A DNA stretch of 63,692 nucleotides from Actinomycetes bacterium (GCA_023251915.1 JAHEXW010000007.1:1-63692); one strand, 5' to 3'; counted from the stretch's first letter, positions 1 through 63,692 are shown. Notes: generated by a model not told the origin, from the sequence alone. Translations and numbers: made by a program.

Positions 1-752
1 TTTGGGCGTTTCAACAGTTCTTTCTTTCCGCCTGAATGAAATGGACGAACCCTGATGATTGCGTTCGTTATCTCAAGCGCTTCTAGGTGTTGTTCTATTG
101 TCGGCCGGCTAATCCCCGTTTCACGGGAGCTTGCGGAAGCTTCAAAAAGACCACCGCTCCTGCGTAATAGATACTCAAAGAACGTATTGAACTTCCCTGG
201 ATCACGAAACTTGAACAGGTTCTGGATATCGCGGGCAAAGAAGGAATCCAACCATTCTCTGTAAAAGCCGGGATCTTTTTCTGGCGCAAGAAGCGCTTGC
301 GGCAGACCACCCCGATACATCCTGTCGATCAATCCAACGTTGAACGCGGGTAGTTCGTCAAATAAAACGGGTGACAAATGAATCGTACGCTTGCGCCCCG
401 TCAGGGTATCCTTAAATACCTGGCTTGCCGCAAGGGTTGAAGACCCGGTCGCCAGGATCTTTATTTCAGGATGTTCGTCCGCCCCGATCTTCAACAAGCG
501 ACTAGGATCTTTCAATTGATGGATTTCATCGAAGATCACGGTCTTTACGTTCACTGTTCGGAAGAAAAGATCTGGATCAGCAGTCGCTTGGCCAACAGCA
601 GGTAAATCGCAATTAAGATAGTGAGCGCCGTCTTCAATAAAGTGTTTAGAGATTGTTGTCTTTCCAACGCGCCTGACGCCCGTCAACCAGACAACCGGTG
701 CCGATTTCCAACCTTCTTGTATTCTGCTGTACCAAAATGGTCTCTCTATCAT
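1..752 (-). CDS. AAA_14/DUF4143-type ATPase, truncated by window edge (C-terminus missing)
   Basis: Own minus-strand translation from ATG at 752: MIERPFWYSRIQEGWKSAPVVWLTGVRRVGKTTISKHF...VIFDEIHQLKDPSRLLKIGADEHPEIKILATGSSTLAAS; Walker A GVRRVGKTT, Walker B VIFDE, sensor-like ATGSS. Open to position 1, so absent from the ORF track. Confidence 0.8.
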   Translation of the reverse strand, partial: MIERPFWYSRIQEGWKSAPVVWLTGVRRVGKTTISKHFIEDGAHYLNCDLPAVGQATADPDLFFRTVNVKTVIFDEIHQLKDPSRLLKIGADEHPEIKILATGSSTLAASQVFKDTLTGRKRTIHLSPVLFDELPAFNVGLIDRMYRGGLPQALLAPEKDPGFYREWLDSFFARDIQNLFKFRDPGKFNTFFEYLLRRSGGLFEASASSRETGISRPTIEQHLEALEITNAIIRVRPFHSGGKKELLKRP

Positions 753-987
753 GCAACCATACTTATCATATTGCCTGGATTATTGTCAAGTACGGTTGCA
801 AGGAACAGATGTGCGGTCGTGTCTTGAATTATCAGTTTTTGTTTCTAGTAGATGCTTCTCGATTCGCCTACGCTCACTCGAAGAAGATTTGATATCGACT
901 TTGGAAGGTTGATTAGGAAGCCGGAGGCGGGCGAAGCGGGTGACGCAGCGGCAGGGCCCGGGAGCTCTATTATTGAAGAAACGAAAT

Positions 988-1394
988 GCACCCTCTCTTT
1001 TGTTCTCCCCCCTCAAGGGGGAGAGGCATTTATGGGATGGTCGATAGGGAAATCGAGCGAGCGGGGTTTGCGAGCGAGTCACTGGCTGTTTTGGGATGGA
1101 CGCTGGAACTGCCTCGCAATGACGTAGGGTGTTTTGGTTTTGGTTTCTTGGGAGGTTGCCCACCAAATAACTGGCGGGTAAACTTCGTCGGCCACTTTGA
1201 CGATCTTCTCACAATGACGTATGGCGTTTTGTTTTTGGTTTCTGTAGCGGTCGCTGGAACTGCCTCGCGCCTCGAAAGCACCTGCACCCTCTCTTTTGTT
1301 CTCCCCTACGCCACGGCGCACAGGCCTCAAGGGGGAGAGGCATTTATGGGATGGTTGATTAGTGAATCGAGCGAGAGGGTTGTGCGAGCGAGTC
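988..1394. repeat. Composite intergenic repeat block: two direct copies (988-1080 and 1284-1394) of a GCACCCTCTC...CCTCAAGGGGGAGAGGCATTTATGGGATGG element around inner copies of a CATTGCGAGG-type element
   Basis: Copies begin gcaccctctcttttgttctcccc and end gcgagcgagtc; lengths 93 and 111 bp differ by an 18-bp insertion (tacgccacggcgcacagg). Exact 17-mer cgctggaactgcctcgc at 1101-1117 and 1252-1268. Confidence 0.85.
1151..1219 (-). repeat. Dispersed ~70-bp repeat (CATTGCGAG family), inverted copy of 9231-9300
   Basis: ggaggttgcccaccaaataactggcgggtaaacttcgtcggcc (43 nt) is the exact reverse complement of the 3' part of 9231-9300; remainder diverged. Confidence 0.9.
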
Positions 1395-1400
1395 TATTGA

Positions 1401-2864
1401 TTAAAACAGTGTTTCGGCTTTTTTGCCCTTTTCGAGACTTAGCTTGGTAATCTTCAGGCGGGAGGGGATGGGGATGGGATAGGCGCCGTCGAAGCAGGCG
1501 GTACAGAACGGGCGGACGCCGTCGTCGCCGACTTCTACGCCGCCGACCGCTTTGACCAGGCCGGCATGGCTGATGTATTTCAGGGAATCCGCGCCCAGGA
1601 AGTTCTGGATCCGTTCGACGGAAAGGTTGGCCGCGATCAGGTCCTTGCGTTCCGCGGTGTCGATGCCGTAGAAGCACGGCCACTCGATCGGCGGGCTGGA
1701 GATTCGCATGTGGACCTCTTTGGCGCCGGCCTTCCGCAGCATCTGGACGAGTTTTTTGCTGGTGTTGCCGCGGACGATGGAATCGTCGACGACGACCAGG
1801 CGTTTGCCCTCGATGACCTCCCGCAACGGATTCAGTTTAAGGCGGATGCCGAGTTGGCGAATGGTTTGGGACGGTTGAATGAAGGTCCGGCCGATGTAGC
1901 GGTTCTTCACGAAGCCCTCGCCGTACGGAATGCCGCTCTGCTCCGCGTAGCCCTGCGCGGCGTTGTTGCCGGAGTCGGGTACCGGAATGACCAGATCCGC
2001 CTCAACCGGGGCTTCACGGGCGAGCTCGCGACCCATCTGCTTGCGCGCCGCCGCGACGCTGCGGCCGTAGATCATGGAATCGGGCCGGGCCAGATAGACG
2101 AATTCGAAGATGCACAGCGACGGGGCCGCGGCCTCCAGTATTTGATATGAATTGAGGCCCTTGGCGTCGATGACGACCATCTCGCCGGGCAGGATCTCGC
2201 GCAGGAAATCCGCGCCGATGACGTCCAAACCGCAGGTTTCACTGCTCAAAACGTAATGCCCATTCATCTGGCCGAGCGCCAGCGGCCGGATGCCGTACGG
2301 GTCGCGCACACCGATTAGCTTCTCATCTGTCATGATGACCAGGGAATAGGCACCCTTGATGTGGGAGACGGCGTCGCGGACGGAGGCTTCGATGGTCTTG
2401 CGCCGGCTGGTTACGATCAGTTCGGCGATGACCTCCGAATCCGAAGACGATTGGAATTCGGAACCGTGGCGTTCCAGGCGGCGGCGCAGTTCGTTGGTGT
2501 TGATCAGGTTGCCGTTATGCCCCAGGGACAAAGACCAGTTCTCGTTGGCCTTGTGGACCGGTTGGGCGTTCTCCCAATTGGTCGAGCCGGTGGTGGAATA
2601 GCGGACGTGGCCGATAGCGATATGGCCTTGCAGGGTGGTCAAGTCTCGTTCGGTGAAGACCTGGGATACCAGACCCATGTCCTTGAAGACCATGGTGTTG
2701 TCACCGTCGGAGACCGCGATGCCGGCGCTTTCTTGCCCGCGGTGCTGGAGCGCGTAGAGTCCGTAGTAGGTAAGTTTAGCTACCGCCTCGCCGGGGGCAT
2801 AAATGCCGAAGACGCCGCATTCGTCGTGGACCGTATCGAAATCGTGGTCTAACCTATCAAGCAC
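1401..2864 (-). CDS. purF: Amidophosphoribosyltransferase
   Basis: CGVFGIYAPGE N-terminus, ALQHRGQESAGIAVSDG, VVDDSIVRGNTSKKLVQMLRKAGAKEVHMRISSPP. Confidence 0.97.
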   Translation of the reverse strand: MLDRLDHDFDTVHDECGVFGIYAPGEAVAKLTYYGLYALQHRGQESAGIAVSDGDNTMVFKDMGLVSQVFTERDLTTLQGHIAIGHVRYSTTGSTNWENAQPVHKANENWSLSLGHNGNLINTNELRRRLERHGSEFQSSSDSEVIAELIVTSRRKTIEASVRDAVSHIKGAYSLVIMTDEKLIGVRDPYGIRPLALGQMNGHYVLSSETCGLDVIGADFLREILPGEMVVIDAKGLNSYQILEAAAPSLCIFEFVYLARPDSMIYGRSVAAARKQMGRELAREAPVEADLVIPVPDSGNNAAQGYAEQSGIPYGEGFVKNRYIGRTFIQPSQTIRQLGIRLKLNPLREVIEGKRLVVVDDSIVRGNTSKKLVQMLRKAGAKEVHMRISSPPIEWPCFYGIDTAERKDLIAANLSVERIQNFLGADSLKYISHAGLVKAVGGVEVGDDGVRPFCTACFDGAYPIPIPSRLKITKLSLEKGKKAETLF

Positions 2865-5047
2865 TCGAGGGTCCCTCGCCAGGCTGAGGTCATTTCACCG
2901 ATCGGAATATTCAGTATATCATCTATGACCAGGTCATCGCCACCGACGCGCCCTATGTAGGTGTGTTGCACGCGGCTGTTGTGGATGATTCTGTCAAACA
3001 GAAACATACTTTTCTCCGGCAAACTGACCAACATCCGCGACTGCGATTCGGAGAACAACCACTCGTTGACCTCCAAATGGCTTCTCTCGGCGCTGTCCGG
3101 ATTGACGCGCGCGCCGAGGCCGGAGAGCATGCAGGACTCCGCCAAAGCCATCCCCAAGCCACCCTCGGAAAGATCGTGCGCCGAGACTATCAAGCCCAGC
3201 TTGATTGCCTCCAAAACAACCTCGTGCATGTGGCGTTCCTTGTCCAAATCTAGCGCCGGGCAGCGCCCCGCGACTATCTTGTGCATCACCTTAAGATATT
3301 CGCTGCCGCCCAGTTCAGGTAACGTCTCCCCGATCAAAGCTATGACATGGCCTTCCTTCTTGAAACCGGCGGTCATGCGCTTGTTAACGTCGTCAATCAA
3401 GCCCAGCATGCCAACAACGGGGGTCGGGTAGATTGCGCCTTTTTGCCACTCGTTGTAGAAGGAAACGTTGCCGCCTGTGACAGGAGTCCCAAACGCCGAA
3501 CAGGCGACGCCCATGCCGCGCACCGCCTCTTTGAATTGCCAGAAGTTCTCCGGCTTTTCCGGATTGCCGAAGTTCAGGCAGTCCGTCACGGCCAGCGGAA
3601 CGGCGCCGGACGCAACAACGTTGCGGGCGGCTTCGGCCACCGCGATCTGAGCGCCGACATAAGGATCGAGATAGCAGTAGCGGCCGTTGCCATCGACGGT
3701 CAGCGCAATCGCCTTCTTGCTGTCTTTGAGGCGCAGCACGCCCGCATCGGAACCGGGAAGGACGGCCGTATTTGTCTGCACCATATGGTCGTATTGTTCG
3801 TAGACCCAGTGCCGGCTGCACAAGTTGGGGCTGGTGACCAGTTTCATCAGCGTCTTGCCGGTGTCTTTGGGATGCTTAAGGGCTTTGGTGTCAAAGCTCT
3901 GAACCTCGGCCAGGTAAGCCGGTTTCTTGGCCGGACGATTGTACAATATTGCCTCGTCGGCCAGGGAATGCGCCGGCATCTCTCCGACGACGACACCGTT
4001 ATCTTTGACGCGCAACAGACCGTCCCCAGTAACATGCCCGATTACTCCGGCGTCCAGTCCCCAGCGGCGGCAGACAGCCAAGACCCGCTCCTGGTTCTCC
4101 GGTGTACAGATGGCCAACATTCGTTCCTGGCTTTCGCTGACCATGATCTCGAAGGCTTCCATGTTCGGTTCACGCTGTTCCACTAGGCGCACGTCGATTT
4201 CCATACCCATATCGGCTCGAGAGGCAGTTTCACACGTCGCGCAGGTCAAACCGGCACCGCCGAAGTCCTGCAGACCGACAACCAGTTTGTTGTCTATAAG
4301 TTCGAGAGACGCCTCGATGCATAGTTTCTCCGTGAAAGGATCGCCGACCTGGACGGACGGCCGCTTGGCCGCTGATTTCGCCGTGAATTCCTGACTGGCC
4401 AGTACAGAGACTCCGCCAATGCCGTCACGCCCGGTCTTGTTGCCGAAAACGATAACAACATTCCCTTCGCCGGATGCGATGCCCTTGGTGATCTTGTCCT
4501 GGCGCATCAGGCCAACGGCCATGACATTGACCAGGGGATTGCCCTCGTAACATTCCTCGAAGTTTACAGAGCCGGCGATAGTCGGAACCCCTGTGCAATT
4601 ACCGTAACCGGCTATGCCCTCGACCACACCCTCGAATATGTGTTTGACACGGTCGTTCTTCAGCTCGCCGAAGTACAGCGGGTCGAGGAGCGCGATGGGG
4701 CGCGCGCCCATTGTGAAGATATCGCGCAAGATGCCGCCGACACCGGTCGCCGCGCCCTGATAAGGCTCGATGGCGGACGGATGGTTGTGGCTCTCGATCT
4801 TCATTGCGATGGCCATCCCGTCGCCGATGTCGATTATACCGGCGTTCTCGCCGGGACCCTGCAGAATACGCGGCCCTTTAGTGGGAAAACCTTTCAAAAC
4901 GGGCCGGCTGCTCTTGTACGAGCAATGTTCGCTCCACATGACCGAGTACATCGAGAGCTCAACATCGGTCGGGACGCGACCGAGTATCTTCTTAATCTTG
5001 GTATATTCCTCTGTGGTTAAGCCTAGCTCTTCGTAAAGTGCCGCCAT
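2849..5047 (-). CDS. purL: Phosphoribosylformylglycinamidine synthase subunit PurL
   Basis: MWSEHCSYKSSRPVLKGFPT, VGVGGILRDIFTMGARPIALLDPL-type motifs, 732 aa. Confidence 0.97.
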   Translation of the reverse strand: MAALYEELGLTTEEYTKIKKILGRVPTDVELSMYSVMWSEHCSYKSSRPVLKGFPTKGPRILQGPGENAGIIDIGDGMAIAMKIESHNHPSAIEPYQGAATGVGGILRDIFTMGARPIALLDPLYFGELKNDRVKHIFEGVVEGIAGYGNCTGVPTIAGSVNFEECYEGNPLVNVMAVGLMRQDKITKGIASGEGNVVIVFGNKTGRDGIGGVSVLASQEFTAKSAAKRPSVQVGDPFTEKLCIEASLELIDNKLVVGLQDFGGAGLTCATCETASRADMGMEIDVRLVEQREPNMEAFEIMVSESQERMLAICTPENQERVLAVCRRWGLDAGVIGHVTGDGLLRVKDNGVVVGEMPAHSLADEAILYNRPAKKPAYLAEVQSFDTKALKHPKDTGKTLMKLVTSPNLCSRHWVYEQYDHMVQTNTAVLPGSDAGVLRLKDSKKAIALTVDGNGRYCYLDPYVGAQIAVAEAARNVVASGAVPLAVTDCLNFGNPEKPENFWQFKEAVRGMGVACSAFGTPVTGGNVSFYNEWQKGAIYPTPVVGMLGLIDDVNKRMTAGFKKEGHVIALIGETLPELGGSEYLKVMHKIVAGRCPALDLDKERHMHEVVLEAIKLGLIVSAHDLSEGGLGMALAESCMLSGLGARVNPDSAERSHLEVNEWLFSESQSRMLVSLPEKSMFLFDRIIHNSRVQHTYIGRVGGDDLVIDDILNIPIGEMTSAWRGTLECLIG

Positions 5048-5742
5048 TATTTGCTCACCGCGCTTATCATGCTCTTGAAAATCATCTGTCCGTCCAGGCT
5101 GCCCAGGACGGTCTCGATGGCACGTTCCGGATGCGGCATCAGCCCAAACACATTGCCCTGTTTGTTAACGATGCCGGCTATGTTTTGCAGACTGCCGTTG
5201 GGGTTGGCCGCGTCCGTGACTATTCCGTTCGTATCACAGTAACGCAACACGACCTGGCCGTTAGCGGCCATCTCGCCCAGCGTTTCTTCGTCGGCGTAGT
5301 AATTGCCCTCGTTGTGCGCGATGGGCAGGCGAATAAGCTCGCCGCTCAGCGCCTTGTTCGTGAAGTTCGTTTGATTGTTCTCAACCACCAGGTCGGTATA
5401 GCGGCAGATAAATTTGAGGTCCCGGTTGCGCAGCATGGCACCGGGCAGCAGGCCCGCTTCCAGAAGTATTTGGAAACCGTTGCAGATGCCGATCACCAGT
5501 CCGCCCTTATCCACGAAGTCGAGGATCGCATCCATGACCGGGCTGAATTTGGCGACCGCTCCCGTGCGCAGATAATCCCCGTAGGAAAAACCGCCGGGCA
5601 GAATAATTGCGTCGTATTTGGCGACGTCTGTGTCCTGGTGCCAAACGTATGCGACTTGCGCACCCACCAAGCGAGCCGCATAGTGACAGTCTTGCTCGCA
5701 GTTGGAACCTGGGAAGACGACGACTCCGAACCGTGCCGGCAT
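5047..5742 (-). CDS. purQ: Phosphoribosylformylglycinamidine synthase subunit PurQ
   Basis: FGVVVFPGSNCEQDCHYA, LPGGFSYGDYLRTGAVAKFSP, VIGICNGFQILLEAGLLPGA. Confidence 0.97.
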   Translation of the reverse strand: MPARFGVVVFPGSNCEQDCHYAARLVGAQVAYVWHQDTDVAKYDAIILPGGFSYGDYLRTGAVAKFSPVMDAILDFVDKGGLVIGICNGFQILLEAGLLPGAMLRNRDLKFICRYTDLVVENNQTNFTNKALSGELIRLPIAHNEGNYYADEETLGEMAANGQVVLRYCDTNGIVTDAANPNGSLQNIAGIVNKQGNVFGLMPHPERAIETVLGSLDGQMIFKSMISAVSK

Positions 5743-5745
5743 GTC

Positions 5746-5997
5746 TTAAGCCTCTTCCTGAATGTCGAAGGTATAGCTCTCGATGACCGGGTTACTCAGC
5801 AGGTCGTGGGAGATCTTGTCCACCTGTTTCTTCAGTTTCTCTGGCGTTTCGCCGGTAAGTTCAAGCTCGATGAACTTGCCGACCCTGACCCGGCTGACAT
5901 TATCGTAGCCTTGGGTTTTCAAGGCCTTCCCGATAATCTGGCCTTGCGGATCCAGAATGCCGTCTTTCAATGTTACATATACTTTTGCGACTGGCAC
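5746..5997 (-). CDS. purS: Phosphoribosylformylglycinamidine synthase subunit PurS
   Basis: AKVYVTLKDGILDPQGQIIGKALKTQGY, 83 aa, between purQ and purC. Confidence 0.95.
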   Translation of the reverse strand: MPVAKVYVTLKDGILDPQGQIIGKALKTQGYDNVSRVRVGKFIELELTGETPEKLKKQVDKISHDLLSNPVIESYTFDIQEEA

Positions 5998-6033
5998 TTC
6001 GTGCCCTCCTTATTGATAGGCATTATTTACTAA

Positions 6034-6092
6034 TGTAGCTGCCGGTCTTTAGACCGGCAGACGGGGTGCCGACCTAAAGGTTGGCACCTACA
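6034..6092. repeat. Double stem-loop dispersed repeat, copy A
   Basis: TGTAGCTGCCGGTCTTTAGACCGGCAGACGGGGTGCCGACCTAAAGGTTGGCACCTACA; same architecture at 23185-23247. Confidence 0.85.
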
Positions 6093-6111
6093 ATAAAGCC
6101 AAAAAACTATA

Positions 6112-6831
6112 CTACGTCGTAACCCTTCGCAACACCTCGACGTAGGCTTCTTCTACGCCACCGAGATCGCGCCGGAAACGATCTTTATCAAGTTTCTCGC
6201 CAGTTTCCGTATCCCAGAACCGGCACGTGTCGGGCGATATCTCATCGCCCAGCACAATGTTGCCGTCTTTGTCCCAGCCGAATTCCAGCTTCATGTCGAT
6301 CAAGTCCAAACCGCGTTCCTTGAAGAATCCGCGCAACACGTCGTTGACCTTAAAGGACAGATCACGGATGGTTTTAAATTCGTCTTCGTTAACCAGCCCC
6401 AGCTCTTGCACGTGCTGGCAAGTGATAATCGGATCGCCCAAGTCGTCCCGTTTGTAATAGAACTCTACGACTGGCTTCTTTAAGGCCACGCCTTCCTCAT
6501 AACCCAAACGCTTGGCTAGGCTGCCCGCCGCGATGTTGCGCGCGACGGCCTCAAGTTGAATCATTTTTAGATTGTCTATCAACATGTCGCGGTCGTTCAA
6601 CATTTCGTGGAAGTGCGTTTTGATACCGGCGTCTTCCAGAACACCGAACAACTTCGCGGCTATGGCGGCGTTGGCGACGCCTTTCTCTTTGATCTCGCCT
6701 TTTTTCTTGCCGTCAAAGGCCGTGGCGGAGTCCTTGAAGTGTTGGATCAGGAGGTTCGGGTCGTCGGTTTTATAGACGATCTTCGCCTTGCCTTCGTACA
6801 TTTTGTCACCCTGTTTGATTGTTGCCGTCAT
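6112..6831 (-). CDS. purC: Phosphoribosylaminoimidazole-succinocarboxamide synthase
   Basis: MYEGKAKIVYKTDDPNLLIQHFKDSATAFDGKK, SPDTCRFWD. Confidence 0.97.
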   Translation of the reverse strand: MTATIKQGDKMYEGKAKIVYKTDDPNLLIQHFKDSATAFDGKKKGEIKEKGVANAAIAAKLFGVLEDAGIKTHFHEMLNDRDMLIDNLKMIQLEAVARNIAAGSLAKRLGYEEGVALKKPVVEFYYKRDDLGDPIITCQHVQELGLVNEDEFKTIRDLSFKVNDVLRGFFKERGLDLIDMKLEFGWDKDGNIVLGDEISPDTCRFWDTETGEKLDKDRFRRDLGGVEEAYVEVLRRVTT

Positions 6832-6849
6832 TTGACTCCTTCTAAAAAT

Positions 6850-6890
6850 GACCCCCCTCCCTTGAGGGGAGGGGATTCAGGGGAGGGTGG
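6850..6890. repeat. CCCTTGAGGGG palindromic repeat abutting the 3' end of the DUF559 gene
   Basis: gacccccctcccttgaggggaggggattcaggggagggtgg; the DUF559 stop codon lies inside it. Confidence 0.85.
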
Positions 6891-7224
6891 CGCTTGCCTC
6901 CCGAATCGTTTCCATCACTCCGTCAATATTCTGGAACACTTCGTTGTTCCATACTCTGACGATCTTGAAACCTTTGTCCTTAAGCCAATCATCTCGATCA
7001 ACATCGGCGCCTGGTTCATTATGTTGGCCGCCATCTAATTCAACAATAAGCTTCTTGTCAAGACAAACAAAATCGGTTATATATTTGCCGATCGGTTGTT
7101 GCCGGCGAAACTTCAGACCGTCTAACCTCTTGGCGCGCAGCTGATTCCAAATGATCCTCTCCGCTTCGGTCTGGTTGTCACGCAGGCGGCGCGCCATATT
7201 CGTCTTCATCTTCTCAATCGCCAA
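6877..7224 (-). CDS. DUF559-domain (very-short-patch-repair-like PD-(D/E)XK) endonuclease
   Basis: RRLRDNQTEAERIIWNQLRAKRLDGLKFRRQQPIGKYITDFVCLDKKLIVELDGGQHNEPGADVDRDDWLKDKGFKIVRVWNNEV is the typical DUF559 signature (IVELDGGQH). Confidence 0.93.
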   Translation of the reverse strand: MAIEKMKTNMARRLRDNQTEAERIIWNQLRAKRLDGLKFRRQQPIGKYITDFVCLDKKLIVELDGGQHNEPGADVDRDDWLKDKGFKIVRVWNNEVFQNIDGVMETIREASATLP

Positions 7225-7249
7225 AGAGGAAATGCACCCTCTCCCAGCC

Positions 7250-7382
7250 CTCCCCCCTCAAGGGGGAGGGGTCTAAATCTTGTTCAACCCTATGTTTCTC
7301 CTCCCCCCTCAAGGGGGAGGGGTCTAAATCTTGTTCAACCCTATGTTTCTCCGCCCCCCTCAAGGGGGAGGGGTCTAAATAA
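7250..7382. repeat. 51-bp tandem repeat, three CCTCCCCCCTCAAGGGGGAGG hairpin units
   Basis: TCAA centres at 7258, 7309 and 7360 (51-bp spacing); units joined by tctaaatcttgttcaaccctatgtttctc. Confidence 0.95.
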
Positions 7383-7405
7383 ATATCTCCTCGCCAGAGG
7401 AGTGA

Positions 7406-8695
7406 CTATTGTTTTCGGCGGAATATCTCGTCGACGTGCCTCGTGTAATAGGACGAGTCGAACAGTTCCGTTAATTCGTCCTCCGGGATAGCCTCTGTCA
7501 ACTCTGAATCCTTAAGCAATAGGTTCAGGAAGTCATCGGCGCCGTCCCAGACGCGCATCGCGTTGCGCTGGACGACCTTATAGGCGTCTTCCCGGCTGAA
7601 TCCCTTCTCAACCAATTGCAGCAGAACCCTCTGGGAATATATGAGGCCTTTTGTCGCGTTTAGGTTACGCTCCATGTTTTTAGGATAGACAACCAGCTCC
7701 TTCATGACGAAGGTGAATTTATCCAGCATGTAGAATAGGGCCAATGTTGTATCGGGAATGATGACCCGTTCGACCGACGAGTGGCTGATATCACGTTCGT
7801 GCCACAGCGCCACGTTTTCCAGGGCCGCCAACGCGTTCGTCCGAACCAGTCGCGCCAACCCGCAAACGCGCTCACAAATGACCGGGTTCTTCTTATGCGG
7901 CATGGCCGAACTGCCTTTCTGGCCCTTGCCGAATGGCTCTTCGACTTCCCGCACTTCCGTCTTTTGCAGCGCCCTGATCTCGGTCGCGAACTTCTCTAGG
8001 CTGGCGGCGGTCAAGGCCATGGCTGACATATACTCGGCGTGACGATCGCGCTGGATAACCTGGTTCGAAGCCGCCTCAGGTTCCAACCCCAGCTGCTTGC
8101 AGACCATCTGCTCGACCTTGGGATCGATATTGGCGTAGGTGCCGACGGCGCCTGAAATCATGCCCACGTTGATAACCTGTCGAGCGGAGCGCAAACGTGT
8201 CAGATTCCGTTCCGTCTCGTTATACCAGATCAGCAGCTTTAGCCCAAATGTGATGGGCTCCGCGTGAATGCCGTGTGTCCGGCCGATCATGGTCGTGTGC
8301 TTATACTTCTCCGCTTGATCCCGCAGAACCCGACTGAAAGACTCTGTCTTATCAATTAACAAGTCCATCGCCTGGCGCATCTGGAGAGACAGCCCGGTAT
8401 CCACGACGTCGGAGCTGGTCATACCGAAATGAATATACTTTCCGGCCGGTCCGACGTACTCGTTAACACAGGTCAAGAAGGCGATTACATCGTGCTGAAC
8501 CTCTTCCTCGATCTCTAGGATGCGATCGACGTCGAAGGCGGCGTTCTTCTTGATCTCTTGCATAGCGTCGGCCGGAATAACGCCCAGCTTCGCGTGCGCT
8601 TCGCACGCGGCCAGTTCAACGTCCAACCACGCCTGATATTTGTTTTGTTCGCCCCAAACGTCGCGCATCGGGGAAAGACTATAGCGCTCGATCAT
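7406..8695 (-). CDS. purB: Adenylosuccinate lyase
   Basis: MIERYSLSPMRDVWGEQNKYQAWLDVELAACEAH, GKGQKGSSAMPHKKNPVICERVCGLARLVR. Confidence 0.97.
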   Translation of the reverse strand: MIERYSLSPMRDVWGEQNKYQAWLDVELAACEAHAKLGVIPADAMQEIKKNAAFDVDRILEIEEEVQHDVIAFLTCVNEYVGPAGKYIHFGMTSSDVVDTGLSLQMRQAMDLLIDKTESFSRVLRDQAEKYKHTTMIGRTHGIHAEPITFGLKLLIWYNETERNLTRLRSARQVINVGMISGAVGTYANIDPKVEQMVCKQLGLEPEAASNQVIQRDRHAEYMSAMALTAASLEKFATEIRALQKTEVREVEEPFGKGQKGSSAMPHKKNPVICERVCGLARLVRTNALAALENVALWHERDISHSSVERVIIPDTTLALFYMLDKFTFVMKELVVYPKNMERNLNATKGLIYSQRVLLQLVEKGFSREDAYKVVQRNAMRVWDGADDFLNLLLKDSELTEAIPEDELTELFDSSYYTRHVDEIFRRKQ

Positions 8696-9175
8696 TTAGA
8701 TATTTCCCCCCGCCATTTTCTCTCGCATCTCGTTCAACCGGTGCCTCAGTTCGGGGTGGTTGTTGGCGACTATTTGCGCGGCCAGATAGGCCGCGTTCTT
8801 GGCCCCGTCGATTGCGACAGTCGCCACCGGCACGCCCGTCGGCATCATGACGGTCGACAGAAGCGCGTCCATGCCGTCCAGAGCGCCCGACTTGATTGGG
8901 ACACCGATCACGGGCAGTGTCGTTCCCGCCGCCACCGCGCCAGCCAGGTGCGCCGCCATCCCGGCGCCGCAGATGATGGCCAGCAGGCCGCGTTCTTGCG
9001 CCCCGGCCGCGTAAGCGCGCACCAGTTCGGGTTGACGATGCGCGCTCATAACCTTGACCTCGTTACCAATGCCAAGTTCGTCGAGAATCTCGCGCGCCTT
9101 GTCCATAACGGGCATATCGGATTTGCTGCCCATGATTATGCCGACTAAAACCTGGTCCAATGTGTGCACCCTCAC
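8696..9175 (-). CDS. purE: 5-(carboxyamino)imidazole ribonucleotide mutase / AIR carboxylase PurE
   Basis: [42 protein letters not shown]; start codon uncertain (5' end runs into a repeat). Confidence 0.95.
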
Positions 9176-9343
9176 CTTTGTCCTCTCCCCTCAAGGGAGA
9201 GGGGTCAAAACCATTAACCTAAACGCCTTGCGTCATTGCGAGGAGGTCGCCAAAGGCGGCCGACGAAGTTTACCCGCCAGTTATTTGGTGGGCAACCTCC
9301 GATAAACCGCACCCTCACCATGCCTCTCCCCTCAAGGGAGAGG
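9166..9343. repeat. Composite repeat block between purE and purD: CCCCTCAAGGG elements (9166-9206, 9309-9343) flanking a CATTGCGAG element (9231-9300)
   Basis: caccctcacctttgtcctctcccctcaagggagagg / cgtcattgcgaggaggtcgcc...gggcaacctcc / caccctcaccatgcctctcccctcaagggagagg. Confidence 0.85.
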
Positions 9344-9377
9344 AACTATTTCATCAAACTGACTCGCGGCTCGTGGC

Positions 9378-10646
9378 TTACTGAATCGCCTTGAGTGCGA
9401 TGTCTTTTCGAAAGTGCATGCCGTCGAAGCTGATTCGCTCGACGCCGGCATACGCTCGGTCGCGCGCTTCATGTACATCCCGGCCCAGGCCGACCACATT
9501 TAAAACACGGCCGCCGGCGGTCACTACTTTGTCGTCGACTCGCTTAGTGCCGGCGTGAAAAACTATCACATTGGGTATGTCGCCCAGATTGTCCAGACCG
9601 GTTATCTCCGCACCGTTCCTATACTCGCCCGGATAGCCGGCGCTGGCCATTACAACCGCTACGCACATTCTATCCGACCAGTTCAGCTTGTAATCTTTCA
9701 GGTTGCCCTCGGCGGTCGCCATCATTATCTCAACGATATCCGATTCCAGCAACGGCAAAATGACTTGCGCTTCCGGGTCACCGAAACGGCAGTTGAACTC
9801 GAGAACGACGGGCCCTTTGTCTGTCAGGATCAAGCCGGCGTAAAGCACGCCTCGGTAGTTTATGCCCTCGGCGGTCAGTTGGTCTACGGTCGGCCGCAAA
9901 ACATTGTCAACAATCCAGTCGTAGGTCTCCGCGTTGACCTTGGGGACCGGTGAATATGCGCCCATGCCGCCTGTGTTCGGGCCTTTGTCGCCGTCCAACG
10001 CCGGTTTGTGGTCCTGCGCCGGCAACATCGGCAGAACCGTCTCGCCATCCGTAAACGCCATAACTGTCAGCTCCGGACCGGACAGAAATTCCTCAATCAT
10101 GCAAACGTCTCCCGCTGGGCCGAATCGTTTGTCGACTAGGCATTCTTTGATCGCCGCCCGGGCGGTGTTGATGTCGTCGCAGACTGTGACCCCTTTTCCG
10201 GCAGCCAACCCATCCGCCTTAACCACAACAGGAGCGCCGACACGATCCAGATAGGCCAGGGCGGCCGCGTAATCCGTAAAAGTCTCGGAAGCGGCAGCCG
10301 CTACTCCGGCTTTTTGCATGATTTCCTTGGCGAATTTCTTGCTGCCTTCCATTCGCGCCGCGTCCCGGCCGGGACCAAAAACCCGCAGCCCGTGTGCGTT
10401 AAAAACATCGGCAATACCGGCGGTCAACGGGGCTTCCGGCCCGACAACCGTTAAGTCGATCTGGTTATCTTCGGCAAAACGAGCCATTGCTTCGCTGTCG
10501 TTGACGTCAATATCAATGCATTCGGCGGCGGAACATGAACCGGCATTCCCCGGCGCCGCGTAGATCTTGCTGATTGAGGAGTTGCGGCTGATTTTCCAGA
10601 TGAGCGCATGTTCTCTGGCGCCGCCTCCGACGACCATTACTCTCAT
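9378..10646 (-). CDS. purD: Phosphoribosylamine-glycine ligase
   Basis: MRVMVVGGGAREHALIWKI, GPEAPLTAGIADVF, GPNTGGMGAYSPVP. Confidence 0.97.
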   Translation of the reverse strand: MRVMVVGGGAREHALIWKISRNSSISKIYAAPGNAGSCSAAECIDIDVNDSEAMARFAEDNQIDLTVVGPEAPLTAGIADVFNAHGLRVFGPGRDAARMEGSKKFAKEIMQKAGVAAAASETFTDYAAALAYLDRVGAPVVVKADGLAAGKGVTVCDDINTARAAIKECLVDKRFGPAGDVCMIEEFLSGPELTVMAFTDGETVLPMLPAQDHKPALDGDKGPNTGGMGAYSPVPKVNAETYDWIVDNVLRPTVDQLTAEGINYRGVLYAGLILTDKGPVVLEFNCRFGDPEAQVILPLLESDIVEIMMATAEGNLKDYKLNWSDRMCVAVVMASAGYPGEYRNGAEITGLDNLGDIPNVIVFHAGTKRVDDKVVTAGGRVLNVVGLGRDVHEARDRAYAGVERISFDGMHFRKDIALKAIQ

Positions 10647-10679
10647 GCCGGTTCAACCACCTTTCAAAAGGTTTAAGGT

Positions 10680-11960
10680 TTAGGAAACAAAAATTGTCTG
10701 ATCGCGCTGGGGTCCGACCGAGATGATCTCGAATGGCACTCCCGTTATCTCCTGGAGTCTCTCGATATAGGCGCGGCAGGTGGCCGGCAGTTCAGCGTAG
10801 GTTTTAACGTCCGATATATCGCTGTGCCAGCCCGGCAGTTCCTCGTAGACGGGGATTGCTTTGTGGAAGATACTCTGATGCGGCGGAAAGACGTCGTATA
10901 TCTGACCTTCGTGCTCATATTTCGTACAGACCTTAATGGTCGCGAAGTCGCTAAGTACGTCCAGCTTCGTCATGGCCAGCGAGCTGATGCCGTTCAAACG
11001 GATGGCATACCGCGCCAAGACGCCGTCGAACCAACCGCAGCGGCGGGGCCGTCCGGTCGTTGTGCCGTATTCATGACCGCGATCCCGGATCATCTCGCCA
11101 TCCGCGCCGAAGTCCTCCGTGGGAAACGGCCCTGAGCCAACCCTGGTTGTATACGCTTTTATGACACCTGTAACTGCATCGATCTTGAGAGGACCAACAC
11201 CGGCGCCGCAACAAGCACCGCCCGCGACGGTCTGGGAAGAAGTGACAAAAGGATATGTACCGTGGTCGATATCCAGAAGCGTACCCTGGGCGCCCTCGAA
11301 CAAAACGTTTTGCCCAGCGTCCAAAGCGTCGTTAATTACCAGGTAGCCGTCGATAATATGGCTCTTCAGCTGCTCGGTGTAGGCGGCATATTCCTCAAGG
11401 ATGTCTTCGGCCTGCATCGGAGCAACATTGTATATTTTGGTTAAGACGATGTTTTTCTCTTCAAGCGCCGCGATGACCTTCTTTTCAAAGATACTCGGAT
11501 CCAACAAGTCCTGCATGCGGATGCCGATCCTGGTCGTTTTGTCGGCGTAAGCAGGTCCGATGCCCTTGCGGGTCGTCCCGATCTTGCTGGAGCCGAGGCG
11601 TATCTCACCCTCGCGGTCAAGAACCAGGTGATATGGCATGATCAGGTGGGCGTTGGAGCTGATAAACAGATTGTCTGTGCTGATGCCCTTGTCTTCGAGA
11701 TAGCGCATCTCTTCCAAAATAACGCTGGGGTTGATTAGAGCGCCGTCACCGATGATGCATTTGACGTCGGGATAGAGTATGCCGGAGGGGATATGATGCA
11801 GCTTGAGCGCAACGTCGCCAACCTCGACGGTGTGGCCGGCATTGTCGCCGCCCTGGAAGCGGACGACCATATCCATGTCCTTGGTGAGGAGGTCGCAGAT
11901 CTTTCCTTTACCTTCGTCTCCCCACTGGGTGCCAAGCAAGATGGTACCGGCCAAAATCAC
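10680..11960 (-). CDS. purA: Adenylosuccinate synthetase
   Basis: GTQWGDEGKGKICDLL, RFQGGDNAGHTV, GTTRKGIGPAYADK. Confidence 0.97.
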   Translation of the reverse strand: MILAGTILLGTQWGDEGKGKICDLLTKDMDMVVRFQGGDNAGHTVEVGDVALKLHHIPSGILYPDVKCIIGDGALINPSVILEEMRYLEDKGISTDNLFISSNAHLIMPYHLVLDREGEIRLGSSKIGTTRKGIGPAYADKTTRIGIRMQDLLDPSIFEKKVIAALEEKNIVLTKIYNVAPMQAEDILEEYAAYTEQLKSHIIDGYLVINDALDAGQNVLFEGAQGTLLDIDHGTYPFVTSSQTVAGGACCGAGVGPLKIDAVTGVIKAYTTRVGSGPFPTEDFGADGEMIRDRGHEYGTTTGRPRRCGWFDGVLARYAIRLNGISSLAMTKLDVLSDFATIKVCTKYEHEGQIYDVFPPHQSIFHKAIPVYEELPGWHSDISDVKTYAELPATCRAYIERLQEITGVPFEIISVGPQRDQTIFVS

Positions 11961-11981
11961 TCCATTGTAGTCGTTTGGTTG

Positions 11982-13355
11982 TTAGTGGTTAGTTGTTTGC
12001 CCGTTCATTCGACTGCCTTTGGCGATAGCTCGCGCGGCGACAATCCCGGCTGCTGAGGCCTGGATCAAACCGCGGGTAATACCCGCTCCGTCACCGATTG
12101 CGAATAGTCCCGGCAAATCGGTTTCCAAACCCGCGGACAACTTCAAACGCTGAGAATAAAACTTCACTTCAACGCCATAAAGCAAGGTGTTCCGGGAATT
12201 GACCCCGGGAGCGATTTTGTCCATCGCGGCAAGCATTTCCAGTATATCAGAAATATAGCGGTACGGAAGTACAAAACTTAGGTCGCCCGGGGTCGCGTCG
12301 ACCAAGGTCGGACGAACCGTGCTGCGCGCCAAGCGTGCCGCTGTCGAACGGTGTCCGCGCATCAAATCACCCAACCGCTGGACGATGATGCCCTCCCCGA
12401 GGAGGTTCGCTAGACGAGCGATGTATTCGCCATACGCAATCGGTTCGGTGAAAGGTTCGGTAAACGTGGTCGAGACCAGCAGGGCGAAATTTGTATTAGC
12501 CGTTCGCCGGTCGGCGTAGCTATGGCCGTTCACTGTTTCGATATTATCGTGATATTGCTCTTTGGTGACCTCTCCATACGGATTGACGCAGAAGGTGCGC
12601 ACCCGGTCCTCGAATTGTTTGGACCGGTATACCAGCTTGGCCTCGTAAAAGTCGTCAGTCAGCGGTTCCATAACGGGCGCGGGAACTTCGACGCGAACGC
12701 CCAAATCGACTTGGTTGGCGTGTTTGGCAAGTCCCAAGCGCGTCGCCTCCGCCGCCAGCCATCGCGCTCCCGCCCGACCTGGCGCGGCAATAACCGCGCC
12801 CGCCTCGATAACGGTACCATCGGCCAGCTTGACCCCGGTGGCTCGGCCGTCTGCCGCAACAACCTCAGCTACGGCCGTATCTGCGGCGATATCGATCCTG
12901 GAGCCAAGATGCTGGCGCATGTTCTTTAAGACTTTAAGGCAGATGTCGGTGCCCAGGTGGCGGACAATAACGGGAATTAGCTCCAGGTCGGCCAGCGTCG
13001 CGGCCCTTTTTAGTTGCTTGATTTTTTCCGGCTTGTCTCCGAATCGCTCGGCCTCGCCCCCGAATTCCAGGTAGACGCCGTCGACATATTCAATGAGGCT
13101 ATTGAGGTCTTTGGTCGGGATGTAGTCTGCCAGCCAGCCCCCGACCTGCGTAGACAGAATGAGTTTACCGTCGGAATAGGCGCCGGAGCCACCCCAGCCG
13201 CGAGTAAGCTGTCCCCGATCCCGAGCCTCGATGTCTTGCCCCTGTTCGATCAGGAGGACTGTCGGTGCGGCGCCGCCTTCCTTGGTCAGTTCGATCGCGG
13301 CGAATATGCCGGCCGGGCCGGCCCCGATGATCACAACATCATATGATTGGCGCAT
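11982..13355 (-). CDS. FAD-dependent dehydrogenase (COG2509-like NAD(P)/FAD oxidoreductase)
   Basis: MRQSYDVVIIGAGPAGIFAAIEL Rossmann motif, LFAIGDGAGITRGLIQASAAGIVAARAI; start moved to internal ATG at 13355. Confidence 0.85.
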   Translation of the reverse strand: MRQSYDVVIIGAGPAGIFAAIELTKEGGAAPTVLLIEQGQDIEARDRGQLTRGWGGSGAYSDGKLILSTQVGGWLADYIPTKDLNSLIEYVDGVYLEFGGEAERFGDKPEKIKQLKRAATLADLELIPVIVRHLGTDICLKVLKNMRQHLGSRIDIAADTAVAEVVAADGRATGVKLADGTVIEAGAVIAAPGRAGARWLAAEATRLGLAKHANQVDLGVRVEVPAPVMEPLTDDFYEAKLVYRSKQFEDRVRTFCVNPYGEVTKEQYHDNIETVNGHSYADRRTANTNFALLVSTTFTEPFTEPIAYGEYIARLANLLGEGIIVQRLGDLMRGHRSTAARLARSTVRPTLVDATPGDLSFVLPYRYISDILEMLAAMDKIAPGVNSRNTLLYGVEVKFYSQRLKLSAGLETDLPGLFAIGDGAGITRGLIQASAAGIVAARAIAKGSRMNGQTTNH

Positions 13356-13359
13356 ATGA

Positions 13360-14841
13360 TCAGTCTTCCACAGCTGCCAAACTGCTGAGGTAGGCGGTGA
13401 CGGCGGCTGTGACCGCGGCCGCCTTGCGATCATCCTTGAAAATGCCGGTCAGTTTCTCCTGCAGAGACTTGGTCTCTTCGATGACCCGGCGCATTTCCTC
13501 GGACAAATGTTTCTGCTCCTCGATATAGTGCGTCGATAATTCGCCCCGCACGAACATCGGGTCTTTCATGACCGCTTTGTGGAAGGGGATATTGGTGGTC
13601 ACGCCCACGATTATATATTCAAAGAGCGCGCGTTTCATGCGCTCGATCGCCTCGTTTCTATCCCGGCCGTGGACAACCAACTTTGATATCATGCTGTCAT
13701 AGAACGGCGGAATCGCATATTGAGCATGAACGCCGGAATCGACGCGTACACCGATGCCGCCCGGCGACCGGTAGCCCCGCAGCTTTCCGGCCATCGGCGC
13801 GAAATTATTCAGAGGATCCTCAGCATTGATCCGGCATTCGATCGCCCAGCCGTTCATCCGGATGTCCTCTTGCGCGAAATCCAAAGGCAACCCGCTGGCG
13901 ATCCGGATCTGCTCTTTGACGATATCAATGTCTGTAACCATCTCCGTGATCGGGTGCTCCACCTGGACTCTGGTATTCATCTCCAGGAAATAGAACTTGC
14001 CCTCGCTGAAAATGAATTCAATGGTTCCGGCATTGTAGTAGTCGATTGCTCGGGAGGCTTTGACGGCCACATCCCCCATCGTTTGCCTTAGCTCGGGCGT
14101 AACAACAGGTGACGGCGATTCTTCGATAAGCTTCTGATGACGGCGCTGGATGCTGCACTCGCGCTCGCCCAGAAAAACCGTGTGGCCTTGTTTGTCTGCC
14201 AAGATTTGAATCTCAATGTGGCGCGGATGCTCCAAGTATTTTTCGATAAATATGCTGGGATTGCCGAACGCCGACCCGGCCATGTTGCGGGTAATCTCCA
14301 GCGCGGCCTCCAGCTCGCTGTCTTCCCGGACGACGCGCATGCCTATCCCGCCTCCGCCGCCCGCGGCTTTTATAATGACAGGGTAGCCGATCTTGGCGAC
14401 GATCCTTTGCGCCTCGGCGAGCTCGGTAACCTCGCTGGTACTGCCGGGCACGACCGGCACGCCGGCCTGTTGCATCAAAGAACGGGCGATGATCTTGTCG
14501 CCCATCTTCTCGATCGAGTCGGCCGAGGGACCGATAAACTCAATACCGGCGTCGCGAACTGCCGTCGCGAACTTGGCGTTTTCGGCCAGGAAACCGTAAC
14601 CTGGATGAATGCCGTCACAACCCGTCGCCTTGGCAACGGCAATAATCTTGTCCATGTTCAGGTAGCTCTTATGTGGGGGTCCTTCGCCAATCAGATAGCT
14701 CTCATCGGCGTACTTGGCAAACAGAGCGTCTTGGTCGGCGTCTGAATAAACGCCAACGGTGTCTATCCCAAGCTCACGGCAGGCGCGCATGACCCTAATG
14801 GCAATCTCGCCGCGGTTTGCCACTAATATCTTTTTAAGCAT
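13360..14841 (-). CDS. accC: Biotin carboxylase subunit (AccC / PycA type)
   Basis: MLKKILVANRGEIAIRVMRACRELGI, KAAGGGGGIGMRVV, FLEMNTRVQVEHPITEMVT; followed by a PycB/OadA gene. Confidence 0.93.
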   Translation of the reverse strand: MLKKILVANRGEIAIRVMRACRELGIDTVGVYSDADQDALFAKYADESYLIGEGPPHKSYLNMDKIIAVAKATGCDGIHPGYGFLAENAKFATAVRDAGIEFIGPSADSIEKMGDKIIARSLMQQAGVPVVPGSTSEVTELAEAQRIVAKIGYPVIIKAAGGGGGIGMRVVREDSELEAALEITRNMAGSAFGNPSIFIEKYLEHPRHIEIQILADKQGHTVFLGERECSIQRRHQKLIEESPSPVVTPELRQTMGDVAVKASRAIDYYNAGTIEFIFSEGKFYFLEMNTRVQVEHPITEMVTDIDIVKEQIRIASGLPLDFAQEDIRMNGWAIECRINAEDPLNNFAPMAGKLRGYRSPGGIGVRVDSGVHAQYAIPPFYDSMISKLVVHGRDRNEAIERMKRALFEYIIVGVTTNIPFHKAVMKDPMFVRGELSTHYIEEQKHLSEEMRRVIEETKSLQEKLTGIFKDDRKAAAVTAAVTAYLSSLAAVED

Positions 14842-14851
14842 TCGTCCCCCG

Positions 14852-16588
14852 TCACTCAACCACCAACAAAAGGTCGCCGTTAGCCACCGTTTCGCTCTTA
14901 AAAGTGTAAAGCTTGACGACCTTGCCGTCCGTGTCCGCGTGGACCTCGGTTTGCATTTTCATGGCTTCCAAAACAACGAGGACATCGCCTTTCTTGACTT
15001 TGTCGCCTTCTTTGACTTTGACGTCCAGAACCAATCCCTGCAGCGGCGCCACGATTCCGCCGGCCGGCACCTCTCGCGGCCGCGCGCCTTCTTTCGGTTC
15101 CGGCGCGACACCCAGACCCATGGCGTTGACGGTGACATGGAATTCCTCGCCGTCGACCGTTACTTCGAACTCGTTCGGCACCTCGCGCACAACTGCGCCG
15201 GCGGCCGCTTCCGGCTTGGGCGGCGCCAATGTCTCCGCCTTAATCTCGCCTTTGAGGAACCGGGGCGCGATATTCGGGAACAAAGCATATGTCATGACGT
15301 CTTCATCCCTATCGGACAAGCCGATTTCATCCGCCTCCTGGCGCAGTTTCTCCAAAGCCGGAGCGAGCAGGTCGGCCGGGCGTACGCTTATCGGCTGTTC
15401 CTTACCTATTACGAGTTTTAATATCTCTTTGTCGATCGGCGCCGGCGGCCGCCCGTATAGGCCAAGACAATAGTCTTTAACTTCCTGGCTGACCCGCCCA
15501 TACCGTTTCCCCATCAGGACGTTGAAAATTGCTTGTGTGCCGACGACCTGGCTGGACGGCGTGACCAAAGGCGGATAACCGAGCTCCTTGCGGACCAGCG
15601 GCACCTCCGCCAAGACTTCCTGATACCGGTCGAGGGCGTTTTGCTCTTTCAGTTGCGAATGAAGATTGGACAACATGCCGCCCGGCACCTGGTGCAACAA
15701 TACGGACACGTCGGGCTTCTCCATAACGGGGCTTATCAGGCTGTCGTATTTCTGGCGAATACCCAAGAAGTAGTAGCCAACATCGACCAAATTGCTCAAG
15801 TCGAGGCCGGTATCGTAGTTGCCGCCCTTAAAGCTAGCCACCATCGGTTCCGTCGGCGGCTGAGACGTACCCCAGCCCCAGGGGGAGATGGCTGTATCCA
15901 AAACGTCTGCTCCGGCTTCAACGCCCGCATAATAGGCGAGCGGTGCCATGCCGCTGGTGCAGTGAGAGTGAATGATGACAGGCAGCTTTACCTTGGCTTT
16001 GATTGCTTTGACTAGGTCATAACATTCCCGGGGAGAGATCAAGCCGGCCATATCCTTGATGCAGATGCTGTCGCACCCGCGCTCAACCAGCTCCATCGTA
16101 AACTCGACGAATTTCTCGTTGGTGTGCACCGGGCTTGTCGTATAGCAGATACATCCCTGGACATGTTTACCAGTCGCCTTAGCGGCCGCCAGCGGCACTT
16201 CTAGATTGCGAATGTCGTTCAAGGCGTCGAAGACGCGGAACAAGTCCAGCCCGTTCTTGGCGGTCAGCTTGATAAACGCTTCCGCCACATCATCAGGATA
16301 GTTGCGGTACCCGACCAGATTCTGGCCGCGCAACAACATCTGCACCATTGTGTTCGGCAAGCCCTTCTTGAGCTGACGCAGGCGCTCCCACGGATCCTCG
16401 TTCAAGTACCGGATCATCGTGTCGAACGTCGCGCCGCCCCAGGCGTCCAAGCTATAGAACCCTAACGAATCCAGTTTGTCCAGAATGGGCAGCATGTCAG
16501 CGGTGCGCATGCGCGTCGCCGCTAGTGATTGGTGAGCGTCTCTTAGAACAGTCTCTGTGATACCGACTTTATGGGCCATAGGCGCCAA
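14852..16588 (-). CDS. oadA: Pyruvate/oxaloacetate carboxylase carboxyltransferase subunit with C-terminal biotinyl domain
   Basis: VGITETVLRDAHQSLAATRMRTADMLPILDKLDSLGFYSLDAWGGATFD, biotin site VLEAMKMQTEV. Confidence 0.92.
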   Translation of the reverse strand: MAPMAHKVGITETVLRDAHQSLAATRMRTADMLPILDKLDSLGFYSLDAWGGATFDTMIRYLNEDPWERLRQLKKGLPNTMVQMLLRGQNLVGYRNYPDDVAEAFIKLTAKNGLDLFRVFDALNDIRNLEVPLAAAKATGKHVQGCICYTTSPVHTNEKFVEFTMELVERGCDSICIKDMAGLISPRECYDLVKAIKAKVKLPVIIHSHCTSGMAPLAYYAGVEAGADVLDTAISPWGWGTSQPPTEPMVASFKGGNYDTGLDLSNLVDVGYYFLGIRQKYDSLISPVMEKPDVSVLLHQVPGGMLSNLHSQLKEQNALDRYQEVLAEVPLVRKELGYPPLVTPSSQVVGTQAIFNVLMGKRYGRVSQEVKDYCLGLYGRPPAPIDKEILKLVIGKEQPISVRPADLLAPALEKLRQEADEIGLSDRDEDVMTYALFPNIAPRFLKGEIKAETLAPPKPEAAAGAVVREVPNEFEVTVDGEEFHVTVNAMGLGVAPEPKEGARPREVPAGGIVAPLQGLVLDVKVKEGDKVKKGDVLVVLEAMKMQTEVHADTDGKVVKLYTFKSETVANGDLLLVVE

Positions 16589-16732
16589 ATCCCCCTTACG
16601 TCAGATACATGGGAAAACAAAGGTCAGTTATGTGTTTGACCATAACTAATTTACACCAGGACGGCATAATTAACAACTGCCGGTGCCTTGGTTCCCACCA
16701 ATGCACCAGCGCGCAACCTGCGGTTTTGTCCC

Positions 16733-17242
16733 CTAAGCGAACCGGCTGAAACGGTCCTTCTTTGCGCCGCAAATGGGGCAGATCTCCGGTGCCTCATCAC
16801 GTGCGGCTAGATAGCCGCAGACGTCACAGCGCCAGACCGGATACGCCAGGTTGTCGCACGACTCTCCGGCAGCCGTCGTTTCAGTTGATTTGGTTTTCTG
16901 GTCTGTCATCTTTTGCCTCACTTCTCGGGACTGCCGGCGTTCGGGAATCGGCCGGATCTCGCCGCCGGAGTCAATCAGCGCTTGCGAAACATACAACCCG
17001 CAATAGCAGGCTTCGTATTCGTTCAAATCGGGATCGCGATAATCACAGGGGCAGACGATGTCCCGGTCATTTTCTTCGACGCCTGTCGCCAGCCGACATG
17101 GGCACGACTGGTATCCATAACGGCCTTCGTTTACGAGCAGGCCGTCCAGCAGGCTGTCCGTGAACGCCCGGTCCGGGTTTAGATGATAGCCGCGCCTGTC
17201 GTAGATCTCCAGCCGCTGACGCAGCGTGTCCCGGTCATTCAT
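16733..17242 (-). CDS. Ferredoxin:thioredoxin reductase catalytic-type domain fused to a rubredoxin-like domain
   Basis: SCPCRLATG...DIVCPCDYRDPDLNEYEACYCGLYV (FTRc cysteine pattern) plus WRCDVCGYLAARDEAPEICPICGAKKDRFSRF (rubredoxin). Confidence 0.9.
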   Translation of the reverse strand: MNDRDTLRQRLEIYDRRGYHLNPDRAFTDSLLDGLLVNEGRYGYQSCPCRLATGVEENDRDIVCPCDYRDPDLNEYEACYCGLYVSQALIDSGGEIRPIPERRQSREVRQKMTDQKTKSTETTAAGESCDNLAYPVWRCDVCGYLAARDEAPEICPICGAKKDRFSRFA

Positions 17243-17546
17243 TTTCCGTTATTTCTTGTGCCAACCCCCGCAGCTCTCCCTCGTCAAAACCCAAGATTAC
17301 CTGGCGGCCGTCGTTGACCACGATGGTTGGGAAAGACGTGCTTTGGTTGTACTTCCACATGTCCTGGTAGGCGGCGTCCTGCTCGGCACCGCTCAGCGTA
17401 TCGACGTCGACAAAGCTGTAGGCTAGGCCAAGATCCTGCAACAGCGTCTTTGTCTTCTTACACCAAACACACGTGCTCAGCGTAAACAACATGATGTCTT
17501 TGTCCTCCGAACCGGGAACCGATTCGATGTGAGTCTCATAACCCAT
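17235..17546 (-). CDS. Glutaredoxin/NrdH-like protein
   Basis: MLFTLSTCVWCKKTKTLLQDLGLAYSFVDVD with CxxC and TSFPTIVV; overlaps the FTR gene by 8 nt. Confidence 0.9.
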   Translation of the reverse strand: MGYETHIESVPGSEDKDIMLFTLSTCVWCKKTKTLLQDLGLAYSFVDVDTLSGAEQDAAYQDMWKYNQSTSFPTIVVNDGRQVILGFDEGELRGLAQEITENE

Positions 17547-17560
17547 CCAAGTGCCTCCTT

Positions 17561-18412
17561 TTAGTAGGCTCCTCGAGCCATCAGCTTAAATGCCTTAATA
17601 ATGCGTGCCGTCTGATTTCCCGGCGCGCCGTGTCCGACCGGACGGCCGTCGATTGCCACGACCGGCATGACTTCCATTAGCGTTCCGGTCAGGAACATCT
17701 CTTCCGCGTCGCCGATCTCGTCGTTAAGGATCGCGTCTTCTCTGCACGATATCCCTTCCCGACGGACGATCTCCAAAACCGCTTCCCGGGTAATGCCCGG
17801 CGGCACTCGCTCCCCTACCGGTGGCGTCAACAATATCCCGTCCAGAACGGCGAACACGTTGCTCTGCGATCCGCTCATCACGAATCCCTTTTTGGTGACC
17901 AACAACGCCTCGAAGGCACGTTTGGCTTCCGCTTCTTTCTTGGCCATAACATTAGGCAGGCAATTCAGCGTATTGATCATTGCCAGATCGCTGCGCCCGT
18001 CGATTACGTTGACGACGTCTACACCGCGGTCGTAAAAGCTGTCCGGGTAGCCGGTAAACTCGTCGCAGGTAACGATGACGCTCGGCTTGGCCGTTGCGGA
18101 GACGCGCTGCGGGTCGGCGAAATCGCCTCTAGTGACGATCAGCCGGATCGTTGCCTCTTTGGATTCGTTCGCGGCCAGCGTATCCAGACAGGCGTGGCGG
18201 AGGGAATCAAGGGATACTCCCAGTTCGAAACCTATCTTTCGAGCGCCCCAACCAAGCCTCTCGACATGGGCGTTCAGCTGAAACGGGCGGCCGCCGTAGA
18301 CCCGGATGATCTCATATAGCCCGTCGCCGAACAATAGACCCCTATCAGCCACGGAAACATGGGCGTCGTCCGGCGCTACCAGTTGGCCGTTAACAAAAGA
18401 AACCTCACCCAC
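17561..18412 (-). CDS. Class IV aminotransferase (D-amino-acid/branched-chain type)
   Basis: VSVADRGLLFGDGLYEIIRVYGGRPFQLNAHVERL, VPPGITREAVLEI, DEIGDAEEMFLTGTLMEVMPV. Confidence 0.92.
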   Translation of the reverse strand: MGEVSFVNGQLVAPDDAHVSVADRGLLFGDGLYEIIRVYGGRPFQLNAHVERLGWGARKIGFELGVSLDSLRHACLDTLAANESKEATIRLIVTRGDFADPQRVSATAKPSVIVTCDEFTGYPDSFYDRGVDVVNVIDGRSDLAMINTLNCLPNVMAKKEAEAKRAFEALLVTKKGFVMSGSQSNVFAVLDGILLTPPVGERVPPGITREAVLEIVRREGISCREDAILNDEIGDAEEMFLTGTLMEVMPVVAIDGRPVGHGAPGNQTARIIKAFKLMARGAY

Positions 18413-18428
18413 GTGGCGCCCTCATCTC

Positions 18429-19781
18429 TTAGTAGTCCGGCGTATGCCTGGTATCTAGGTTGTCGAACTTTGCGAAATGATCGATGAATGCCAGTCTGAT
18501 CTCGCCCGTTGGTCCGTGCCGGTGTTTACGAACAAGTATCTCCGCGATGCCTTTGTCGTCGGTGTGTTTGTCGTATTCCTCATCGCGATAGATGAACGCT
18601 ACCAAGTCAGCGTCCTGCTCGATGGCGCCTGATTCACGCAAGTCCGAGAGTTGCGGGCGTTTGTCGGTGCGGCTTTCGACCGCGCGCGACAGCTGGCTCA
18701 ACGCCAGGATCGGCACATTCAGCTCACGGCCCAACAGCTTCATCGAGCGCGAGATATCGGAAACCTCTTGTTGGCGGTTTTCGGTGCGGCTGTCGCCCTG
18801 CATCAGCTGCAGATAATCGACGATTATCAAGCCGAGCGGCGTTTTGCTGTCCAGCCGGCGCGCCGTGCTGCGAATTGACAACATCGATATGTTTGCGGTG
18901 TCGTTAATGAAGATCGGCGCCTCGCTCAAACGGTTCATGGCTGAATTAACGCGGCGCCACTCCTCGTCCTTCAATGTGCTTTCGCGAAGGTTGGCGCTGC
19001 TCACTCTGGCCTCAGAACACAGCATGCGCATGGTGAGCTGGATCTTGCTCATCTCCAGGCTGAATATGGCGACCGGTTTCTCTTGATTGAACGCGACATT
19101 CTGGGCGATTGACAAGGCAAAAGATGTCTTACCCATACCCGGACGTCCGGCGATTACAATGAAGTCGGAGGGCTGAAAACCGCCCGTCAGTTTGTCGAGC
19201 TCGCGGAAACCGCTGGCCGCGCCCGTAACATGCCCCTTGGCTTGGCTGATGCGTTCCAGTTCATCATATGTCTCGTTAAGAAGGGAGCCAATCGATTCGA
19301 GGGAGCCGGCGATGCGGCGTTTTGAGACGTCGAATATCAAGCCTTCCGCCTGATCGATTACGTGTCGGATATCTTCCGGTACCGAATATCCCAGCGCCGT
19401 TATTTGGCTGGCAGCATTTATCAAGCGCCTCAAGATCGCGTTCTGGCTGACAATCTCGGCATAGTAAAGAGCGTGCGCGGCGGTCGGCACCAGGTTCACG
19501 AGGGTGTGAATATACGCCTTGCCCCCGACGTCCGTGAGCCAGCCTTTACGGTTTAAGAGCTCGGCCAGGGTGATGGCGTCGACTGGTTCCCCCGAGCCAT
19601 AGAGCTCGATAACGGTCTGAAATATCTTCTGATTAGCCTCGCGGTAGAAATCGGTCTGCTCGACAATCTCGTGAACCTCCCCGATCGCTTCCCGGCTGAG
19701 CAACATCGCTCCCAGCAGAGACTCTTCCGCTTCCAGGTTGTGAGGCGGAATCCGGTCGGGTGCTATCCTTGAGACTGCCAT
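18429..19781 (-). CDS. dnaB: Replicative DNA helicase
   Basis: PPHNLEAEESLLGAMLLS, VIAGRPGMGKTSFALSIAQNVA, IIVDYLQLMQ. Confidence 0.98.
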   Translation of the reverse strand: MAVSRIAPDRIPPHNLEAEESLLGAMLLSREAIGEVHEIVEQTDFYREANQKIFQTVIELYGSGEPVDAITLAELLNRKGWLTDVGGKAYIHTLVNLVPTAAHALYYAEIVSQNAILRRLINAASQITALGYSVPEDIRHVIDQAEGLIFDVSKRRIAGSLESIGSLLNETYDELERISQAKGHVTGAASGFRELDKLTGGFQPSDFIVIAGRPGMGKTSFALSIAQNVAFNQEKPVAIFSLEMSKIQLTMRMLCSEARVSSANLRESTLKDEEWRRVNSAMNRLSEAPIFINDTANISMLSIRSTARRLDSKTPLGLIIVDYLQLMQGDSRTENRQQEVSDISRSMKLLGRELNVPILALSQLSRAVESRTDKRPQLSDLRESGAIEQDADLVAFIYRDEEYDKHTDDKGIAEILVRKHRHGPTGEIRLAFIDHFAKFDNLDTRHTPDY

Positions 19782-19818
19782 GCTTGTCTACCTCGTCTTT
19801 TTCTTAAGTTTCTAATAT

Positions 19819-20502
19819 TTAAGTCGCATGCGGCACAGTTGGATCTTTGGAAATATCATCCACCGCTTCTTCAACCGCGACATCGGCCGATTCCTGCGAT
19901 TCTTGCATGTCCTCGTCCAGGGCCGCGGGCTCCGCCTCGGCGACCTCGACCGCCGCCTCAGCGACGACAGCGGCTTCCGCCGGCTCTAGGAGCTCCGGCG
20001 TTTCGTTAGCCGCCATCTCGGCGACCTCTTCCGGGGTCAGTTTTCCCGCGGCGCCCTTGACGGCGGTAACCTCGACTTCCGTGTCGACAACCACGCCGGG
20101 ATAGACGGTTATCTTAACCGCGTGTTTGCCTAGAGTCTTGATGCCGCCGGCGGTGTTGATCTTTTTCTTATCGATCGACAGGTCCAAGGCGGCGTTGACG
20201 ACATCTGCTATATCCTGACCGGTTACCGAACCGAACAGCCGGTTCTTATCGCCGGCCCTCGCCTCGATCTTGATGGTCAGCGCGGCGATCTTGTCGGCCA
20301 ACTTTTGGGCCTCGTCACGCTCGGCAACCCGCTTCTTTTCCGCCGACGCGATGAAGTCACGCAGGTTGCGCATGTTTCCGGCTGTCGCGGCGACCGCCAG
20401 ATCGCGGGGGATTAGAAAATTCCGGGCATAGCCCGGCGCCACACGGATTACTTCGCCTTTTTGGCCGAGGCTATCAACATCTTGCTTTAAGATTACTTCC
20501 AT
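19819..20502 (-). CDS. rplI: 50S ribosomal protein L9 with a long acidic C-terminal tail
   Basis: MEVILKQDVDSLGQKGEVIRVAPGYARNFLIPRDLA; ~75-residue Ala/Glu-rich extension. Confidence 0.96.
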   Translation of the reverse strand: MEVILKQDVDSLGQKGEVIRVAPGYARNFLIPRDLAVAATAGNMRNLRDFIASAEKKRVAERDEAQKLADKIAALTIKIEARAGDKNRLFGSVTGQDIADVVNAALDLSIDKKKINTAGGIKTLGKHAVKITVYPGVVVDTEVEVTAVKGAAGKLTPEEVAEMAANETPELLEPAEAAVVAEAAVEVAEAEPAALDEDMQESQESADVAVEEAVDDISKDPTVPHAT

Positions 20503-20582
20503 ACTTGCTCCTTTAAGTCGGTCGTCTTTGGGACTTTTTATTATGTCATCTCACAGCGTAGAACGCCATAGTATCAAAAGGG

Positions 20583-22010
20583 TTATTTAACGGTTCTCGG
20601 TTCTTTTTTATGCCTGGTCGTCATGCGTTTAGCGATTGTCTGCCCCGCTCGAACAACGGTCCGCGCCGGTGACTTGTTCTGGCCGCAAATGTCGTCTAAG
20701 GCGCTGACTAGATAATCAAGTTCCGCGTATTCAATTGTCAGCGGCGGCTCGAAGCGTAAAACGTTCGGGTTGTTCAGGGTAAACGCGGTGATGATACCGT
20801 ATTTATTGACCAGTTGGCTGGCGACCAGGCTGGCGAAGTATTCGTGATAAAGCTTGTTTAAGGCGCCGTTGGTGATTTTGTCCAGGTAACCGTGAAACGG
20901 CTCGGTAAACTCCAGCCCGATCAACAGGCCGCGTCCCCGCACCTCTTTGATCATCGGGTGGTCGGCGCGCAAAGCGCTCAGTTTCTCGAGCAGATAAGTA
21001 CCTTTTTCTTTCGCCTGTTTCGTCAGGTCATGGTCGACGATGTAGTTTACGGACGCCAACCCGGCGGCGCAAGCGCGGGCGTTACCTCCGAAAGTCGAAG
21101 TGTGCAAAAGCGCTCGGTCAAAGGTCCCATAAGCTGTCTTCCAATGCGCCGTGGTGGTCATGATTGCCCCGATCGGCATCAAGCCGCCTCCCAACGACTT
21201 GCTGAGCAACATGATGTCCGGAATAACGCCTTCGTATTCGCAGGCAAACAAGTTTCCCGTCCGGCCAAGACCGGTTTGTATTTCGTCGGCGATGAATAGC
21301 GTCCCGTACTTCCGGCACAGGGCCGCGGCCGCTTTCAAGTAACCCACCGGCGGGATTATGACGCCCGCCTCTCCCTGGATAGGTTCAACGATAAAAGCAG
21401 CGACGTCGCCGGCGGCCAGCGCCGTTTCCAGCGTTGCCGTGTCGCCAAACAAAACGTTGGAGCACCCGTCCAAAAGCGGCAAAAAATGCTTCTTGTATTT
21501 CTCACGGCCGGACACAGACAATGAGCCCAAGGATTTGCCGTGAAAAGCGCCGGTGGCACTGACGATTTTATATCTCCCGGTAACCAGGCGCGCCAGCTTC
21601 AATCCGCCCTCAACAGCCTCGGTGCCGCTGTTGCAGAAGAACGTGTGCTGCAATGCACCGGGCGCCAGTTGAGCCAGGTTATGAGCTAGGGCTGCGGGCA
21701 AGGCGCCCAAGGCCGCCTGCAGGAGGTTCGGCCGGTCACTGACTTTCGCAATCGCCTCCAGCACAACGGGATTATTGTGCCCGACGTTCAGCGATCCGTA
21801 GCCAGCCAGAAAATCTATGTATCGCCGGCCGTCTTCGTCATAAACGAAAACGCCCTCAGCGCGAACAAACTTCTTGTCGAAATCCAAGAGCTTGAACATG
21901 CTGACGAGCGTCGGATTAACATATTTGGTATGAAGGGCGATGATCTCCCGGCGGCTTAAGGCCAGCGCCTCGTCGACGGAGAACAAGGACTGCGGCGCTT
22001 GATCCGGCAT
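20583..22010 (-). CDS. Class III (acetylornithine/putrescine-type) aminotransferase
   Basis: FFCNSGTEAVEGGLKLARL, GAFHGKSLGSLSVSGREKYK, LFIADEIQTGLGRTGNLFA. Confidence 0.94.
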   Translation of the reverse strand: MPDQAPQSLFSVDEALALSRREIIALHTKYVNPTLVSMFKLLDFDKKFVRAEGVFVYDEDGRRYIDFLAGYGSLNVGHNNPVVLEAIAKVSDRPNLLQAALGALPAALAHNLAQLAPGALQHTFFCNSGTEAVEGGLKLARLVTGRYKIVSATGAFHGKSLGSLSVSGREKYKKHFLPLLDGCSNVLFGDTATLETALAAGDVAAFIVEPIQGEAGVIIPPVGYLKAAAALCRKYGTLFIADEIQTGLGRTGNLFACEYEGVIPDIMLLSKSLGGGLMPIGAIMTTTAHWKTAYGTFDRALLHTSTFGGNARACAAGLASVNYIVDHDLTKQAKEKGTYLLEKLSALRADHPMIKEVRGRGLLIGLEFTEPFHGYLDKITNGALNKLYHEYFASLVASQLVNKYGIITAFTLNNPNVLRFEPPLTIEYAELDYLVSALDDICGQNKSPARTVVRAGQTIAKRMTTRHKKEPRTVK

Positions 22011-22016
22011 GGGGAA

Positions 22017-22298
22017 TTAGTCCCTGTCCCTGCCCCTGCCTCTGTCCCTATCCCGACCCTCGCGGGCCTTCTGGACGGTGTAGGGAATGAGGGCCATTTC
22101 TCGGGCGCGCTTAATGGCTCCCGCCAGCATATTTTGATGCTGGGTGCAGTTTCCCGATGTGCGCCGGGGTTTGATCTTCCCGCGTTCCGAGATATACCGC
22201 TGCAGGGTGCCGAGATCTTTATAGTCGATCGACTCGCACTTCCTGCGGCAAAACTGGCAATATTTTTTGTAGGTCCTTCTGGCGTACTGTTCTGCCAC
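22017..22298 (-). CDS. rpsR: 30S ribosomal protein S18 (four-Cys type region) with RD/RG repeat tail
   Basis: KKYCQFCRRKCESIDYKDLGTLQRYISERGKIKPRRTSGNCTQHQ; tail GRDRDRGRGRDRD. Confidence 0.97.
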   Translation of the reverse strand: MAEQYARRTYKKYCQFCRRKCESIDYKDLGTLQRYISERGKIKPRRTSGNCTQHQNMLAGAIKRAREMALIPYTVQKAREGRDRDRGRGRDRD

Positions 22299-22320
22299 TT
22301 AAATGAACTCCTTTACACTC

Positions 22321-22740
22321 TTAGAATGGAACGTCGCTCTCCGAGCCGGCGCCTCCGCCGATCTCGGTAAAGTCAGGTTCCTGCTTTCTGCTGCCGCCGC
22401 CGCCTTCGCCGCGGCCGCCGAGAAATTGGACATTCTCGGCAACAACTTCGACGACGGAACGTTTCTGGCCGTCTTCCGTTTCCCAGCTGCGGCTCTGCAG
22501 CCGTCCTTCGACGGCGACCGAACTGCCTTTATGTATATACTCCGCGCACCGCTCCGCGAGCGTGCTCCAGACGACCACGTTAAAGAAATTCGGTTCCTCG
22601 ACCCATTCGCCGGCGTCGTTCTTGCGCCGCCGGTTCACGGCGATGCCGAACCCCCCGACGGTCGTGCCGCTGGGTATGGAACGCAATTCCACGTCGCGCG
22701 TGAGGTTGCCGATTAGTATGACTCGATTCAAGCTGGCCAT
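22321..22740 (-). CDS. ssb: Single-stranded DNA-binding protein
   Basis: MASLNRVILIGNLTRDVELRSIPSGT..., acidic DVPF C-terminus. Confidence 0.97.
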   Translation of the reverse strand: MASLNRVILIGNLTRDVELRSIPSGTTVGGFGIAVNRRRKNDAGEWVEEPNFFNVVVWSTLAERCAEYIHKGSSVAVEGRLQSRSWETEDGQKRSVVEVVAENVQFLGGRGEGGGGSRKQEPDFTEIGGGAGSESDVPF

Positions 22741-22744
22741 GTCC

Positions 22745-23029
22745 CTAGTCTTTCGCTACAAACATATGCCGCACGACTTCGTCGGAGATGCGCAACACCC
22801 GGTCCATTTCTTTGATACTTTCTTCCGGGCCCTGAAAATGGAAGAGGGCGTAATAGCCCATGGTCTGTTTTTTGATCGGGTAAGCGAGTTTTCTCTTGCC
22901 CCAGCGATCGGTTTTTTCGACCTTGCCGCCGTTCTTGGCGATGATTCCCTCGATCTTGGTTACCGCGGCTTCAATCTTCTCGTCCTCCATGTTGGCGTCG
23001 AGAATGGCCATGGCCTCATATTCCTTCAA
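22745..23029 (-). CDS. rpsF: 30S ribosomal protein S6
   Basis: MKEYEAMAILDANMEDEKI...VEKTDRWGKRKLAYPIKKQTMGYY. Confidence 0.97.
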   Translation of the reverse strand: MKEYEAMAILDANMEDEKIEAAVTKIEGIIAKNGGKVEKTDRWGKRKLAYPIKKQTMGYYALFHFQGPEESIKEMDRVLRISDEVVRHMFVAKD

Positions 23030-23184
23030 ACTTGTGCCCTCCTTGATACGAAAAATAGCGCGTAGCTCACGCGCTGTAGAGTGTTAACTTACTAATTATA
23101 GCGACTTAAGCGTTAATGATACAACAGGGAGCCCAAGGAACACAAGGAGTACAAAGAACACGATGATTGCAACGAGTACAAAGA

Positions 23185-23247
23185 TGTAGCCGCCGGTCTT
23201 GAGACCGGCGGACAAACATGGCGCCGACCTGAAGGTTGGCGCCTACA
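23185..23247. repeat. Double stem-loop dispersed repeat, copy B
   Basis: TGTAGCCGCCGGTCTTGAGACCGGCGG...GGCGCCGACCTGAAGGTTGGCGCCTACA; cf. 6034-6092. Confidence 0.85.
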
Positions 23248-23287
23248 TTGAACCAAACCCAAAATCATTATCGCAAAAAACGGTATC

Positions 23288-24379
23288 CTAAACGTTGAAC
23301 CTAAAGAACACGACGTCGCCGTCTTGCATGACGTATTCTTTGCCTTCCAGCCGCAGCAACCCTTTTTCCTTCGCCGCGTTGAAAGAGCCGTTGGCAACCA
23401 GGTCATCAAAGCCCACAATTTCCGCACGGATAAAACCGCGTTCCATGTCGGTATGGATCTTCCCGGCGGCTTGCGGTGCCTTGGTTCCCTTATTAATAGT
23501 CCAGGCCCGCGCTTCCTCGGGTCCACCGGTGAGAAATGTAATCAGGTTAAGCAGTGAATAGGAAGCTCGAATAAAGGTCGCGAGAGGCAGCTCTTCGATG
23601 CCAAGGTCGCTCATGAATTCAGCGGCATCCTCGTCAGATAATTTCCCCATCTCCTCTTCAAGCTCGACAGGTAAAACAATTACCGCGGCGCCCTCCGCAG
23701 CTGCTTTCGCCTCAACCGCCCTTACATATTCATTCTCATTGTTCCCGATATCGGATTCACTGATGTTCGCGACAAAGATTACCGGTTTGACCGTTAACAG
23801 CCCCAGAGATTTCAAGAACGCCGTTTCGTCAGCGTTGAAATCATGAGAACGCAGCGTCAATCCCTTATCAAGGTGTTCTTTAGCTTTCTTTAGAACCGCT
23901 GCCTCCTTGGCCGCGGTGGGATCGCCGGTTTTAGATTTGCGCTCGACGGCTTTCAACCTCTTGTCGACGGTATCCAAGTCCGCCATCATGAGCTCAATAT
24001 TGATTATTTCAATGTCGTCGGCCGGATCGACGCGGCCCTCGACGTGCGCCACGTTTTGGTCGTCGAAACAGCGTACTACCTGCGCAATAGCGTCTGTTTC
24101 TCTGATATTTGCCAGAAACTTATTGCCCAAGCCCTCGCCCTTGCTGGCGCCCTTGACGAGCCCCGCTATATCCAGAAATTTAATTACCGCCGGCGTGATC
24201 TTAATCGATTTCTCCAGCTCCGCAATCTTTATAAGCCGCGCGTCGGGCACGTCGACCATGCCGACGTTCGGCTCAATCGTCGTAAACGCGTAGGCGGCGG
24301 CCGGCGCTCCGGCCTTTGTCAGAGCGTTGAAAAGAGTCGATTTTCCGGCGTTCGGCAGTCCGACGATACCAACCTGCAT
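23288..24379 (-). CDS. ychF: Redox-regulated GTPase/ATPase YchF
   Basis: MQVGIVGLPNAGKSTLFNALTKAGAPAAAYAFTTIEPNVGMVDVPD, C-terminal TGS-like domain. Confidence 0.97.
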   Translation of the reverse strand: MQVGIVGLPNAGKSTLFNALTKAGAPAAAYAFTTIEPNVGMVDVPDARLIKIAELEKSIKITPAVIKFLDIAGLVKGASKGEGLGNKFLANIRETDAIAQVVRCFDDQNVAHVEGRVDPADDIEIINIELMMADLDTVDKRLKAVERKSKTGDPTAAKEAAVLKKAKEHLDKGLTLRSHDFNADETAFLKSLGLLTVKPVIFVANISESDIGNNENEYVRAVEAKAAAEGAAVIVLPVELEEEMGKLSDEDAAEFMSDLGIEELPLATFIRASYSLLNLITFLTGGPEEARAWTINKGTKAPQAAGKIHTDMERGFIRAEIVGFDDLVANGSFNAAKEKGLLRLEGKEYVMQDGDVVFFRFNV

Positions 24380-24430
24380 TTGTTTTTACCTCCGATACAC
24401 CATATTAGCAGATAAAATGGGTAACGCTTT

Positions 24431-24469
24431 TTTGTAAATTTTACAAAGGAAGGTGCCGATACATATAAT
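24431..24469 (+). promoter_or_regulatory. Putative promoter and operator of the exosortase operon: dyad TTTGTAAA-T-TTTACAAA (24431-24447) overlapping -35 TTTACA (24440-24445), N18, -10 TATAAT (24464-24469)
   Basis: Read directly from sequence; 11 nt from -10 box to ATG at 24481. Confidence 0.65.
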
Positions 24470-24480
24470 GAGGTGATTAT

Positions 24481-25167
24481 ATGACTCTTCATTGGCTGTT
24501 TCATAACTATCAACGAAGTCTTCTCGCGGTGCTCTACGAACACCCCCTAGAGGCCGTGTGTCTGAGCGAACTGGCGCGGCGAGCGGGCGTCGACCCCGGC
24601 AACACTAAACGTTATGTGGAGAAATTCGCTGATTGCGGCATCGTTAAGGTCGCCAAGAACGGACGTAAGACGACCATTGTGCCTGACCTGGGAAATCCCG
24701 AAACCAGAAAGATCTTTGAGTTATTCGAGCTAGACCGGACAAGGAAGTTTTTGGAAAAGATTCATCCCCTCGCCGGTGACCGCGTTGACATCTTCCTGGC
24801 TGAGCTCTTGGCGTTGCTGCCCGATATCAGGTTGATCGCTCTGTACGGTCTGGAAGACAACGATATCGTGGTCACGAAACCGATCAACATCGCGGTCGTC
24901 GTCGGGTCGTTGCACGACACCGCCTTCGTCCACCATAAGATCCGGTCGCTCATCGACGCCGCCGGTTTTCGGCACGATTTCGAACTCTGCGTTTATACAA
25001 GCGACAATCTCGCCGCCGCGTGGAACAAGAGCGATTGCGGTTGCATAGGTTTCTGTAATGACAGGGTTGTTTTGTTCGGCGAAGGATATTACTGGCGGCT
25101 AGTTGACGGCCAGCTTCGTCAAGGGCAAACCGCAGACACCGAGGAGGAGATGGCTCAGAATGCCTAA
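24481..25167 (+). CDS. Winged-helix DNA-binding protein with degenerate MNT-type nucleotidyltransferase domain
   Basis: N-terminal wHTH (LSELARRAGVDPGNTKRYVEKFADCGIVKVAKNGRKTTIV); IRLIALYGLEDNDIVVTKPINIAVVV aligns with the MNT motif but lacks GS and DxD. Confidence 0.7.
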   Translation: MTLHWLFHNYQRSLLAVLYEHPLEAVCLSELARRAGVDPGNTKRYVEKFADCGIVKVAKNGRKTTIVPDLGNPETRKIFELFELDRTRKFLEKIHPLAGDRVDIFLAELLALLPDIRLIALYGLEDNDIVVTKPINIAVVVGSLHDTAFVHHKIRSLIDAAGFRHDFELCVYTSDNLAAAWNKSDCGCIGFCNDRVVLFGEGYYWRLVDGQLRQGQTADTEEEMAQNA

Positions 25168-25897
25168 ATCAATGATACTGCGCCGTAAATTAAGGACCGT
25201 CGGCCTGATAATGGCTTTGTCTTGCGTCGGCGTTCTGCTGTTCGGCGCCACCGCGCTGGCCGACACCGCCTATTTTGTAAACAACAGCTCGGAGTCCGGT
25301 TTGTTCGTCAACGCGCTCAACGATACCGTGTCGGGATCGACTTTGGAGTATTCGATCCTAAACATGACCCCGGGGCAAATCTCCTACTTCGGATCGCCGA
25401 ACGCGACTTCGTATTCCAAGGTCTACCCGAGCGGCAACGGGGTGGCGGCCGGAAATTGGACGCTTAACGCCTGGGGTCGGTCGCTTAACGCGTCCAAGGT
25501 ACTCTTCTCCGCGGAGATCGGTGAATACACAAGCACGGGTCAGTACATTGTTAAGATCCCCTACGGCGATCTGCCGACCGGTTTCGGCTGGACGCCCGAA
25601 TTTAAGGGAAGCGGCTTAACAGTGAACAGCGTTACCAAAACGGGGGCGCCGGCTTTCACGATCGGAGCGGGCAGCCGGGTCTACGTGAGGATATACGCCA
25701 AGAATACACACTCATCGCAGAACCGTGATGCCTTTCTGGCTTATAACTCGACCACAAATAACTCGAATCTATCTACTCCGCCGTTCGCCCAGCCCATACC
25801 GGCCCTTGGCTGGTACCTGGTTTTGGCCGGCATTGTTGTTTTCTCGTTCTTCGCTGTCGGGCGGGGTGTGTTGAAAGTGAGAAGGGATGAAGCTTGA
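25160..25897 (+). CDS. Secreted protein with C-terminal exosortase-type sorting tail (candidate sole substrate)
   Basis: Signal peptide (LRTVGLIMALSCVGVLLFGATALA); C-terminus PIPALGWYLVLAGIVVFSFFAVGRGVLKVRRDEA = short Pro-containing motif, TM helix, Arg/Lys cluster. Start moved to ATG 25160. Confidence 0.8.
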   Translation: MPKSMILRRKLRTVGLIMALSCVGVLLFGATALADTAYFVNNSSESGLFVNALNDTVSGSTLEYSILNMTPGQISYFGSPNATSYSKVYPSGNGVAAGNWTLNAWGRSLNASKVLFSAEIGEYTSTGQYIVKIPYGDLPTGFGWTPEFKGSGLTVNSVTKTGAPAFTIGAGSRVYVRIYAKNTHSSQNRDAFLAYNSTTNNSNLSTPPFAQPIPALGWYLVLAGIVVFSFFAVGRGVLKVRRDEA

Positions 25898-26493
25898 CTC
25901 AGGTCGGTACCATTCTACTAAGTATTTTAGCGATGGCCGCCTACCTGATCGGCGTGATCTATTTTCGACGGCGCCGGGCTTGGCTGGGATATTACCTGTT
26001 CGCGACGGTCGGGTTAACGCTCATCTTGGTTTTCGGAGCCCAGTTGACCGGCTTGTCCGGCAAGATCGAATATCTGGTCACTTGGCTGACAGCCCGCGCC
26101 TCCACGCTGTTCGGTATCCAGGCGCAATTCCTCGGCCAAAACGAATTGATGGTCTCGGACAAGGCTGGCTGGGTCATCTTGCGGACCACGATCGAGTGCT
26201 CGGCGTTGATCGAAACCAGCGTGCTGATCGCCTTGGTCGCGTTCTATCCGGCCTTCAAGTGGACCAAAAAGGTCGTGATCTTATTTTTCGGGCTGCCGAT
26301 AACCTGGCTGTCCAACATCGTCAGATTGTTGATAATCACGGGAATGACCGCGTTCTTCGGCCGGCAAGCCGTGTTTTTCGGACACGCGATCGTGGGCCGG
26401 TTCTTTTTCTTGGTGGTAACAGTCGCCCTGTACTGGTACATCCTGACCATCCCGACAGTAAAACACATCGGGAAATCTCTGGAACAAGGATAG
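25894..26493 (+). CDS. Exosortase/archaeosortase family protein (XrtG-like)
   Basis: Polytopic; conserved Cys (TTIECSALIETSVLI), Arg (LSNIVRLLIITG) and His (FFGHAIVGRFFF) in the family order. Confidence 0.87.
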   Translation: MTQVGTILLSILAMAAYLIGVIYFRRRRAWLGYYLFATVGLTLILVFGAQLTGLSGKIEYLVTWLTARASTLFGIQAQFLGQNELMVSDKAGWVILRTTIECSALIETSVLIALVAFYPAFKWTKKVVILFFGLPITWLSNIVRLLIITGMTAFFGRQAVFFGHAIVGRFFFLVVTVALYWYILTIPTVKHIGKSLEQG

Positions 26494-26506
26494 AGGCGAG
26501 GTTCTA

Positions 26507-28150
26507 ATGGACGGTTTATGGACGTTTATGCTGATCTGGGGTGTTTGGATCCTGCTGCCGATTCTGGTGGACGGGTCTGACACGCTGTTCCGCCTATTCG
26601 TCGTTTTAATCTGGGGCCGCAAGAAGACCCGGCCGACCGTCGCGGATGCCGAGCTACCGTTTGTTTCCATCCTGGTGCCTGCCTATAACGAAGAGCAAGT
26701 CATCGACCGCTGTTTGAACTCGATCAAACTACAGGACTACCCGCACGACAAGATGGAAGTCATTGTTATTAATGACGGTTCGAGCGACCTGACGGCGGAC
26801 AAGGTTCTGAGCCATATCGACGGCCGCGAAGTCGGCATGCGCGACCTTAACCAGCGCGATCCCAAAGGCCTGATGAGCGACGGCGGCGAGGTCCGTCGGG
26901 CCGTACCGCCGGGCGTCTATCGCAGCAAGGACATCGTCGTTGACGAGGAGTCCCGCCGTCCGAAACACGACGAGGCCCTTATGGAAGGTAAATACGTCGA
27001 CGTACCCGAATTCGGCGGCGAGATGACACTCATCAATAACCGCCACTACGGCAAACCGACCGCGTTGAACTCCGGCATTTCTCAGATGAACGGGAGTCAG
27101 ATAATTTTCACGGTCGACTCCGACGTCGTTCTGGACGCCGGCGCGGTGCGCAACATGGTCTACGCGTTTTTGGATGATCCCAAATTGGGCGCGGCGACCG
27201 GACATATCGAGATTTCCGAGGACATCGTGGAGGAGCGCGACGAATTGGGCAACCTTGTCTTAGACGACGAGGGCCACCTGATCCGCAAAAAGATGAACTT
27301 CATGCAAACCGCGCTGACCCGTCTCCAGTTCCTGGAGTATCTGGACGCGTTCCGGCTGGGCCGCCAGTTCCAGGCGACGATCGGGAGCGCCTATATCCTG
27401 GCGGGCGCGTTCTCCGCGTTCCGGCGCAGCACCCTCATGAAGACCGAACTTTATAAACCACGCACGGTCAGCGAGGACTTCGACCTGACCGTCGACATTC
27501 ATGAGACGGGCGAGAAGGTCGGCTACGTCGCCGAATCCAAGGCCTTGCTGGCGCCGGTCATCAACGTCAACAGCCTGTATTCCCAACGCGTGCGTTGGTG
27601 CCGCGGGCAGCTGGAAGTAGCCGGAGCGCACCAGAAAGTGATCGGCAATCGCCGTTACGGCATGGTCGGTTGGTTCGGTTTTCCGCAGATGTTGATCACC
27701 GATCACACACTAAGCTTTCCCAGGTTGATCTGGACGATTCTGATCGTTATGTTTCCCCTCTTCGGCTATCCGGTCAGCACGGTCACGCTGGCGCTGTTGT
27801 TCACCTACGCGTTTTATGTTGTGCTTAGCTTTATGCAGACCTTCGCCGCGTACGTGATTGTGGATGGGGAAACGAAGCGCAAGACGGAACGCGCCTTGGG
27901 TTGGTGCTTCGCTCTGCCGTTCTATCGCTTGGTAGTATTCTACTTCCGGATGTCCGGATACTTGCGGACCCTCACCGAACCTGCCGGTTGGGACATCGCG
28001 TCAAAAACTTTGGTTAACGCGAGCGCCAATGTCGACAGGCTGAAGGACGGCGCGGCCGGAATGCTCCGCACTTTCAAAAGAACCGCGCACGCCGGCGCCG
28101 GCATCATTCGCTCCGTCATGATGCTTCTCCTCTTATTCGTGCGGGACTAG
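26507..28150 (+). CDS. Membrane GT2 processive-type glycosyltransferase, exosortase-associated
   Basis: SILVPAYNEEQVIDRCLNSI, VINDGSSD, FTVDSDVVLD, SEDFDLT, QRVRWCRGQ; multiple TM segments. Confidence 0.88.
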   Translation: MDGLWTFMLIWGVWILLPILVDGSDTLFRLFVVLIWGRKKTRPTVADAELPFVSILVPAYNEEQVIDRCLNSIKLQDYPHDKMEVIVINDGSSDLTADKVLSHIDGREVGMRDLNQRDPKGLMSDGGEVRRAVPPGVYRSKDIVVDEESRRPKHDEALMEGKYVDVPEFGGEMTLINNRHYGKPTALNSGISQMNGSQIIFTVDSDVVLDAGAVRNMVYAFLDDPKLGAATGHIEISEDIVEERDELGNLVLDDEGHLIRKKMNFMQTALTRLQFLEYLDAFRLGRQFQATIGSAYILAGAFSAFRRSTLMKTELYKPRTVSEDFDLTVDIHETGEKVGYVAESKALLAPVINVNSLYSQRVRWCRGQLEVAGAHQKVIGNRRYGMVGWFGFPQMLITDHTLSFPRLIWTILIVMFPLFGYPVSTVTLALLFTYAFYVVLSFMQTFAAYVIVDGETKRKTERALGWCFALPFYRLVVFYFRMSGYLRTLTEPAGWDIASKTLVNASANVDRLKDGAAGMLRTFKRTAHAGAGIIRSVMMLLLLFVRD

Positions 28151-28154
28151 CGCG

Positions 28155-30698
28155 TTGGCACAGGCAGTCCCCGAACCCCTGCAACCGGCCAAGCCAGACG
28201 TCCGTAAGGGTTGGACTCTGTCTAGGTTTCTGCTGGGGTTGGCTTTCGTCTGGCTGGTTGTCTTTATCGTCTTTCGCCACGTTGCCGAGCCGGGGGTTCC
28301 CGCCGGCAACGACGCCATGGCTCATCTGTTTAAGATCTGGTACATCGGCCAGCACCTGGCGCAGACGCACACGTTTCCTGTGTGGCTGCCTTACTGGTAC
28401 GAAGGCACCGACTTATTCAAGTACTACCAGCCTTTGTTCTACCTCGTAGCAACGCCCTTCTATCTGATTACGAAGAATATTTTCGTCACCTACCGGATTG
28501 TCACTTTCGTTTGGATCGGCCTGGTCAGCCTGGCTATGTATGGCGTGGTATACCGGCGCCTCGGCCTGTTCCCGGCGATTATCGCCGCCATTCTTTATGC
28601 TCTATCACCCCCGGTGATCAGGGGCTATTTCTACGTCGGTCTGCTGCCGCAGGCGTTCTCGTACATCTTCCTGCCGCTGGCTTTCCATTTCACTCTGCGT
28701 TTGGCCGATGAAGGCGCCCAACGCGCCAAGACCGTCGCGCTCCTCGCCGTCTGTTGGGGTCTCTTTATCCTGGCCCATCCGATGAGCGCCGCTTTCTCGA
28801 TGATGGCCACATTTGTCTTTATCACCGTCTATCAGGCCACCAAACAAGAGGAACGGCACCCCTTGGTAATCACGCGCTATCTTTTGTCGGCGGCTCTGGG
28901 CATTGGCGTAGCCGCCCTCTGGTTTGTCCCGGCCTACTTCGGCAAGATAATGCCGCCGACTTCGGGCGAAGCGGTTTTCACTACTTCGGTTCCCCTAAAA
29001 GAACTGGCGGGGTTTGTCACCGGCGCCGCAACCACAAACGCCCGGTATATTCCGATTGCCTTATCCATCTTGGCGATCGCGGGGACATTCTGGCGCCGGA
29101 CCGCGCTCGCCTGGGGCTTAGCCGCCATGGGAGCGTTCACGATGATCTTCGCGCTCGGCGTGCAAACCCCGCTCTACAGTTTGGTTCCCTTATCGTCGGC
29201 CATCTTTCCTGAGTACGCTCTTTTTGGCGCTTGTTTCGCTTTCGCTTTTCTAGCGGGGCGTTTGTTTGAAAGAACCATTCGTAATTGGGCCAAAGACGTC
29301 GCGACCGTTGTTCTGATTGTCGCAGTTGTCTTCATCGCCCTGGTCGAAACACAACCTGTCTTCACGTCCATCGTTAACAAGCCTGCGCCGTCCGACATTA
29401 TCCGCTTGCTCGATAAGGCGAAGACCCTGCCCGCTGATGGACGGGTCTCGATGCTTGGCCATTCGTCCGCGGTTCTGTCCTACTATCCAACGGTCATTAC
29501 CGGCCGTCAGATAACCGAGGGCTTCTTCTACCAGGGCACGAACCATTACAAAGAGATCGCCAACATCAACGACGTCCAGATTCACGACTACGCGCCGGGA
29601 TACGTCCACCGGAAACTGGCGCAATGGAACACCCGCTACATCATGGTCCACACCGCGACACTGGCGCAGGACAAGGCTGTCATCCCACCGGGTTACAAAA
29701 AGGTCGCCACGGCTGAACTATGGAACCTTTTCTATCAAGATAAGGCCCGCTCAAGCTTTCAGATAATGACTCACGATTCGATAGCCATCGGCAAGAACCC
29801 AGCCGTAATCGCGCTCCGTTATCCCTGGATCGTCGAGGGCGGTCTATATGTCGACGACTACGACTGGAAGTATCTGTCCCAATTCAAACGAATCATCCTT
29901 AGCGGCTTCGCTTTCCATGATCGAAAGACAGCCGTCGACCTGATAACCCGGTTGGCCGAGAGCGGGCGTACGGTCGTTATCGATCTCCAGGACGTCGAGA
30001 GCGAGTTCGGCACGGAAAGCGTCTCATTCATGAATGTGTTGCCGATTCCGGTGACAACGCCGCGGCAAATCAGCCTGACGCCCGCCCGGCAATTGGCCGG
30101 CCTGCCGCAGCGGAAACTTAGTCTGCGGAATCTCGCCTATAACGGAGAGGCTTGGAAGGCGGTCGTCTATACAGGCCTTGACGCCAGCGCCTACGATGTA
30201 GCAATCAAAGGCAAAACCTATAGCGCGTTGGGATATAAGCGAGCCGGCGCCGGTAAGATATACTTCGCTGGCCTGAATCTGTTCTTTCATAATCTGCTGG
30301 CGCCCGATAGCGACGGAACCGCACTCACCGATTGGCTAGCCGGTCCGCCGGCCCCGAGTCTGTACATGGCCAATTTCCCGGTCACATCCCAAGCCTGGCG
30401 CGACGATTCGGTCAAGTTCGGTTATTCGTCGACAAAGTCGGCGCCGGTCGTCGTCTCCACGACCTGGACCGAAAACTGGCACGCGACAATCGACGGGAAA
30501 CCGCTTAAGGCCTACGCGTATGAAAACATGCCGTTATTCTTCCTGCCCGCCGGCACGCATGCGGTTGAGATGAATTACGGCACGACGGGATTGGAGATTT
30601 TTGCTACGCTTATCACCGTTGCGTCGGTCGCAATCGTCCTGTTCATCTTGATTAGGAGTGTGCGCCGTAAAAACAGCGCTAGTGATACCGGCATATAA
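28155..30698 (+). CDS. Polytopic membrane protein, 6-pyruvoyl-tetrahydropterin-synthase-related (PF10131-like, GT-C-like)
   Basis: VPAGNDAMAHLFKIWYIGQHLAQTHTFPVWLPYWYEGTDLFKYYQPLFYLVATPFYLI resembles the PTPS_related signature; TTG start. Confidence 0.75.
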   Translation: MAQAVPEPLQPAKPDVRKGWTLSRFLLGLAFVWLVVFIVFRHVAEPGVPAGNDAMAHLFKIWYIGQHLAQTHTFPVWLPYWYEGTDLFKYYQPLFYLVATPFYLITKNIFVTYRIVTFVWIGLVSLAMYGVVYRRLGLFPAIIAAILYALSPPVIRGYFYVGLLPQAFSYIFLPLAFHFTLRLADEGAQRAKTVALLAVCWGLFILAHPMSAAFSMMATFVFITVYQATKQEERHPLVITRYLLSAALGIGVAALWFVPAYFGKIMPPTSGEAVFTTSVPLKELAGFVTGAATTNARYIPIALSILAIAGTFWRRTALAWGLAAMGAFTMIFALGVQTPLYSLVPLSSAIFPEYALFGACFAFAFLAGRLFERTIRNWAKDVATVVLIVAVVFIALVETQPVFTSIVNKPAPSDIIRLLDKAKTLPADGRVSMLGHSSAVLSYYPTVITGRQITEGFFYQGTNHYKEIANINDVQIHDYAPGYVHRKLAQWNTRYIMVHTATLAQDKAVIPPGYKKVATAELWNLFYQDKARSSFQIMTHDSIAIGKNPAVIALRYPWIVEGGLYVDDYDWKYLSQFKRIILSGFAFHDRKTAVDLITRLAESGRTVVIDLQDVESEFGTESVSFMNVLPIPVTTPRQISLTPARQLAGLPQRKLSLRNLAYNGEAWKAVVYTGLDASAYDVAIKGKTYSALGYKRAGAGKIYFAGLNLFFHNLLAPDSDGTALTDWLAGPPAPSLYMANFPVTSQAWRDDSVKFGYSSTKSAPVVVSTTWTENWHATIDGKPLKAYAYENMPLFFLPAGTHAVEMNYGTTGLEIFATLITVASVAIVLFILIRSVRRKNSASDTGI

Positions 30699-31377
30699 CG
30701 AGAAGGAAAATATCGGACCGCTGCTTGACCGCGTCGGCAAGGTAATCCGGGATGCGGCCTTGGCTCTGGATGTCATCGTCGTCGACGACGGCTCGGCCGA
30801 CGAAACTGGTGCGATCGCAACGGGCAGGGCGGCGAAATACGGTAACGTCCGTGTTGTCACCCACGAGGTAAACCAAGGCTTCGCGGCAGCGCTCAAGACG
30901 GGTATCTCAACCGCTCTGGCCGGCGGGTACGACGCCGCAATCTTTATGGACTGTGATCAAACACACGACCCTGCCGATCTGCCGGCCTTTATCGCCGAAC
31001 TGGAACGGGGCACCGACCTGGTGATCGGTTCCCGCTACGTCGGGACGGGCGGTATGGTCGACGTTCCCTGGCACCGCGTCGCCGTCAGCGTGATCGGCAA
31101 CGGTTTTGGGAAGCTTGTCTTCCGGCTCCCGGTCCGTGACGCGTCCAGCGGATATCGCGCTCTTAGCCGCCAGGCTTTGGAATCAATCCATATCTCGGCC
31201 AATGATTTCAGCATTCAGGTCGAGGAAGTTTTGCGGGCCCGCCGGCTAGGTCTGACTTTTGCCGAGATACCGATAACACTGGTAAACCGCAAACTGGGGT
31301 CGTCTAAATTCAACCTGAACGCCGCCGCGTTGTGGCGTTATTTCGTGTTGATGCTTAGGAGTCTGACATGGCGCTAA
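30658..31377 (+). CDS. DPM1-like GT2 (polyprenyl-phosphate sugar transferase)
   Basis: TALVIPAYNEKENIGPLLDRVGKVI...VIVVDDGSADETG...IFMDCDQTHDPADLPAF...VIGSRYVGTGG. Confidence 0.9.
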   Translation: MCAVKTALVIPAYNEKENIGPLLDRVGKVIRDAALALDVIVVDDGSADETGAIATGRAAKYGNVRVVTHEVNQGFAAALKTGISTALAGGYDAAIFMDCDQTHDPADLPAFIAELERGTDLVIGSRYVGTGGMVDVPWHRVAVSVIGNGFGKLVFRLPVRDASSGYRALSRQALESIHISANDFSIQVEEVLRARRLGLTFAEIPITLVNRKLGSSKFNLNAAALWRYFVLMLRSLTWR

Positions 31378-32483
31378 AGGTTATGGCTGTCTTCGGTACC
31401 CGGCCGGAAGCAATAAAGCTGGCGCCGGTTATCGACGAGTTGAGGAAACGCGACGGCGTCGTGTGCAGCGTCGTGGTCACGGCGCAACATCGCGATATGA
31501 TCGACCAAGCGCTGAACATATTCTCCCTCGTACCCGACTCTGACCTTGACATTATGCGCCCCGACCAGACACTGGATGACATCGTCTGCCGTTCGCTGGC
31601 CGGTATCGCGCCCGTCTTAGAGGTCATGACGCCGGACGTCGTCCTGGTCCAAGGAGACACGACTAGCGCGATGGCAATGGCTTTGGCCGCCAGTCATCGC
31701 GGCATAACGGTCGGCCACGTGGAAGCCGGCTTGCGCACCTACGACAAGACTCAGCCTTTTCCGGAAGAAATGAACCGCCAACTGATCGGCCGCCTCGCCG
31801 ACCTCCATTTCGCCCCAACCGAAATCGCGCGAGATAATCTGCTGGGAGAAGGCGTATCTAAAGATCGGGTCTTCCTGACGGGCAACACGGTCGTCGACAC
31901 GCTGCTCCGGCTGTCAACGGAGATCAGAGAACCGGCGAATGAGGCGTTGCGGCAGGTTGATTTTGACAGCAAACGGGTCATTTTGGTGACGGCGCACCGG
32001 CGTGAGAATTTCGGGCCGCCGCTGGAACACATTGCGGCCGCCGTCCGGCAGATCGCGGAAGAAAACCCCGATGTCGAAATCGTTCTCCCGGTCCACCCAA
32101 ATCCGCGCGTCAGCGGGATTATCCAGCCGGCGCTGGCCCACGCGGAGCGCGTCCATTTGGTTTCGCCTCTAGACTACCCCGATTTGATCTGGGTCTTAGC
32201 CCGTTGCTACTTCGCGATGACGGATTCCGGCGGTATCCAAGAAGAGGCCCCGACCTTTAAAAAGCCCGTGCTGGTTATGCGAGAGAAGACTGAGCGACCC
32301 GAAGGTATCGAGGCCGGCGTTGCCAAACTCGTCGGGACAACCGTTTACCGCCTGGTCGGCGCAGCCTCCGACCTGCTTACTAACGACGAGGTCTACGCCA
32401 GCATGCGTGCCCGGAAGAACCCCTATGGCGACGGCCACGCCGCCTCACGCATCGCCGATATCCTGACGAAGTCAACGCTTTAG
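31368..32483 (+). CDS. wecB: UDP-N-acetylglucosamine 2-epimerase (non-hydrolysing)
   Basis: VMAVFGTRPEAIKLAPVIDELRKR, VQGDTTSAMAMALAASHRGI, GHVEAGLRTYDKTQPFPEEMNRQL, TDSGGIQEEAP. Confidence 0.96.
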   Translation: MALKVMAVFGTRPEAIKLAPVIDELRKRDGVVCSVVVTAQHRDMIDQALNIFSLVPDSDLDIMRPDQTLDDIVCRSLAGIAPVLEVMTPDVVLVQGDTTSAMAMALAASHRGITVGHVEAGLRTYDKTQPFPEEMNRQLIGRLADLHFAPTEIARDNLLGEGVSKDRVFLTGNTVVDTLLRLSTEIREPANEALRQVDFDSKRVILVTAHRRENFGPPLEHIAAAVRQIAEENPDVEIVLPVHPNPRVSGIIQPALAHAERVHLVSPLDYPDLIWVLARCYFAMTDSGGIQEEAPTFKKPVLVMREKTERPEGIEAGVAKLVGTTVYRLVGAASDLLTNDEVYASMRARKNPYGDGHAASRIADILTKSTL

Positions 32484-32501
32484 TGCTTTACAGCACTAAA
32501 G
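32478..32501. terminator. Perfect hairpin at the end of wecB; possible terminator or repeat-family member
   Basis: CTTTAGTGCT-TTAC-AGCACTAAAG; begins inside the wecB stop region. Confidence 0.5.
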
Positions 32502-32633
32502 CACGAAACACAGCAAAACCTTAAAATAAGCCATTGTGTTAATTTGTTAACCGCGTCAACGCTTTAATGCTTTACCGCGGTGAAGTGAAGTAATCAGAAG
32601 CAGGCGCTTCCGCACGGGAAAGCGCGGAAGTGG

Positions 32634-34163
32634 TTACGCGTTGGAATTTTGCAGATACGCGTGGATGGCTTTGGCGGCTCGTTTGCCGGCTCCCATGGCC
32701 GCGATTACCGTAGCGCTGCCGGTGACAATGTCGCCGCCGGCGAAAACTGCCGGAAGACTGGTCTGGCCAGTGATCTCATCCGCCGCGATGTAGCCGCGGT
32801 CGGTAAGATTCAAGCCGGGCGTCGCGTTGCCGATCAGAGGATTGGCGCGCGTCCCGATGGCCATGATGACTGTGTCGACATCAAGCACGAACTCCGAACC
32901 GGCAACCTCGAACGGCCGGCGACGGCCGCTGGCGTCTGGCTCGCCCAGCTCCATCGCGATGCACCTCAGTCCGGTTACCCGGCCGCTATCGTCACCTAAG
33001 ATCCCGGTCGGGTTGTTTAGTAGTTTAAACTCTATACCTTCTTCGTCGGCGTGATGCACCTCTTCGGCGCGAGCCGGCAATTCCTCCAAGCTGCGGCGGT
33101 AGACCAGATAGACGTGCTCCGCGCCCAGCCGCATCGCGACGCGGGCGCTGTCCATCGCCACATTACCCCCGCCAACCACCGCGACATTCTTACCGCGAGC
33201 GATGGGGGTGTCATATTCGGGAAACAGGTAAGCTTTCATGAGATTGGCACGAGTCAGAAACTCGTTGGCGGAATAGACGCCGTTCAGATTCTCGCCGGGG
33301 ATGTTCATGAACATCGGAAACCCGGCGCCCGAAGCGATAAAGACCGCGTCATAGCCATGGTCCGTCAGCAATTCGTTAATACCGAAAAGGTGGCCTATGA
33401 CAGCGTCGGTTCTGACCTCGACGCCTAGGCCTTTGATGTAATCGACTTCACTTTTGACTATGTCTTTGGGCAACCGGAATTCCGGAATACCGTAGACCAA
33501 AACTCCGCCGGGTTCGTGCAGCGCCTCGAAGAGTGTGACCGAATAGCCCAGCCGCGCCAGATCACTAGCACACGTAAGTCCGCCCGGTCCGGAACCGACA
33601 ACAGCAACCCTCTTTCCGGGAACGCCTCGCGTTACCCCTGCCCCGGGTCGCGTCATTCGGTCATTGCGAGGAGGCTGTTTTGTTGCCGACGCGGCAATCT
33701 CATCGGAACCTAACGCCTTCTGCGCTTCCGCGCTTATGCCTTCTGCGCTTTTTTGTTCCCTCTCCCGGTCCGCCACGAATCTTTCCAACCGGCCGATGGC
33801 CAGCGGCTCGAACCGTTTACCAAGTACGCAGCCGTTCTCGCATTGCTTCTCCTGGGGACAAACACGCCCGCAAACGGCTGGCAACGCGTTATTCTCTTTT
33901 ATCTTTTGGGCCGCTTCGGCAAACTTGCCTTCTTTGACCAAAGCGACAAATTCCGGGATCGGCACCTCAACGGGACAACCGGCTTTGCACGTTGGTTTAC
34001 GACAACTAAGACAACGAGCCGCTTCCGTCAGGGCGTCCTTTTCTGAATAGCCCAACGCGACTTCCTCGAAATTGCGAGCACGCCGTTTGGGGTCCTGTTC
34101 CGGCATCGCAGTACGCGGTGTCTTGGGGGAAGGTGGGGGATTCTTTACTTCTGACATTGGCAC
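32634..34163 (-). CDS. NADPH-dependent glutamate synthase small-subunit-like / NfnB (SudA) flavoprotein
   Basis: CLSCRKPTCKAGCPVEVPIPEFVALVKEGKF, CGRVCPQEKQCE, VAVVGSGPGGLTCASDLARLG, VAVVGGGNVAMDSARVA. Confidence 0.92.
   Translation of the reverse strand: MPMSEVKNPPPSPKTPRTAMPEQDPKRRARNFEEVALGYSEKDALTEAARCLSCRKPTCKAGCPVEVPIPEFVALVKEGKFAEAAQKIKENNALPAVCGRVCPQEKQCENGCVLGKRFEPLAIGRLERFVADREREQKSAEGISAEAQKALGSDEIAASATKQPPRNDRMTRPGAGVTRGVPGKRVAVVGSGPGGLTCASDLARLGYSVTLFEALHEPGGVLVYGIPEFRLPKDIVKSEVDYIKGLGVEVRTDAVIGHLFGINELLTDHGYDAVFIASGAGFPMFMNIPGENLNGVYSANEFLTRANLMKAYLFPEYDTPIARGKNVAVVGGGNVAMDSARVAMRLGAEHVYLVYRRSLEELPARAEEVHHADEEGIEFKLLNNPTGILGDDSGRVTGLRCIAMELGEPDASGRRRPFEVAGSEFVLDVDTVIMAIGTRANPLIGNATPGLNLTDRGYIAADEITGQTSLPAVFAGGDIVTGSATVIAAMGAGKRAAKAIHAYLQNSNA
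33651..33706 (-). repeat. CATTGCGAGGAG-family repeat inserted in frame within the glutamate-synthase-like gene
   Basis: cgtcattcggtcattgcgaggaggctgttttgttgccgacgcggcaatctcatcgg; translates as ...SDEIAASATKQPPRNDRMTR. Confidence 0.75.
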
Positions 34164-34993
34164 GCCTCCCCGCCGTGATAATGGTCCAGCGCCAAACGCT
34201 CTTGCTCGACATATCCACGCAGCCTCATGGCCAGCTGATCGAAATTAACCGCATGACCGTCGAACTCGGGGCCGTCGGCACAAGCGAATTTGGTCTCGCC
34301 CCCGACCTCGATACGGCACGCGCCGCACATCCCGGTACCGTCGACCATGATGCAATTCAAACTGACGACCGTTTTGACCTCGAAGGGGCGAGTCGTCTCG
34401 GCGCAGAATTTCATCATCGGCCCCGGCCCGATGGCTACAACCAGGTCGATGTCATTACGTTTCTCCAGCACCTCACGCAGTGGTTCGGTGACCAGAGCGC
34501 AACGTCCCCAGGTGCCATCATCGGTCGTGGTGATAAACTCGTCGCATACCGCGGCCAGCTTGTCTTCCATAATTACGAGGTCTTTGGTCCGGCAACCGAT
34601 GATTCCGATGACATGATTGCCCGCCTCGTGCAGGGCCCGGGCGATTGGGTATACAGGAGCAATCCCGACCCCGCCGCCGATGACAATAACGTTTTCGCCG
34701 GTGGGAATGTCACTCGGCCGACCCAGCGGGCCGGCCAGATCCAGTAGAGCGCCGCCGGTGTCGTAGCAAGCGGCCAGCTCCTCGGTCGTCTTGCCGACGA
34801 CCTGGAAGACGATATCGACCGTCCCGGCCGCGGCGTCAAAATCAGCGATGGTCAGAGGGATACGTTCCCCGTGTTCGTCCAACCGAAGAATCACAAATTG
34901 TCCGGCCCGCGCGGCGCGCGCGATGTCGGGCGCTTCCACCGTGTACTGGTAGATACCATCCGCCAGTTGTTCCTTCTTTAGGATGCTGAACAA
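34145..34993 (-). CDS. NfnA/SudB-like FAD/NAD-binding [2Fe-2S] subunit
   Basis: QFVILRLDEHGERIPLTIADFD, VIGGGVGIAPVYPIARAL, SLNCIMVDGTGMCGACRIEVGGETKFACADGPEFDGH. Confidence 0.92.
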   Translation of the reverse strand: MFSILKKEQLADGIYQYTVEAPDIARAARAGQFVILRLDEHGERIPLTIADFDAAAGTVDIVFQVVGKTTEELAACYDTGGALLDLAGPLGRPSDIPTGENVIVIGGGVGIAPVYPIARALHEAGNHVIGIIGCRTKDLVIMEDKLAAVCDEFITTTDDGTWGRCALVTEPLREVLEKRNDIDLVVAIGPGPMMKFCAETTRPFEVKTVVSLNCIMVDGTGMCGACRIEVGGETKFACADGPEFDGHAVNFDQLAMRLRGYVEQERLALDHYHGGEACQCQK

Positions 34994-35031
34994 ATGCTTC
35001 GCGCCTCGCTCTTGTCTAGTGAGTCCTTACG

Positions 35032-37497
35032 TTATGTTTTCTTGCCTGCCGCGGTCTTGCGCGCGGCCCGACGCGTAAAGACGATCTCGTTGTCTTTTAT
35101 ATCGGTCACTATAGTGTCGCCGACATCGAACATCTTACGCAATATCTCTTTGCTCAAAGGCCCCTCGATATCGTGTTGTATGACCCGCCGTAACGGGCGG
35201 GCGCCATATTCGGATTCCTCCGCCAGCGAAGCGATCTTCTCGGTCACCGCGTCCGTGACCTCCAACTTATAACCGAGCATCGCGACCTCTTCCTTAACCC
35301 TGCCCAGCATCAACCGAACAATCTGCTGCAGGCTTTCCAGCGACAGACTGTCGAAGACGACGATGTCGTCGACTCGGTTTAGGAACTCTGGGCTGAACGC
35401 CGACTTCAGGTCGTTGAGCAGTTTATCACGCATGTCTTCGAACTGACCGGCACGGTCGATTGCTCCCGCCTTAAAGCCCATCGGACCGCTCGCTCGCTTG
35501 ATATCGCGCGCACCGACATTGCTGGTCATAATGATCAGCGTGTTCTTGAAATCAACCGTACGCCCCTGGGCGTCCGTAAGACGGCCGTCCTCGAGGATTT
35601 GCAGCAGGGCGTTGAATACATCGGGATGCGCTTTCTCGATCTCGTCCAGCAGGACGACCGAATAGGCGCGGCGGCGGACCGCTTCTGTCAGCTGGCCGCC
35701 TTCCTCGTAACCGATGTAGCCGGGAGGCGCCCCGACCAAACGCGATACAGTATGCCGCTCTTGATATTCGCTCATGTCGAGACGGACCATCGCGCTTTCG
35801 TCGTCGAACAGGAATTCCGCCAATGCCTTTGTCAGTTCGGTCTTGCCAACGCCGGTCGGGCCCAGAAAAATGAACGAGCCGATGGGACGATTCGGATCTT
35901 TCAGCCCGGCCCGCGCCCGCCGTACCGCTTCGCTGACGGCGCTAACCGCGTCGTCCTGGCCTATGATCCGGCTGTGCAGAACCTCTTCCATCTTTAGCAA
36001 TTTGGTGATTTCCTCTTCCATCATCCGGGACACCGGGACGCCGGTCCACGTGCTGACCACCTGGGCGATCTCGTCCTCACCAATCGTAATTCCTTCTAAA
36101 CCTTTCTCTTTCAACCAGGCTTCCCGGTTCGTCTGAAACTCCTTTTGTACCTCATCTGTCTCGGCCCGTACCTTGGCGGCCGTCTCAAAGTCGCGAGCCT
36201 GCACCGCTTCCTCGCCGGCCTTTGTCAATTCCCTCAGCTTTTTATCCAACGCACGCAAATCGGGCGGATACATGATCGACTCGATCCGCATCTTACTGGA
36301 AGCCTCGTCGATAAGATCAATCGCTTTGTCCGGCAGGAACCGGTCGCTGACGTAACGATGTGACAGATTGGCTGCTGCGATCAGAGCTTCATCGCTGATG
36401 CGAACGCCGTGGTGTTCCTCGTATTTCTCGCGGATGCCCCGCAGGATGTCGATGGTTTCGGCTACCGTCGGTTCGTCGACGAAGACGGGCTGAAAACGCC
36501 GCTCGAGCGCGGGGTCCTTCTCGATGTATTTTTTGTATTCGTCAAGTGTAGTAGCGCCGACGCACTGCAATTCACCGCGGGCTAGCGCCGGCTTCAGAAT
36601 GTTGCTGGCGTCGATGGCGCCTTCGGCCGCGCCGGCTCCGACGACTGTATGCAGTTCGTCAATGAACAGGATTATCTCGCCGGACGCTTTACGTACCTCT
36701 TCAACCGCGCCCTTCAAACGTTCCTCGAATTCGCCGCGATACTTGGCGCCCGCGACCATACCGGCCAGGTCTAGACTCATGACGCGTTTGCCCCGCAGGA
36801 TGTCCGGAATCTCCCCGGTAATAATGTCCTGAGCCAGGCCTTCAATAATGGCCGTCTTGCCCACGCCGGGCTCGCCGATCAATACTGGGTTGTTCTTGGT
36901 CCGGCGGCTTAGAATCTGAATGACGCGCTTGATCTCGTCGGCCCGCCCGATGACTGGGTCAAGTTTGCCTTCCTCGGCCATCAAGGTGATGTCGCGTGCG
37001 TACTTCTTTAGCATCACAAACCGCCCGGTACCTTCGCCCTGACTGCCGCGGATGATGTTGAGCGATTGATAGATCTTCTCCGGCGTCAAACCCAGGTCCT
37101 TAAGAACAAGCGCACCGGCGCCTTCGCTTTCCTTCAAGACGCCCAGCAGCAGGTGTTCGGTGCCGATGACGTCATCGCCCAAGGTTTGGGTCTCCTCGAA
37201 GGCTAGGTCCATGGCTTTCTTCGCGCGCGGGCTGATAAACAGCGAGCCAATGGCGCCGGCCGTTTCTTCGGGGGTTCGTTGGCCGCCCGACAGCTGGACC
37301 GCTTGGTTGGCACGGGTACGGGCCTCCCCGATATCGATCTTGGTGAATTCAAGGATCTGTGTAACCACACCGTCTGTATCAGCTAGTAACCCGACCAGGA
37401 GGTGTTCGGTACCCAGCTGGTTAGAGCCGGATTCCCGCAGAACGTCTTGGGCCAGCGCTATTGCTTCCTGCGCTTTGTCAGTGAATTTGTTGAACAT
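35032..37497 (-). CDS. clpC: ClpC-type ATP-dependent Clp protease ATPase
   Basis: [17 protein letters not shown], two AAA modules ([34 protein letters not shown]), UVR-like helix in the middle. Confidence 0.93.
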
Positions 37498-37510
37498 GAA
37501 AGCATCACTC

Positions 37511-37909
37511 CTATATGGACATCAAACCGCCCGGCCGATGCCGAACGATTTCTCTCGAATAGCTCCTCTTTATCCGGTCGATCTCCTGCTCCATCTCAGT
37601 CTCCAGAGCGGCTCTCTTGTCTTCGATCTCATCGACCAGGTCTTCTAAATGACTCAATCTCTCGCGCATCTCGATGATCATCCGCACGCCCGCCAGGTTT
37701 ACGCCAAAGACCTGTGTCAACTCCTGGATCTCCCGTAGCCTGGCGATATCTAGATCGGAATAGCGGCGGCTTTGGCCGCCGGTCCGCTGCGGGCGCAACA
37801 AGCCCTCCCGCTCATATAAACGCAGAGTCTGGGGATGCATCCCGACCAGTTCGGCTGCTACGCTGATGACGTAGACAGCGCCTTGTCGCTTCCGGTCATT
37901 GTCAGCCAT
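37511..37909 (-). CDS. hspR: MerR-family heat-shock repressor HspR
   Basis: [70 protein letters not shown]. Confidence 0.95.
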
Positions 37910-39013
37910 TTACTTCAACCCCTTGCGGATATCTTCCGGACTCGCTTTCGTGAGCTTGGTTAGCAATTCCTTTTCTTCCGCGCTTAGCTTGGCAGGAACC
38001 ACGACCGTCAACTTTACGAACATATCGCCCCGGCCCAAACCTCGCAGCCGCGGCGCGCCCTTGCCGCCGACCCGCAGCACCTGGTCCGCCTGTGACCCGG
38101 CCGGAACCTTCAGGGTGACATGGCCGGTCAGGGTAGGAACCGATATCTTGGCTCCCAGTGCCAGCTCCGGATATGTTACCGGCAAGTCCAGCCAGACGTC
38201 GGCGTGGTCTCGCCTAAAATACTTGTGCGGCGCGACCTGCGTGACAACATACAAATCTCCGGCCGGACCGCCGCGTAAGCCGGCTTCGCCCTTGCCTTTG
38301 ACCCGGATCGTGGAACCGTTCTCCACTCCCGCCGGAATCTTCACGGTCAGATTCTCGGTTACGTTGACCCGCGCCCGTCCTCCGCAATCCGGACATGGCT
38401 CCTCGATAATCTGACCGGTGCCGGCGCAATTATGGCAAGGTTGTTGGATGCTGAAAAACCCTTGTGTGTTGGAAACTACGCCGCGCCCGCCGCAAGCCGG
38501 ACAGGCCTTGGGAGACGTGCCGGGTTTGGCGCCGGTGGCGTTGCAAGTCTTGCAGTCCACCTCGTGAGCCACATCAATCCGGACCGCCGTACCGTTTACC
38601 GCGTCGTCGAAATTGAGACGCAGATTATACTGGATGTCACGGCCACGCTCGGGCCCTCTGCCGCGCGGCCGTCCGCCGCCGCCACTGAACATGTCAAAGA
38701 TATCGCCGAAGTCAAAACCTCCGGCATTAAAGCCGCCGAACCCGGCGCCGTAATCTTGTCCCGCGCCCGGGCCGCCGCCGGGGCCGCCCGCTCCGAAGAA
38801 CCGTACCCCGTTGTCATAGTCAGACCGTTTCTTGGTATCGCTTAGAACCTCATAAGCTTGCGAGATTTCTTTAAACTTCTCCTCGGCCGCTTTGTTATCC
38901 GGGTTCGCGTCCGGATGATGCTGCCGGGCGAGCTTGCGATAAGCCTTCTTTATTTCCTCGGGGCTGGCATCTTTCGCGACGCCGAGCAATTCGTAATAAT
39001 CCTGCGCCATCAC
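37910..39013 (-). CDS. dnaJ: Chaperone DnaJ
   Basis: [34 protein letters not shown]; four CxxCxGxG-like zinc repeats. Confidence 0.97.
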
Positions 39014-39591
39014 AGATTCCTGCTGATCTTGACCATTGCCGGCCTTAGGACCGTGTCGCCCAGCCGGTAGCCCTGACGCAAAACCTCGATTACATGCTCA
39101 TCCTCGTACTCGTCCGAGGGCTCTTGCATAATGGCCTCGTGCGAATGGGGATCGAAAGGCACACCCTCCGCTTCAATCACCGAGACGCCCTCGTCCTCCA
39201 GGGCTTTCATAAAGTGAGCCCGTATCATTACTAGACCCTCGGCGTATTTGCCGGCAGCCTCGTCGGCCAGGGCCGCCTCTATCGCTCGGTCGAAATCGTC
39301 GATGACCGGAATCAAGCGCTTTATAAGACTGACCGATGCCCGGCCAGCGCTCTCGATCCGCTCCCGGTCGGTACGTTTTCGATAGTTATCAAACTCGGCC
39401 CGCAGCCGCAGAATGTCGTCTTCAGCGACCTGGCACCGCTCTTTATAGTCGGCCAGTTCGCCGATGAATTTATTGGCCTGGTCGACCGCGACGCGATGCG
39501 CGGACTTGCCGCCGATTTTGTCCTTGGGACCGGCGGCAGCCGCTTCCCGGCGCTTCTTTGGTTCGGCGTGTTCCCGGTATCTTTCAGGCAT
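39010..39591 (-). CDS. grpE: Nucleotide exchange factor GrpE
   Basis: [17 protein letters not shown]...[17 protein letters not shown]...[21 protein letters not shown]. Confidence 0.95.
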
Positions 39592-39646
39592 TCTCGTTTA
39601 CCTCGTATGGTTTGGCAGGCAAAAGAAGATCGCGGTTTTCCTTTGC

Positions 39647-40099
39647 CTACTTGCTCGCCTTTTCCTTGATGGCGATCCTGGTGGTCTTCGGTTTTTCCAG
39701 CTGTACCTTGGGCATCGTTATCTTCAGAACACCCTTATTGTAGGCCGCGTCGACCTTGTCCGCGTTAACCTCGCTGGGCAAGGTCAAGATCCGCGTAAAG
39801 GAGCCATAGCTCCTTTCAATCCGATGATAATCCTGCTCGTTCACTTCCGAGGACATAGTCCGGTTGCCCGTAATAGTCATGGTATCGCCTTCGATGTTAA
39901 CGTCGATGTCTTTCGCTTCCAATCCAGGAAGTTCGCACTCGACGACAACATTCGAGTTTGTCTCATGGATGTCGCAGGCTGGCGCCCAACCTCTTTCCAG
40001 CAATTCCCGGTCGGTCCACATCGGGGCGCGCAACATTCTGTCCATCGCCTCGCTCATCGACCAAATATCCCGGAAAGGATCAAGTCGTACTATCGCCAT
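39647..40099 (-). CDS. Hsp20/alpha-crystallin small heat-shock protein
   Basis: MAIVRLDPFRDIWSMSEAMDRM...VVVECELPGLEAKDIDVNIEGDTMTITG...ADKVDAAYNKGVLKITMPK; start moved to ATG 40099. Confidence 0.95.
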   Translation of the reverse strand: MAIVRLDPFRDIWSMSEAMDRMLRAPMWTDRELLERGWAPACDIHETNSNVVVECELPGLEAKDIDVNIEGDTMTITGNRTMSSEVNEQDYHRIERSYGSFTRILTLPSEVNADKVDAAYNKGVLKITMPKVQLEKPKTTRIAIKEKASK

Positions 40100-40163
40100 A
40101 CCCAAACACCTCCTACTGACTAACTCTTTACCGCGATCTCCTTCGCCTTTCTTCCGCCTTGCC

Positions 40164-42020
<1,857 letters not shown>

Positions 42021-42047
42021 TCAAGGTAATTATCTGCTTAGATACTA

Positions 42048-42077
42048 ATCATATAAGTTGAGTCTATTGGTGTCAAG
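42048..42077 (-). promoter_or_regulatory. dnaK promoter (TTGACA-N17-TATGAT) with overlapping HAIR-like HspR operator (42057-42077)
   Basis: Minus strand TTGACA at 42076-42071, TATGAT at 42053-42048. Plus strand GTTGAGT-CTATTGG-TGTCAAG matches CTTGAGT-N7-ACTCAAG at 11/14 positions. Confidence 0.8.
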
Positions 42078-42140
42078 TATTATGGATAAAGCTTCGCCAG
42101 CAGGTCTGGTGTTGGGTTTGTTAGCGGGATGGTTCTTGGG

Positions 42141-43460
42141 CTAGTGGCTGTTTTTGGCGGCTAAGCGGGCCTCGGCGACTGCGGCCTGTGCCTGTTCGTA
42201 CTCCGCCAGTTCGGCGAATAATTCAGAGTATACACCCAAAGTGGCTAAAATGGTCTTTTTTAGGTCGAATTGTTCTTCGCTGCGGCGGCGTCCCGCCACA
42301 CCCATCTGCACGGCAACATCCTTGTTTTGCAGCAGATAGACGACGGCCTGCGAGATTGCCAACGGCTTCTTGGGCGGCACCAGAAATCCGGTCTCCCGGT
42401 CAAGCAACGCTTCGGGAATCCCGCCGGTCATAGTGGAGACAACAGGCTTGCCGGCTGACATGGCTTCCAGCAAGCTATAGGGCATGCCCTCCACCATCGA
42501 CGGCAAGACAATGACGTCGGCCGCGGCCATAATGTCGCGCGCGTCGTCCCGCCAACCGGTAAAAATGACTTTCTTGAGAATACCGAATTTTTCGGCCATG
42601 ATTTCCAGCTCGTGCTTCTGCGGCCCGTCGCCGATAACCATGAACTGCGCATTAGGAAATTCCCGCAGTATGTGCGTCGCCGCGCTCAACAGGTACTTAA
42701 CGCCCTTCTGGGTTGTCAGGTGACCGACTGTCACAATCAACGGAGCGGCGGTGTTTAGGCTGAGCAGATCTTTGACGTTCAATATGCGCCGCGAGGCATT
42801 GGCGCCGGACGACAACGGCCGAACGCCGGCCGGCACGACAACAACCTTCGACCCCTCTATCTTGCCCTTTTCTAGAATCCTCTTGCGCAGCGACTTCGAT
42901 ACGGCAATCACCTTGTCAACCATACCGGGCATATAGCGCTCAGCGATGTCGAAATATAGATGCTTCATCCGGCCCTCCCCCTCGTTCAAGATAAAGTCAT
43001 GGAGAGTGACCAGGGTGAGCGGTGTTTTGGCCCGCCGCGCGGCCAGTCCGGCAATAAACCCGGCTTTGTAACCGTGCGCGTGCACCAGCTGTATGCCTTC
43101 GCCCCGGATACTCTTGGCCAGCTTACGCGACGCCGACCAGTCCTCATAAAGAGCGAGGCTGTCATCGAATTCAAGCGGAAAGGTAATAATCTGCGTTTTC
43201 TTTAGGTCTTCGACTACGGACCCGCGCGGTCCGGCGACATAGACACGATAGCCTTCCTTGCCGAGCTTGTCGATCAACGCCAATAGATAGGCCTTGACCC
43301 CGCCTTCGAAAGCACGCGTGATGATTAGGACCTTGATTGATCCGTTATTCTCGAATTCGAGCTCCACCGGGACGCCCTTTGACTCGGGCTCGTCGGCTGG
43401 GTCGCTGGGAGGGAAGAATTGTCCCCAGAAGTGTTTGAAGCGAGCGGCAAAATCAGTCAA
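42141..43460 (-). CDS. GT4 family glycosyltransferase
   Basis: VLIITRAFEGGVKAYLLALIDKLGKEGYRVYV, VHAHGYKAGFIAG, VTVGHLTTQKGVKYLLSA, PSMVEGMPYSLLEAMSAGKPVV. Confidence 0.93.
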   Translation of the reverse strand: MTDFAARFKHFWGQFFPPSDPADEPESKGVPVELEFENNGSIKVLIITRAFEGGVKAYLLALIDKLGKEGYRVYVAGPRGSVVEDLKKTQIITFPLEFDDSLALYEDWSASRKLAKSIRGEGIQLVHAHGYKAGFIAGLAARRAKTPLTLVTLHDFILNEGEGRMKHLYFDIAERYMPGMVDKVIAVSKSLRKRILEKGKIEGSKVVVVPAGVRPLSSGANASRRILNVKDLLSLNTAAPLIVTVGHLTTQKGVKYLLSAATHILREFPNAQFMVIGDGPQKHELEIMAEKFGILKKVIFTGWRDDARDIMAAADVIVLPSMVEGMPYSLLEAMSAGKPVVSTMTGGIPEALLDRETGFLVPPKKPLAISQAVVYLLQNKDVAVQMGVAGRRRSEEQFDLKKTILATLGVYSELFAELAEYEQAQAAVAEARLAAKNSH

Positions 43461-43461
43461 C

Positions 43462-43818
43462 TTAATGAGTGGCCTTCATACGCAGCAGTTTGGCCAGAAT
43501 TTCGAGACGTTTGTCCCGGTTTTCCAGCGCTTCACAAAACCCGGTCACGCGCTCCCGCAATTCGGGCGAGGGCTGAAACGAATAGACCTTTTGACCGGCG
43601 TCGTCACCTTGACTCAGCAGTTTCCTCGCGGTCAGATTGGCCAAGGCGTCACTGATATCCTCAGTCTTGCGGCCCAAGCGCCCGGCCAGATCATCGGCCG
43701 TGCCCGCGGCATCGGGATTAAAGGAGAAAAACGTCACGAGATCCCACTTAACAAAGGAGTCTACGTATTCCTCGATGAATTGATTGAGTTCGTCGCCAAG
43801 AGTCTTACGGCTGTCCAA
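43462..43818 (-). CDS. Small winged-helix-like regulator
   Basis: DLVTFFSFNPDAAGTADDLAGRLGRKTEDISDALANLTARKLLSQ; directly upstream of the GT4 gene. Confidence 0.55.
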   Translation of the reverse strand: MDSRKTLGDELNQFIEEYVDSFVKWDLVTFFSFNPDAAGTADDLAGRLGRKTEDISDALANLTARKLLSQGDDAGQKVYSFQPSPELRERVTGFCEALENRDKRLEILAKLLRMKATH

Positions 43819-43902
43819 GGCATAACCTCTTTCGTGTGCGCAAGCGTGTCCACCAGCTTATCACCCTGCTCCGTGCGCCGCAACAAAGGCAGCCGAGAGC
43901 GC

Positions 43903-44853
43903 CTAAGGACGGTAGCCGTCTCCGGTGGGCGAGTAAACTGGTCCCTCTTGGACGCAGCTGCCGGGATACGGGGCGTGGATCTGCATGCCGCCGCCGATAT
44001 ATATGCCCACGTGGCCATAGCCGTGGCTGTAGACTAGATCGCCAGGCTCAAGTTGCTCCCAGCTAACATTGGGGGTGTAATCACAAGTGCGGTTGAGCGA
44101 AACCCCGATTTGCTGGTAGCAATACCAAACCAACCCGGAACAGTCGAAGCCTTCGTCGGGAGACGTCCCGCCATAAACATAAGGCACGCCGATAAGTGCT
44201 TCCGCTATCGCGACTACTCCCGATGACGCCGGCGGTAATGTCCCGCCCCAAACCGAAGGCGTGTCATTGCTGTTGTCGTCGACTCGGCTGGCGGCAGCCT
44301 GGGCTGCGGCTTGCTGTTCAATCTCGGACAAACGGGCTTTCTTGGCCTCGACCTGGTTTTCGATCGTTGCCTTGTCGGCCGCCACCTGATCAACCAGAGC
44401 CGCCTGACGCGACCGGGCCGCCTCCAGATCCGCTTTGGTCTTTTCCATATCCCGTTCGCTGGTTGTTATCGTTTTGACCAAGCTGGCGTCGGAGTTGCCG
44501 ACCCGGTTCAACAGGCTGAAACGGTCCGCGAAATCATTGATCGTCTGGCTGCCAAAGATGACTTCCAGCACGTTGACGTCTCCATATTTGTATAACCCTT
44601 TGACCCGAACCTCGAAGCTGGCACGAGCCGCGCTCAGGTCGGTCTGAGTGCGCTGTATTTCAGCCGCTTTCTGATCGATGGCAGCCTGAGTCTGGTTCAG
44701 ATCGGCGTTCGCCTGGTCGTAACGCGTGATGACATCGTTCAGCTGAGCATTGACCGCGCTGACTTCCTGCTGCGCGGCGGTCTGGTCATCGGCGGGATCA
44801 GCCAGCGCCGGAGCGGTCTGCATTACCAGAACCGCGGCGATGGAAATTGTCAT
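43903..44853 (-). CDS. Secreted NlpC/P60 endopeptidase with N-terminal coiled coil
   Basis: Signal peptide; coiled coil; IGVPYVYGGTSPDEGFDCSGLVWYCYQQIG...GDLVYSHGYGHVGIYIGGG. Confidence 0.92.
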   Translation of the reverse strand: MTISIAAVLVMQTAPALADPADDQTAAQQEVSAVNAQLNDVITRYDQANADLNQTQAAIDQKAAEIQRTQTDLSAARASFEVRVKGLYKYGDVNVLEVIFGSQTINDFADRFSLLNRVGNSDASLVKTITTSERDMEKTKADLEAARSRQAALVDQVAADKATIENQVEAKKARLSEIEQQAAAQAAASRVDDNSNDTPSVWGGTLPPASSGVVAIAEALIGVPYVYGGTSPDEGFDCSGLVWYCYQQIGVSLNRTCDYTPNVSWEQLEPGDLVYSHGYGHVGIYIGGGMQIHAPYPGSCVQEGPVYSPTGDGYRP

Positions 44854-44901
44854 TAAAATTATGCGAAATAGATTGCGATTCTTAATCGTTGCCCCCGTTT
44901 G

Positions 44902-45975
44902 TTAGAAGTAGCTGGCGTAGTCGCCGGCCGGAACGCCGTCGCCGTTGTCGATAAGCTCGAAATGCAGGTGGCCGAACCCTGACCCCGTAGTCGCGATATG
45001 ATCGCCGGCACCGACATACTGGCCCACGAAAGTCAAAGGATCGGAGTGGGCGTAGCAAGTCTCAAAACCCTCGCCTGACACAACCGTCCAGCCGCCCCGG
45101 CCATAGCCGATCTCGGTCACCGTACCGCTGTGGGCCGCATAGACCGGTACCCCGTCGCCGCACATTAGGTCGAACGCGTCGCCGCCCAACCAGACGCCGT
45201 GTCCGGCTGGCCCGTGGTCGCTGTATTCCCCCGCACCCAGCGGGCCGCTGCCCTCGCCCCAATAGCCGGCCAGGCCCGGAATAACGTCATAAAGTTTCGC
45301 GCCACCCCGATGGGTGCCGGGCTGGGCGCGCCGTTTGGCGGCCGCGGCCGCTTCGGCGGCGTCCATGTTGGCGATATCAGTCAGAATACTGGCCAGCACA
45401 TTGGTCTTGTCGGTCAGCTGAGCGTCGATGGCATCCTTTTGGGCCGCCAGGTCGTCCGTCAGCTTCTGCGCGTCTTTCTTCTGCGCCGCCAGTTCTTTGG
45501 CCCGGCCCTCGACCTCTTTCTTCTGGGCTTCTACTTGGGTAACAATACCGGCGTCGCGATCGCCGACGCGGGTCAGCAGATCAAGCTGCTGAACGAAATC
45601 GCCCAGGCTCTTGGAGTTAAAGATGACCTCCAGAGAAGATACGCTGCCGCGCTTATAGATGCCGATGGCGCGCTTGTCCAAAATGTTGGAGGCCTTAACC
45701 AGCTCGCCAACCTTTTGTTCTAGGGCCTGCTGGTTTTGATCGACGGAAGCGTTCAGCTCGTCCAGCTTGGCGGAGGCATCACTGTATTGTTGAACCTTCT
45801 CCGCTAGTTGGACGTTTAGGGTATTAATATCATTTTGTACGCCTTGCGCTGCCGCGTTGCTGGCGTCCCTGTCGGCCAGGGCCCCACTCGGCAAAGACAA
45901 GACCGTAAGAAGGGAAATGGCCACAACGGCCATCATTTTTAGCACTACTATTCGTCTATGTTGAATAATCATCAA
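44902..45975 (-). CDS. Secreted M23 peptidase-like protein with N-terminal coiled coil
   Basis: Signal peptide; coiled coil; GVPVYAAHSGTVTEIGYGRGGWTVVSGEGFETCYAHSD...GSGFGHLHFEL. Confidence 0.88.
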   Translation of the reverse strand: MMIIQHRRIVVLKMMAVVAISLLTVLSLPSGALADRDASNAAAQGVQNDINTLNVQLAEKVQQYSDASAKLDELNASVDQNQQALEQKVGELVKASNILDKRAIGIYKRGSVSSLEVIFNSKSLGDFVQQLDLLTRVGDRDAGIVTQVEAQKKEVEGRAKELAAQKKDAQKLTDDLAAQKDAIDAQLTDKTNVLASILTDIANMDAAEAAAAAKRRAQPGTHRGGAKLYDVIPGLAGYWGEGSGPLGAGEYSDHGPAGHGVWLGGDAFDLMCGDGVPVYAAHSGTVTEIGYGRGGWTVVSGEGFETCYAHSDPLTFVGQYVGAGDHIATTGSGFGHLHFELIDNGDGVPAGDYASYF

Positions 45976-46076
45976 CCCCTGAAATAAGTTGACTCTCAGG
46001 GTTATAACGATAGCACAGAATCGTCGGGTGCCGCAACTTGGCGAGCGCTTAGCAAAGTTGATTACGGCAGCTCAGA

Positions 46077-47093
46077 CTAGTCTTCCCAGTACCGACTGAG
46101 GGCGGTGACGACCGCCGCGGCGCATGCCTCGGTCGCGCCCGGCCGCGCCATCATCTCCGCATCGCGCGGGTCTGATTCGACGGCCGGCTTAACGATCACC
46201 GCCGGCATGCGTGTCGCTTGCAGGATGGCCAGGTTCTTGCCCTCGACGCCGTTGTCGAACAAGCGGAGGGCGGCGGATATCTCGTTTTGAATCAGGCTGG
46301 CGAGGGTCTTTGACCTTGCGGAAAAGAATTCGCCGTTGTCAAAGAACTCACAGACCGAGCCTCTTACGCCGGGTTCTTCCGAAACGGCGGTCTCGAATCG
46401 CAGCAGGACGTCGGCTTCCGCCTCGTTGGCCAGGGCGGCTAGCTCCCGCTCGTCTGAGCCGGGCGAAGTTTCGGGCAATTGCAGGGCCTTGGCGCCTTCG
46501 GCTGCTAGAAGGGTGACTAGATTAGCCGCGATGCCGCTGGAAAAGTCGTCCGCCGCGTGGTCGACGGCGATCCGTCGCTCCAGCAACGCGCCGGCCGGCT
46601 GCATTACGGCGCGGTCCCAAACTCCGGTGATACCGCCCGAGCTGACCCGCATCTTAAAGTTGTCCAGGGCCTGTACGGTCGTCTCACCGACGATACCATC
46701 GGCGTCCAAGCCAACGTTGCGTTGAAAATCGCGCACCGCGTTGTTCGTCTGCTCTCCTAAGACTCCGCTCACCCGGCCGGCGTTGAAGCCGACGTTGTTT
46801 AGGGTCGCCTGGAGTTCACGAACGTCGTCGCCGCGCAGAGGCGGTTCCATAAGATAGAGTTGGCGGTCGCCTAACTTATAACTGGCGTCGACCATCTCTC
46901 GCCACGTGTCCGGCCCGACGATGCCGTCCGGTTCCCGTTCTCGTTTCTCTTGGAACAGCCGGACCGCGCGTTCGGTTTCCGGCCCAAAGGCGCCGTCCAC
47001 TCCGGTCAAGCCGAGTTCATATCCCAGCCGCAGCAGGCGCGTCTGGACGTCTACGACTCCGCGTCCCTGCGAACCGATTTTCAACCAGATCAA
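46077..47093 (-). CDS. CwlM-like protein: two PG_binding_1 domains plus degenerate Amidase_3-like domain
   Basis: QTRLLRLGYELGLTGVDGAFGPETERAVRLFQ and ELQATLNNVGFNAGRVSGVLGEQTNNAVRDFQ; no signal peptide; DPGHGG/E/IHAN motifs not recognisable. Confidence 0.75.
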   Translation of the reverse strand: MIWLKIGSQGRGVVDVQTRLLRLGYELGLTGVDGAFGPETERAVRLFQEKREREPDGIVGPDTWREMVDASYKLGDRQLYLMEPPLRGDDVRELQATLNNVGFNAGRVSGVLGEQTNNAVRDFQRNVGLDADGIVGETTVQALDNFKMRVSSGGITGVWDRAVMQPAGALLERRIAVDHAADDFSSGIAANLVTLLAAEGAKALQLPETSPGSDERELAALANEAEADVLLRFETAVSEEPGVRGSVCEFFDNGEFFSARSKTLASLIQNEISAALRLFDNGVEGKNLAILQATRMPAVIVKPAVESDPRDAEMMARPGATEACAAAVVTALSRYWED

Positions 47094-47164
47094 CTTAGTT
47101 AAACACCTTCTTTGTTGAATTGATAGACCTGTGGGACTTGAAAGATCTGCGGGACCTTAATACT

Positions 47165-47941
47165 TCAGGTCTCTCGGGTCTTCCAGGTCCTTCCCGTCCC
47201 TAAGATAGTTGGCAACTCCAACCCATATTCTAGCAGTCGCGGTTCGTCGGTTAAAATCGCTGCCGGCGGTCCGATGGCGACGAGTTCCGATTGGTAGATG
47301 ACGGCGACGCGGTCGGCCAGAACGTATGCCGCATTCATGTCATGCGTTGAGATCACCTTGGTCTGGGGCAGTTCCCCCAGGATGCTGAGCAGGTGCCGTT
47401 TGGCGCGCGGGTCCAGATTGGCGGTCGGTTCATCCATAACTAGTACCTTGGGGTTCATGGCCAGAACCGAAGCCATGCTAACCAGTTTCTTTTCGCCAAA
47501 ACTAAGGTGATGACTAAGGCGTTCCTGGAAACCGGCCAGGCCGACCAGGCCCAACGCGTCCTCAACCGAGTGACGAATCTCGTGCACGTCCAGACCCATA
47601 TTGAGCGGTCCGAAGGCGACGTCGTCGAAGACGGTAGGCATAAATAATTGGTCGTCCGGGTCTTGAAAAACGACTCCGACCAGGCGACGGATCTCGGGCA
47701 GATTATGGTCAGTGACCGCCGTGCCGCCAATCTTCAGGCTGCCGTTGGCGCGGTTAAGTCCGTTTAAGGACATCAATAGGGTCGACTTGCCGGCGCCGTT
47801 CGGACCGACGATCACAAGCGTCTCGCCAGGCGCGACAGACAAGTTGATATCGCGTAGAGCGACCCGGCCGTCGGGATAGGTGAAGCTGACATCGATGAGC
47901 TCAATAGCCGGCGCGACAGGGCTCATCTTATGGCCTGCCAT
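47165..47941 (-). CDS. cbiO: ECF-type nickel/cobalt transporter ATPase
   Basis: IELIDVSFTYPDGRVALRDINLSV, VGPNGAGKSTLLMSLNGL, VFQDPDDQLFMPTVFDDVAFGP. Confidence 0.93.
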   Translation of the reverse strand: MAGHKMSPVAPAIELIDVSFTYPDGRVALRDINLSVAPGETLVIVGPNGAGKSTLLMSLNGLNRANGSLKIGGTAVTDHNLPEIRRLVGVVFQDPDDQLFMPTVFDDVAFGPLNMGLDVHEIRHSVEDALGLVGLAGFQERLSHHLSFGEKKLVSMASVLAMNPKVLVMDEPTANLDPRAKRHLLSILGELPQTKVISTHDMNAAYVLADRVAVIYQSELVAIGPPAAILTDEPRLLEYGLELPTILGTGRTWKTRET

Positions 47942-48636
47942 CCGATTGCCGCCAAAGCCGTCGTGAAATATGCGGCAAACGCGGCGTCGGCCCGGGTTAA
48001 CGTGAACCGGCGCGTCGTGTGGGCGTGCCCGTGATAGCCGCGAGCCAGCATCGCCTGATAGATGCGTTCGCCTCTTTCAAAAGTGTTTATAAACAGCGAT
48101 CCCAGAATGTTGCCGGCGGCGCGAAGTTGGATCAGCCCGCGCCGGCCATAACTCCGCGCGACCCGGGCCCGCTCTAACTTCGCTACCTGGTCGATCAGGG
48201 TGAAGATATAGCGGTACATAAAAGAGAGGATCGTCGTCAGCAGCTTTGGTACGCCCAGACTCTCCAGAGCTTTTAATAAGGTGGGAAAGTCGGTCGTCCC
48301 GGAAAGGACGATCAACGCCAATACGGACAGCCACGATTTTGCCAGGATGTTAAAGAACACGGAAAACGGGCGGAAGAACAGATTGAATAGCCCTATCATC
48401 AGCGCGAACGGAACTATTATCAACGACCGCTTTAAGACAAACGAGAGAGGCATCTCCGACAGGAAGATTACCGAGAAGATTAAGACGACGTAGAGAAAGA
48501 AAGCAGCGTAACGATCAGGCGGCGTCAGAACGACCGCTAGGACGAACGCCAAGATACACAGTGTCTTGACGCGCGGGTCTAGGCGGTTTATCGGGGAATC
48601 AAGATGACTGAAGCGATCGATGCTAGGGCTGTTCAC
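47923..48636 (-). CDS. cbiQ: ECF-type nickel/cobalt transporter transmembrane protein
   Basis: RLDPRVKTLCILAFVLAVV; LERARVARSYG and YQAMLARGYHG coupling motifs. Confidence 0.93.
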   Translation of the reverse strand: MNSPSIDRFSHLDSPINRLDPRVKTLCILAFVLAVVLTPPDRYAAFFLYVVLIFSVIFLSEMPLSFVLKRSLIIVPFALMIGLFNLFFRPFSVFFNILAKSWLSVLALIVLSGTTDFPTLLKALESLGVPKLLTTILSFMYRYIFTLIDQVAKLERARVARSYGRRGLIQLRAAGNILGSLFINTFERGERIYQAMLARGYHGHAHTTRRFTLTRADAAFAAYFTTALAAIGWQAIR

Positions 48637-49258
48637 CGTACACCAAATCCCTTCTCACCTTTAATACGAATCCGACGATCCCTGCTACAATCAGGCCTTC
48701 GATTGCGCCGACGAACAGGTTTGTGATACCAAGAACCGGCAGCACCAACGTGGCCGGAGTCGCGCCGGACACGATCATCTCACCGGCGACCAGCGCGGTA
48801 GACAATAATATCGCCAGCCATGACGCGACAAAGGAACCGGTTATGACGCCCCGGTCGCCGCTGACCAAGGCGCGCCAACCGCGGTATATATAGTACCCGG
48901 CGAATGTGCCGACGATGCCGATGTTGAAGACGTTCGCGCCCAAGGCCAGTAAACCGCCATCTTGCAACAGTAGCGCTTGAACCGTTAGCACGGCTGTCAT
49001 GACGATGACAGCTTCCCACGGGCCGAGCAGTACCGCTGCCAAAACAGCTCCCACCAAGTGCACCGGCGGCCCTCCCGGAGTCGGCACGTTCATCAGCTGA
49101 GCGGCAAAGATGAACGCCGCCATGACGCCCATCATTGGTATCTGGCGTTGATCTACCTTCTTGGAGACCTTCCGGATAGCCACGCCGACCACGCCCGCCG
49201 TCACTACATCCAACGTCGCCCAAATCTTGGTGTCCAATACTCCGTCGGGCAGATGCAT
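48623..49258 (-). CDS. cbiM: ECF-type nickel/cobalt substrate component
   Basis: MHLPDGVLDTK N-terminus, GGPPVHLVGAVLAAVLLGPWEAVIVMTAVLTVQALLLQDGGLLALGANVFNIG. Confidence 0.94.
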   Translation of the reverse strand: MHLPDGVLDTKIWATLDVVTAGVVGVAIRKVSKKVDQRQIPMMGVMAAFIFAAQLMNVPTPGGPPVHLVGAVLAAVLLGPWEAVIVMTAVLTVQALLLQDGGLLALGANVFNIGIVGTFAGYYIYRGWRALVSGDRGVITGSFVASWLAILLSTALVAGEMIVSGATPATLVLPVLGITNLFVGAIEGLIVAGIVGFVLKVRRDLVYGEQP

Positions 49259-49263
49259 ATTAA

Positions 49264-49683
49264 TTACACCAGCTCTTTGCCGGTCGTCGTCATTGTCAGC
49301 CGGCCATGCTTTACGCCTTTTGTTCCGATCAACCGGTCGGCCGCGGCCTTAATGTCCGCGCTCTGGCCCTTGACGATCAGGACCTCCAGACAATTGTGGG
49401 CGTCCAAGTGAACATGGACAGTGGAGACGATGGCTTCGTGCAGGCTGTGCTGCAGGTCGGTCAGGTTGTCTTGCAGGTCATGGACGTGATGATCATAAAC
49501 CAACGTAATCGTCCCGACCGTTTCAGCGCCGCCGCCGGCCCATTCCTCTTCGACCAACAGGTTGCGCACAAGGTCGCGAATCGCTTCCGACCTGTTCTCA
49601 TAACCTTTAGAGTCGATGACATTATCAAATTTGGCGAGCAGATCTTCGTCCATCGCCACGCCGAACCGCACTGTCTTGGCCAC
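49264..49683 (-). CDS. nikR: Nickel-responsive regulator NikR
   Basis: [37 protein letters not shown]...VYDHHVHDL...[21 protein letters not shown] start. Confidence 0.96.
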
Positions 49684-49697
49684 GCGAATACCTCCAT

Positions 49698-49727
49698 CGT
49701 GCTACCGAATGGCATTATCGTAGCACG
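49698..49727. promoter_or_regulatory. nikR: Putative NikR operator CGTGCTAC-N14-GTAGCACG
   Basis: Perfect 8-bp dyad with 14-bp spacer just upstream of nikR; architecture resembles reported GTGTTAC-N13/14-GTAACAC NikR boxes. Confidence 0.8.
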
Positions 49728-49749
49728 CCAGAAACCAGCTAACAAGAGG

Positions 49750-49889
49750 CACTTCAACGCTACGTAGCGGTGAAGTGTTGGCTGGTTGAATGCTTGTGCC
49801 GTTGCGCGTTAACACGCTAGCGGACGGAGGTGGCGCTTTAGTGCGTTAAAGCAGTAAAGCGTTTGCTGTAGTGCTGTAAAGCACTACAG
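49750..49889. repeat. Dense nested inverted-repeat region between cooC and nikR
   Basis: CACTTCA-a-CGCTACGTAGCG-g-TGAAGTG (49750-49777, one mismatch); GCTTTA/TAAAGC (49835-49852); CTGTAGTGCT-GTAA-AGCACTACAG (49866-49889, perfect). Confidence 0.8.
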
Positions 49890-49897
49890 TGTTTGCG

Positions 49898-50668
49898 TTA
49901 GACGTTGAGGGCGGCGGCGAGTTTTTTGATCGATTCGAGGGTGGCTGGGGAGGCGGCGGTGAAGGCCGACGTGCCATCCAGGTCGCTGCGGCGCAGGCCC
50001 GGGTCGTAACCGATAAAGCCGATCAACCGGTCAGCCGGGACGCCAGCGCGCACGGCGGCTTCTTCTTCCGGGGTGCCGACCTTGTTGCCGACAAAAACTA
50101 TTTTCTTAATCCCGAGGTCGGTGGCCAGCTTGTCGATGCGCCCGGCCAGCTGCAGGCTCTTCTGCCCCGGCTCGACCACAACCAACAGCGCGTCCATGCC
50201 GCCTGTCGTTCCGCGGCCGAGATGCTCGAGGCCGGCTTCCATATCCAGGATAACGGTCTCGTCGCGTTCAACGATCAGGTGATGCATCAGGTTTTTGAGG
50301 AGGGTGTTTTCGGGACAGGCGCAACCGGCGCCGCCGGCCTTTATCGTACCGACCAACAGTAGCCGCACACCGTTGTGCTCACCCCAAAACTTCTCGGGGA
50401 TATCGTCGACCTTGGGGTTGTATCGGAAAAGTCCGGTGGGAACGCTGGGGTTGGTCGCGGTGCGCTCGCTGATCAGTTCCTGTTGCTCGGCAATTGGCAC
50501 GATACGGTCCAAGACTGCTGGCGGGAAGCCGAGACCAAGTCCCAAATTCTGGGCTGGGTCGGCGTCGACCGCGAGAACCGTCTTTCCCTGCTGCGCCAGG
50601 TAAGCCGCTAGTAGCGATGACAGGGTCGTCTTGCCGACCCCGCCTTTGCCGGAAACTCCGATCTTCAT
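49898..50668 (-). CDS. cooC: CooC-type nickel-insertion ATPase (CODH maturation)
   Basis: MKIGVSGKGGVGKTTLSSLLAAYLA deviant Walker A; AGGAGCACPENTLLKNLMHHL with CxC; ILDMEAGLEHLGRGT. Confidence 0.9.
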   Translation of the reverse strand: MKIGVSGKGGVGKTTLSSLLAAYLAQQGKTVLAVDADPAQNLGLGLGFPPAVLDRIVPIAEQQELISERTATNPSVPTGLFRYNPKVDDIPEKFWGEHNGVRLLLVGTIKAGGAGCACPENTLLKNLMHHLIVERDETVILDMEAGLEHLGRGTTGGMDALLVVVEPGQKSLQLAGRIDKLATDLGIKKIVFVGNKVGTPEEEAAVRAGVPADRLIGFIGYDPGLRRSDLDGTSAFTAASPATLESIKKLAAALNV

Positions 50669-50682
50669 AATCTAAGTGACGC

Positions 50683-51006
50683 TTACAGCCACTCAGCTAG
50701 TTCGGTGACGAGTTTCTTCTTCGGCATAGCGCCGACGATCTTCTTCTTCTGTTCGCCGCCCTGGAAAACTATCATGGTTGGAATGCCCATAATGCCAAAG
50801 CCCGGCGGGGTCTTCTGGTTTTCGTCAACGTTGAGTTTGGCTATCTTGATCTTGTCGCCGTACTCGTCGGCCAGTTCCTCGAGGATCGGCCCGATCATGC
50901 GGCACGGTCCGCACCACTCGGCCCAGAAATCTACCAGGACCGGCTTGTCGCTCTCGAGAACCTCGGCTTGAAAGGAATCGTCGGTTACGTGGATGATGTC
51001 GGCCAT
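50683..51006 (-). CDS. trxA: Thioredoxin
   Basis: VLVDFWAEWCGPCRMIGPILEELADEYGDKIKIAKLNVDEN. Confidence 0.97.
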   Translation of the reverse strand: MADIIHVTDDSFQAEVLESDKPVLVDFWAEWCGPCRMIGPILEELADEYGDKIKIAKLNVDENQKTPPGFGIMGIPTMIVFQGGEQKKKIVGAMPKKKLVTELAEWL

Positions 51007-51019
51007 TCTTATCTCCTCC

Positions 51020-51955
51020 TTAGAGCGTTTCGATATATTTTTCAGCTAGGACCGCGGCGCGCGCGCCTTCTGCGGCGGCCCATATTATCTGCTTCAGGCT
51101 GTTCGCGCGACAATTGCCGGCGGCGTATATCCCCGGCACCGACGTCTGCAGGTCGTCACAGGCGGTGACAAATCCATTCTTGTCCCGCTCGACAACGTCC
51201 GCCAGGAATCCGGTTTCGGGGCTGGTGCCGACGAAAATGAAGATGCCGTCGGTCGACACAGTCTCCGTGGCCCCGGTCTGCGTGTCGCGCAAGACCGCTT
51301 CCCTAACCAGCATATCACCGCGAACCTCGTCCAGGACACTATTCCAACGCCACTTGATTTTGTCGTTGGCTTGCGCCCGCTTGACCAGCACGTCGTCGGC
51401 TCGTAATTTGTCGCGGCGATGCACAATGGTCACGGAGGAACAGAACTTGGTCAGAAAAATGGCCTCTTCCACGGCCGCGTTCCCGCCTCCGATGACCAAC
51501 ACTTTCTTATCCCGAAACAGAGGCCCGTCGCACGTCGCGCAATAGGAAACGCCGCGCCCGGTGAATTCTTTCTCGCCCTTAGCGCCCAAGACCGCCGGGC
51601 TGGTACCGCTAGCGATAATGACGGTTCGCGCTCGCACTTCTTCACCGTCGTCTAAGACTACCGTTTTGGCCTTGTCACTCAGCTTTATGGTCGTCACGGG
51701 TGAGAAGTTCTTGACCGTGGCGCCAAACCGCGTGGCTTGGGCATGGAAACGGTCCATAAGCTCTTCCGTCTTGATGCCTTTGGGGAAGCCGGGATAGTTC
51801 TCGATTTCGTCGGTGATGGAGTAGGGTCCGCCTTTCAGACCCTTCTCTAAGATAATCGTCTTCAGTCCGCCCCGGCTGGCATAGAGACCGGCGGCCATTC
51901 CGGCCGGCCCGCCGCCGATGATGACGACGTCATAGTCTTTGTTCGGCACGCGCAT
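51020..51955 (-). CDS. trxB: Thioredoxin reductase
   Basis: YDVVIIGGGPAGMAAGLYASRGG, VSYCATCDGPLFRDKKVLVIGGGNAAVEEA, GIYAAGNCRANSLKQIIWAAAEGA. Confidence 0.96.
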   Translation of the reverse strand: MRVPNKDYDVVIIGGGPAGMAAGLYASRGGLKTIILEKGLKGGPYSITDEIENYPGFPKGIKTEELMDRFHAQATRFGATVKNFSPVTTIKLSDKAKTVVLDDGEEVRARTVIIASGTSPAVLGAKGEKEFTGRGVSYCATCDGPLFRDKKVLVIGGGNAAVEEAIFLTKFCSSVTIVHRRDKLRADDVLVKRAQANDKIKWRWNSVLDEVRGDMLVREAVLRDTQTGATETVSTDGIFIFVGTSPETGFLADVVERDKNGFVTACDDLQTSVPGIYAAGNCRANSLKQIIWAAAEGARAAVLAEKYIETL

Positions 51956-51975
51956 CAGACTCCGTTCAATAGCGT

Positions 51976-52980
51976 TTACTGATTCAAACGTGTGAGGGCT
52001 TGCTTGGAAAGCTCCGCCAGCGAGCCCGTTTGGTCCAGTTCAAGATAGGCTTTGTACTCCTCGATCGCCTGAGGCCTGGCGCCCTTCTTTTCATAGGCGA
52101 CGCCGGCGTAGTAATAGGCGGGTGCATACTGGGCGTCATTCGTCATCGCTTTGGATAATTCCGTCAATGCGATGTCATAATTGCCAAGCAAGATGTAGGC
52201 GTTGGCCATGTCGGTTCTGATTTTGACGTCATCGTTGATGAGCAGCGCCTTGTGATAGTAGACGACGCCCTCGGCATATTTCTCGTTCGCGACATACAAG
52301 TTGGCCAAGGTGACCATCGTCTGCACATCCTCCGGCTTGTTGGAAAGAATCTGCTTGTAGCTGGCCTCCGCCGTCGCGAAATCTCTCTGCTGAGCGGTCT
52401 GGGTGTTGGCGTTGATGACCGTCACATAGTAGTAGCCAAGGGACGCGGCGGCGCCCAGGATAAGGACGCCGATTATGCTCACCAGAACCTTAAGTAACGC
52501 CTCTTCTTTTAGGCGCCGGCGGAAACTCTTCTTAACCGGCTTCTCCTCGATGCGTTCCGCGGCGACGTCCAGTGTCTGCGCCCGCAACATCATGTTCAGG
52601 TCGCTGGTGATCAAAATAACCTTACTCATGGGGTTGCTGTCGGTCACCTGGTGGGCCAAGGCTAAGATTACGTCGTCGGCGTTCTTTAGGTTCAGTCCCT
52701 GCGGAATGTCACCCAAGTGATCGGTCGACATGACTTTGATGACGGCATTTTCCTTCGTCACGATCCCGTCCGTCAACTTGCCGCGTTTGGCCAAAGAAAA
52801 CAGCATCCGGGAGACTTCGCGGCCGCGGTAGATCATGGAACGGTCAGCCCGGCTTACTTTGAGACGATCGAGTTCGGACAGAACTGTCTGGGGGATGATG
52901 ATCTCAGAATCGGGACAGCAGAAGATGATATCCGGGTCGCTTAACAGGGCGCTAGTGTCTATAACGTAGATGGTCTTCAT
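51976..52980 (-). CDS. PIN-domain nuclease fused through one TM helix to a TPR module
   Basis: MKTIYVIDTSALLSDPDIIF...LSELDRL...NADDVILALAHQV...LITSDLNM (PIN acidic residues); LVSIIGVLILGAAASLGYYYV TM; TPR-like repeats after it. Confidence 0.85.
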   Translation of the reverse strand: MKTIYVIDTSALLSDPDIIFCCPDSEIIIPQTVLSELDRLKVSRADRSMIYRGREVSRMLFSLAKRGKLTDGIVTKENAVIKVMSTDHLGDIPQGLNLKNADDVILALAHQVTDSNPMSKVILITSDLNMMLRAQTLDVAAERIEEKPVKKSFRRRLKEEALLKVLVSIIGVLILGAAASLGYYYVTVINANTQTAQQRDFATAEASYKQILSNKPEDVQTMVTLANLYVANEKYAEGVVYYHKALLINDDVKIRTDMANAYILLGNYDIALTELSKAMTNDAQYAPAYYYAGVAYEKKGARPQAIEEYKAYLELDQTGSLAELSKQALTRLNQ

Positions 52981-52999
52981 GTTCTACATTGTAACCTTA

Positions 53000-53878
53000 T
53001 CAGAACCAGTTCGGAAAGAACCGGGTGAAAGCGGACAGATTCGTGATTGTGGCGGGTTGAGCGATGACTTGCGCCATCGAGGCGATAAAGCCGGCGGCCG
53101 GCAGAAAAACGAACTGGGCCAGAATCGTTCCGATGATCTTGCCGGCGACCAAATACCACACCATGACCTGGACGTCGTGCTCGGTCCGTTCGCCCGCGAT
53201 GGCTTGGTCGGTTATCAAGGCGATGATTGGATCAACGAGTATGATCAGCAGGAATGTCGCGATAACGTTGACGATGCCGCTCAAGTTATCGGCTGTCAGC
53301 CGGTGGTCGGGGATGAGCGCGCCAGAGTAGATAGTCGACAGAACACCGGTCGTGTAGATGGCGACGACGATGACGTTGGCAATCAAGAATCCCTTGGGAA
53401 TGTTGGACTTAACATGTTCTTCCGGCCGTTTAAACTGCGGAGCCCGCACCGATTCCAGCAAAACCCGGTAACTGCGGCCGCGGAACAACCGTTTAAAAAG
53501 CTTAAATACCGACGCTTCCCGCTCAAATATCGTCAGGACGCGCGTGAAGATACGGACGAAAGTCGGCACCAATAATGCCCCGATGACGCTGCCTACCGTC
53601 GCGGCTAGGATTATCCAGCGGAACTGTCCGGACAATGTAGCGAGCACGGATGCCGGGACCTGGTGGGCATAGCCGAGCATCGCCCGGTCAACCAGGCTGC
53701 CCGTCAGAGGAGCCTGAATCGTATTGGCGAAGCGCGAAAACAGCAGCAACATATTGAAGAGGGTTAACGCGATGCCTAGCTTGCGAACGCGAACCGCCGA
53801 AATCCGGCTGCTGTAGTAGAGTGCGTCGATGCTGTGGATGACCGCGGTGAAGATGCAGACAATGGCCAGACGAATCAA
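53000..53878 (-). CDS. amj: Lipid II flippase Amj-family (DUF2837) membrane protein
   Basis: VCIFTAVIHSIDALYYSSRISAVRVRKLGIALTLFNMLLLFSRFANTIQAPLTGSLVD resembles Amj/YdaH N-terminus. Confidence 0.75.
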   Translation of the reverse strand: MIRLAIVCIFTAVIHSIDALYYSSRISAVRVRKLGIALTLFNMLLLFSRFANTIQAPLTGSLVDRAMLGYAHQVPASVLATLSGQFRWIILAATVGSVIGALLVPTFVRIFTRVLTIFEREASVFKLFKRLFRGRSYRVLLESVRAPQFKRPEEHVKSNIPKGFLIANVIVVAIYTTGVLSTIYSGALIPDHRLTADNLSGIVNVIATFLLIILVDPIIALITDQAIAGERTEHDVQVMVWYLVAGKIIGTILAQFVFLPAAGFIASMAQVIAQPATITNLSAFTRFFPNWF

Positions 53879-54757
53879 TTAATTCCCCTTCGACCGCGGC
53901 CGGCCCCTGGCCGCCAATGCTTCGACAAGATCGGGGTCAGCCGGGAAGCTGTGTTCCTCGGCGGGGAAAGCGCCGCTCTTGACCTCAGTGACGTAATCAG
54001 TAAACGCCTGCCGCATAAGCGGTCCGATCATGGCGTATTGCTTACTGAACTTGGGAACGAACTTGTCAAACAGGCCGACCACGTCGTGCATGACCAACAC
54101 TTGACCGTCACAATCCGGCCCCGCTCCGATACCGATCGTTGAAATGCCGATATTCTCCGTTACGTATTTGGCGACAGGCGCCGGAATCTTTTCCAAAACG
54201 ATTGCGCTGGCGCCCGCGGTCTCCAGAGCTTGCGCGTCGGTTATCAGTTTCTCGGCCTCAGCGATTCCCTTGGCCTGCAGGTCGTAGCCCCCGAACACAT
54301 TGATTGATTGCGGCGTCAGACCCAGATGTCCGATAACCGGGATGCCCGCGTCGACGATGGCGCGCACTGTCTTGGCGATTTCTTCGCCGCCCTCCAGCTT
54401 AACCGCGTCCGCGCCCGCCTCTTGCATCAGCCGGGCCGCGTTGCGCATCCCTTCCTTCTTGGAGATCTGGTAACTCATAAAGGGCATGTCGGCGACGACC
54501 ATGGCGCGCTTGGCGGCGCGTACGACCGGCTTGGTGTGATGGATCATGTCTTCCATCGTGACCGGGATGGTGCTGTCATAACCCAAAACGACCATACCCA
54601 GCGAGTCACCGACTAAGATCATGTCGATACCGGCAACGTCCAAGGCGGCGGCCGTCGGATAGTCGTAGCCCGTTAGCATAGTTACCTTATCGCCGTTGGC
54701 TTTCGCGGCCTTCAGATAACTGACCGTTACTTTCTTAACATGTATTGTTTCTCCCAT
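53879..54757 (-). CDS. panB: 3-methyl-2-oxobutanoate hydroxymethyltransferase
   Basis: KVTMLTGYDYPTAAALDVAGIDMILVGDSLGMVVLGYDSTIPVTMEDMIHHTKPV; start moved to ATG 54757 behind a GGAGG. Confidence 0.97.
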   Translation of the reverse strand: MGETIHVKKVTVSYLKAAKANGDKVTMLTGYDYPTAAALDVAGIDMILVGDSLGMVVLGYDSTIPVTMEDMIHHTKPVVRAAKRAMVVADMPFMSYQISKKEGMRNAARLMQEAGADAVKLEGGEEIAKTVRAIVDAGIPVIGHLGLTPQSINVFGGYDLQAKGIAEAEKLITDAQALETAGASAIVLEKIPAPVAKYVTENIGISTIGIGAGPDCDGQVLVMHDVVGLFDKFVPKFSKQYAMIGPLMRQAFTDYVTEVKSGAFPAEEHSFPADPDLVEALAARGRPRSKGN

Positions 54758-54794
54758 TGGTCCTCCCTCACCTGCCCGTCGATCAGGCAGGCTT

Positions 54795-55685
54795 TCAATC
54801 ACTCATTAATTCCGACCGATCCAGCGCTGCCAACAGCGCCTGGGCCGATTCTTTGTCCACTGTTCCTTTTTCCATCCCTACTTTGACTGTATACGCGCCC
54901 ATCTCACGGTACAAACGACCCGCCCAGGGGGCCGTCTCGTCGATGGCCTTGAGATGACGGACAACGGTGCCGACATCGCAGCGTGCGATCGGTCCGGTCA
55001 AGGCCTGCGCCGGTCCCAGCTTAGCGATGTTGTCGACGGTGCCGCGCAAGAGCGGCAGGAAAGCCTGTCGGGCTTGGTCTTCCGGCACACCAATGGTCGC
55101 ATATAGAGCCGTACTGAAGTCGACCAGACTAACTAGATAATTTGAAACCGCGCAAGCCGCCGCGTGGTAGAGCGCGCGGTCTTTGTCGGCGATTTTTATG
55201 ACCGTACCGCCTAGCGCTCGGACCAGGTCGTCGGCAACAATCAGAGCTTCATCCTCGGCGGTCACCCCGAAAACACTGCCGGGCAGATTCTCGATAGCCG
55301 AGTCGATAGTGGCAAAAGCCTGCATCGGATGGATGCTGCCGACTTGCGCGCCCAGATGCTTGGCGCCGCCTAATACCATCAACGGCAACGCGCCGCTGGT
55401 ATGGAAAACAATGTCATCCTGGGAAAACCCGCCGTGGGCCGCGATCGTCTCGCAAACGTGTTTGACCGAATCGTCCTTGGTGGTGATAAAGATTATGTCG
55501 CCTAGCCGAGCTGCCTCGACCACGTCGTTTGTGGCCTTCGCGTCGACATATGAGCCGGCTCTGGCGAGACTGGCCTGGGTTCTGCCCGCGAGAGCGGCAA
55601 TTTTATAGCCGCGCGCCTGGAGCAGCGACGCAATTGCCGTTCCGACAATCCCGGCGCCGATAATTGAGATCGTCCGTTCCCGCAT
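54795..55685 (-). CDS. Rossmann-like/DUF2520 NAD(P)-binding dehydrogenase
   Basis: ISIIGAGIVGTAIASLLQARGYKIAALAGR...VFHTSGAL...GAQVGSIHPMQAF; immediately upstream of panB. Confidence 0.88.
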   Translation of the reverse strand: MRERTISIIGAGIVGTAIASLLQARGYKIAALAGRTQASLARAGSYVDAKATNDVVEAARLGDIIFITTKDDSVKHVCETIAAHGGFSQDDIVFHTSGALPLMVLGGAKHLGAQVGSIHPMQAFATIDSAIENLPGSVFGVTAEDEALIVADDLVRALGGTVIKIADKDRALYHAAACAVSNYLVSLVDFSTALYATIGVPEDQARQAFLPLLRGTVDNIAKLGPAQALTGPIARCDVGTVVRHLKAIDETAPWAGRLYREMGAYTVKVGMEKGTVDKESAQALLAALDRSELMSD

Positions 55686-55782
55686 GACGCGCCCGCCCTT
55701 CGCTTGATTGGTGTTCAACCAGGCTGAATAGCCAACAGTTCAGGCAATGATTATATCATAGCGATTCTTAAAGATTCGGTCC

Positions 55783-56082
55783 CTAGTTGGCGAAACCGAT
55801 GTTCGGGCCCTTGACGGAGCTCGGGTCGGGCGGGCCGGGTATCGGGCCGAATGCCTTCTCGTACTTAGCTACGTTTTCGGTCAACGCGGCCAGGAATGCC
55901 TTGGCGTGTTGCGGGCTCATCATTACGCGACTGACCAAGTCACCCCGCGGCGGGCTGATGCGCATGAAATCAAGCGTAAAATCGAACGGCTGGTGGCTGA
56001 TGTTCGCGAAATTCGAATAGACGGGCTCGGTCTGACTTGTATCGATGGTGATCTGCATGCCCTGATCTTTTTGGTCGTTCAT
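55783..56082 (-). CDS. DUF3467-family protein
   Basis: YSNFANISHQPFDFTLDFMRISPP...SRVMMSPQHAKAFLAALTENVAKYEKAFGPIP. Confidence 0.85.
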   Translation of the reverse strand: MNDQKDQGMQITIDTSQTEPVYSNFANISHQPFDFTLDFMRISPPRGDLVSRVMMSPQHAKAFLAALTENVAKYEKAFGPIPGPPDPSSVKGPNIGFAN

Positions 56083-56096
56083 GTTAACCTCCGCTA

Positions 56097-56522
56097 TTAG
56101 ATGGGGGAGCCGCGGGAATCGATATATTTGACCGTTCCTTGATCATTGCGTTCCGCTTTAAACTCCGCGCCGCTCATGTTCTTGTACGTGCAAGTAAACG
56201 TTCTCTCTCCGGTAACTTGGATAGCCACTTGGCCATTGACCGGCGAGCTCAATACCCAGTCTATTCTGGGTTCAATCCTTTTTAGCGAGTATGTGGTCAA
56301 GGCGGCGAACGAGTTGTTGTGAGTGGAAGCAAAAGCCTCGGCCGCGTCAACGGCGTGGTTGAGAACAGTCTTGGCGGCGCGCGCATCGGCCCGGTCAACA
56401 TTCTGGCTCTCGGTGCCGTACATGATCATTGCGACGGCCGCGAATGTGACGGTGAAAAGCAAGAATGGCACAGCGAGAGCCAGCGCCTTCAGCCATTTCC
56501 TGCCTTGGCGATGTCCGCGCAA
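56097..56522 (-). CDS. Hypothetical single-TM protein
   Basis: N-terminal TM (ALALAVPFLLFTVTFAAVAMIMYG), then an extracytoplasmic domain. Confidence 0.6.
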   Translation of the reverse strand: MRGHRQGRKWLKALALAVPFLLFTVTFAAVAMIMYGTESQNVDRADARAAKTVLNHAVDAAEAFASTHNNSFAALTTYSLKRIEPRIDWVLSSPVNGQVAIQVTGERTFTCTYKNMSGAEFKAERNDQGTVKYIDSRGSPI

Positions 56523-56721
56523 CTTGGCTCGTTCGTCCTCGCGCGCCAGCCGCAGTTCTTCGCGTTCCTCGGGCGTCAGCTTGTCTATATCGTGCCTCCT
56601 ATCGTTGACGGGATTAGCTCACCGCCATTGGCCTCACCGCTATATTACCTATAATGCCGATGATTGTTCCAGGGAATAGCCGCGAGCAAATGAAACAAAC
56701 CGTTGAATCTTATAGCCGGGA

Positions 56722-57438
56722 ATGATAGATATGAGAAAACAATTCATCCGGGAGGCAAACAAAATGGCGGAGAGTAAGAAGATAATGGTCATCGTTGCGG
56801 CGGTGCTTCTCGTGTTTCTGGCGATCCTTGCCGCCGGTGAGGGCGCGCTGCTGTGGCAAGGAAAACAGAACCGGGCGAAGATCGAATTGTTAAACAAACG
56901 GCTGGCCGCGTTCGAGGCCGCGCGGCATAAAGACGCCGCAAAGGCTGCCAAGCAAGCGGCCGCCAAAGCCGTCGACCCCTACGAAGGTTGGCTGACCTAC
57001 AATAATTCGCCGGCCGGCTACAGTCTGCGGTATCCGGCGGACTGGACTTACGTGGAAACCGCCAGCACAGAGTCAGGCCCCGCGAACTTTGTCACCTTCC
57101 GCAATCCGGACCAGAAATACGCTGTCTCGTTCGGACTGCGCCCGGCCGGCTCTGACCTTATGACCTCGGGGCGCACAGGCTTGGGCCAGGGAGAGTCCTT
57201 CCAGGGTGGAACTGTCACGATCCTGGGCGAGCTCATCGACAAGACCTATCACGTCAACAACGGCCACGCCCTTGTGGTTTTCTACGGTCCCGGCGCGGCC
57301 GCGGCATTCACGGCCGCCGGCAATGAAATCAACGCCGAGTTAGGCGCCCCGGGCCTCGACTGGGAAGCGACCGAGTTGCGGGGCATCCCGGAAGAGGCCA
57401 TCTCCGACAAGATTGTGACTTCGCTCTCGATGAACTAG
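56722..57438 (+). CDS. Membrane-anchored PsbP-like protein
   Basis: N-terminal TM; YEGWLTYNNSPAGYSLRYPADWTYVETAS PsbP/DUF1795-like core; likely internal start at 56764. Confidence 0.75.
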   Translation: MIDMRKQFIREANKMAESKKIMVIVAAVLLVFLAILAAGEGALLWQGKQNRAKIELLNKRLAAFEAARHKDAAKAAKQAAAKAVDPYEGWLTYNNSPAGYSLRYPADWTYVETASTESGPANFVTFRNPDQKYAVSFGLRPAGSDLMTSGRTGLGQGESFQGGTVTILGELIDKTYHVNNGHALVVFYGPGAAAAFTAAGNEINAELGAPGLDWEATELRGIPEEAISDKIVTSLSMN

Positions 57439-58610
57439 GCCGTTGGTGCGGGCCGGTTCTTCCCAGCCTTCACCAAAGCGGCCAACCCGAGCGTCAACGC
57501 GCCAGTTCCAAAAAGAACCGAAACGAACGATATCAGCCAACCCAAGAACGGTATTGACGTGACGATCGCCAGGGTGGTTACGCCCAACGCCATCGCGGCC
57601 ACCGGATGCGGCTCCCGCCCCATCATCGGCATCAAAACCAAGCGTCCCAGATATGTCCCGGTAACAATCATGCTCATATAGATCGCGCCTATGAACAGGT
57701 CGAGCGCGATACCGGCCGCAGGCAAACCGATCAATGTCAACGCCGCAACCAATATAACGGTCGGTCCGAGGAATAAGACCAAAGCGCCAATCCCTAAGCT
57801 CGCCCAGGGCCGGCTCTTGATTGCGTCGGCGGTGAAGATGGCGGCCTTCGGCGTCATGCCCGCGAAGAAAGCCCCCACAATCAGGCGCCCGATAAGGAAG
57901 ACCACAAACCAGAATATGCCGAACAAGAAAGCCGATACGGCCGAGCCGCCGGTGTTTGCCTGTCGTTGAGCTTGCCGCACGGTTTCGTGGAACGCGACTT
58001 TGCCTTTGACCGTTCCGGAAGCAATCGGAATCTCCTTGTCCGAATAGTAATCGAGGTTTCCGCCGATCATGCCCTTGTTGCCAAAGGCGATGTTGTTGCC
58101 GGAGAATTTGAAATCGCCCGCGACGGGTCCGTTTAGGTTTATCTTGTCGGTGCCGGCCAACAGGTTGCGGCTTACGATTCCATCCAGGGAGATAGTGCCT
58201 CCGCCAACCAGTACGTCCCGGCCAACCGTCGAACCGATACCGATGGTTCCCCCCGCCGCGACTATATCCTTCGCAACCGGGCCATTAAAAGTGACTTGTC
58301 CGCCGGCCGCCATAATGTCGTCGCCGACCTTGCCGTTCACGATGACCGTGCCCGCACTGGCGAAAAGGCTTTTGCCAATATTGCCATTAACGATCACATT
58401 ACCGCCACCGATAAACACGTTTCCGGTCACGTCGCCGTCAATCGTTACGTTGCCCGCTCCGACATATAGGTCGTCATCTATCACTGTGCCTTTCGGAATG
58501 TTGATCGTGTCGCCGGAGCGCCAGGTCGCGGCGCCGGCCACACCCGTAAGCGCGATGAACGCGCAGACCATCGCGACAACCATAACCAGAATCCTCGATT
58601 TGTGGCGCAT
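57435..58610 (-). CDS. Bactofilin-like polymer-forming protein with C-terminal TM region
   Basis: Repeated G-N-V-x-V-x-G beta-helix pattern (VGAGNVTIDGDVTGNVFIGGGNVIVNGNIGKSLFASAGTVIVNG), then polytopic C-terminus. Confidence 0.85.
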   Translation of the reverse strand: MRHKSRILVMVVAMVCAFIALTGVAGAATWRSGDTINIPKGTVIDDDLYVGAGNVTIDGDVTGNVFIGGGNVIVNGNIGKSLFASAGTVIVNGKVGDDIMAAGGQVTFNGPVAKDIVAAGGTIGIGSTVGRDVLVGGGTISLDGIVSRNLLAGTDKINLNGPVAGDFKFSGNNIAFGNKGMIGGNLDYYSDKEIPIASGTVKGKVAFHETVRQAQRQANTGGSAVSAFLFGIFWFVVFLIGRLIVGAFFAGMTPKAAIFTADAIKSRPWASLGIGALVLFLGPTVILVAALTLIGLPAAGIALDLFIGAIYMSMIVTGTYLGRLVLMPMMGREPHPVAAMALGVTTLAIVTSIPFLGWLISFVSVLFGTGALTLGLAALVKAGKNRPAPTA

Positions 58611-58700
58611 TTTTACCTCCCATAACTTACTTGCTGAACGATTAATCTGATTATCGTGCTGCGAGAGCAGACTTGTCGCCGGCCATGATGCGAGTTTTTT

Positions 58701-58720
58701 ACCTGGCCATCCGGCCAGGT
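58701..58720. other. Perfect hairpin ACCTGGCC-ATCC-GGCCAGGT
   Basis: Intergenic between tspO 3' end and the bactofilin-like gene. Confidence 0.6.
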
Positions 58721-58778
58721 GGGCAGTTTACTTGCCGATCTCGGCCGTGATGGTCACCGGGCCTAAAGGGCTAACAGA

Positions 58779-59186
58779 TTATGCGTTTTTGATGGTTATG
58801 GTCAGCTGCAGGATGGTAGCGAAGGCGACCCAGACCAAATAGGGGATGTTGGCCAGGGCGACCCAGTTGGCATAGGGCCAGATCGCGAACATAAGCCAGA
58901 TAAGGGTGGTCAGGACGAGCAGTATGTCAATGGCCGCCAGGATGTTGCTGCGCAGGCCGAACTGCAGCGGGGTAAAAGCGAAGTTAAATATCAGATTTAG
59001 GACAAAAGGCAACAGAACGATGAGCGGGGCCCGGCCTTTGGCCGCCAAGTAGCCGACATAGCCGAACGACACAGCGATAATTACGTACAAAACCGACCAC
59101 ACCGGCCCGAACAGCCAGGACGGCGGCGCCCAAGAGGGCTTGGTTAGATGCTGATACCAGGTATATGAACTCTCTTGCGTTACCAT
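58779..59186 (-). CDS. tspO: TspO/MBR family protein
   Basis: WYQHLTKPSWAPPSWLFGPVWSVLYVIIAVSFG...LPFVLNLIFNFAFTPLQFGLRS. Confidence 0.94.
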   Translation of the reverse strand: MVTQESSYTWYQHLTKPSWAPPSWLFGPVWSVLYVIIAVSFGYVGYLAAKGRAPLIVLLPFVLNLIFNFAFTPLQFGLRSNILAAIDILLVLTTLIWLMFAIWPYANWVALANIPYLVWVAFATILQLTITIKNA

Positions 59187-59249
59187 AACGATAGTATACC
59201 CGTAACGCCGTCCATTTTAAACGGGCGACGCTACGGGTATTTTGCAACG

Positions 59250-60482
59250 TTAGTTCACGTACCGGGAATGCGGCGTCGCGCCCTTGATTGGCCGGGTGTG
59301 GCAGATCTGGCACGAGTTCGCACCGATCGCCGTTGGCGCCGACTGCAGGCTGTTCGGCTGAACGTTATCGATCGCGCGCTTGGACGGCCACCAGACGTGC
59401 GGGCTGTTGTGACACCCGGCGCAGTATACGCCATCCGGACCTTTGGTATCTCTATACAATCCGCCTTTTACGGTGTGGCTGTCGCCGTGGCATTGCTCGC
59501 ACGTCGGCTCGTCCAACCAGGGACGCCGACCGGTCGCAATCGTCGCAGCGACATTTGCCAGGTCTCCGTGACAGCTCGGACAACTGGGGTCGTCCCCGGT
59601 GGCGGAACCCATCCCGCTTATCGCCGTGCGCAGACACTGTGTGTTCTGGCCCGGGTGGCAATCATAACAGCCCGGCACGTCGCCCATTATCCGGGAATGC
59701 TTGCCGTGCATGGCTTCCGACAATGACTTCTGAACGCCGTTGCCGGGTTTCCCTAGGGCGTTGGAGCCGTGACAGTTGGCGCACAACACCGGTTTTTGTG
59801 ACGACAGCGTCGTCCCGCTGATCTTGTCGTGAATCGCCAGGATGTTGCCTTCCACCGTGCCCGTGTTTATGCCGTAAGCCAGGGAGGCGTCCGCGTCGCC
59901 GGCGTGGCATTTGGCGCAGTTCAGCTCGTCCGACACGGGAACAACAATCCTTGAGGTCTGGATCACCTTGCCGCCCTTGTCTTTCAAGACGACGGCAGCG
60001 ACCTGATACGGGTTCCACCTCATCTTGTCATCCAGCGGCAAGAGCGGGATGCCCGTCGCCTCATAATGATCCCCGTTCAGCTTCATCACGCCCTTCAGAC
60101 CGTTGCCGGTCAGGCCGACGCCGATGGGGAGATTGACCCCAAACAGCTGGTTGGCATACTGCCAAAAATCTGTCTTGCCGACCACGGTCGTGTTCTTTTC
60201 AATTGAATATTCCAGCGTTATGCCCGAAGTCACAACGCTGACCGGAGCGCCCCGCCGCAATACCTGAACCATCAGCGTGTTAAAGGGTGGCAGGATGCAA
60301 ATCTCGCTGAAACTAGGGTCGAGGCAATGCATGCCCAGCGAATTCCAACCCAACACGACGTACGGGGAGGGCGCCGGATTGTTGTCGGCGCGGGCTGCCG
60401 GCCGAAGCGCGAAGAAAGAAACCGTAAGCGCCGCGATCATGATGACCGAGATGATTACGCTGTAAGTGTAGATTTTCTTCAT
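59250..60482 (-). CDS. Secreted multiheme c-type cytochrome, 7 CxxCH motifs
   Basis: CAKCH, CANCH, CYDCH, CPSCH, CEQCH, CAGCH, CQICH; signal peptide; start moved to ATG 60482. Confidence 0.9.
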   Translation of the reverse strand: MKKIYTYSVIISVIMIAALTVSFFALRPAARADNNPAPSPYVVLGWNSLGMHCLDPSFSEICILPPFNTLMVQVLRRGAPVSVVTSGITLEYSIEKNTTVVGKTDFWQYANQLFGVNLPIGVGLTGNGLKGVMKLNGDHYEATGIPLLPLDDKMRWNPYQVAAVVLKDKGGKVIQTSRIVVPVSDELNCAKCHAGDADASLAYGINTGTVEGNILAIHDKISGTTLSSQKPVLCANCHGSNALGKPGNGVQKSLSEAMHGKHSRIMGDVPGCYDCHPGQNTQCLRTAISGMGSATGDDPSCPSCHGDLANVAATIATGRRPWLDEPTCEQCHGDSHTVKGGLYRDTKGPDGVYCAGCHNSPHVWWPSKRAIDNVQPNSLQSAPTAIGANSCQICHTRPIKGATPHSRYVN

Positions 60483-60507
60483 AATCGTCTCCTTGGTAGG
60501 CGGTTGC

Positions 60508-60912
60508 CTAGGTCGTTTCTTCCATGGCTGACATCGCTTTCTTCTGGCGCTCTTCCATCGGCGTAAAGCCTTGCATAATCCCGAACTTGTTGCCTTCGCT
60601 GTCCTCGCAATACCGGAACAGCCCGACATTCATGATCTCTTGTTTGTCCGTCAGCGTCTTGCCGCCGGCGGTAACAACAGCCTTGGAAATCTCATCAAGA
60701 TCATTGACCTCCATGGTCAGGATTACCTGAGCCTGTTCACCCGCCATGATAGCGCCGTTGATGCCAGGTTCTTTGTCCGGACCCGTGGTCGCCAGCCAGT
60801 AATCGTCGGGACCTTCCCAGGTGCTGATGTCCCAGCCAAAAACGTTCTGATAGAAAGTGACCGCTCGTGATGGTGTGGCGGCCGCTATCTCAAAATGAAC
60901 AACCCGTCCCAT
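60508..60912 (-). CDS. VOC/glyoxalase-family protein
   Basis: VVHFEIAAATPSRAVTFYQNVFGWDIS...VILTMEVNDLDEISKAVVTAGGKTL...FRYCEDSEGNKFGIMQ. Confidence 0.93.
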   Translation of the reverse strand: MGRVVHFEIAAATPSRAVTFYQNVFGWDISTWEGPDDYWLATTGPDKEPGINGAIMAGEQAQVILTMEVNDLDEISKAVVTAGGKTLTDKQEIMNVGLFRYCEDSEGNKFGIMQGFTPMEERQKKAMSAMEETT

Positions 60913-61087
60913 CTTGACCTCCTCTTCGAATTAGGTTTATCGGATACGTGCCATTATCGCACTTGGGCAGGGGAATTTGACCCCTCTGGGGCGAAGACTA
61001 GGAGGACTACTAGCTCGCGAAATTCACCCAAAGACACATCGTCCGTGGGCGTGAGCTGGAAAGCGTGGTGCGGGTTTTCGGTCTTTT

Positions 61088-61504
61088 CTAGATGGCGCGC
61101 ATGCGGTTATTGCGCGGATTGTGTTCGACCTCGGCCAAGCCAAGGACTTCCAAAACCGGCGGAACGTACATGGCAAACCGGCCGCGCAAACCTTTCTTTA
61201 ATCCGTACCAACCGCCGACCGGGTTATCGGCCGAGCGCGCCCAAGCTTCGACCGTTCCCTCCGCTGCCGGCTTCTGTTCGTCGGCGCTGCCCAGAGGCAT
61301 CCAATCACCGCGGTCTTTTAGCATGGCGTGCAGGTCATTAATTGCTCGCAGGTAATACTTCAATTGTGTCTTGCCAACGGTGCAAACTAAGGCGGGCGGG
61401 TCTAGGGTCTCGTCGCGATACATCTGATACTCCGATGATCCGCTAGGCGTCGTCAACACCCACGGGTCGTCCTTTGTTCCGGTTCCAACAACAACGTTCG
61501 CCAT
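61088..61504 (-). CDS. DUF6855-like conserved protein
   Basis: GTGTKDDPWVLTTPSGSSEYQMYRDETLDPPALVCTVGKTQLKYYLRAINDLHAMLKDRGDW. Confidence 0.7.
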   Translation of the reverse strand: MANVVVGTGTKDDPWVLTTPSGSSEYQMYRDETLDPPALVCTVGKTQLKYYLRAINDLHAMLKDRGDWMPLGSADEQKPAAEGTVEAWARSADNPVGGWYGLKKGLRGRFAMYVPPVLEVLGLAEVEHNPRNNRMRAI

Positions 61505-61584
61505 AATCCCTCCTTGAATCATCGACCGAGGTCTTGCCTAGAGCATAGCTCTGCCGAAACATTACGTAAAGAATAGACCTACAT

Positions 61585-61612
61585 TCTATTGTCCAATTAA
61601 TTGGACAATAGA
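61585..61612. promoter_or_regulatory. Perfect 28-bp palindrome, candidate operator
   Basis: TCTATTGTCCAATT|AATTGGACAATAGA, upstream of the DUF6855-like gene's neighbour. Confidence 0.75.
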
Positions 61613-61654
61613 CAGTTGGCTGGTGAGAGGCGCCGGAGCGGGGTCTTTGTTCTA

Positions 61655-62335
61655 TTAATGAATAACGATTGACGCGGTTATCTGGTAGGCTTCGGCGTCG
61701 TGCATTACGTAGTAGTCGACCGCTTTGTAGTTGAGATCGGCGGCGTAGGTAAACGTGTAAGCTTTGCGGTTCTTGATCATCCATAGCCTTGTTCTCTTGA
61801 AGGGCTGGCCGAAGTCGACATAGGTGTCGACTATCTCGATTGCCGGGTACGAATCCAGAGTTGTCTCGATCTGGCTGGTTATGTCCCCGCCGCCTTGGGG
61901 AGCGAGGCGCGCCGCGGCGACGTAATCCTCGAGTTTGGCTGCCGCCGGCACGGTCTCGACAAAGATGCCATAGGTGCACTCGTTTTGGTAGGGGCTACCG
62001 CCGGGCATTGGCGGTCCGAGAAATGTCACGCGTAAGGTATTGGCCGCGGTCTCACTCACCGTCCAGGTCGGCGGGTACAGCAGCGTCGGCCCCCACGCCT
62101 TGTTGGCATAGGTCTGCCAGCCCTTGTAAGGACCCTCGTCCGTTGGGTTTGACGTTGTCTCGACGGCGACCGGCTTGGTCGCGGTCGATGTTGCCGCCTC
62201 GGTTACCGACGAAGATTTGTCTAGGGCGGAGGGTAGCCGATACATTGCCAAGATGATCGCCAGCACCGTAAGGGTCACCGCGATGCCGGCAATGACGCTG
62301 GCTTTATGTTCCTGAAAGAACCTGCTCTTGGCCAT
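61655..62335 (-). CDS. Membrane-anchored PsbP-like protein, paralogue of 56722-57438
   Basis: N-terminal TM; YKGWQTYANKAWGPTLLYPPTWTVSETAANTLRVTFLGPP. Confidence 0.7.
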   Translation of the reverse strand: MAKSRFFQEHKASVIAGIAVTLTVLAIILAMYRLPSALDKSSSVTEAATSTATKPVAVETTSNPTDEGPYKGWQTYANKAWGPTLLYPPTWTVSETAANTLRVTFLGPPMPGGSPYQNECTYGIFVETVPAAAKLEDYVAAARLAPQGGGDITSQIETTLDSYPAIEIVDTYVDFGQPFKRTRLWMIKNRKAYTFTYAADLNYKAVDYYVMHDAEAYQITASIVIH

Positions 62336-62484
62336 GTATCATTATAGCCCGCCCGGCGCAGTCTGACCAGGAACGCAAAGCGCGGCGCGCGAAACGGTCA
62401 TCCTGGGTTCGCGCACCTCGCGAACGCAGGAACTGGCGCGCCACTTACTTTGCCGGCAAATCTCGTGCGCGGGATATTGCTTTT

Positions 62485-63072
62485 CTAGCTCCCCAGGTTC
62501 TTGTCTTTGAAGTATTGCTTGGCCTTATCTTGCGCCTTGTTGGCCTCGTTCTCGGCGGTCGCGATCTGAGCAGTCATGCTGGTTAGGCTGGTGATGTATG
62601 TGTTGGAAGACTCCGTGGTCAGCGTACCTGCCGCCGCCGCGTCCACCATTTTGGTCAGAGTCGTGACGAGCGTAGTCTCGAGATCACTGACCGCGTCGCG
62701 CTTGGTCCAAGAATCGATTAATAACCCCAGGTATGTCTTGAAGTCAGCCGAGATGTCCATCGCCTTGGCCTGCGCTAACAATTCCTTACCCTTTGCCACC
62801 TCGTCTTTTTGCCCGGCAATCTTGGTTTGAATCTTAGCCAGCGCTACTGACTTCTGTGCGAAACCGGCCGCGTCGTTTGGCATTGCCTTAACGGCGGTCA
62901 TATCATTCAAGACCTCTGTTGCCAGAGAATTGTATTTGTCGATACTGGTGTTCGCCTTCGTAACTAGATTGTTCGCCTCTTTGGTTTGGCCACTGCCGCC
63001 GCAAGCCAGGAGCAAGAACACTACCCCCAGAACCAATGCCACAGCCAATGGCGCCCGGTAAACCTTCTTCAT
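62485..63072 (-). CDS. Lipoprotein of unknown function
   Basis: MKKVYRAPLAVALVLGVVFLLLACGGSG lipobox; start moved to 63072. Confidence 0.8.
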   Translation of the reverse strand: MKKVYRAPLAVALVLGVVFLLLACGGSGQTKEANNLVTKANTSIDKYNSLATEVLNDMTAVKAMPNDAAGFAQKSVALAKIQTKIAGQKDEVAKGKELLAQAKAMDISADFKTYLGLLIDSWTKRDAVSDLETTLVTTLTKMVDAAAAGTLTTESSNTYITSLTSMTAQIATAENEANKAQDKAKQYFKDKNLGS

Positions 63073-63145
63073 GTCAGCCTCCTTATGCCTAGTCAAACAC
63101 CGTTAGATCCCAGTCGTTTTCACACCCGCGAACCGAACAACGCCT

Positions 63146-63457
63146 TTAGGTATCTTCTTCCGGCGCCTTGTCTATCTTGTCCAGTTTCAGCGCCTTAACG
63201 CCGAAGTACACAACAATCGCTATCACGAGGAAGTCGATAAGAACGCTGATGAAATTCCCGTACGTCAGTTTGACGGCGCCTAGCTTCACCGAAGCCGACT
63301 GCAGCCCGCCGGCGGAACCCAACGCCCAACCGATTATTGGATCAATGATGTCCGCGACCAGCGACGATACCACTTTGGCGATCGCTCCGCCCAGGATAAA
63401 CCCGACAGCAAGCCCCACGACGCCTTGTTCCCTGACAAATTGCATGAAACCTTTCAT
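63146..63457 (-). CDS. mscL: Large-conductance mechanosensitive channel
   Basis: MKGFMQFVREQGVVGLAVGFILGGAIAKVVSSLVADIIDPIIG. Confidence 0.95.
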   Translation of the reverse strand: MKGFMQFVREQGVVGLAVGFILGGAIAKVVSSLVADIIDPIIGWALGSAGGLQSASVKLGAVKLTYGNFISVLIDFLVIAIVVYFGVKALKLDKIDKAPEEDT

Positions 63458-63574
63458 GCGGCCCTCCTTTGAAATACTTCCATTGAGTAGAGTGATAAAA
63501 CGAATTACACACTACCCTCAGCCAATCCATCGTTGCGGCGACCGTCTGCCATTCAGCCCTCCCTCCCGCGGTCC

Positions 63575-63692
63575 TTAGAACCACGTCTTGGCGCGATATG
63601 TTTCGTACTCAGTCCCGTAGCTTGCCAAAAGATCGTCCTCCTCCAGACGGCGCCACCAGGCAATGCTGATTAAGCCAAGACAGCCTATGGTG
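63575..63692 (-). CDS. C-terminus of an isoprenylcysteine carboxyl methyltransferase-family protein (partial)
   Basis: Own translation: TIGCLGLISIAWWRRLEEDDLLASYGTEYETYRAKTWF*. Confidence 0.65.
   Translation of the reverse strand, partial: TIGCLGLISIAWWRRLEEDDLLASYGTEYETYRAKTWF

Follow-up and report, generated by a model that had tools for sequence, protein, structure and literature searches.

The 63.7 kb stretch of DNA analysed here (63,692 nucleotides, hereafter the window) comes from the 92.6% complete genome assembly (G000) of an uncultured actinobacterium. At 24481-32483 it carries seven plus-strand ORFs arranged head to tail, with junctions that range from 41-base overlaps to 13-base gaps, among neighbours that are mostly minus-strand housekeeping genes. 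The packing, the strand bias and the coordinates are thus those given in the initial annotation. The ORFs and the elements directly upstream of them are:

24431..24447, no strand assigned: palindrome TTTGTAAA-T-TTTACAAA (core TGTA-N5-TACA), a putative operator to which the linked regulator would bind
24440..24469, plus strand: sigma-70-like promoter TTTACA-18-TATAAT, 11/12 consensus matches, the best in the region
24481..25167, plus strand: putative winged-HTH regulator, 228 aa, with weak HTH matches under the cut-offs
25160..25897 (inside ORF 25103-25897), plus strand: predicted secreted substrate, 245 aa, with signal peptide, PIPALGW, TM segment and basic tail
25894..26493, plus strand: XrtG-like exosortase, 199 aa, with Cys102, Arg144 and His164
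26507..28150, plus strand: TIGR03111-type membrane GT2 that carries DSD and QRVRW motifs plus an extra insert on the cytoplasmic side
28155..30698, plus strand: PF10131 (PTPS_related) membrane protein, 847 aa, PF10131 at 216 bits (cut-off 26.4)
30658..31377, plus strand: DPM-synthase-like GT2, matching PF00535 and the AglJ and PpgS models
31368..32483, plus strand: WecB, UDP-GlcNAc 2-epimerase, TIGR00236 at 472 bits (cut-off 210)

All seven genes recur in the same order, at 80-95% amino-acid identity, in a genome of the same genus (G001; JANXYU010000003.1, 'Actinobacteria bacterium'), and when five of them were compared base by base between the two genomes, 63-78% of the differences fell at third codon positions. 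Given this conservation and third-position bias, the seven ORFs can be regarded as real genes. Searches with profile models recovered TIGR04178, PF09721, PF00535, PF10131 and the WecB family in the corresponding ORFs.

The assignment of ORF 25894-26493 to the exosortases, with a Cys-Arg-His triad, is well founded. The protein scores above the cut-offs of TIGR04178 (49.7 bits, cut-off 23) and PF09721 (38.0 bits, cut-off 25.7), a result on which the initial annotation had staked its interpretation and which that interpretation therefore survives; Cys102, Arg144 and His164 are invariant in six relatives and aligned in three XrtG proteins of Bacillota. The best single exosortase model is that of XrtG, TIGR03110, at 81.3 bits (below its cut-off of 102.75), with the other exosortase models scoring far below it, and exosortases from five Actinomycetota families fall in the same range on TIGR03110 (72-95 bits), against 193.6 for a genuine XrtG. 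The following gene behaves likewise: its best model is TIGR03111, at 269.6 bits (below the cut-off of 363.95), with PgaC next at 122 bits, while its counterparts in relatives reach 256 and 272 bits and that of Eubacterium eligens 615. Because both the TIGR03110 and the TIGR03111 cut-offs are missed, we regard the exosortase as a relative of XrtG and not as XrtG itself. A tree of 16 exosortases is congruent with this assignment: the Actinomycetota proteins form their own group (85/82, a modest support) as sister to Bacillota XrtG, and the two together are separated from other Actinomycetota exosortases at 99/97. Hence, of the earlier description of an XrtG-like system outside the Firmicutes, the likeness holds, inasmuch as the best models are of XrtG type, at scores below the curated thresholds; the non-Bacillota lineage is corroborated by the sole named relative, an Actinobacteria metagenome-assembled genome. 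A search of the PDB with the exosortase profile found nothing.

The gene that immediately precedes the exosortase gene encodes a protein with the features expected of a substrate, as had been noted previously: a signal peptide, the motif P-I-P-A-L-G (PIPALGW, from 25793), a TM segment and the basic tail KVRRDEA, the C-terminal end reading ...PIPALGWYLVLAGIVVFSFFAVGRGVLKVRRDEA. Its body is rich in Ser, Thr and Asn and contains 10 N-X-S/T sites. In five relatives the gene in this position encodes a tail with IPALG, IPTLG or VPILG, followed by a TM segment and then, in most, by basic residues. The bodies of the substrates of two of these, G002 and G233, are homologous over their full length (32%), and that of the window substrate is unrelated to that of G002. 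A sorting signal predicts a fixed position and tail with a varying body, and the pattern seen across loci fits this prediction. A profile of the tail yields one strong match per genome in six of six genomes, always in the ORF adjacent to the exosortase, in a search run against the sequences from which the profile was built and in which divergent substrates would be missed. When the window and G001 were left out of the profile, the window substrate ranked first among 630 ORFs at E=0.072, a value indicating that its signal is divergent. A single substrate for the exosortase is hence supported, though not proven. None of the Actinomycetota substrates matches Firmicu-CTERM (TIGR04145), which does match the L. 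lactis and E. eligens controls. The substrates of G244 and G255 share an N-terminal 'ITIDGNFxDW' with those of Bacillota, a suggestive but statistically weak resemblance. Searching the PDB with the window substrate returned chance matches alone, and an AlphaFold model built on an alignment of two sequences has a mean pLDDT of 45.

The glycosyltransferase genes largely conform to their initial descriptions. The TIGR03111-type protein matches PF00535 and keeps the DxD and QxxRW motifs, and TIGR03111 remains its best model in spite of the score below threshold. The product of the next gene is indeed a PTPS_related-like membrane protein, as judged from its PF10131 score, but the equation of PF10131 with TIGR03112 was mistaken: TIGR03112 is a small soluble family of 113 positions that is absent from the operon and has in this genome a single match, below cut-off, on a different contig (C34). 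PMT_2 is a GT-C glycosyltransferase domain, and in G002 and G244 the proteins encoded at this position join PMT_2 at the N-terminus to a PF10131 C-terminus. A G-x-D in the first extracellular loop is invariant in all six aligned proteins of this type, and on sequence grounds the window protein is probably a GT-C glycosyltransferase. It also shows a weak match to YfhO; the PDB contained no match by sequence to the GT-C profile, and an AlphaFold model (again from a two-sequence alignment) has a mean pLDDT of 32. The DPM1-like identity of the second GT2 is borne out by similarity over its whole length (residues 3-238, E=2.9e-25) to the dolichol monophosphate mannose synthase 5mlz and by its DxD motif, and the protein probably makes a polyprenyl-phosphate sugar. 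As for WecB, its family assignment stands, but its dedication to the system was overstated. It is the single match in each of the G000 and G001 assemblies and may therefore serve the entire envelope; it is probably not reserved for the exosortase system.

In the putative control region, the palindrome overlaps the promoter at its -35, and its core occurs once in the 63.7 kb window, where 0.2 copies would be expected. This genome and G001 each contain a single TGTAAATNNTACA and G002 contains two, and in each of the three one copy lies directly upstream of the regulator gene; in G002 a second TGTA-N5-TACA follows 21 bases further on. The N-terminal half of the regulator is well conserved in the two genomes that share the palindrome, G001 and G002, and the gene is missing from the G233 and G244 loci. 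From the predicted operator and its linked regulator, the simplest reading is autoregulation. The initial annotation had described this protein as combining a winged helix with an NTase; the winged helix is retained on matches that are weak and below the cut-offs, and the NTase reading was dropped, no such domain having been found.

Conservation among relatives delimits the system further. The order substrate-exosortase-GT2 is kept in six of six Actinomycetota loci, and the GT-C gene comes next in all five in which the contig continues. The DPM-like gene follows GT-C in some families only and WecB lies outside the conserved core. Hence, with respect to whether the seven genes might lie scattered in relatives, five of them remain together and in order, and the DPM-like and WecB genes do not. 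In G002 the operon lacks the DPM-like gene, a longer DPM-like GT2 being encoded downstream on the opposite strand, and holds no orthologous WecB, with a distant WecB (33%) some 7-8 kb downstream of the exosortase. The G244 operon likewise has no orthologous WecB, the WecB of that genome lying on a different contig; in the operon, the DPM-like gene is followed by one for an NAD-dependent epimerase/dehydratase. These differences in the presence and placement of WecB suggest that the supply of sugar varies between relatives. The system was detected in three of three genomes of the order to which the window belongs and in three of 36 genomes of another class (leaving out two weak and distant exosortase matches), and no XrtG-like exosortase of this group was seen in the rest of the 397 sampled Actinomycetota. 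YchF borders the cluster or lies near it in G000, G001, G002 and G244, and a pair of NADPH-GOGAT-like (glutamate-synthase-like) and FNR genes flanks it directly in G000 and G001 and is found slightly further out in G233. Such flanks, shared across families, would favour an old residence followed by losses over a recent transfer. The operon is a real and coherent unit, a diverged actinobacterial variant of the XrtG-type exosortase systems, which are little studied and known from Bacillota. From the Actinomycetota group, the core of the XrtG layout comprises the substrate, the exosortase, the TIGR03111-type GT2 and usually a membrane protein of GT-C type, with PTPS, DPM synthase, WecB and the regulator as optional parts.

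Gene families, catalytic residues, conserved order, the tail signal and the conservation of the operator are established at the sequence level, and a model can be built on them. The substrate would be exported by Sec and retained in the membrane through the TM segment at its C-terminus, whereupon the exosortase would cleave it at [IV]P-x-L-G by means of its triad and transfer the new C-terminus to an amine-bearing membrane acceptor or (glyco)lipid, by analogy with archaeosortase A, for which transpeptidation onto a membrane amine has been modelled (PMC7157517). The DPM-type GT2 would make a polyprenyl-phosphate sugar for use outside the cell by the PF10131 GT-C protein, as in CsbB/GtcA/YfhO, for which extracellular glycosylation by a GT2 and a GT-C has been described (PMC7389260, PMC8035078). 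The TIGR03111-like GT2 may make a further glycan, lipid-linked or polymeric, and the glycosyltransferases together might either assemble the anchor or modify the substrate with its Ser/Thr/Asn-rich body. WecB would supply UDP-ManNAc to the cell and probably also to the exosortase pathway, and the regulator would repress its own operon from the palindrome lying over the promoter. That the operon encodes a one-substrate XrtG-type exosortase system of a deep Actinomycetota lineage, working by this anchoring mechanism, seems to us reasonably probable. A bolder version appears unlikely, namely that a self-contained, self-regulated exosortase system, separate from XrtG and passed on vertically among deep Actinomycetota, attaches a single surface protein to a dedicated glycolipid that the operon itself builds and that may contain ManNAc. 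We found no report that identifies the acceptor of bacterial exosortases; with one substrate, one exosortase and a few glycosyltransferases, the question becomes testable here by expressing few genes.

Two other readings assign the glycosyltransferases a different role. They might make a surface polysaccharide to which the exosortase attaches the protein, or with which it co-exports it, the protein itself being unglycosylated. This would parallel the proposal for PEP-CTERM exosortases, which occur within EPS loci and link proteins to the polymer (PMC12188702), and the TIGR03111-type GT2, described as processive and cellulose synthase-related, keeps DxD and QxxRW and resembles PgaC and NodC. 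The operon, however, has neither Wzx/Wzy nor export genes, the GT-C and DPM-like enzymes suggest transfers of single sugars, and the organism is probably a monoderm, so that we consider a polysaccharide role doubtful. Alternatively, one transcript might carry two units, the exosortase-substrate pair and unrelated envelope glycosylation genes (the DPM-like GT2 and WecB) serving other cell-wall polymers. The uniqueness of WecB in the genome and the variability of the DPM/WecB end speak for such a division, but the TIGR03111-type GT2 and GT-C stay beside the exosortase across Actinomycetota, as does that GT2 in Bacillota (in E. eligens together with a PF10131 protein). Since they are kept there across loci, these two at least belong to the system, and a division into two units is improbable as an account of the operon.

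A true XrtG system recently acquired from Bacillota is a far more remote prospect. The core order is alike and TIGR03110 and TIGR03111 are indeed the best models, but scores remain below the cut-off in all five Actinomycetota families scored, the exosortases branch separately (with the modest support given above), the shared YchF and NADPH-GOGAT-like/FNR flanks suggest long residence, and the operon has neither TIGR03112 nor Firmicu-CTERM. Returning to the one-substrate XrtG-type system, the sequences indicate an operon that would work like XrtG while falling outside XrtG by its curated definition.

Among known systems, the PEP-CTERM/exosortase (EpsH) and IPTL-type systems share with the window system a tripartite C-terminal signal (proline motif, TM segment, basic tail) and an association with glycan genes. 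They differ in that many substrates per exosortase are usual and that they belong to Gram-negative EPS loci (PMC12188702). Archaeosortase A/PGF-CTERM is similar in pairing a membrane Cys enzyme with a protein C-terminus that, in the model of PMC7157517, is joined to lipid, and dissimilar in being archaeal, of a distinct family and described without a glycosyltransferase operon. CsbB-GtcA-YfhO resembles the window operon in its GT2 for a lipid-linked sugar and its extracellular GT-C transferase; unlike it, that system modifies teichoic acids without an exosortase, and no GtcA-like flippase was found in the window operon.

The nearest exosortase group is XrtG/Firmicu-CTERM of Bacillota (TIGR03110, TIGR03111, TIGR03112, TIGR03766, TIGR04145), with like catalytic residues, for which XrtG loci carried on plasmids in Lactococcus, Aneurinibacillus and Eubacterium eligens were compared. 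All three hold a secreted-type protein (with Firmicu-CTERM in two), xrtG and a TIGR03111 glycosyltransferase, as well as a 6-carboxytetrahydropterin synthase, to which E. eligens adds a PF10131 protein; in L. plantarum, a Firmicu-CTERM protein and XrtG accompany two associated glycosyltransferases (PMC12854382). The order substrate-xrt-GT2-membrane GT is therefore common to the window operon and to Bacillota XrtG (the last member being the PF10131 protein in E. eligens), and the suggestion that the combination may be undescribed has to be withdrawn, for Bacillota are already known to place a dedicated substrate with xrtG, a GT2 and a membrane protein (PMC12854382). Unlike those loci, the window system has an [IV]PxLG tail in place of the Firmicu-CTERM signal; its cluster lacks a PTPS gene and its GT2 contains an extra insert. 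Beyond their gene set it includes a DPM-like GT2, WecB and a linked regulator whose putative operator is near-unique.

Elsewhere in the window, three consecutive peptidoglycan hydrolases (NlpC/P60, M23 and an amidase with peptidoglycan-binding repeats; 43903-47093) are consistent with a monoderm wall. The lipid II flippase Amj, an alternate to MurJ, is encoded at 53000-53878 (PF10997, 296 bits), and a secreted protein of this Actinomycetota genome (59250-60629) carries seven CxxCH haem motifs and matches multihaem cytochromes, one of them MtrC/MtrF-like.

Among the other genomes, the related exosortase cluster of G233 harbors a B12-binding radical SAM protein (L015:10042-11520), flanked by the putative GT-C glycosyltransferase gene and the dolichol-phosphate-mannose-synthase-like GT2. 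The G286 locus (L018:6830-9117) presents an exosortase of a different kind and, separated from it by a cytochrome-like gene, a secreted protein ending in ...STSILGYMAIMAGGSILIWQRRYKSRGLV, once more an xLGY tail. In the actinomycetotal genome G002, the stretch downstream of the related cluster (L006:16111-19001) encodes a distantly related WecB and a Gfo/Idh oxidoreductase, together with the beginning of an aminotransferase-like gene; judging from their sequences, these genes appear to resemble a diacetamido-uronic acid (Wbp) sugar pathway.
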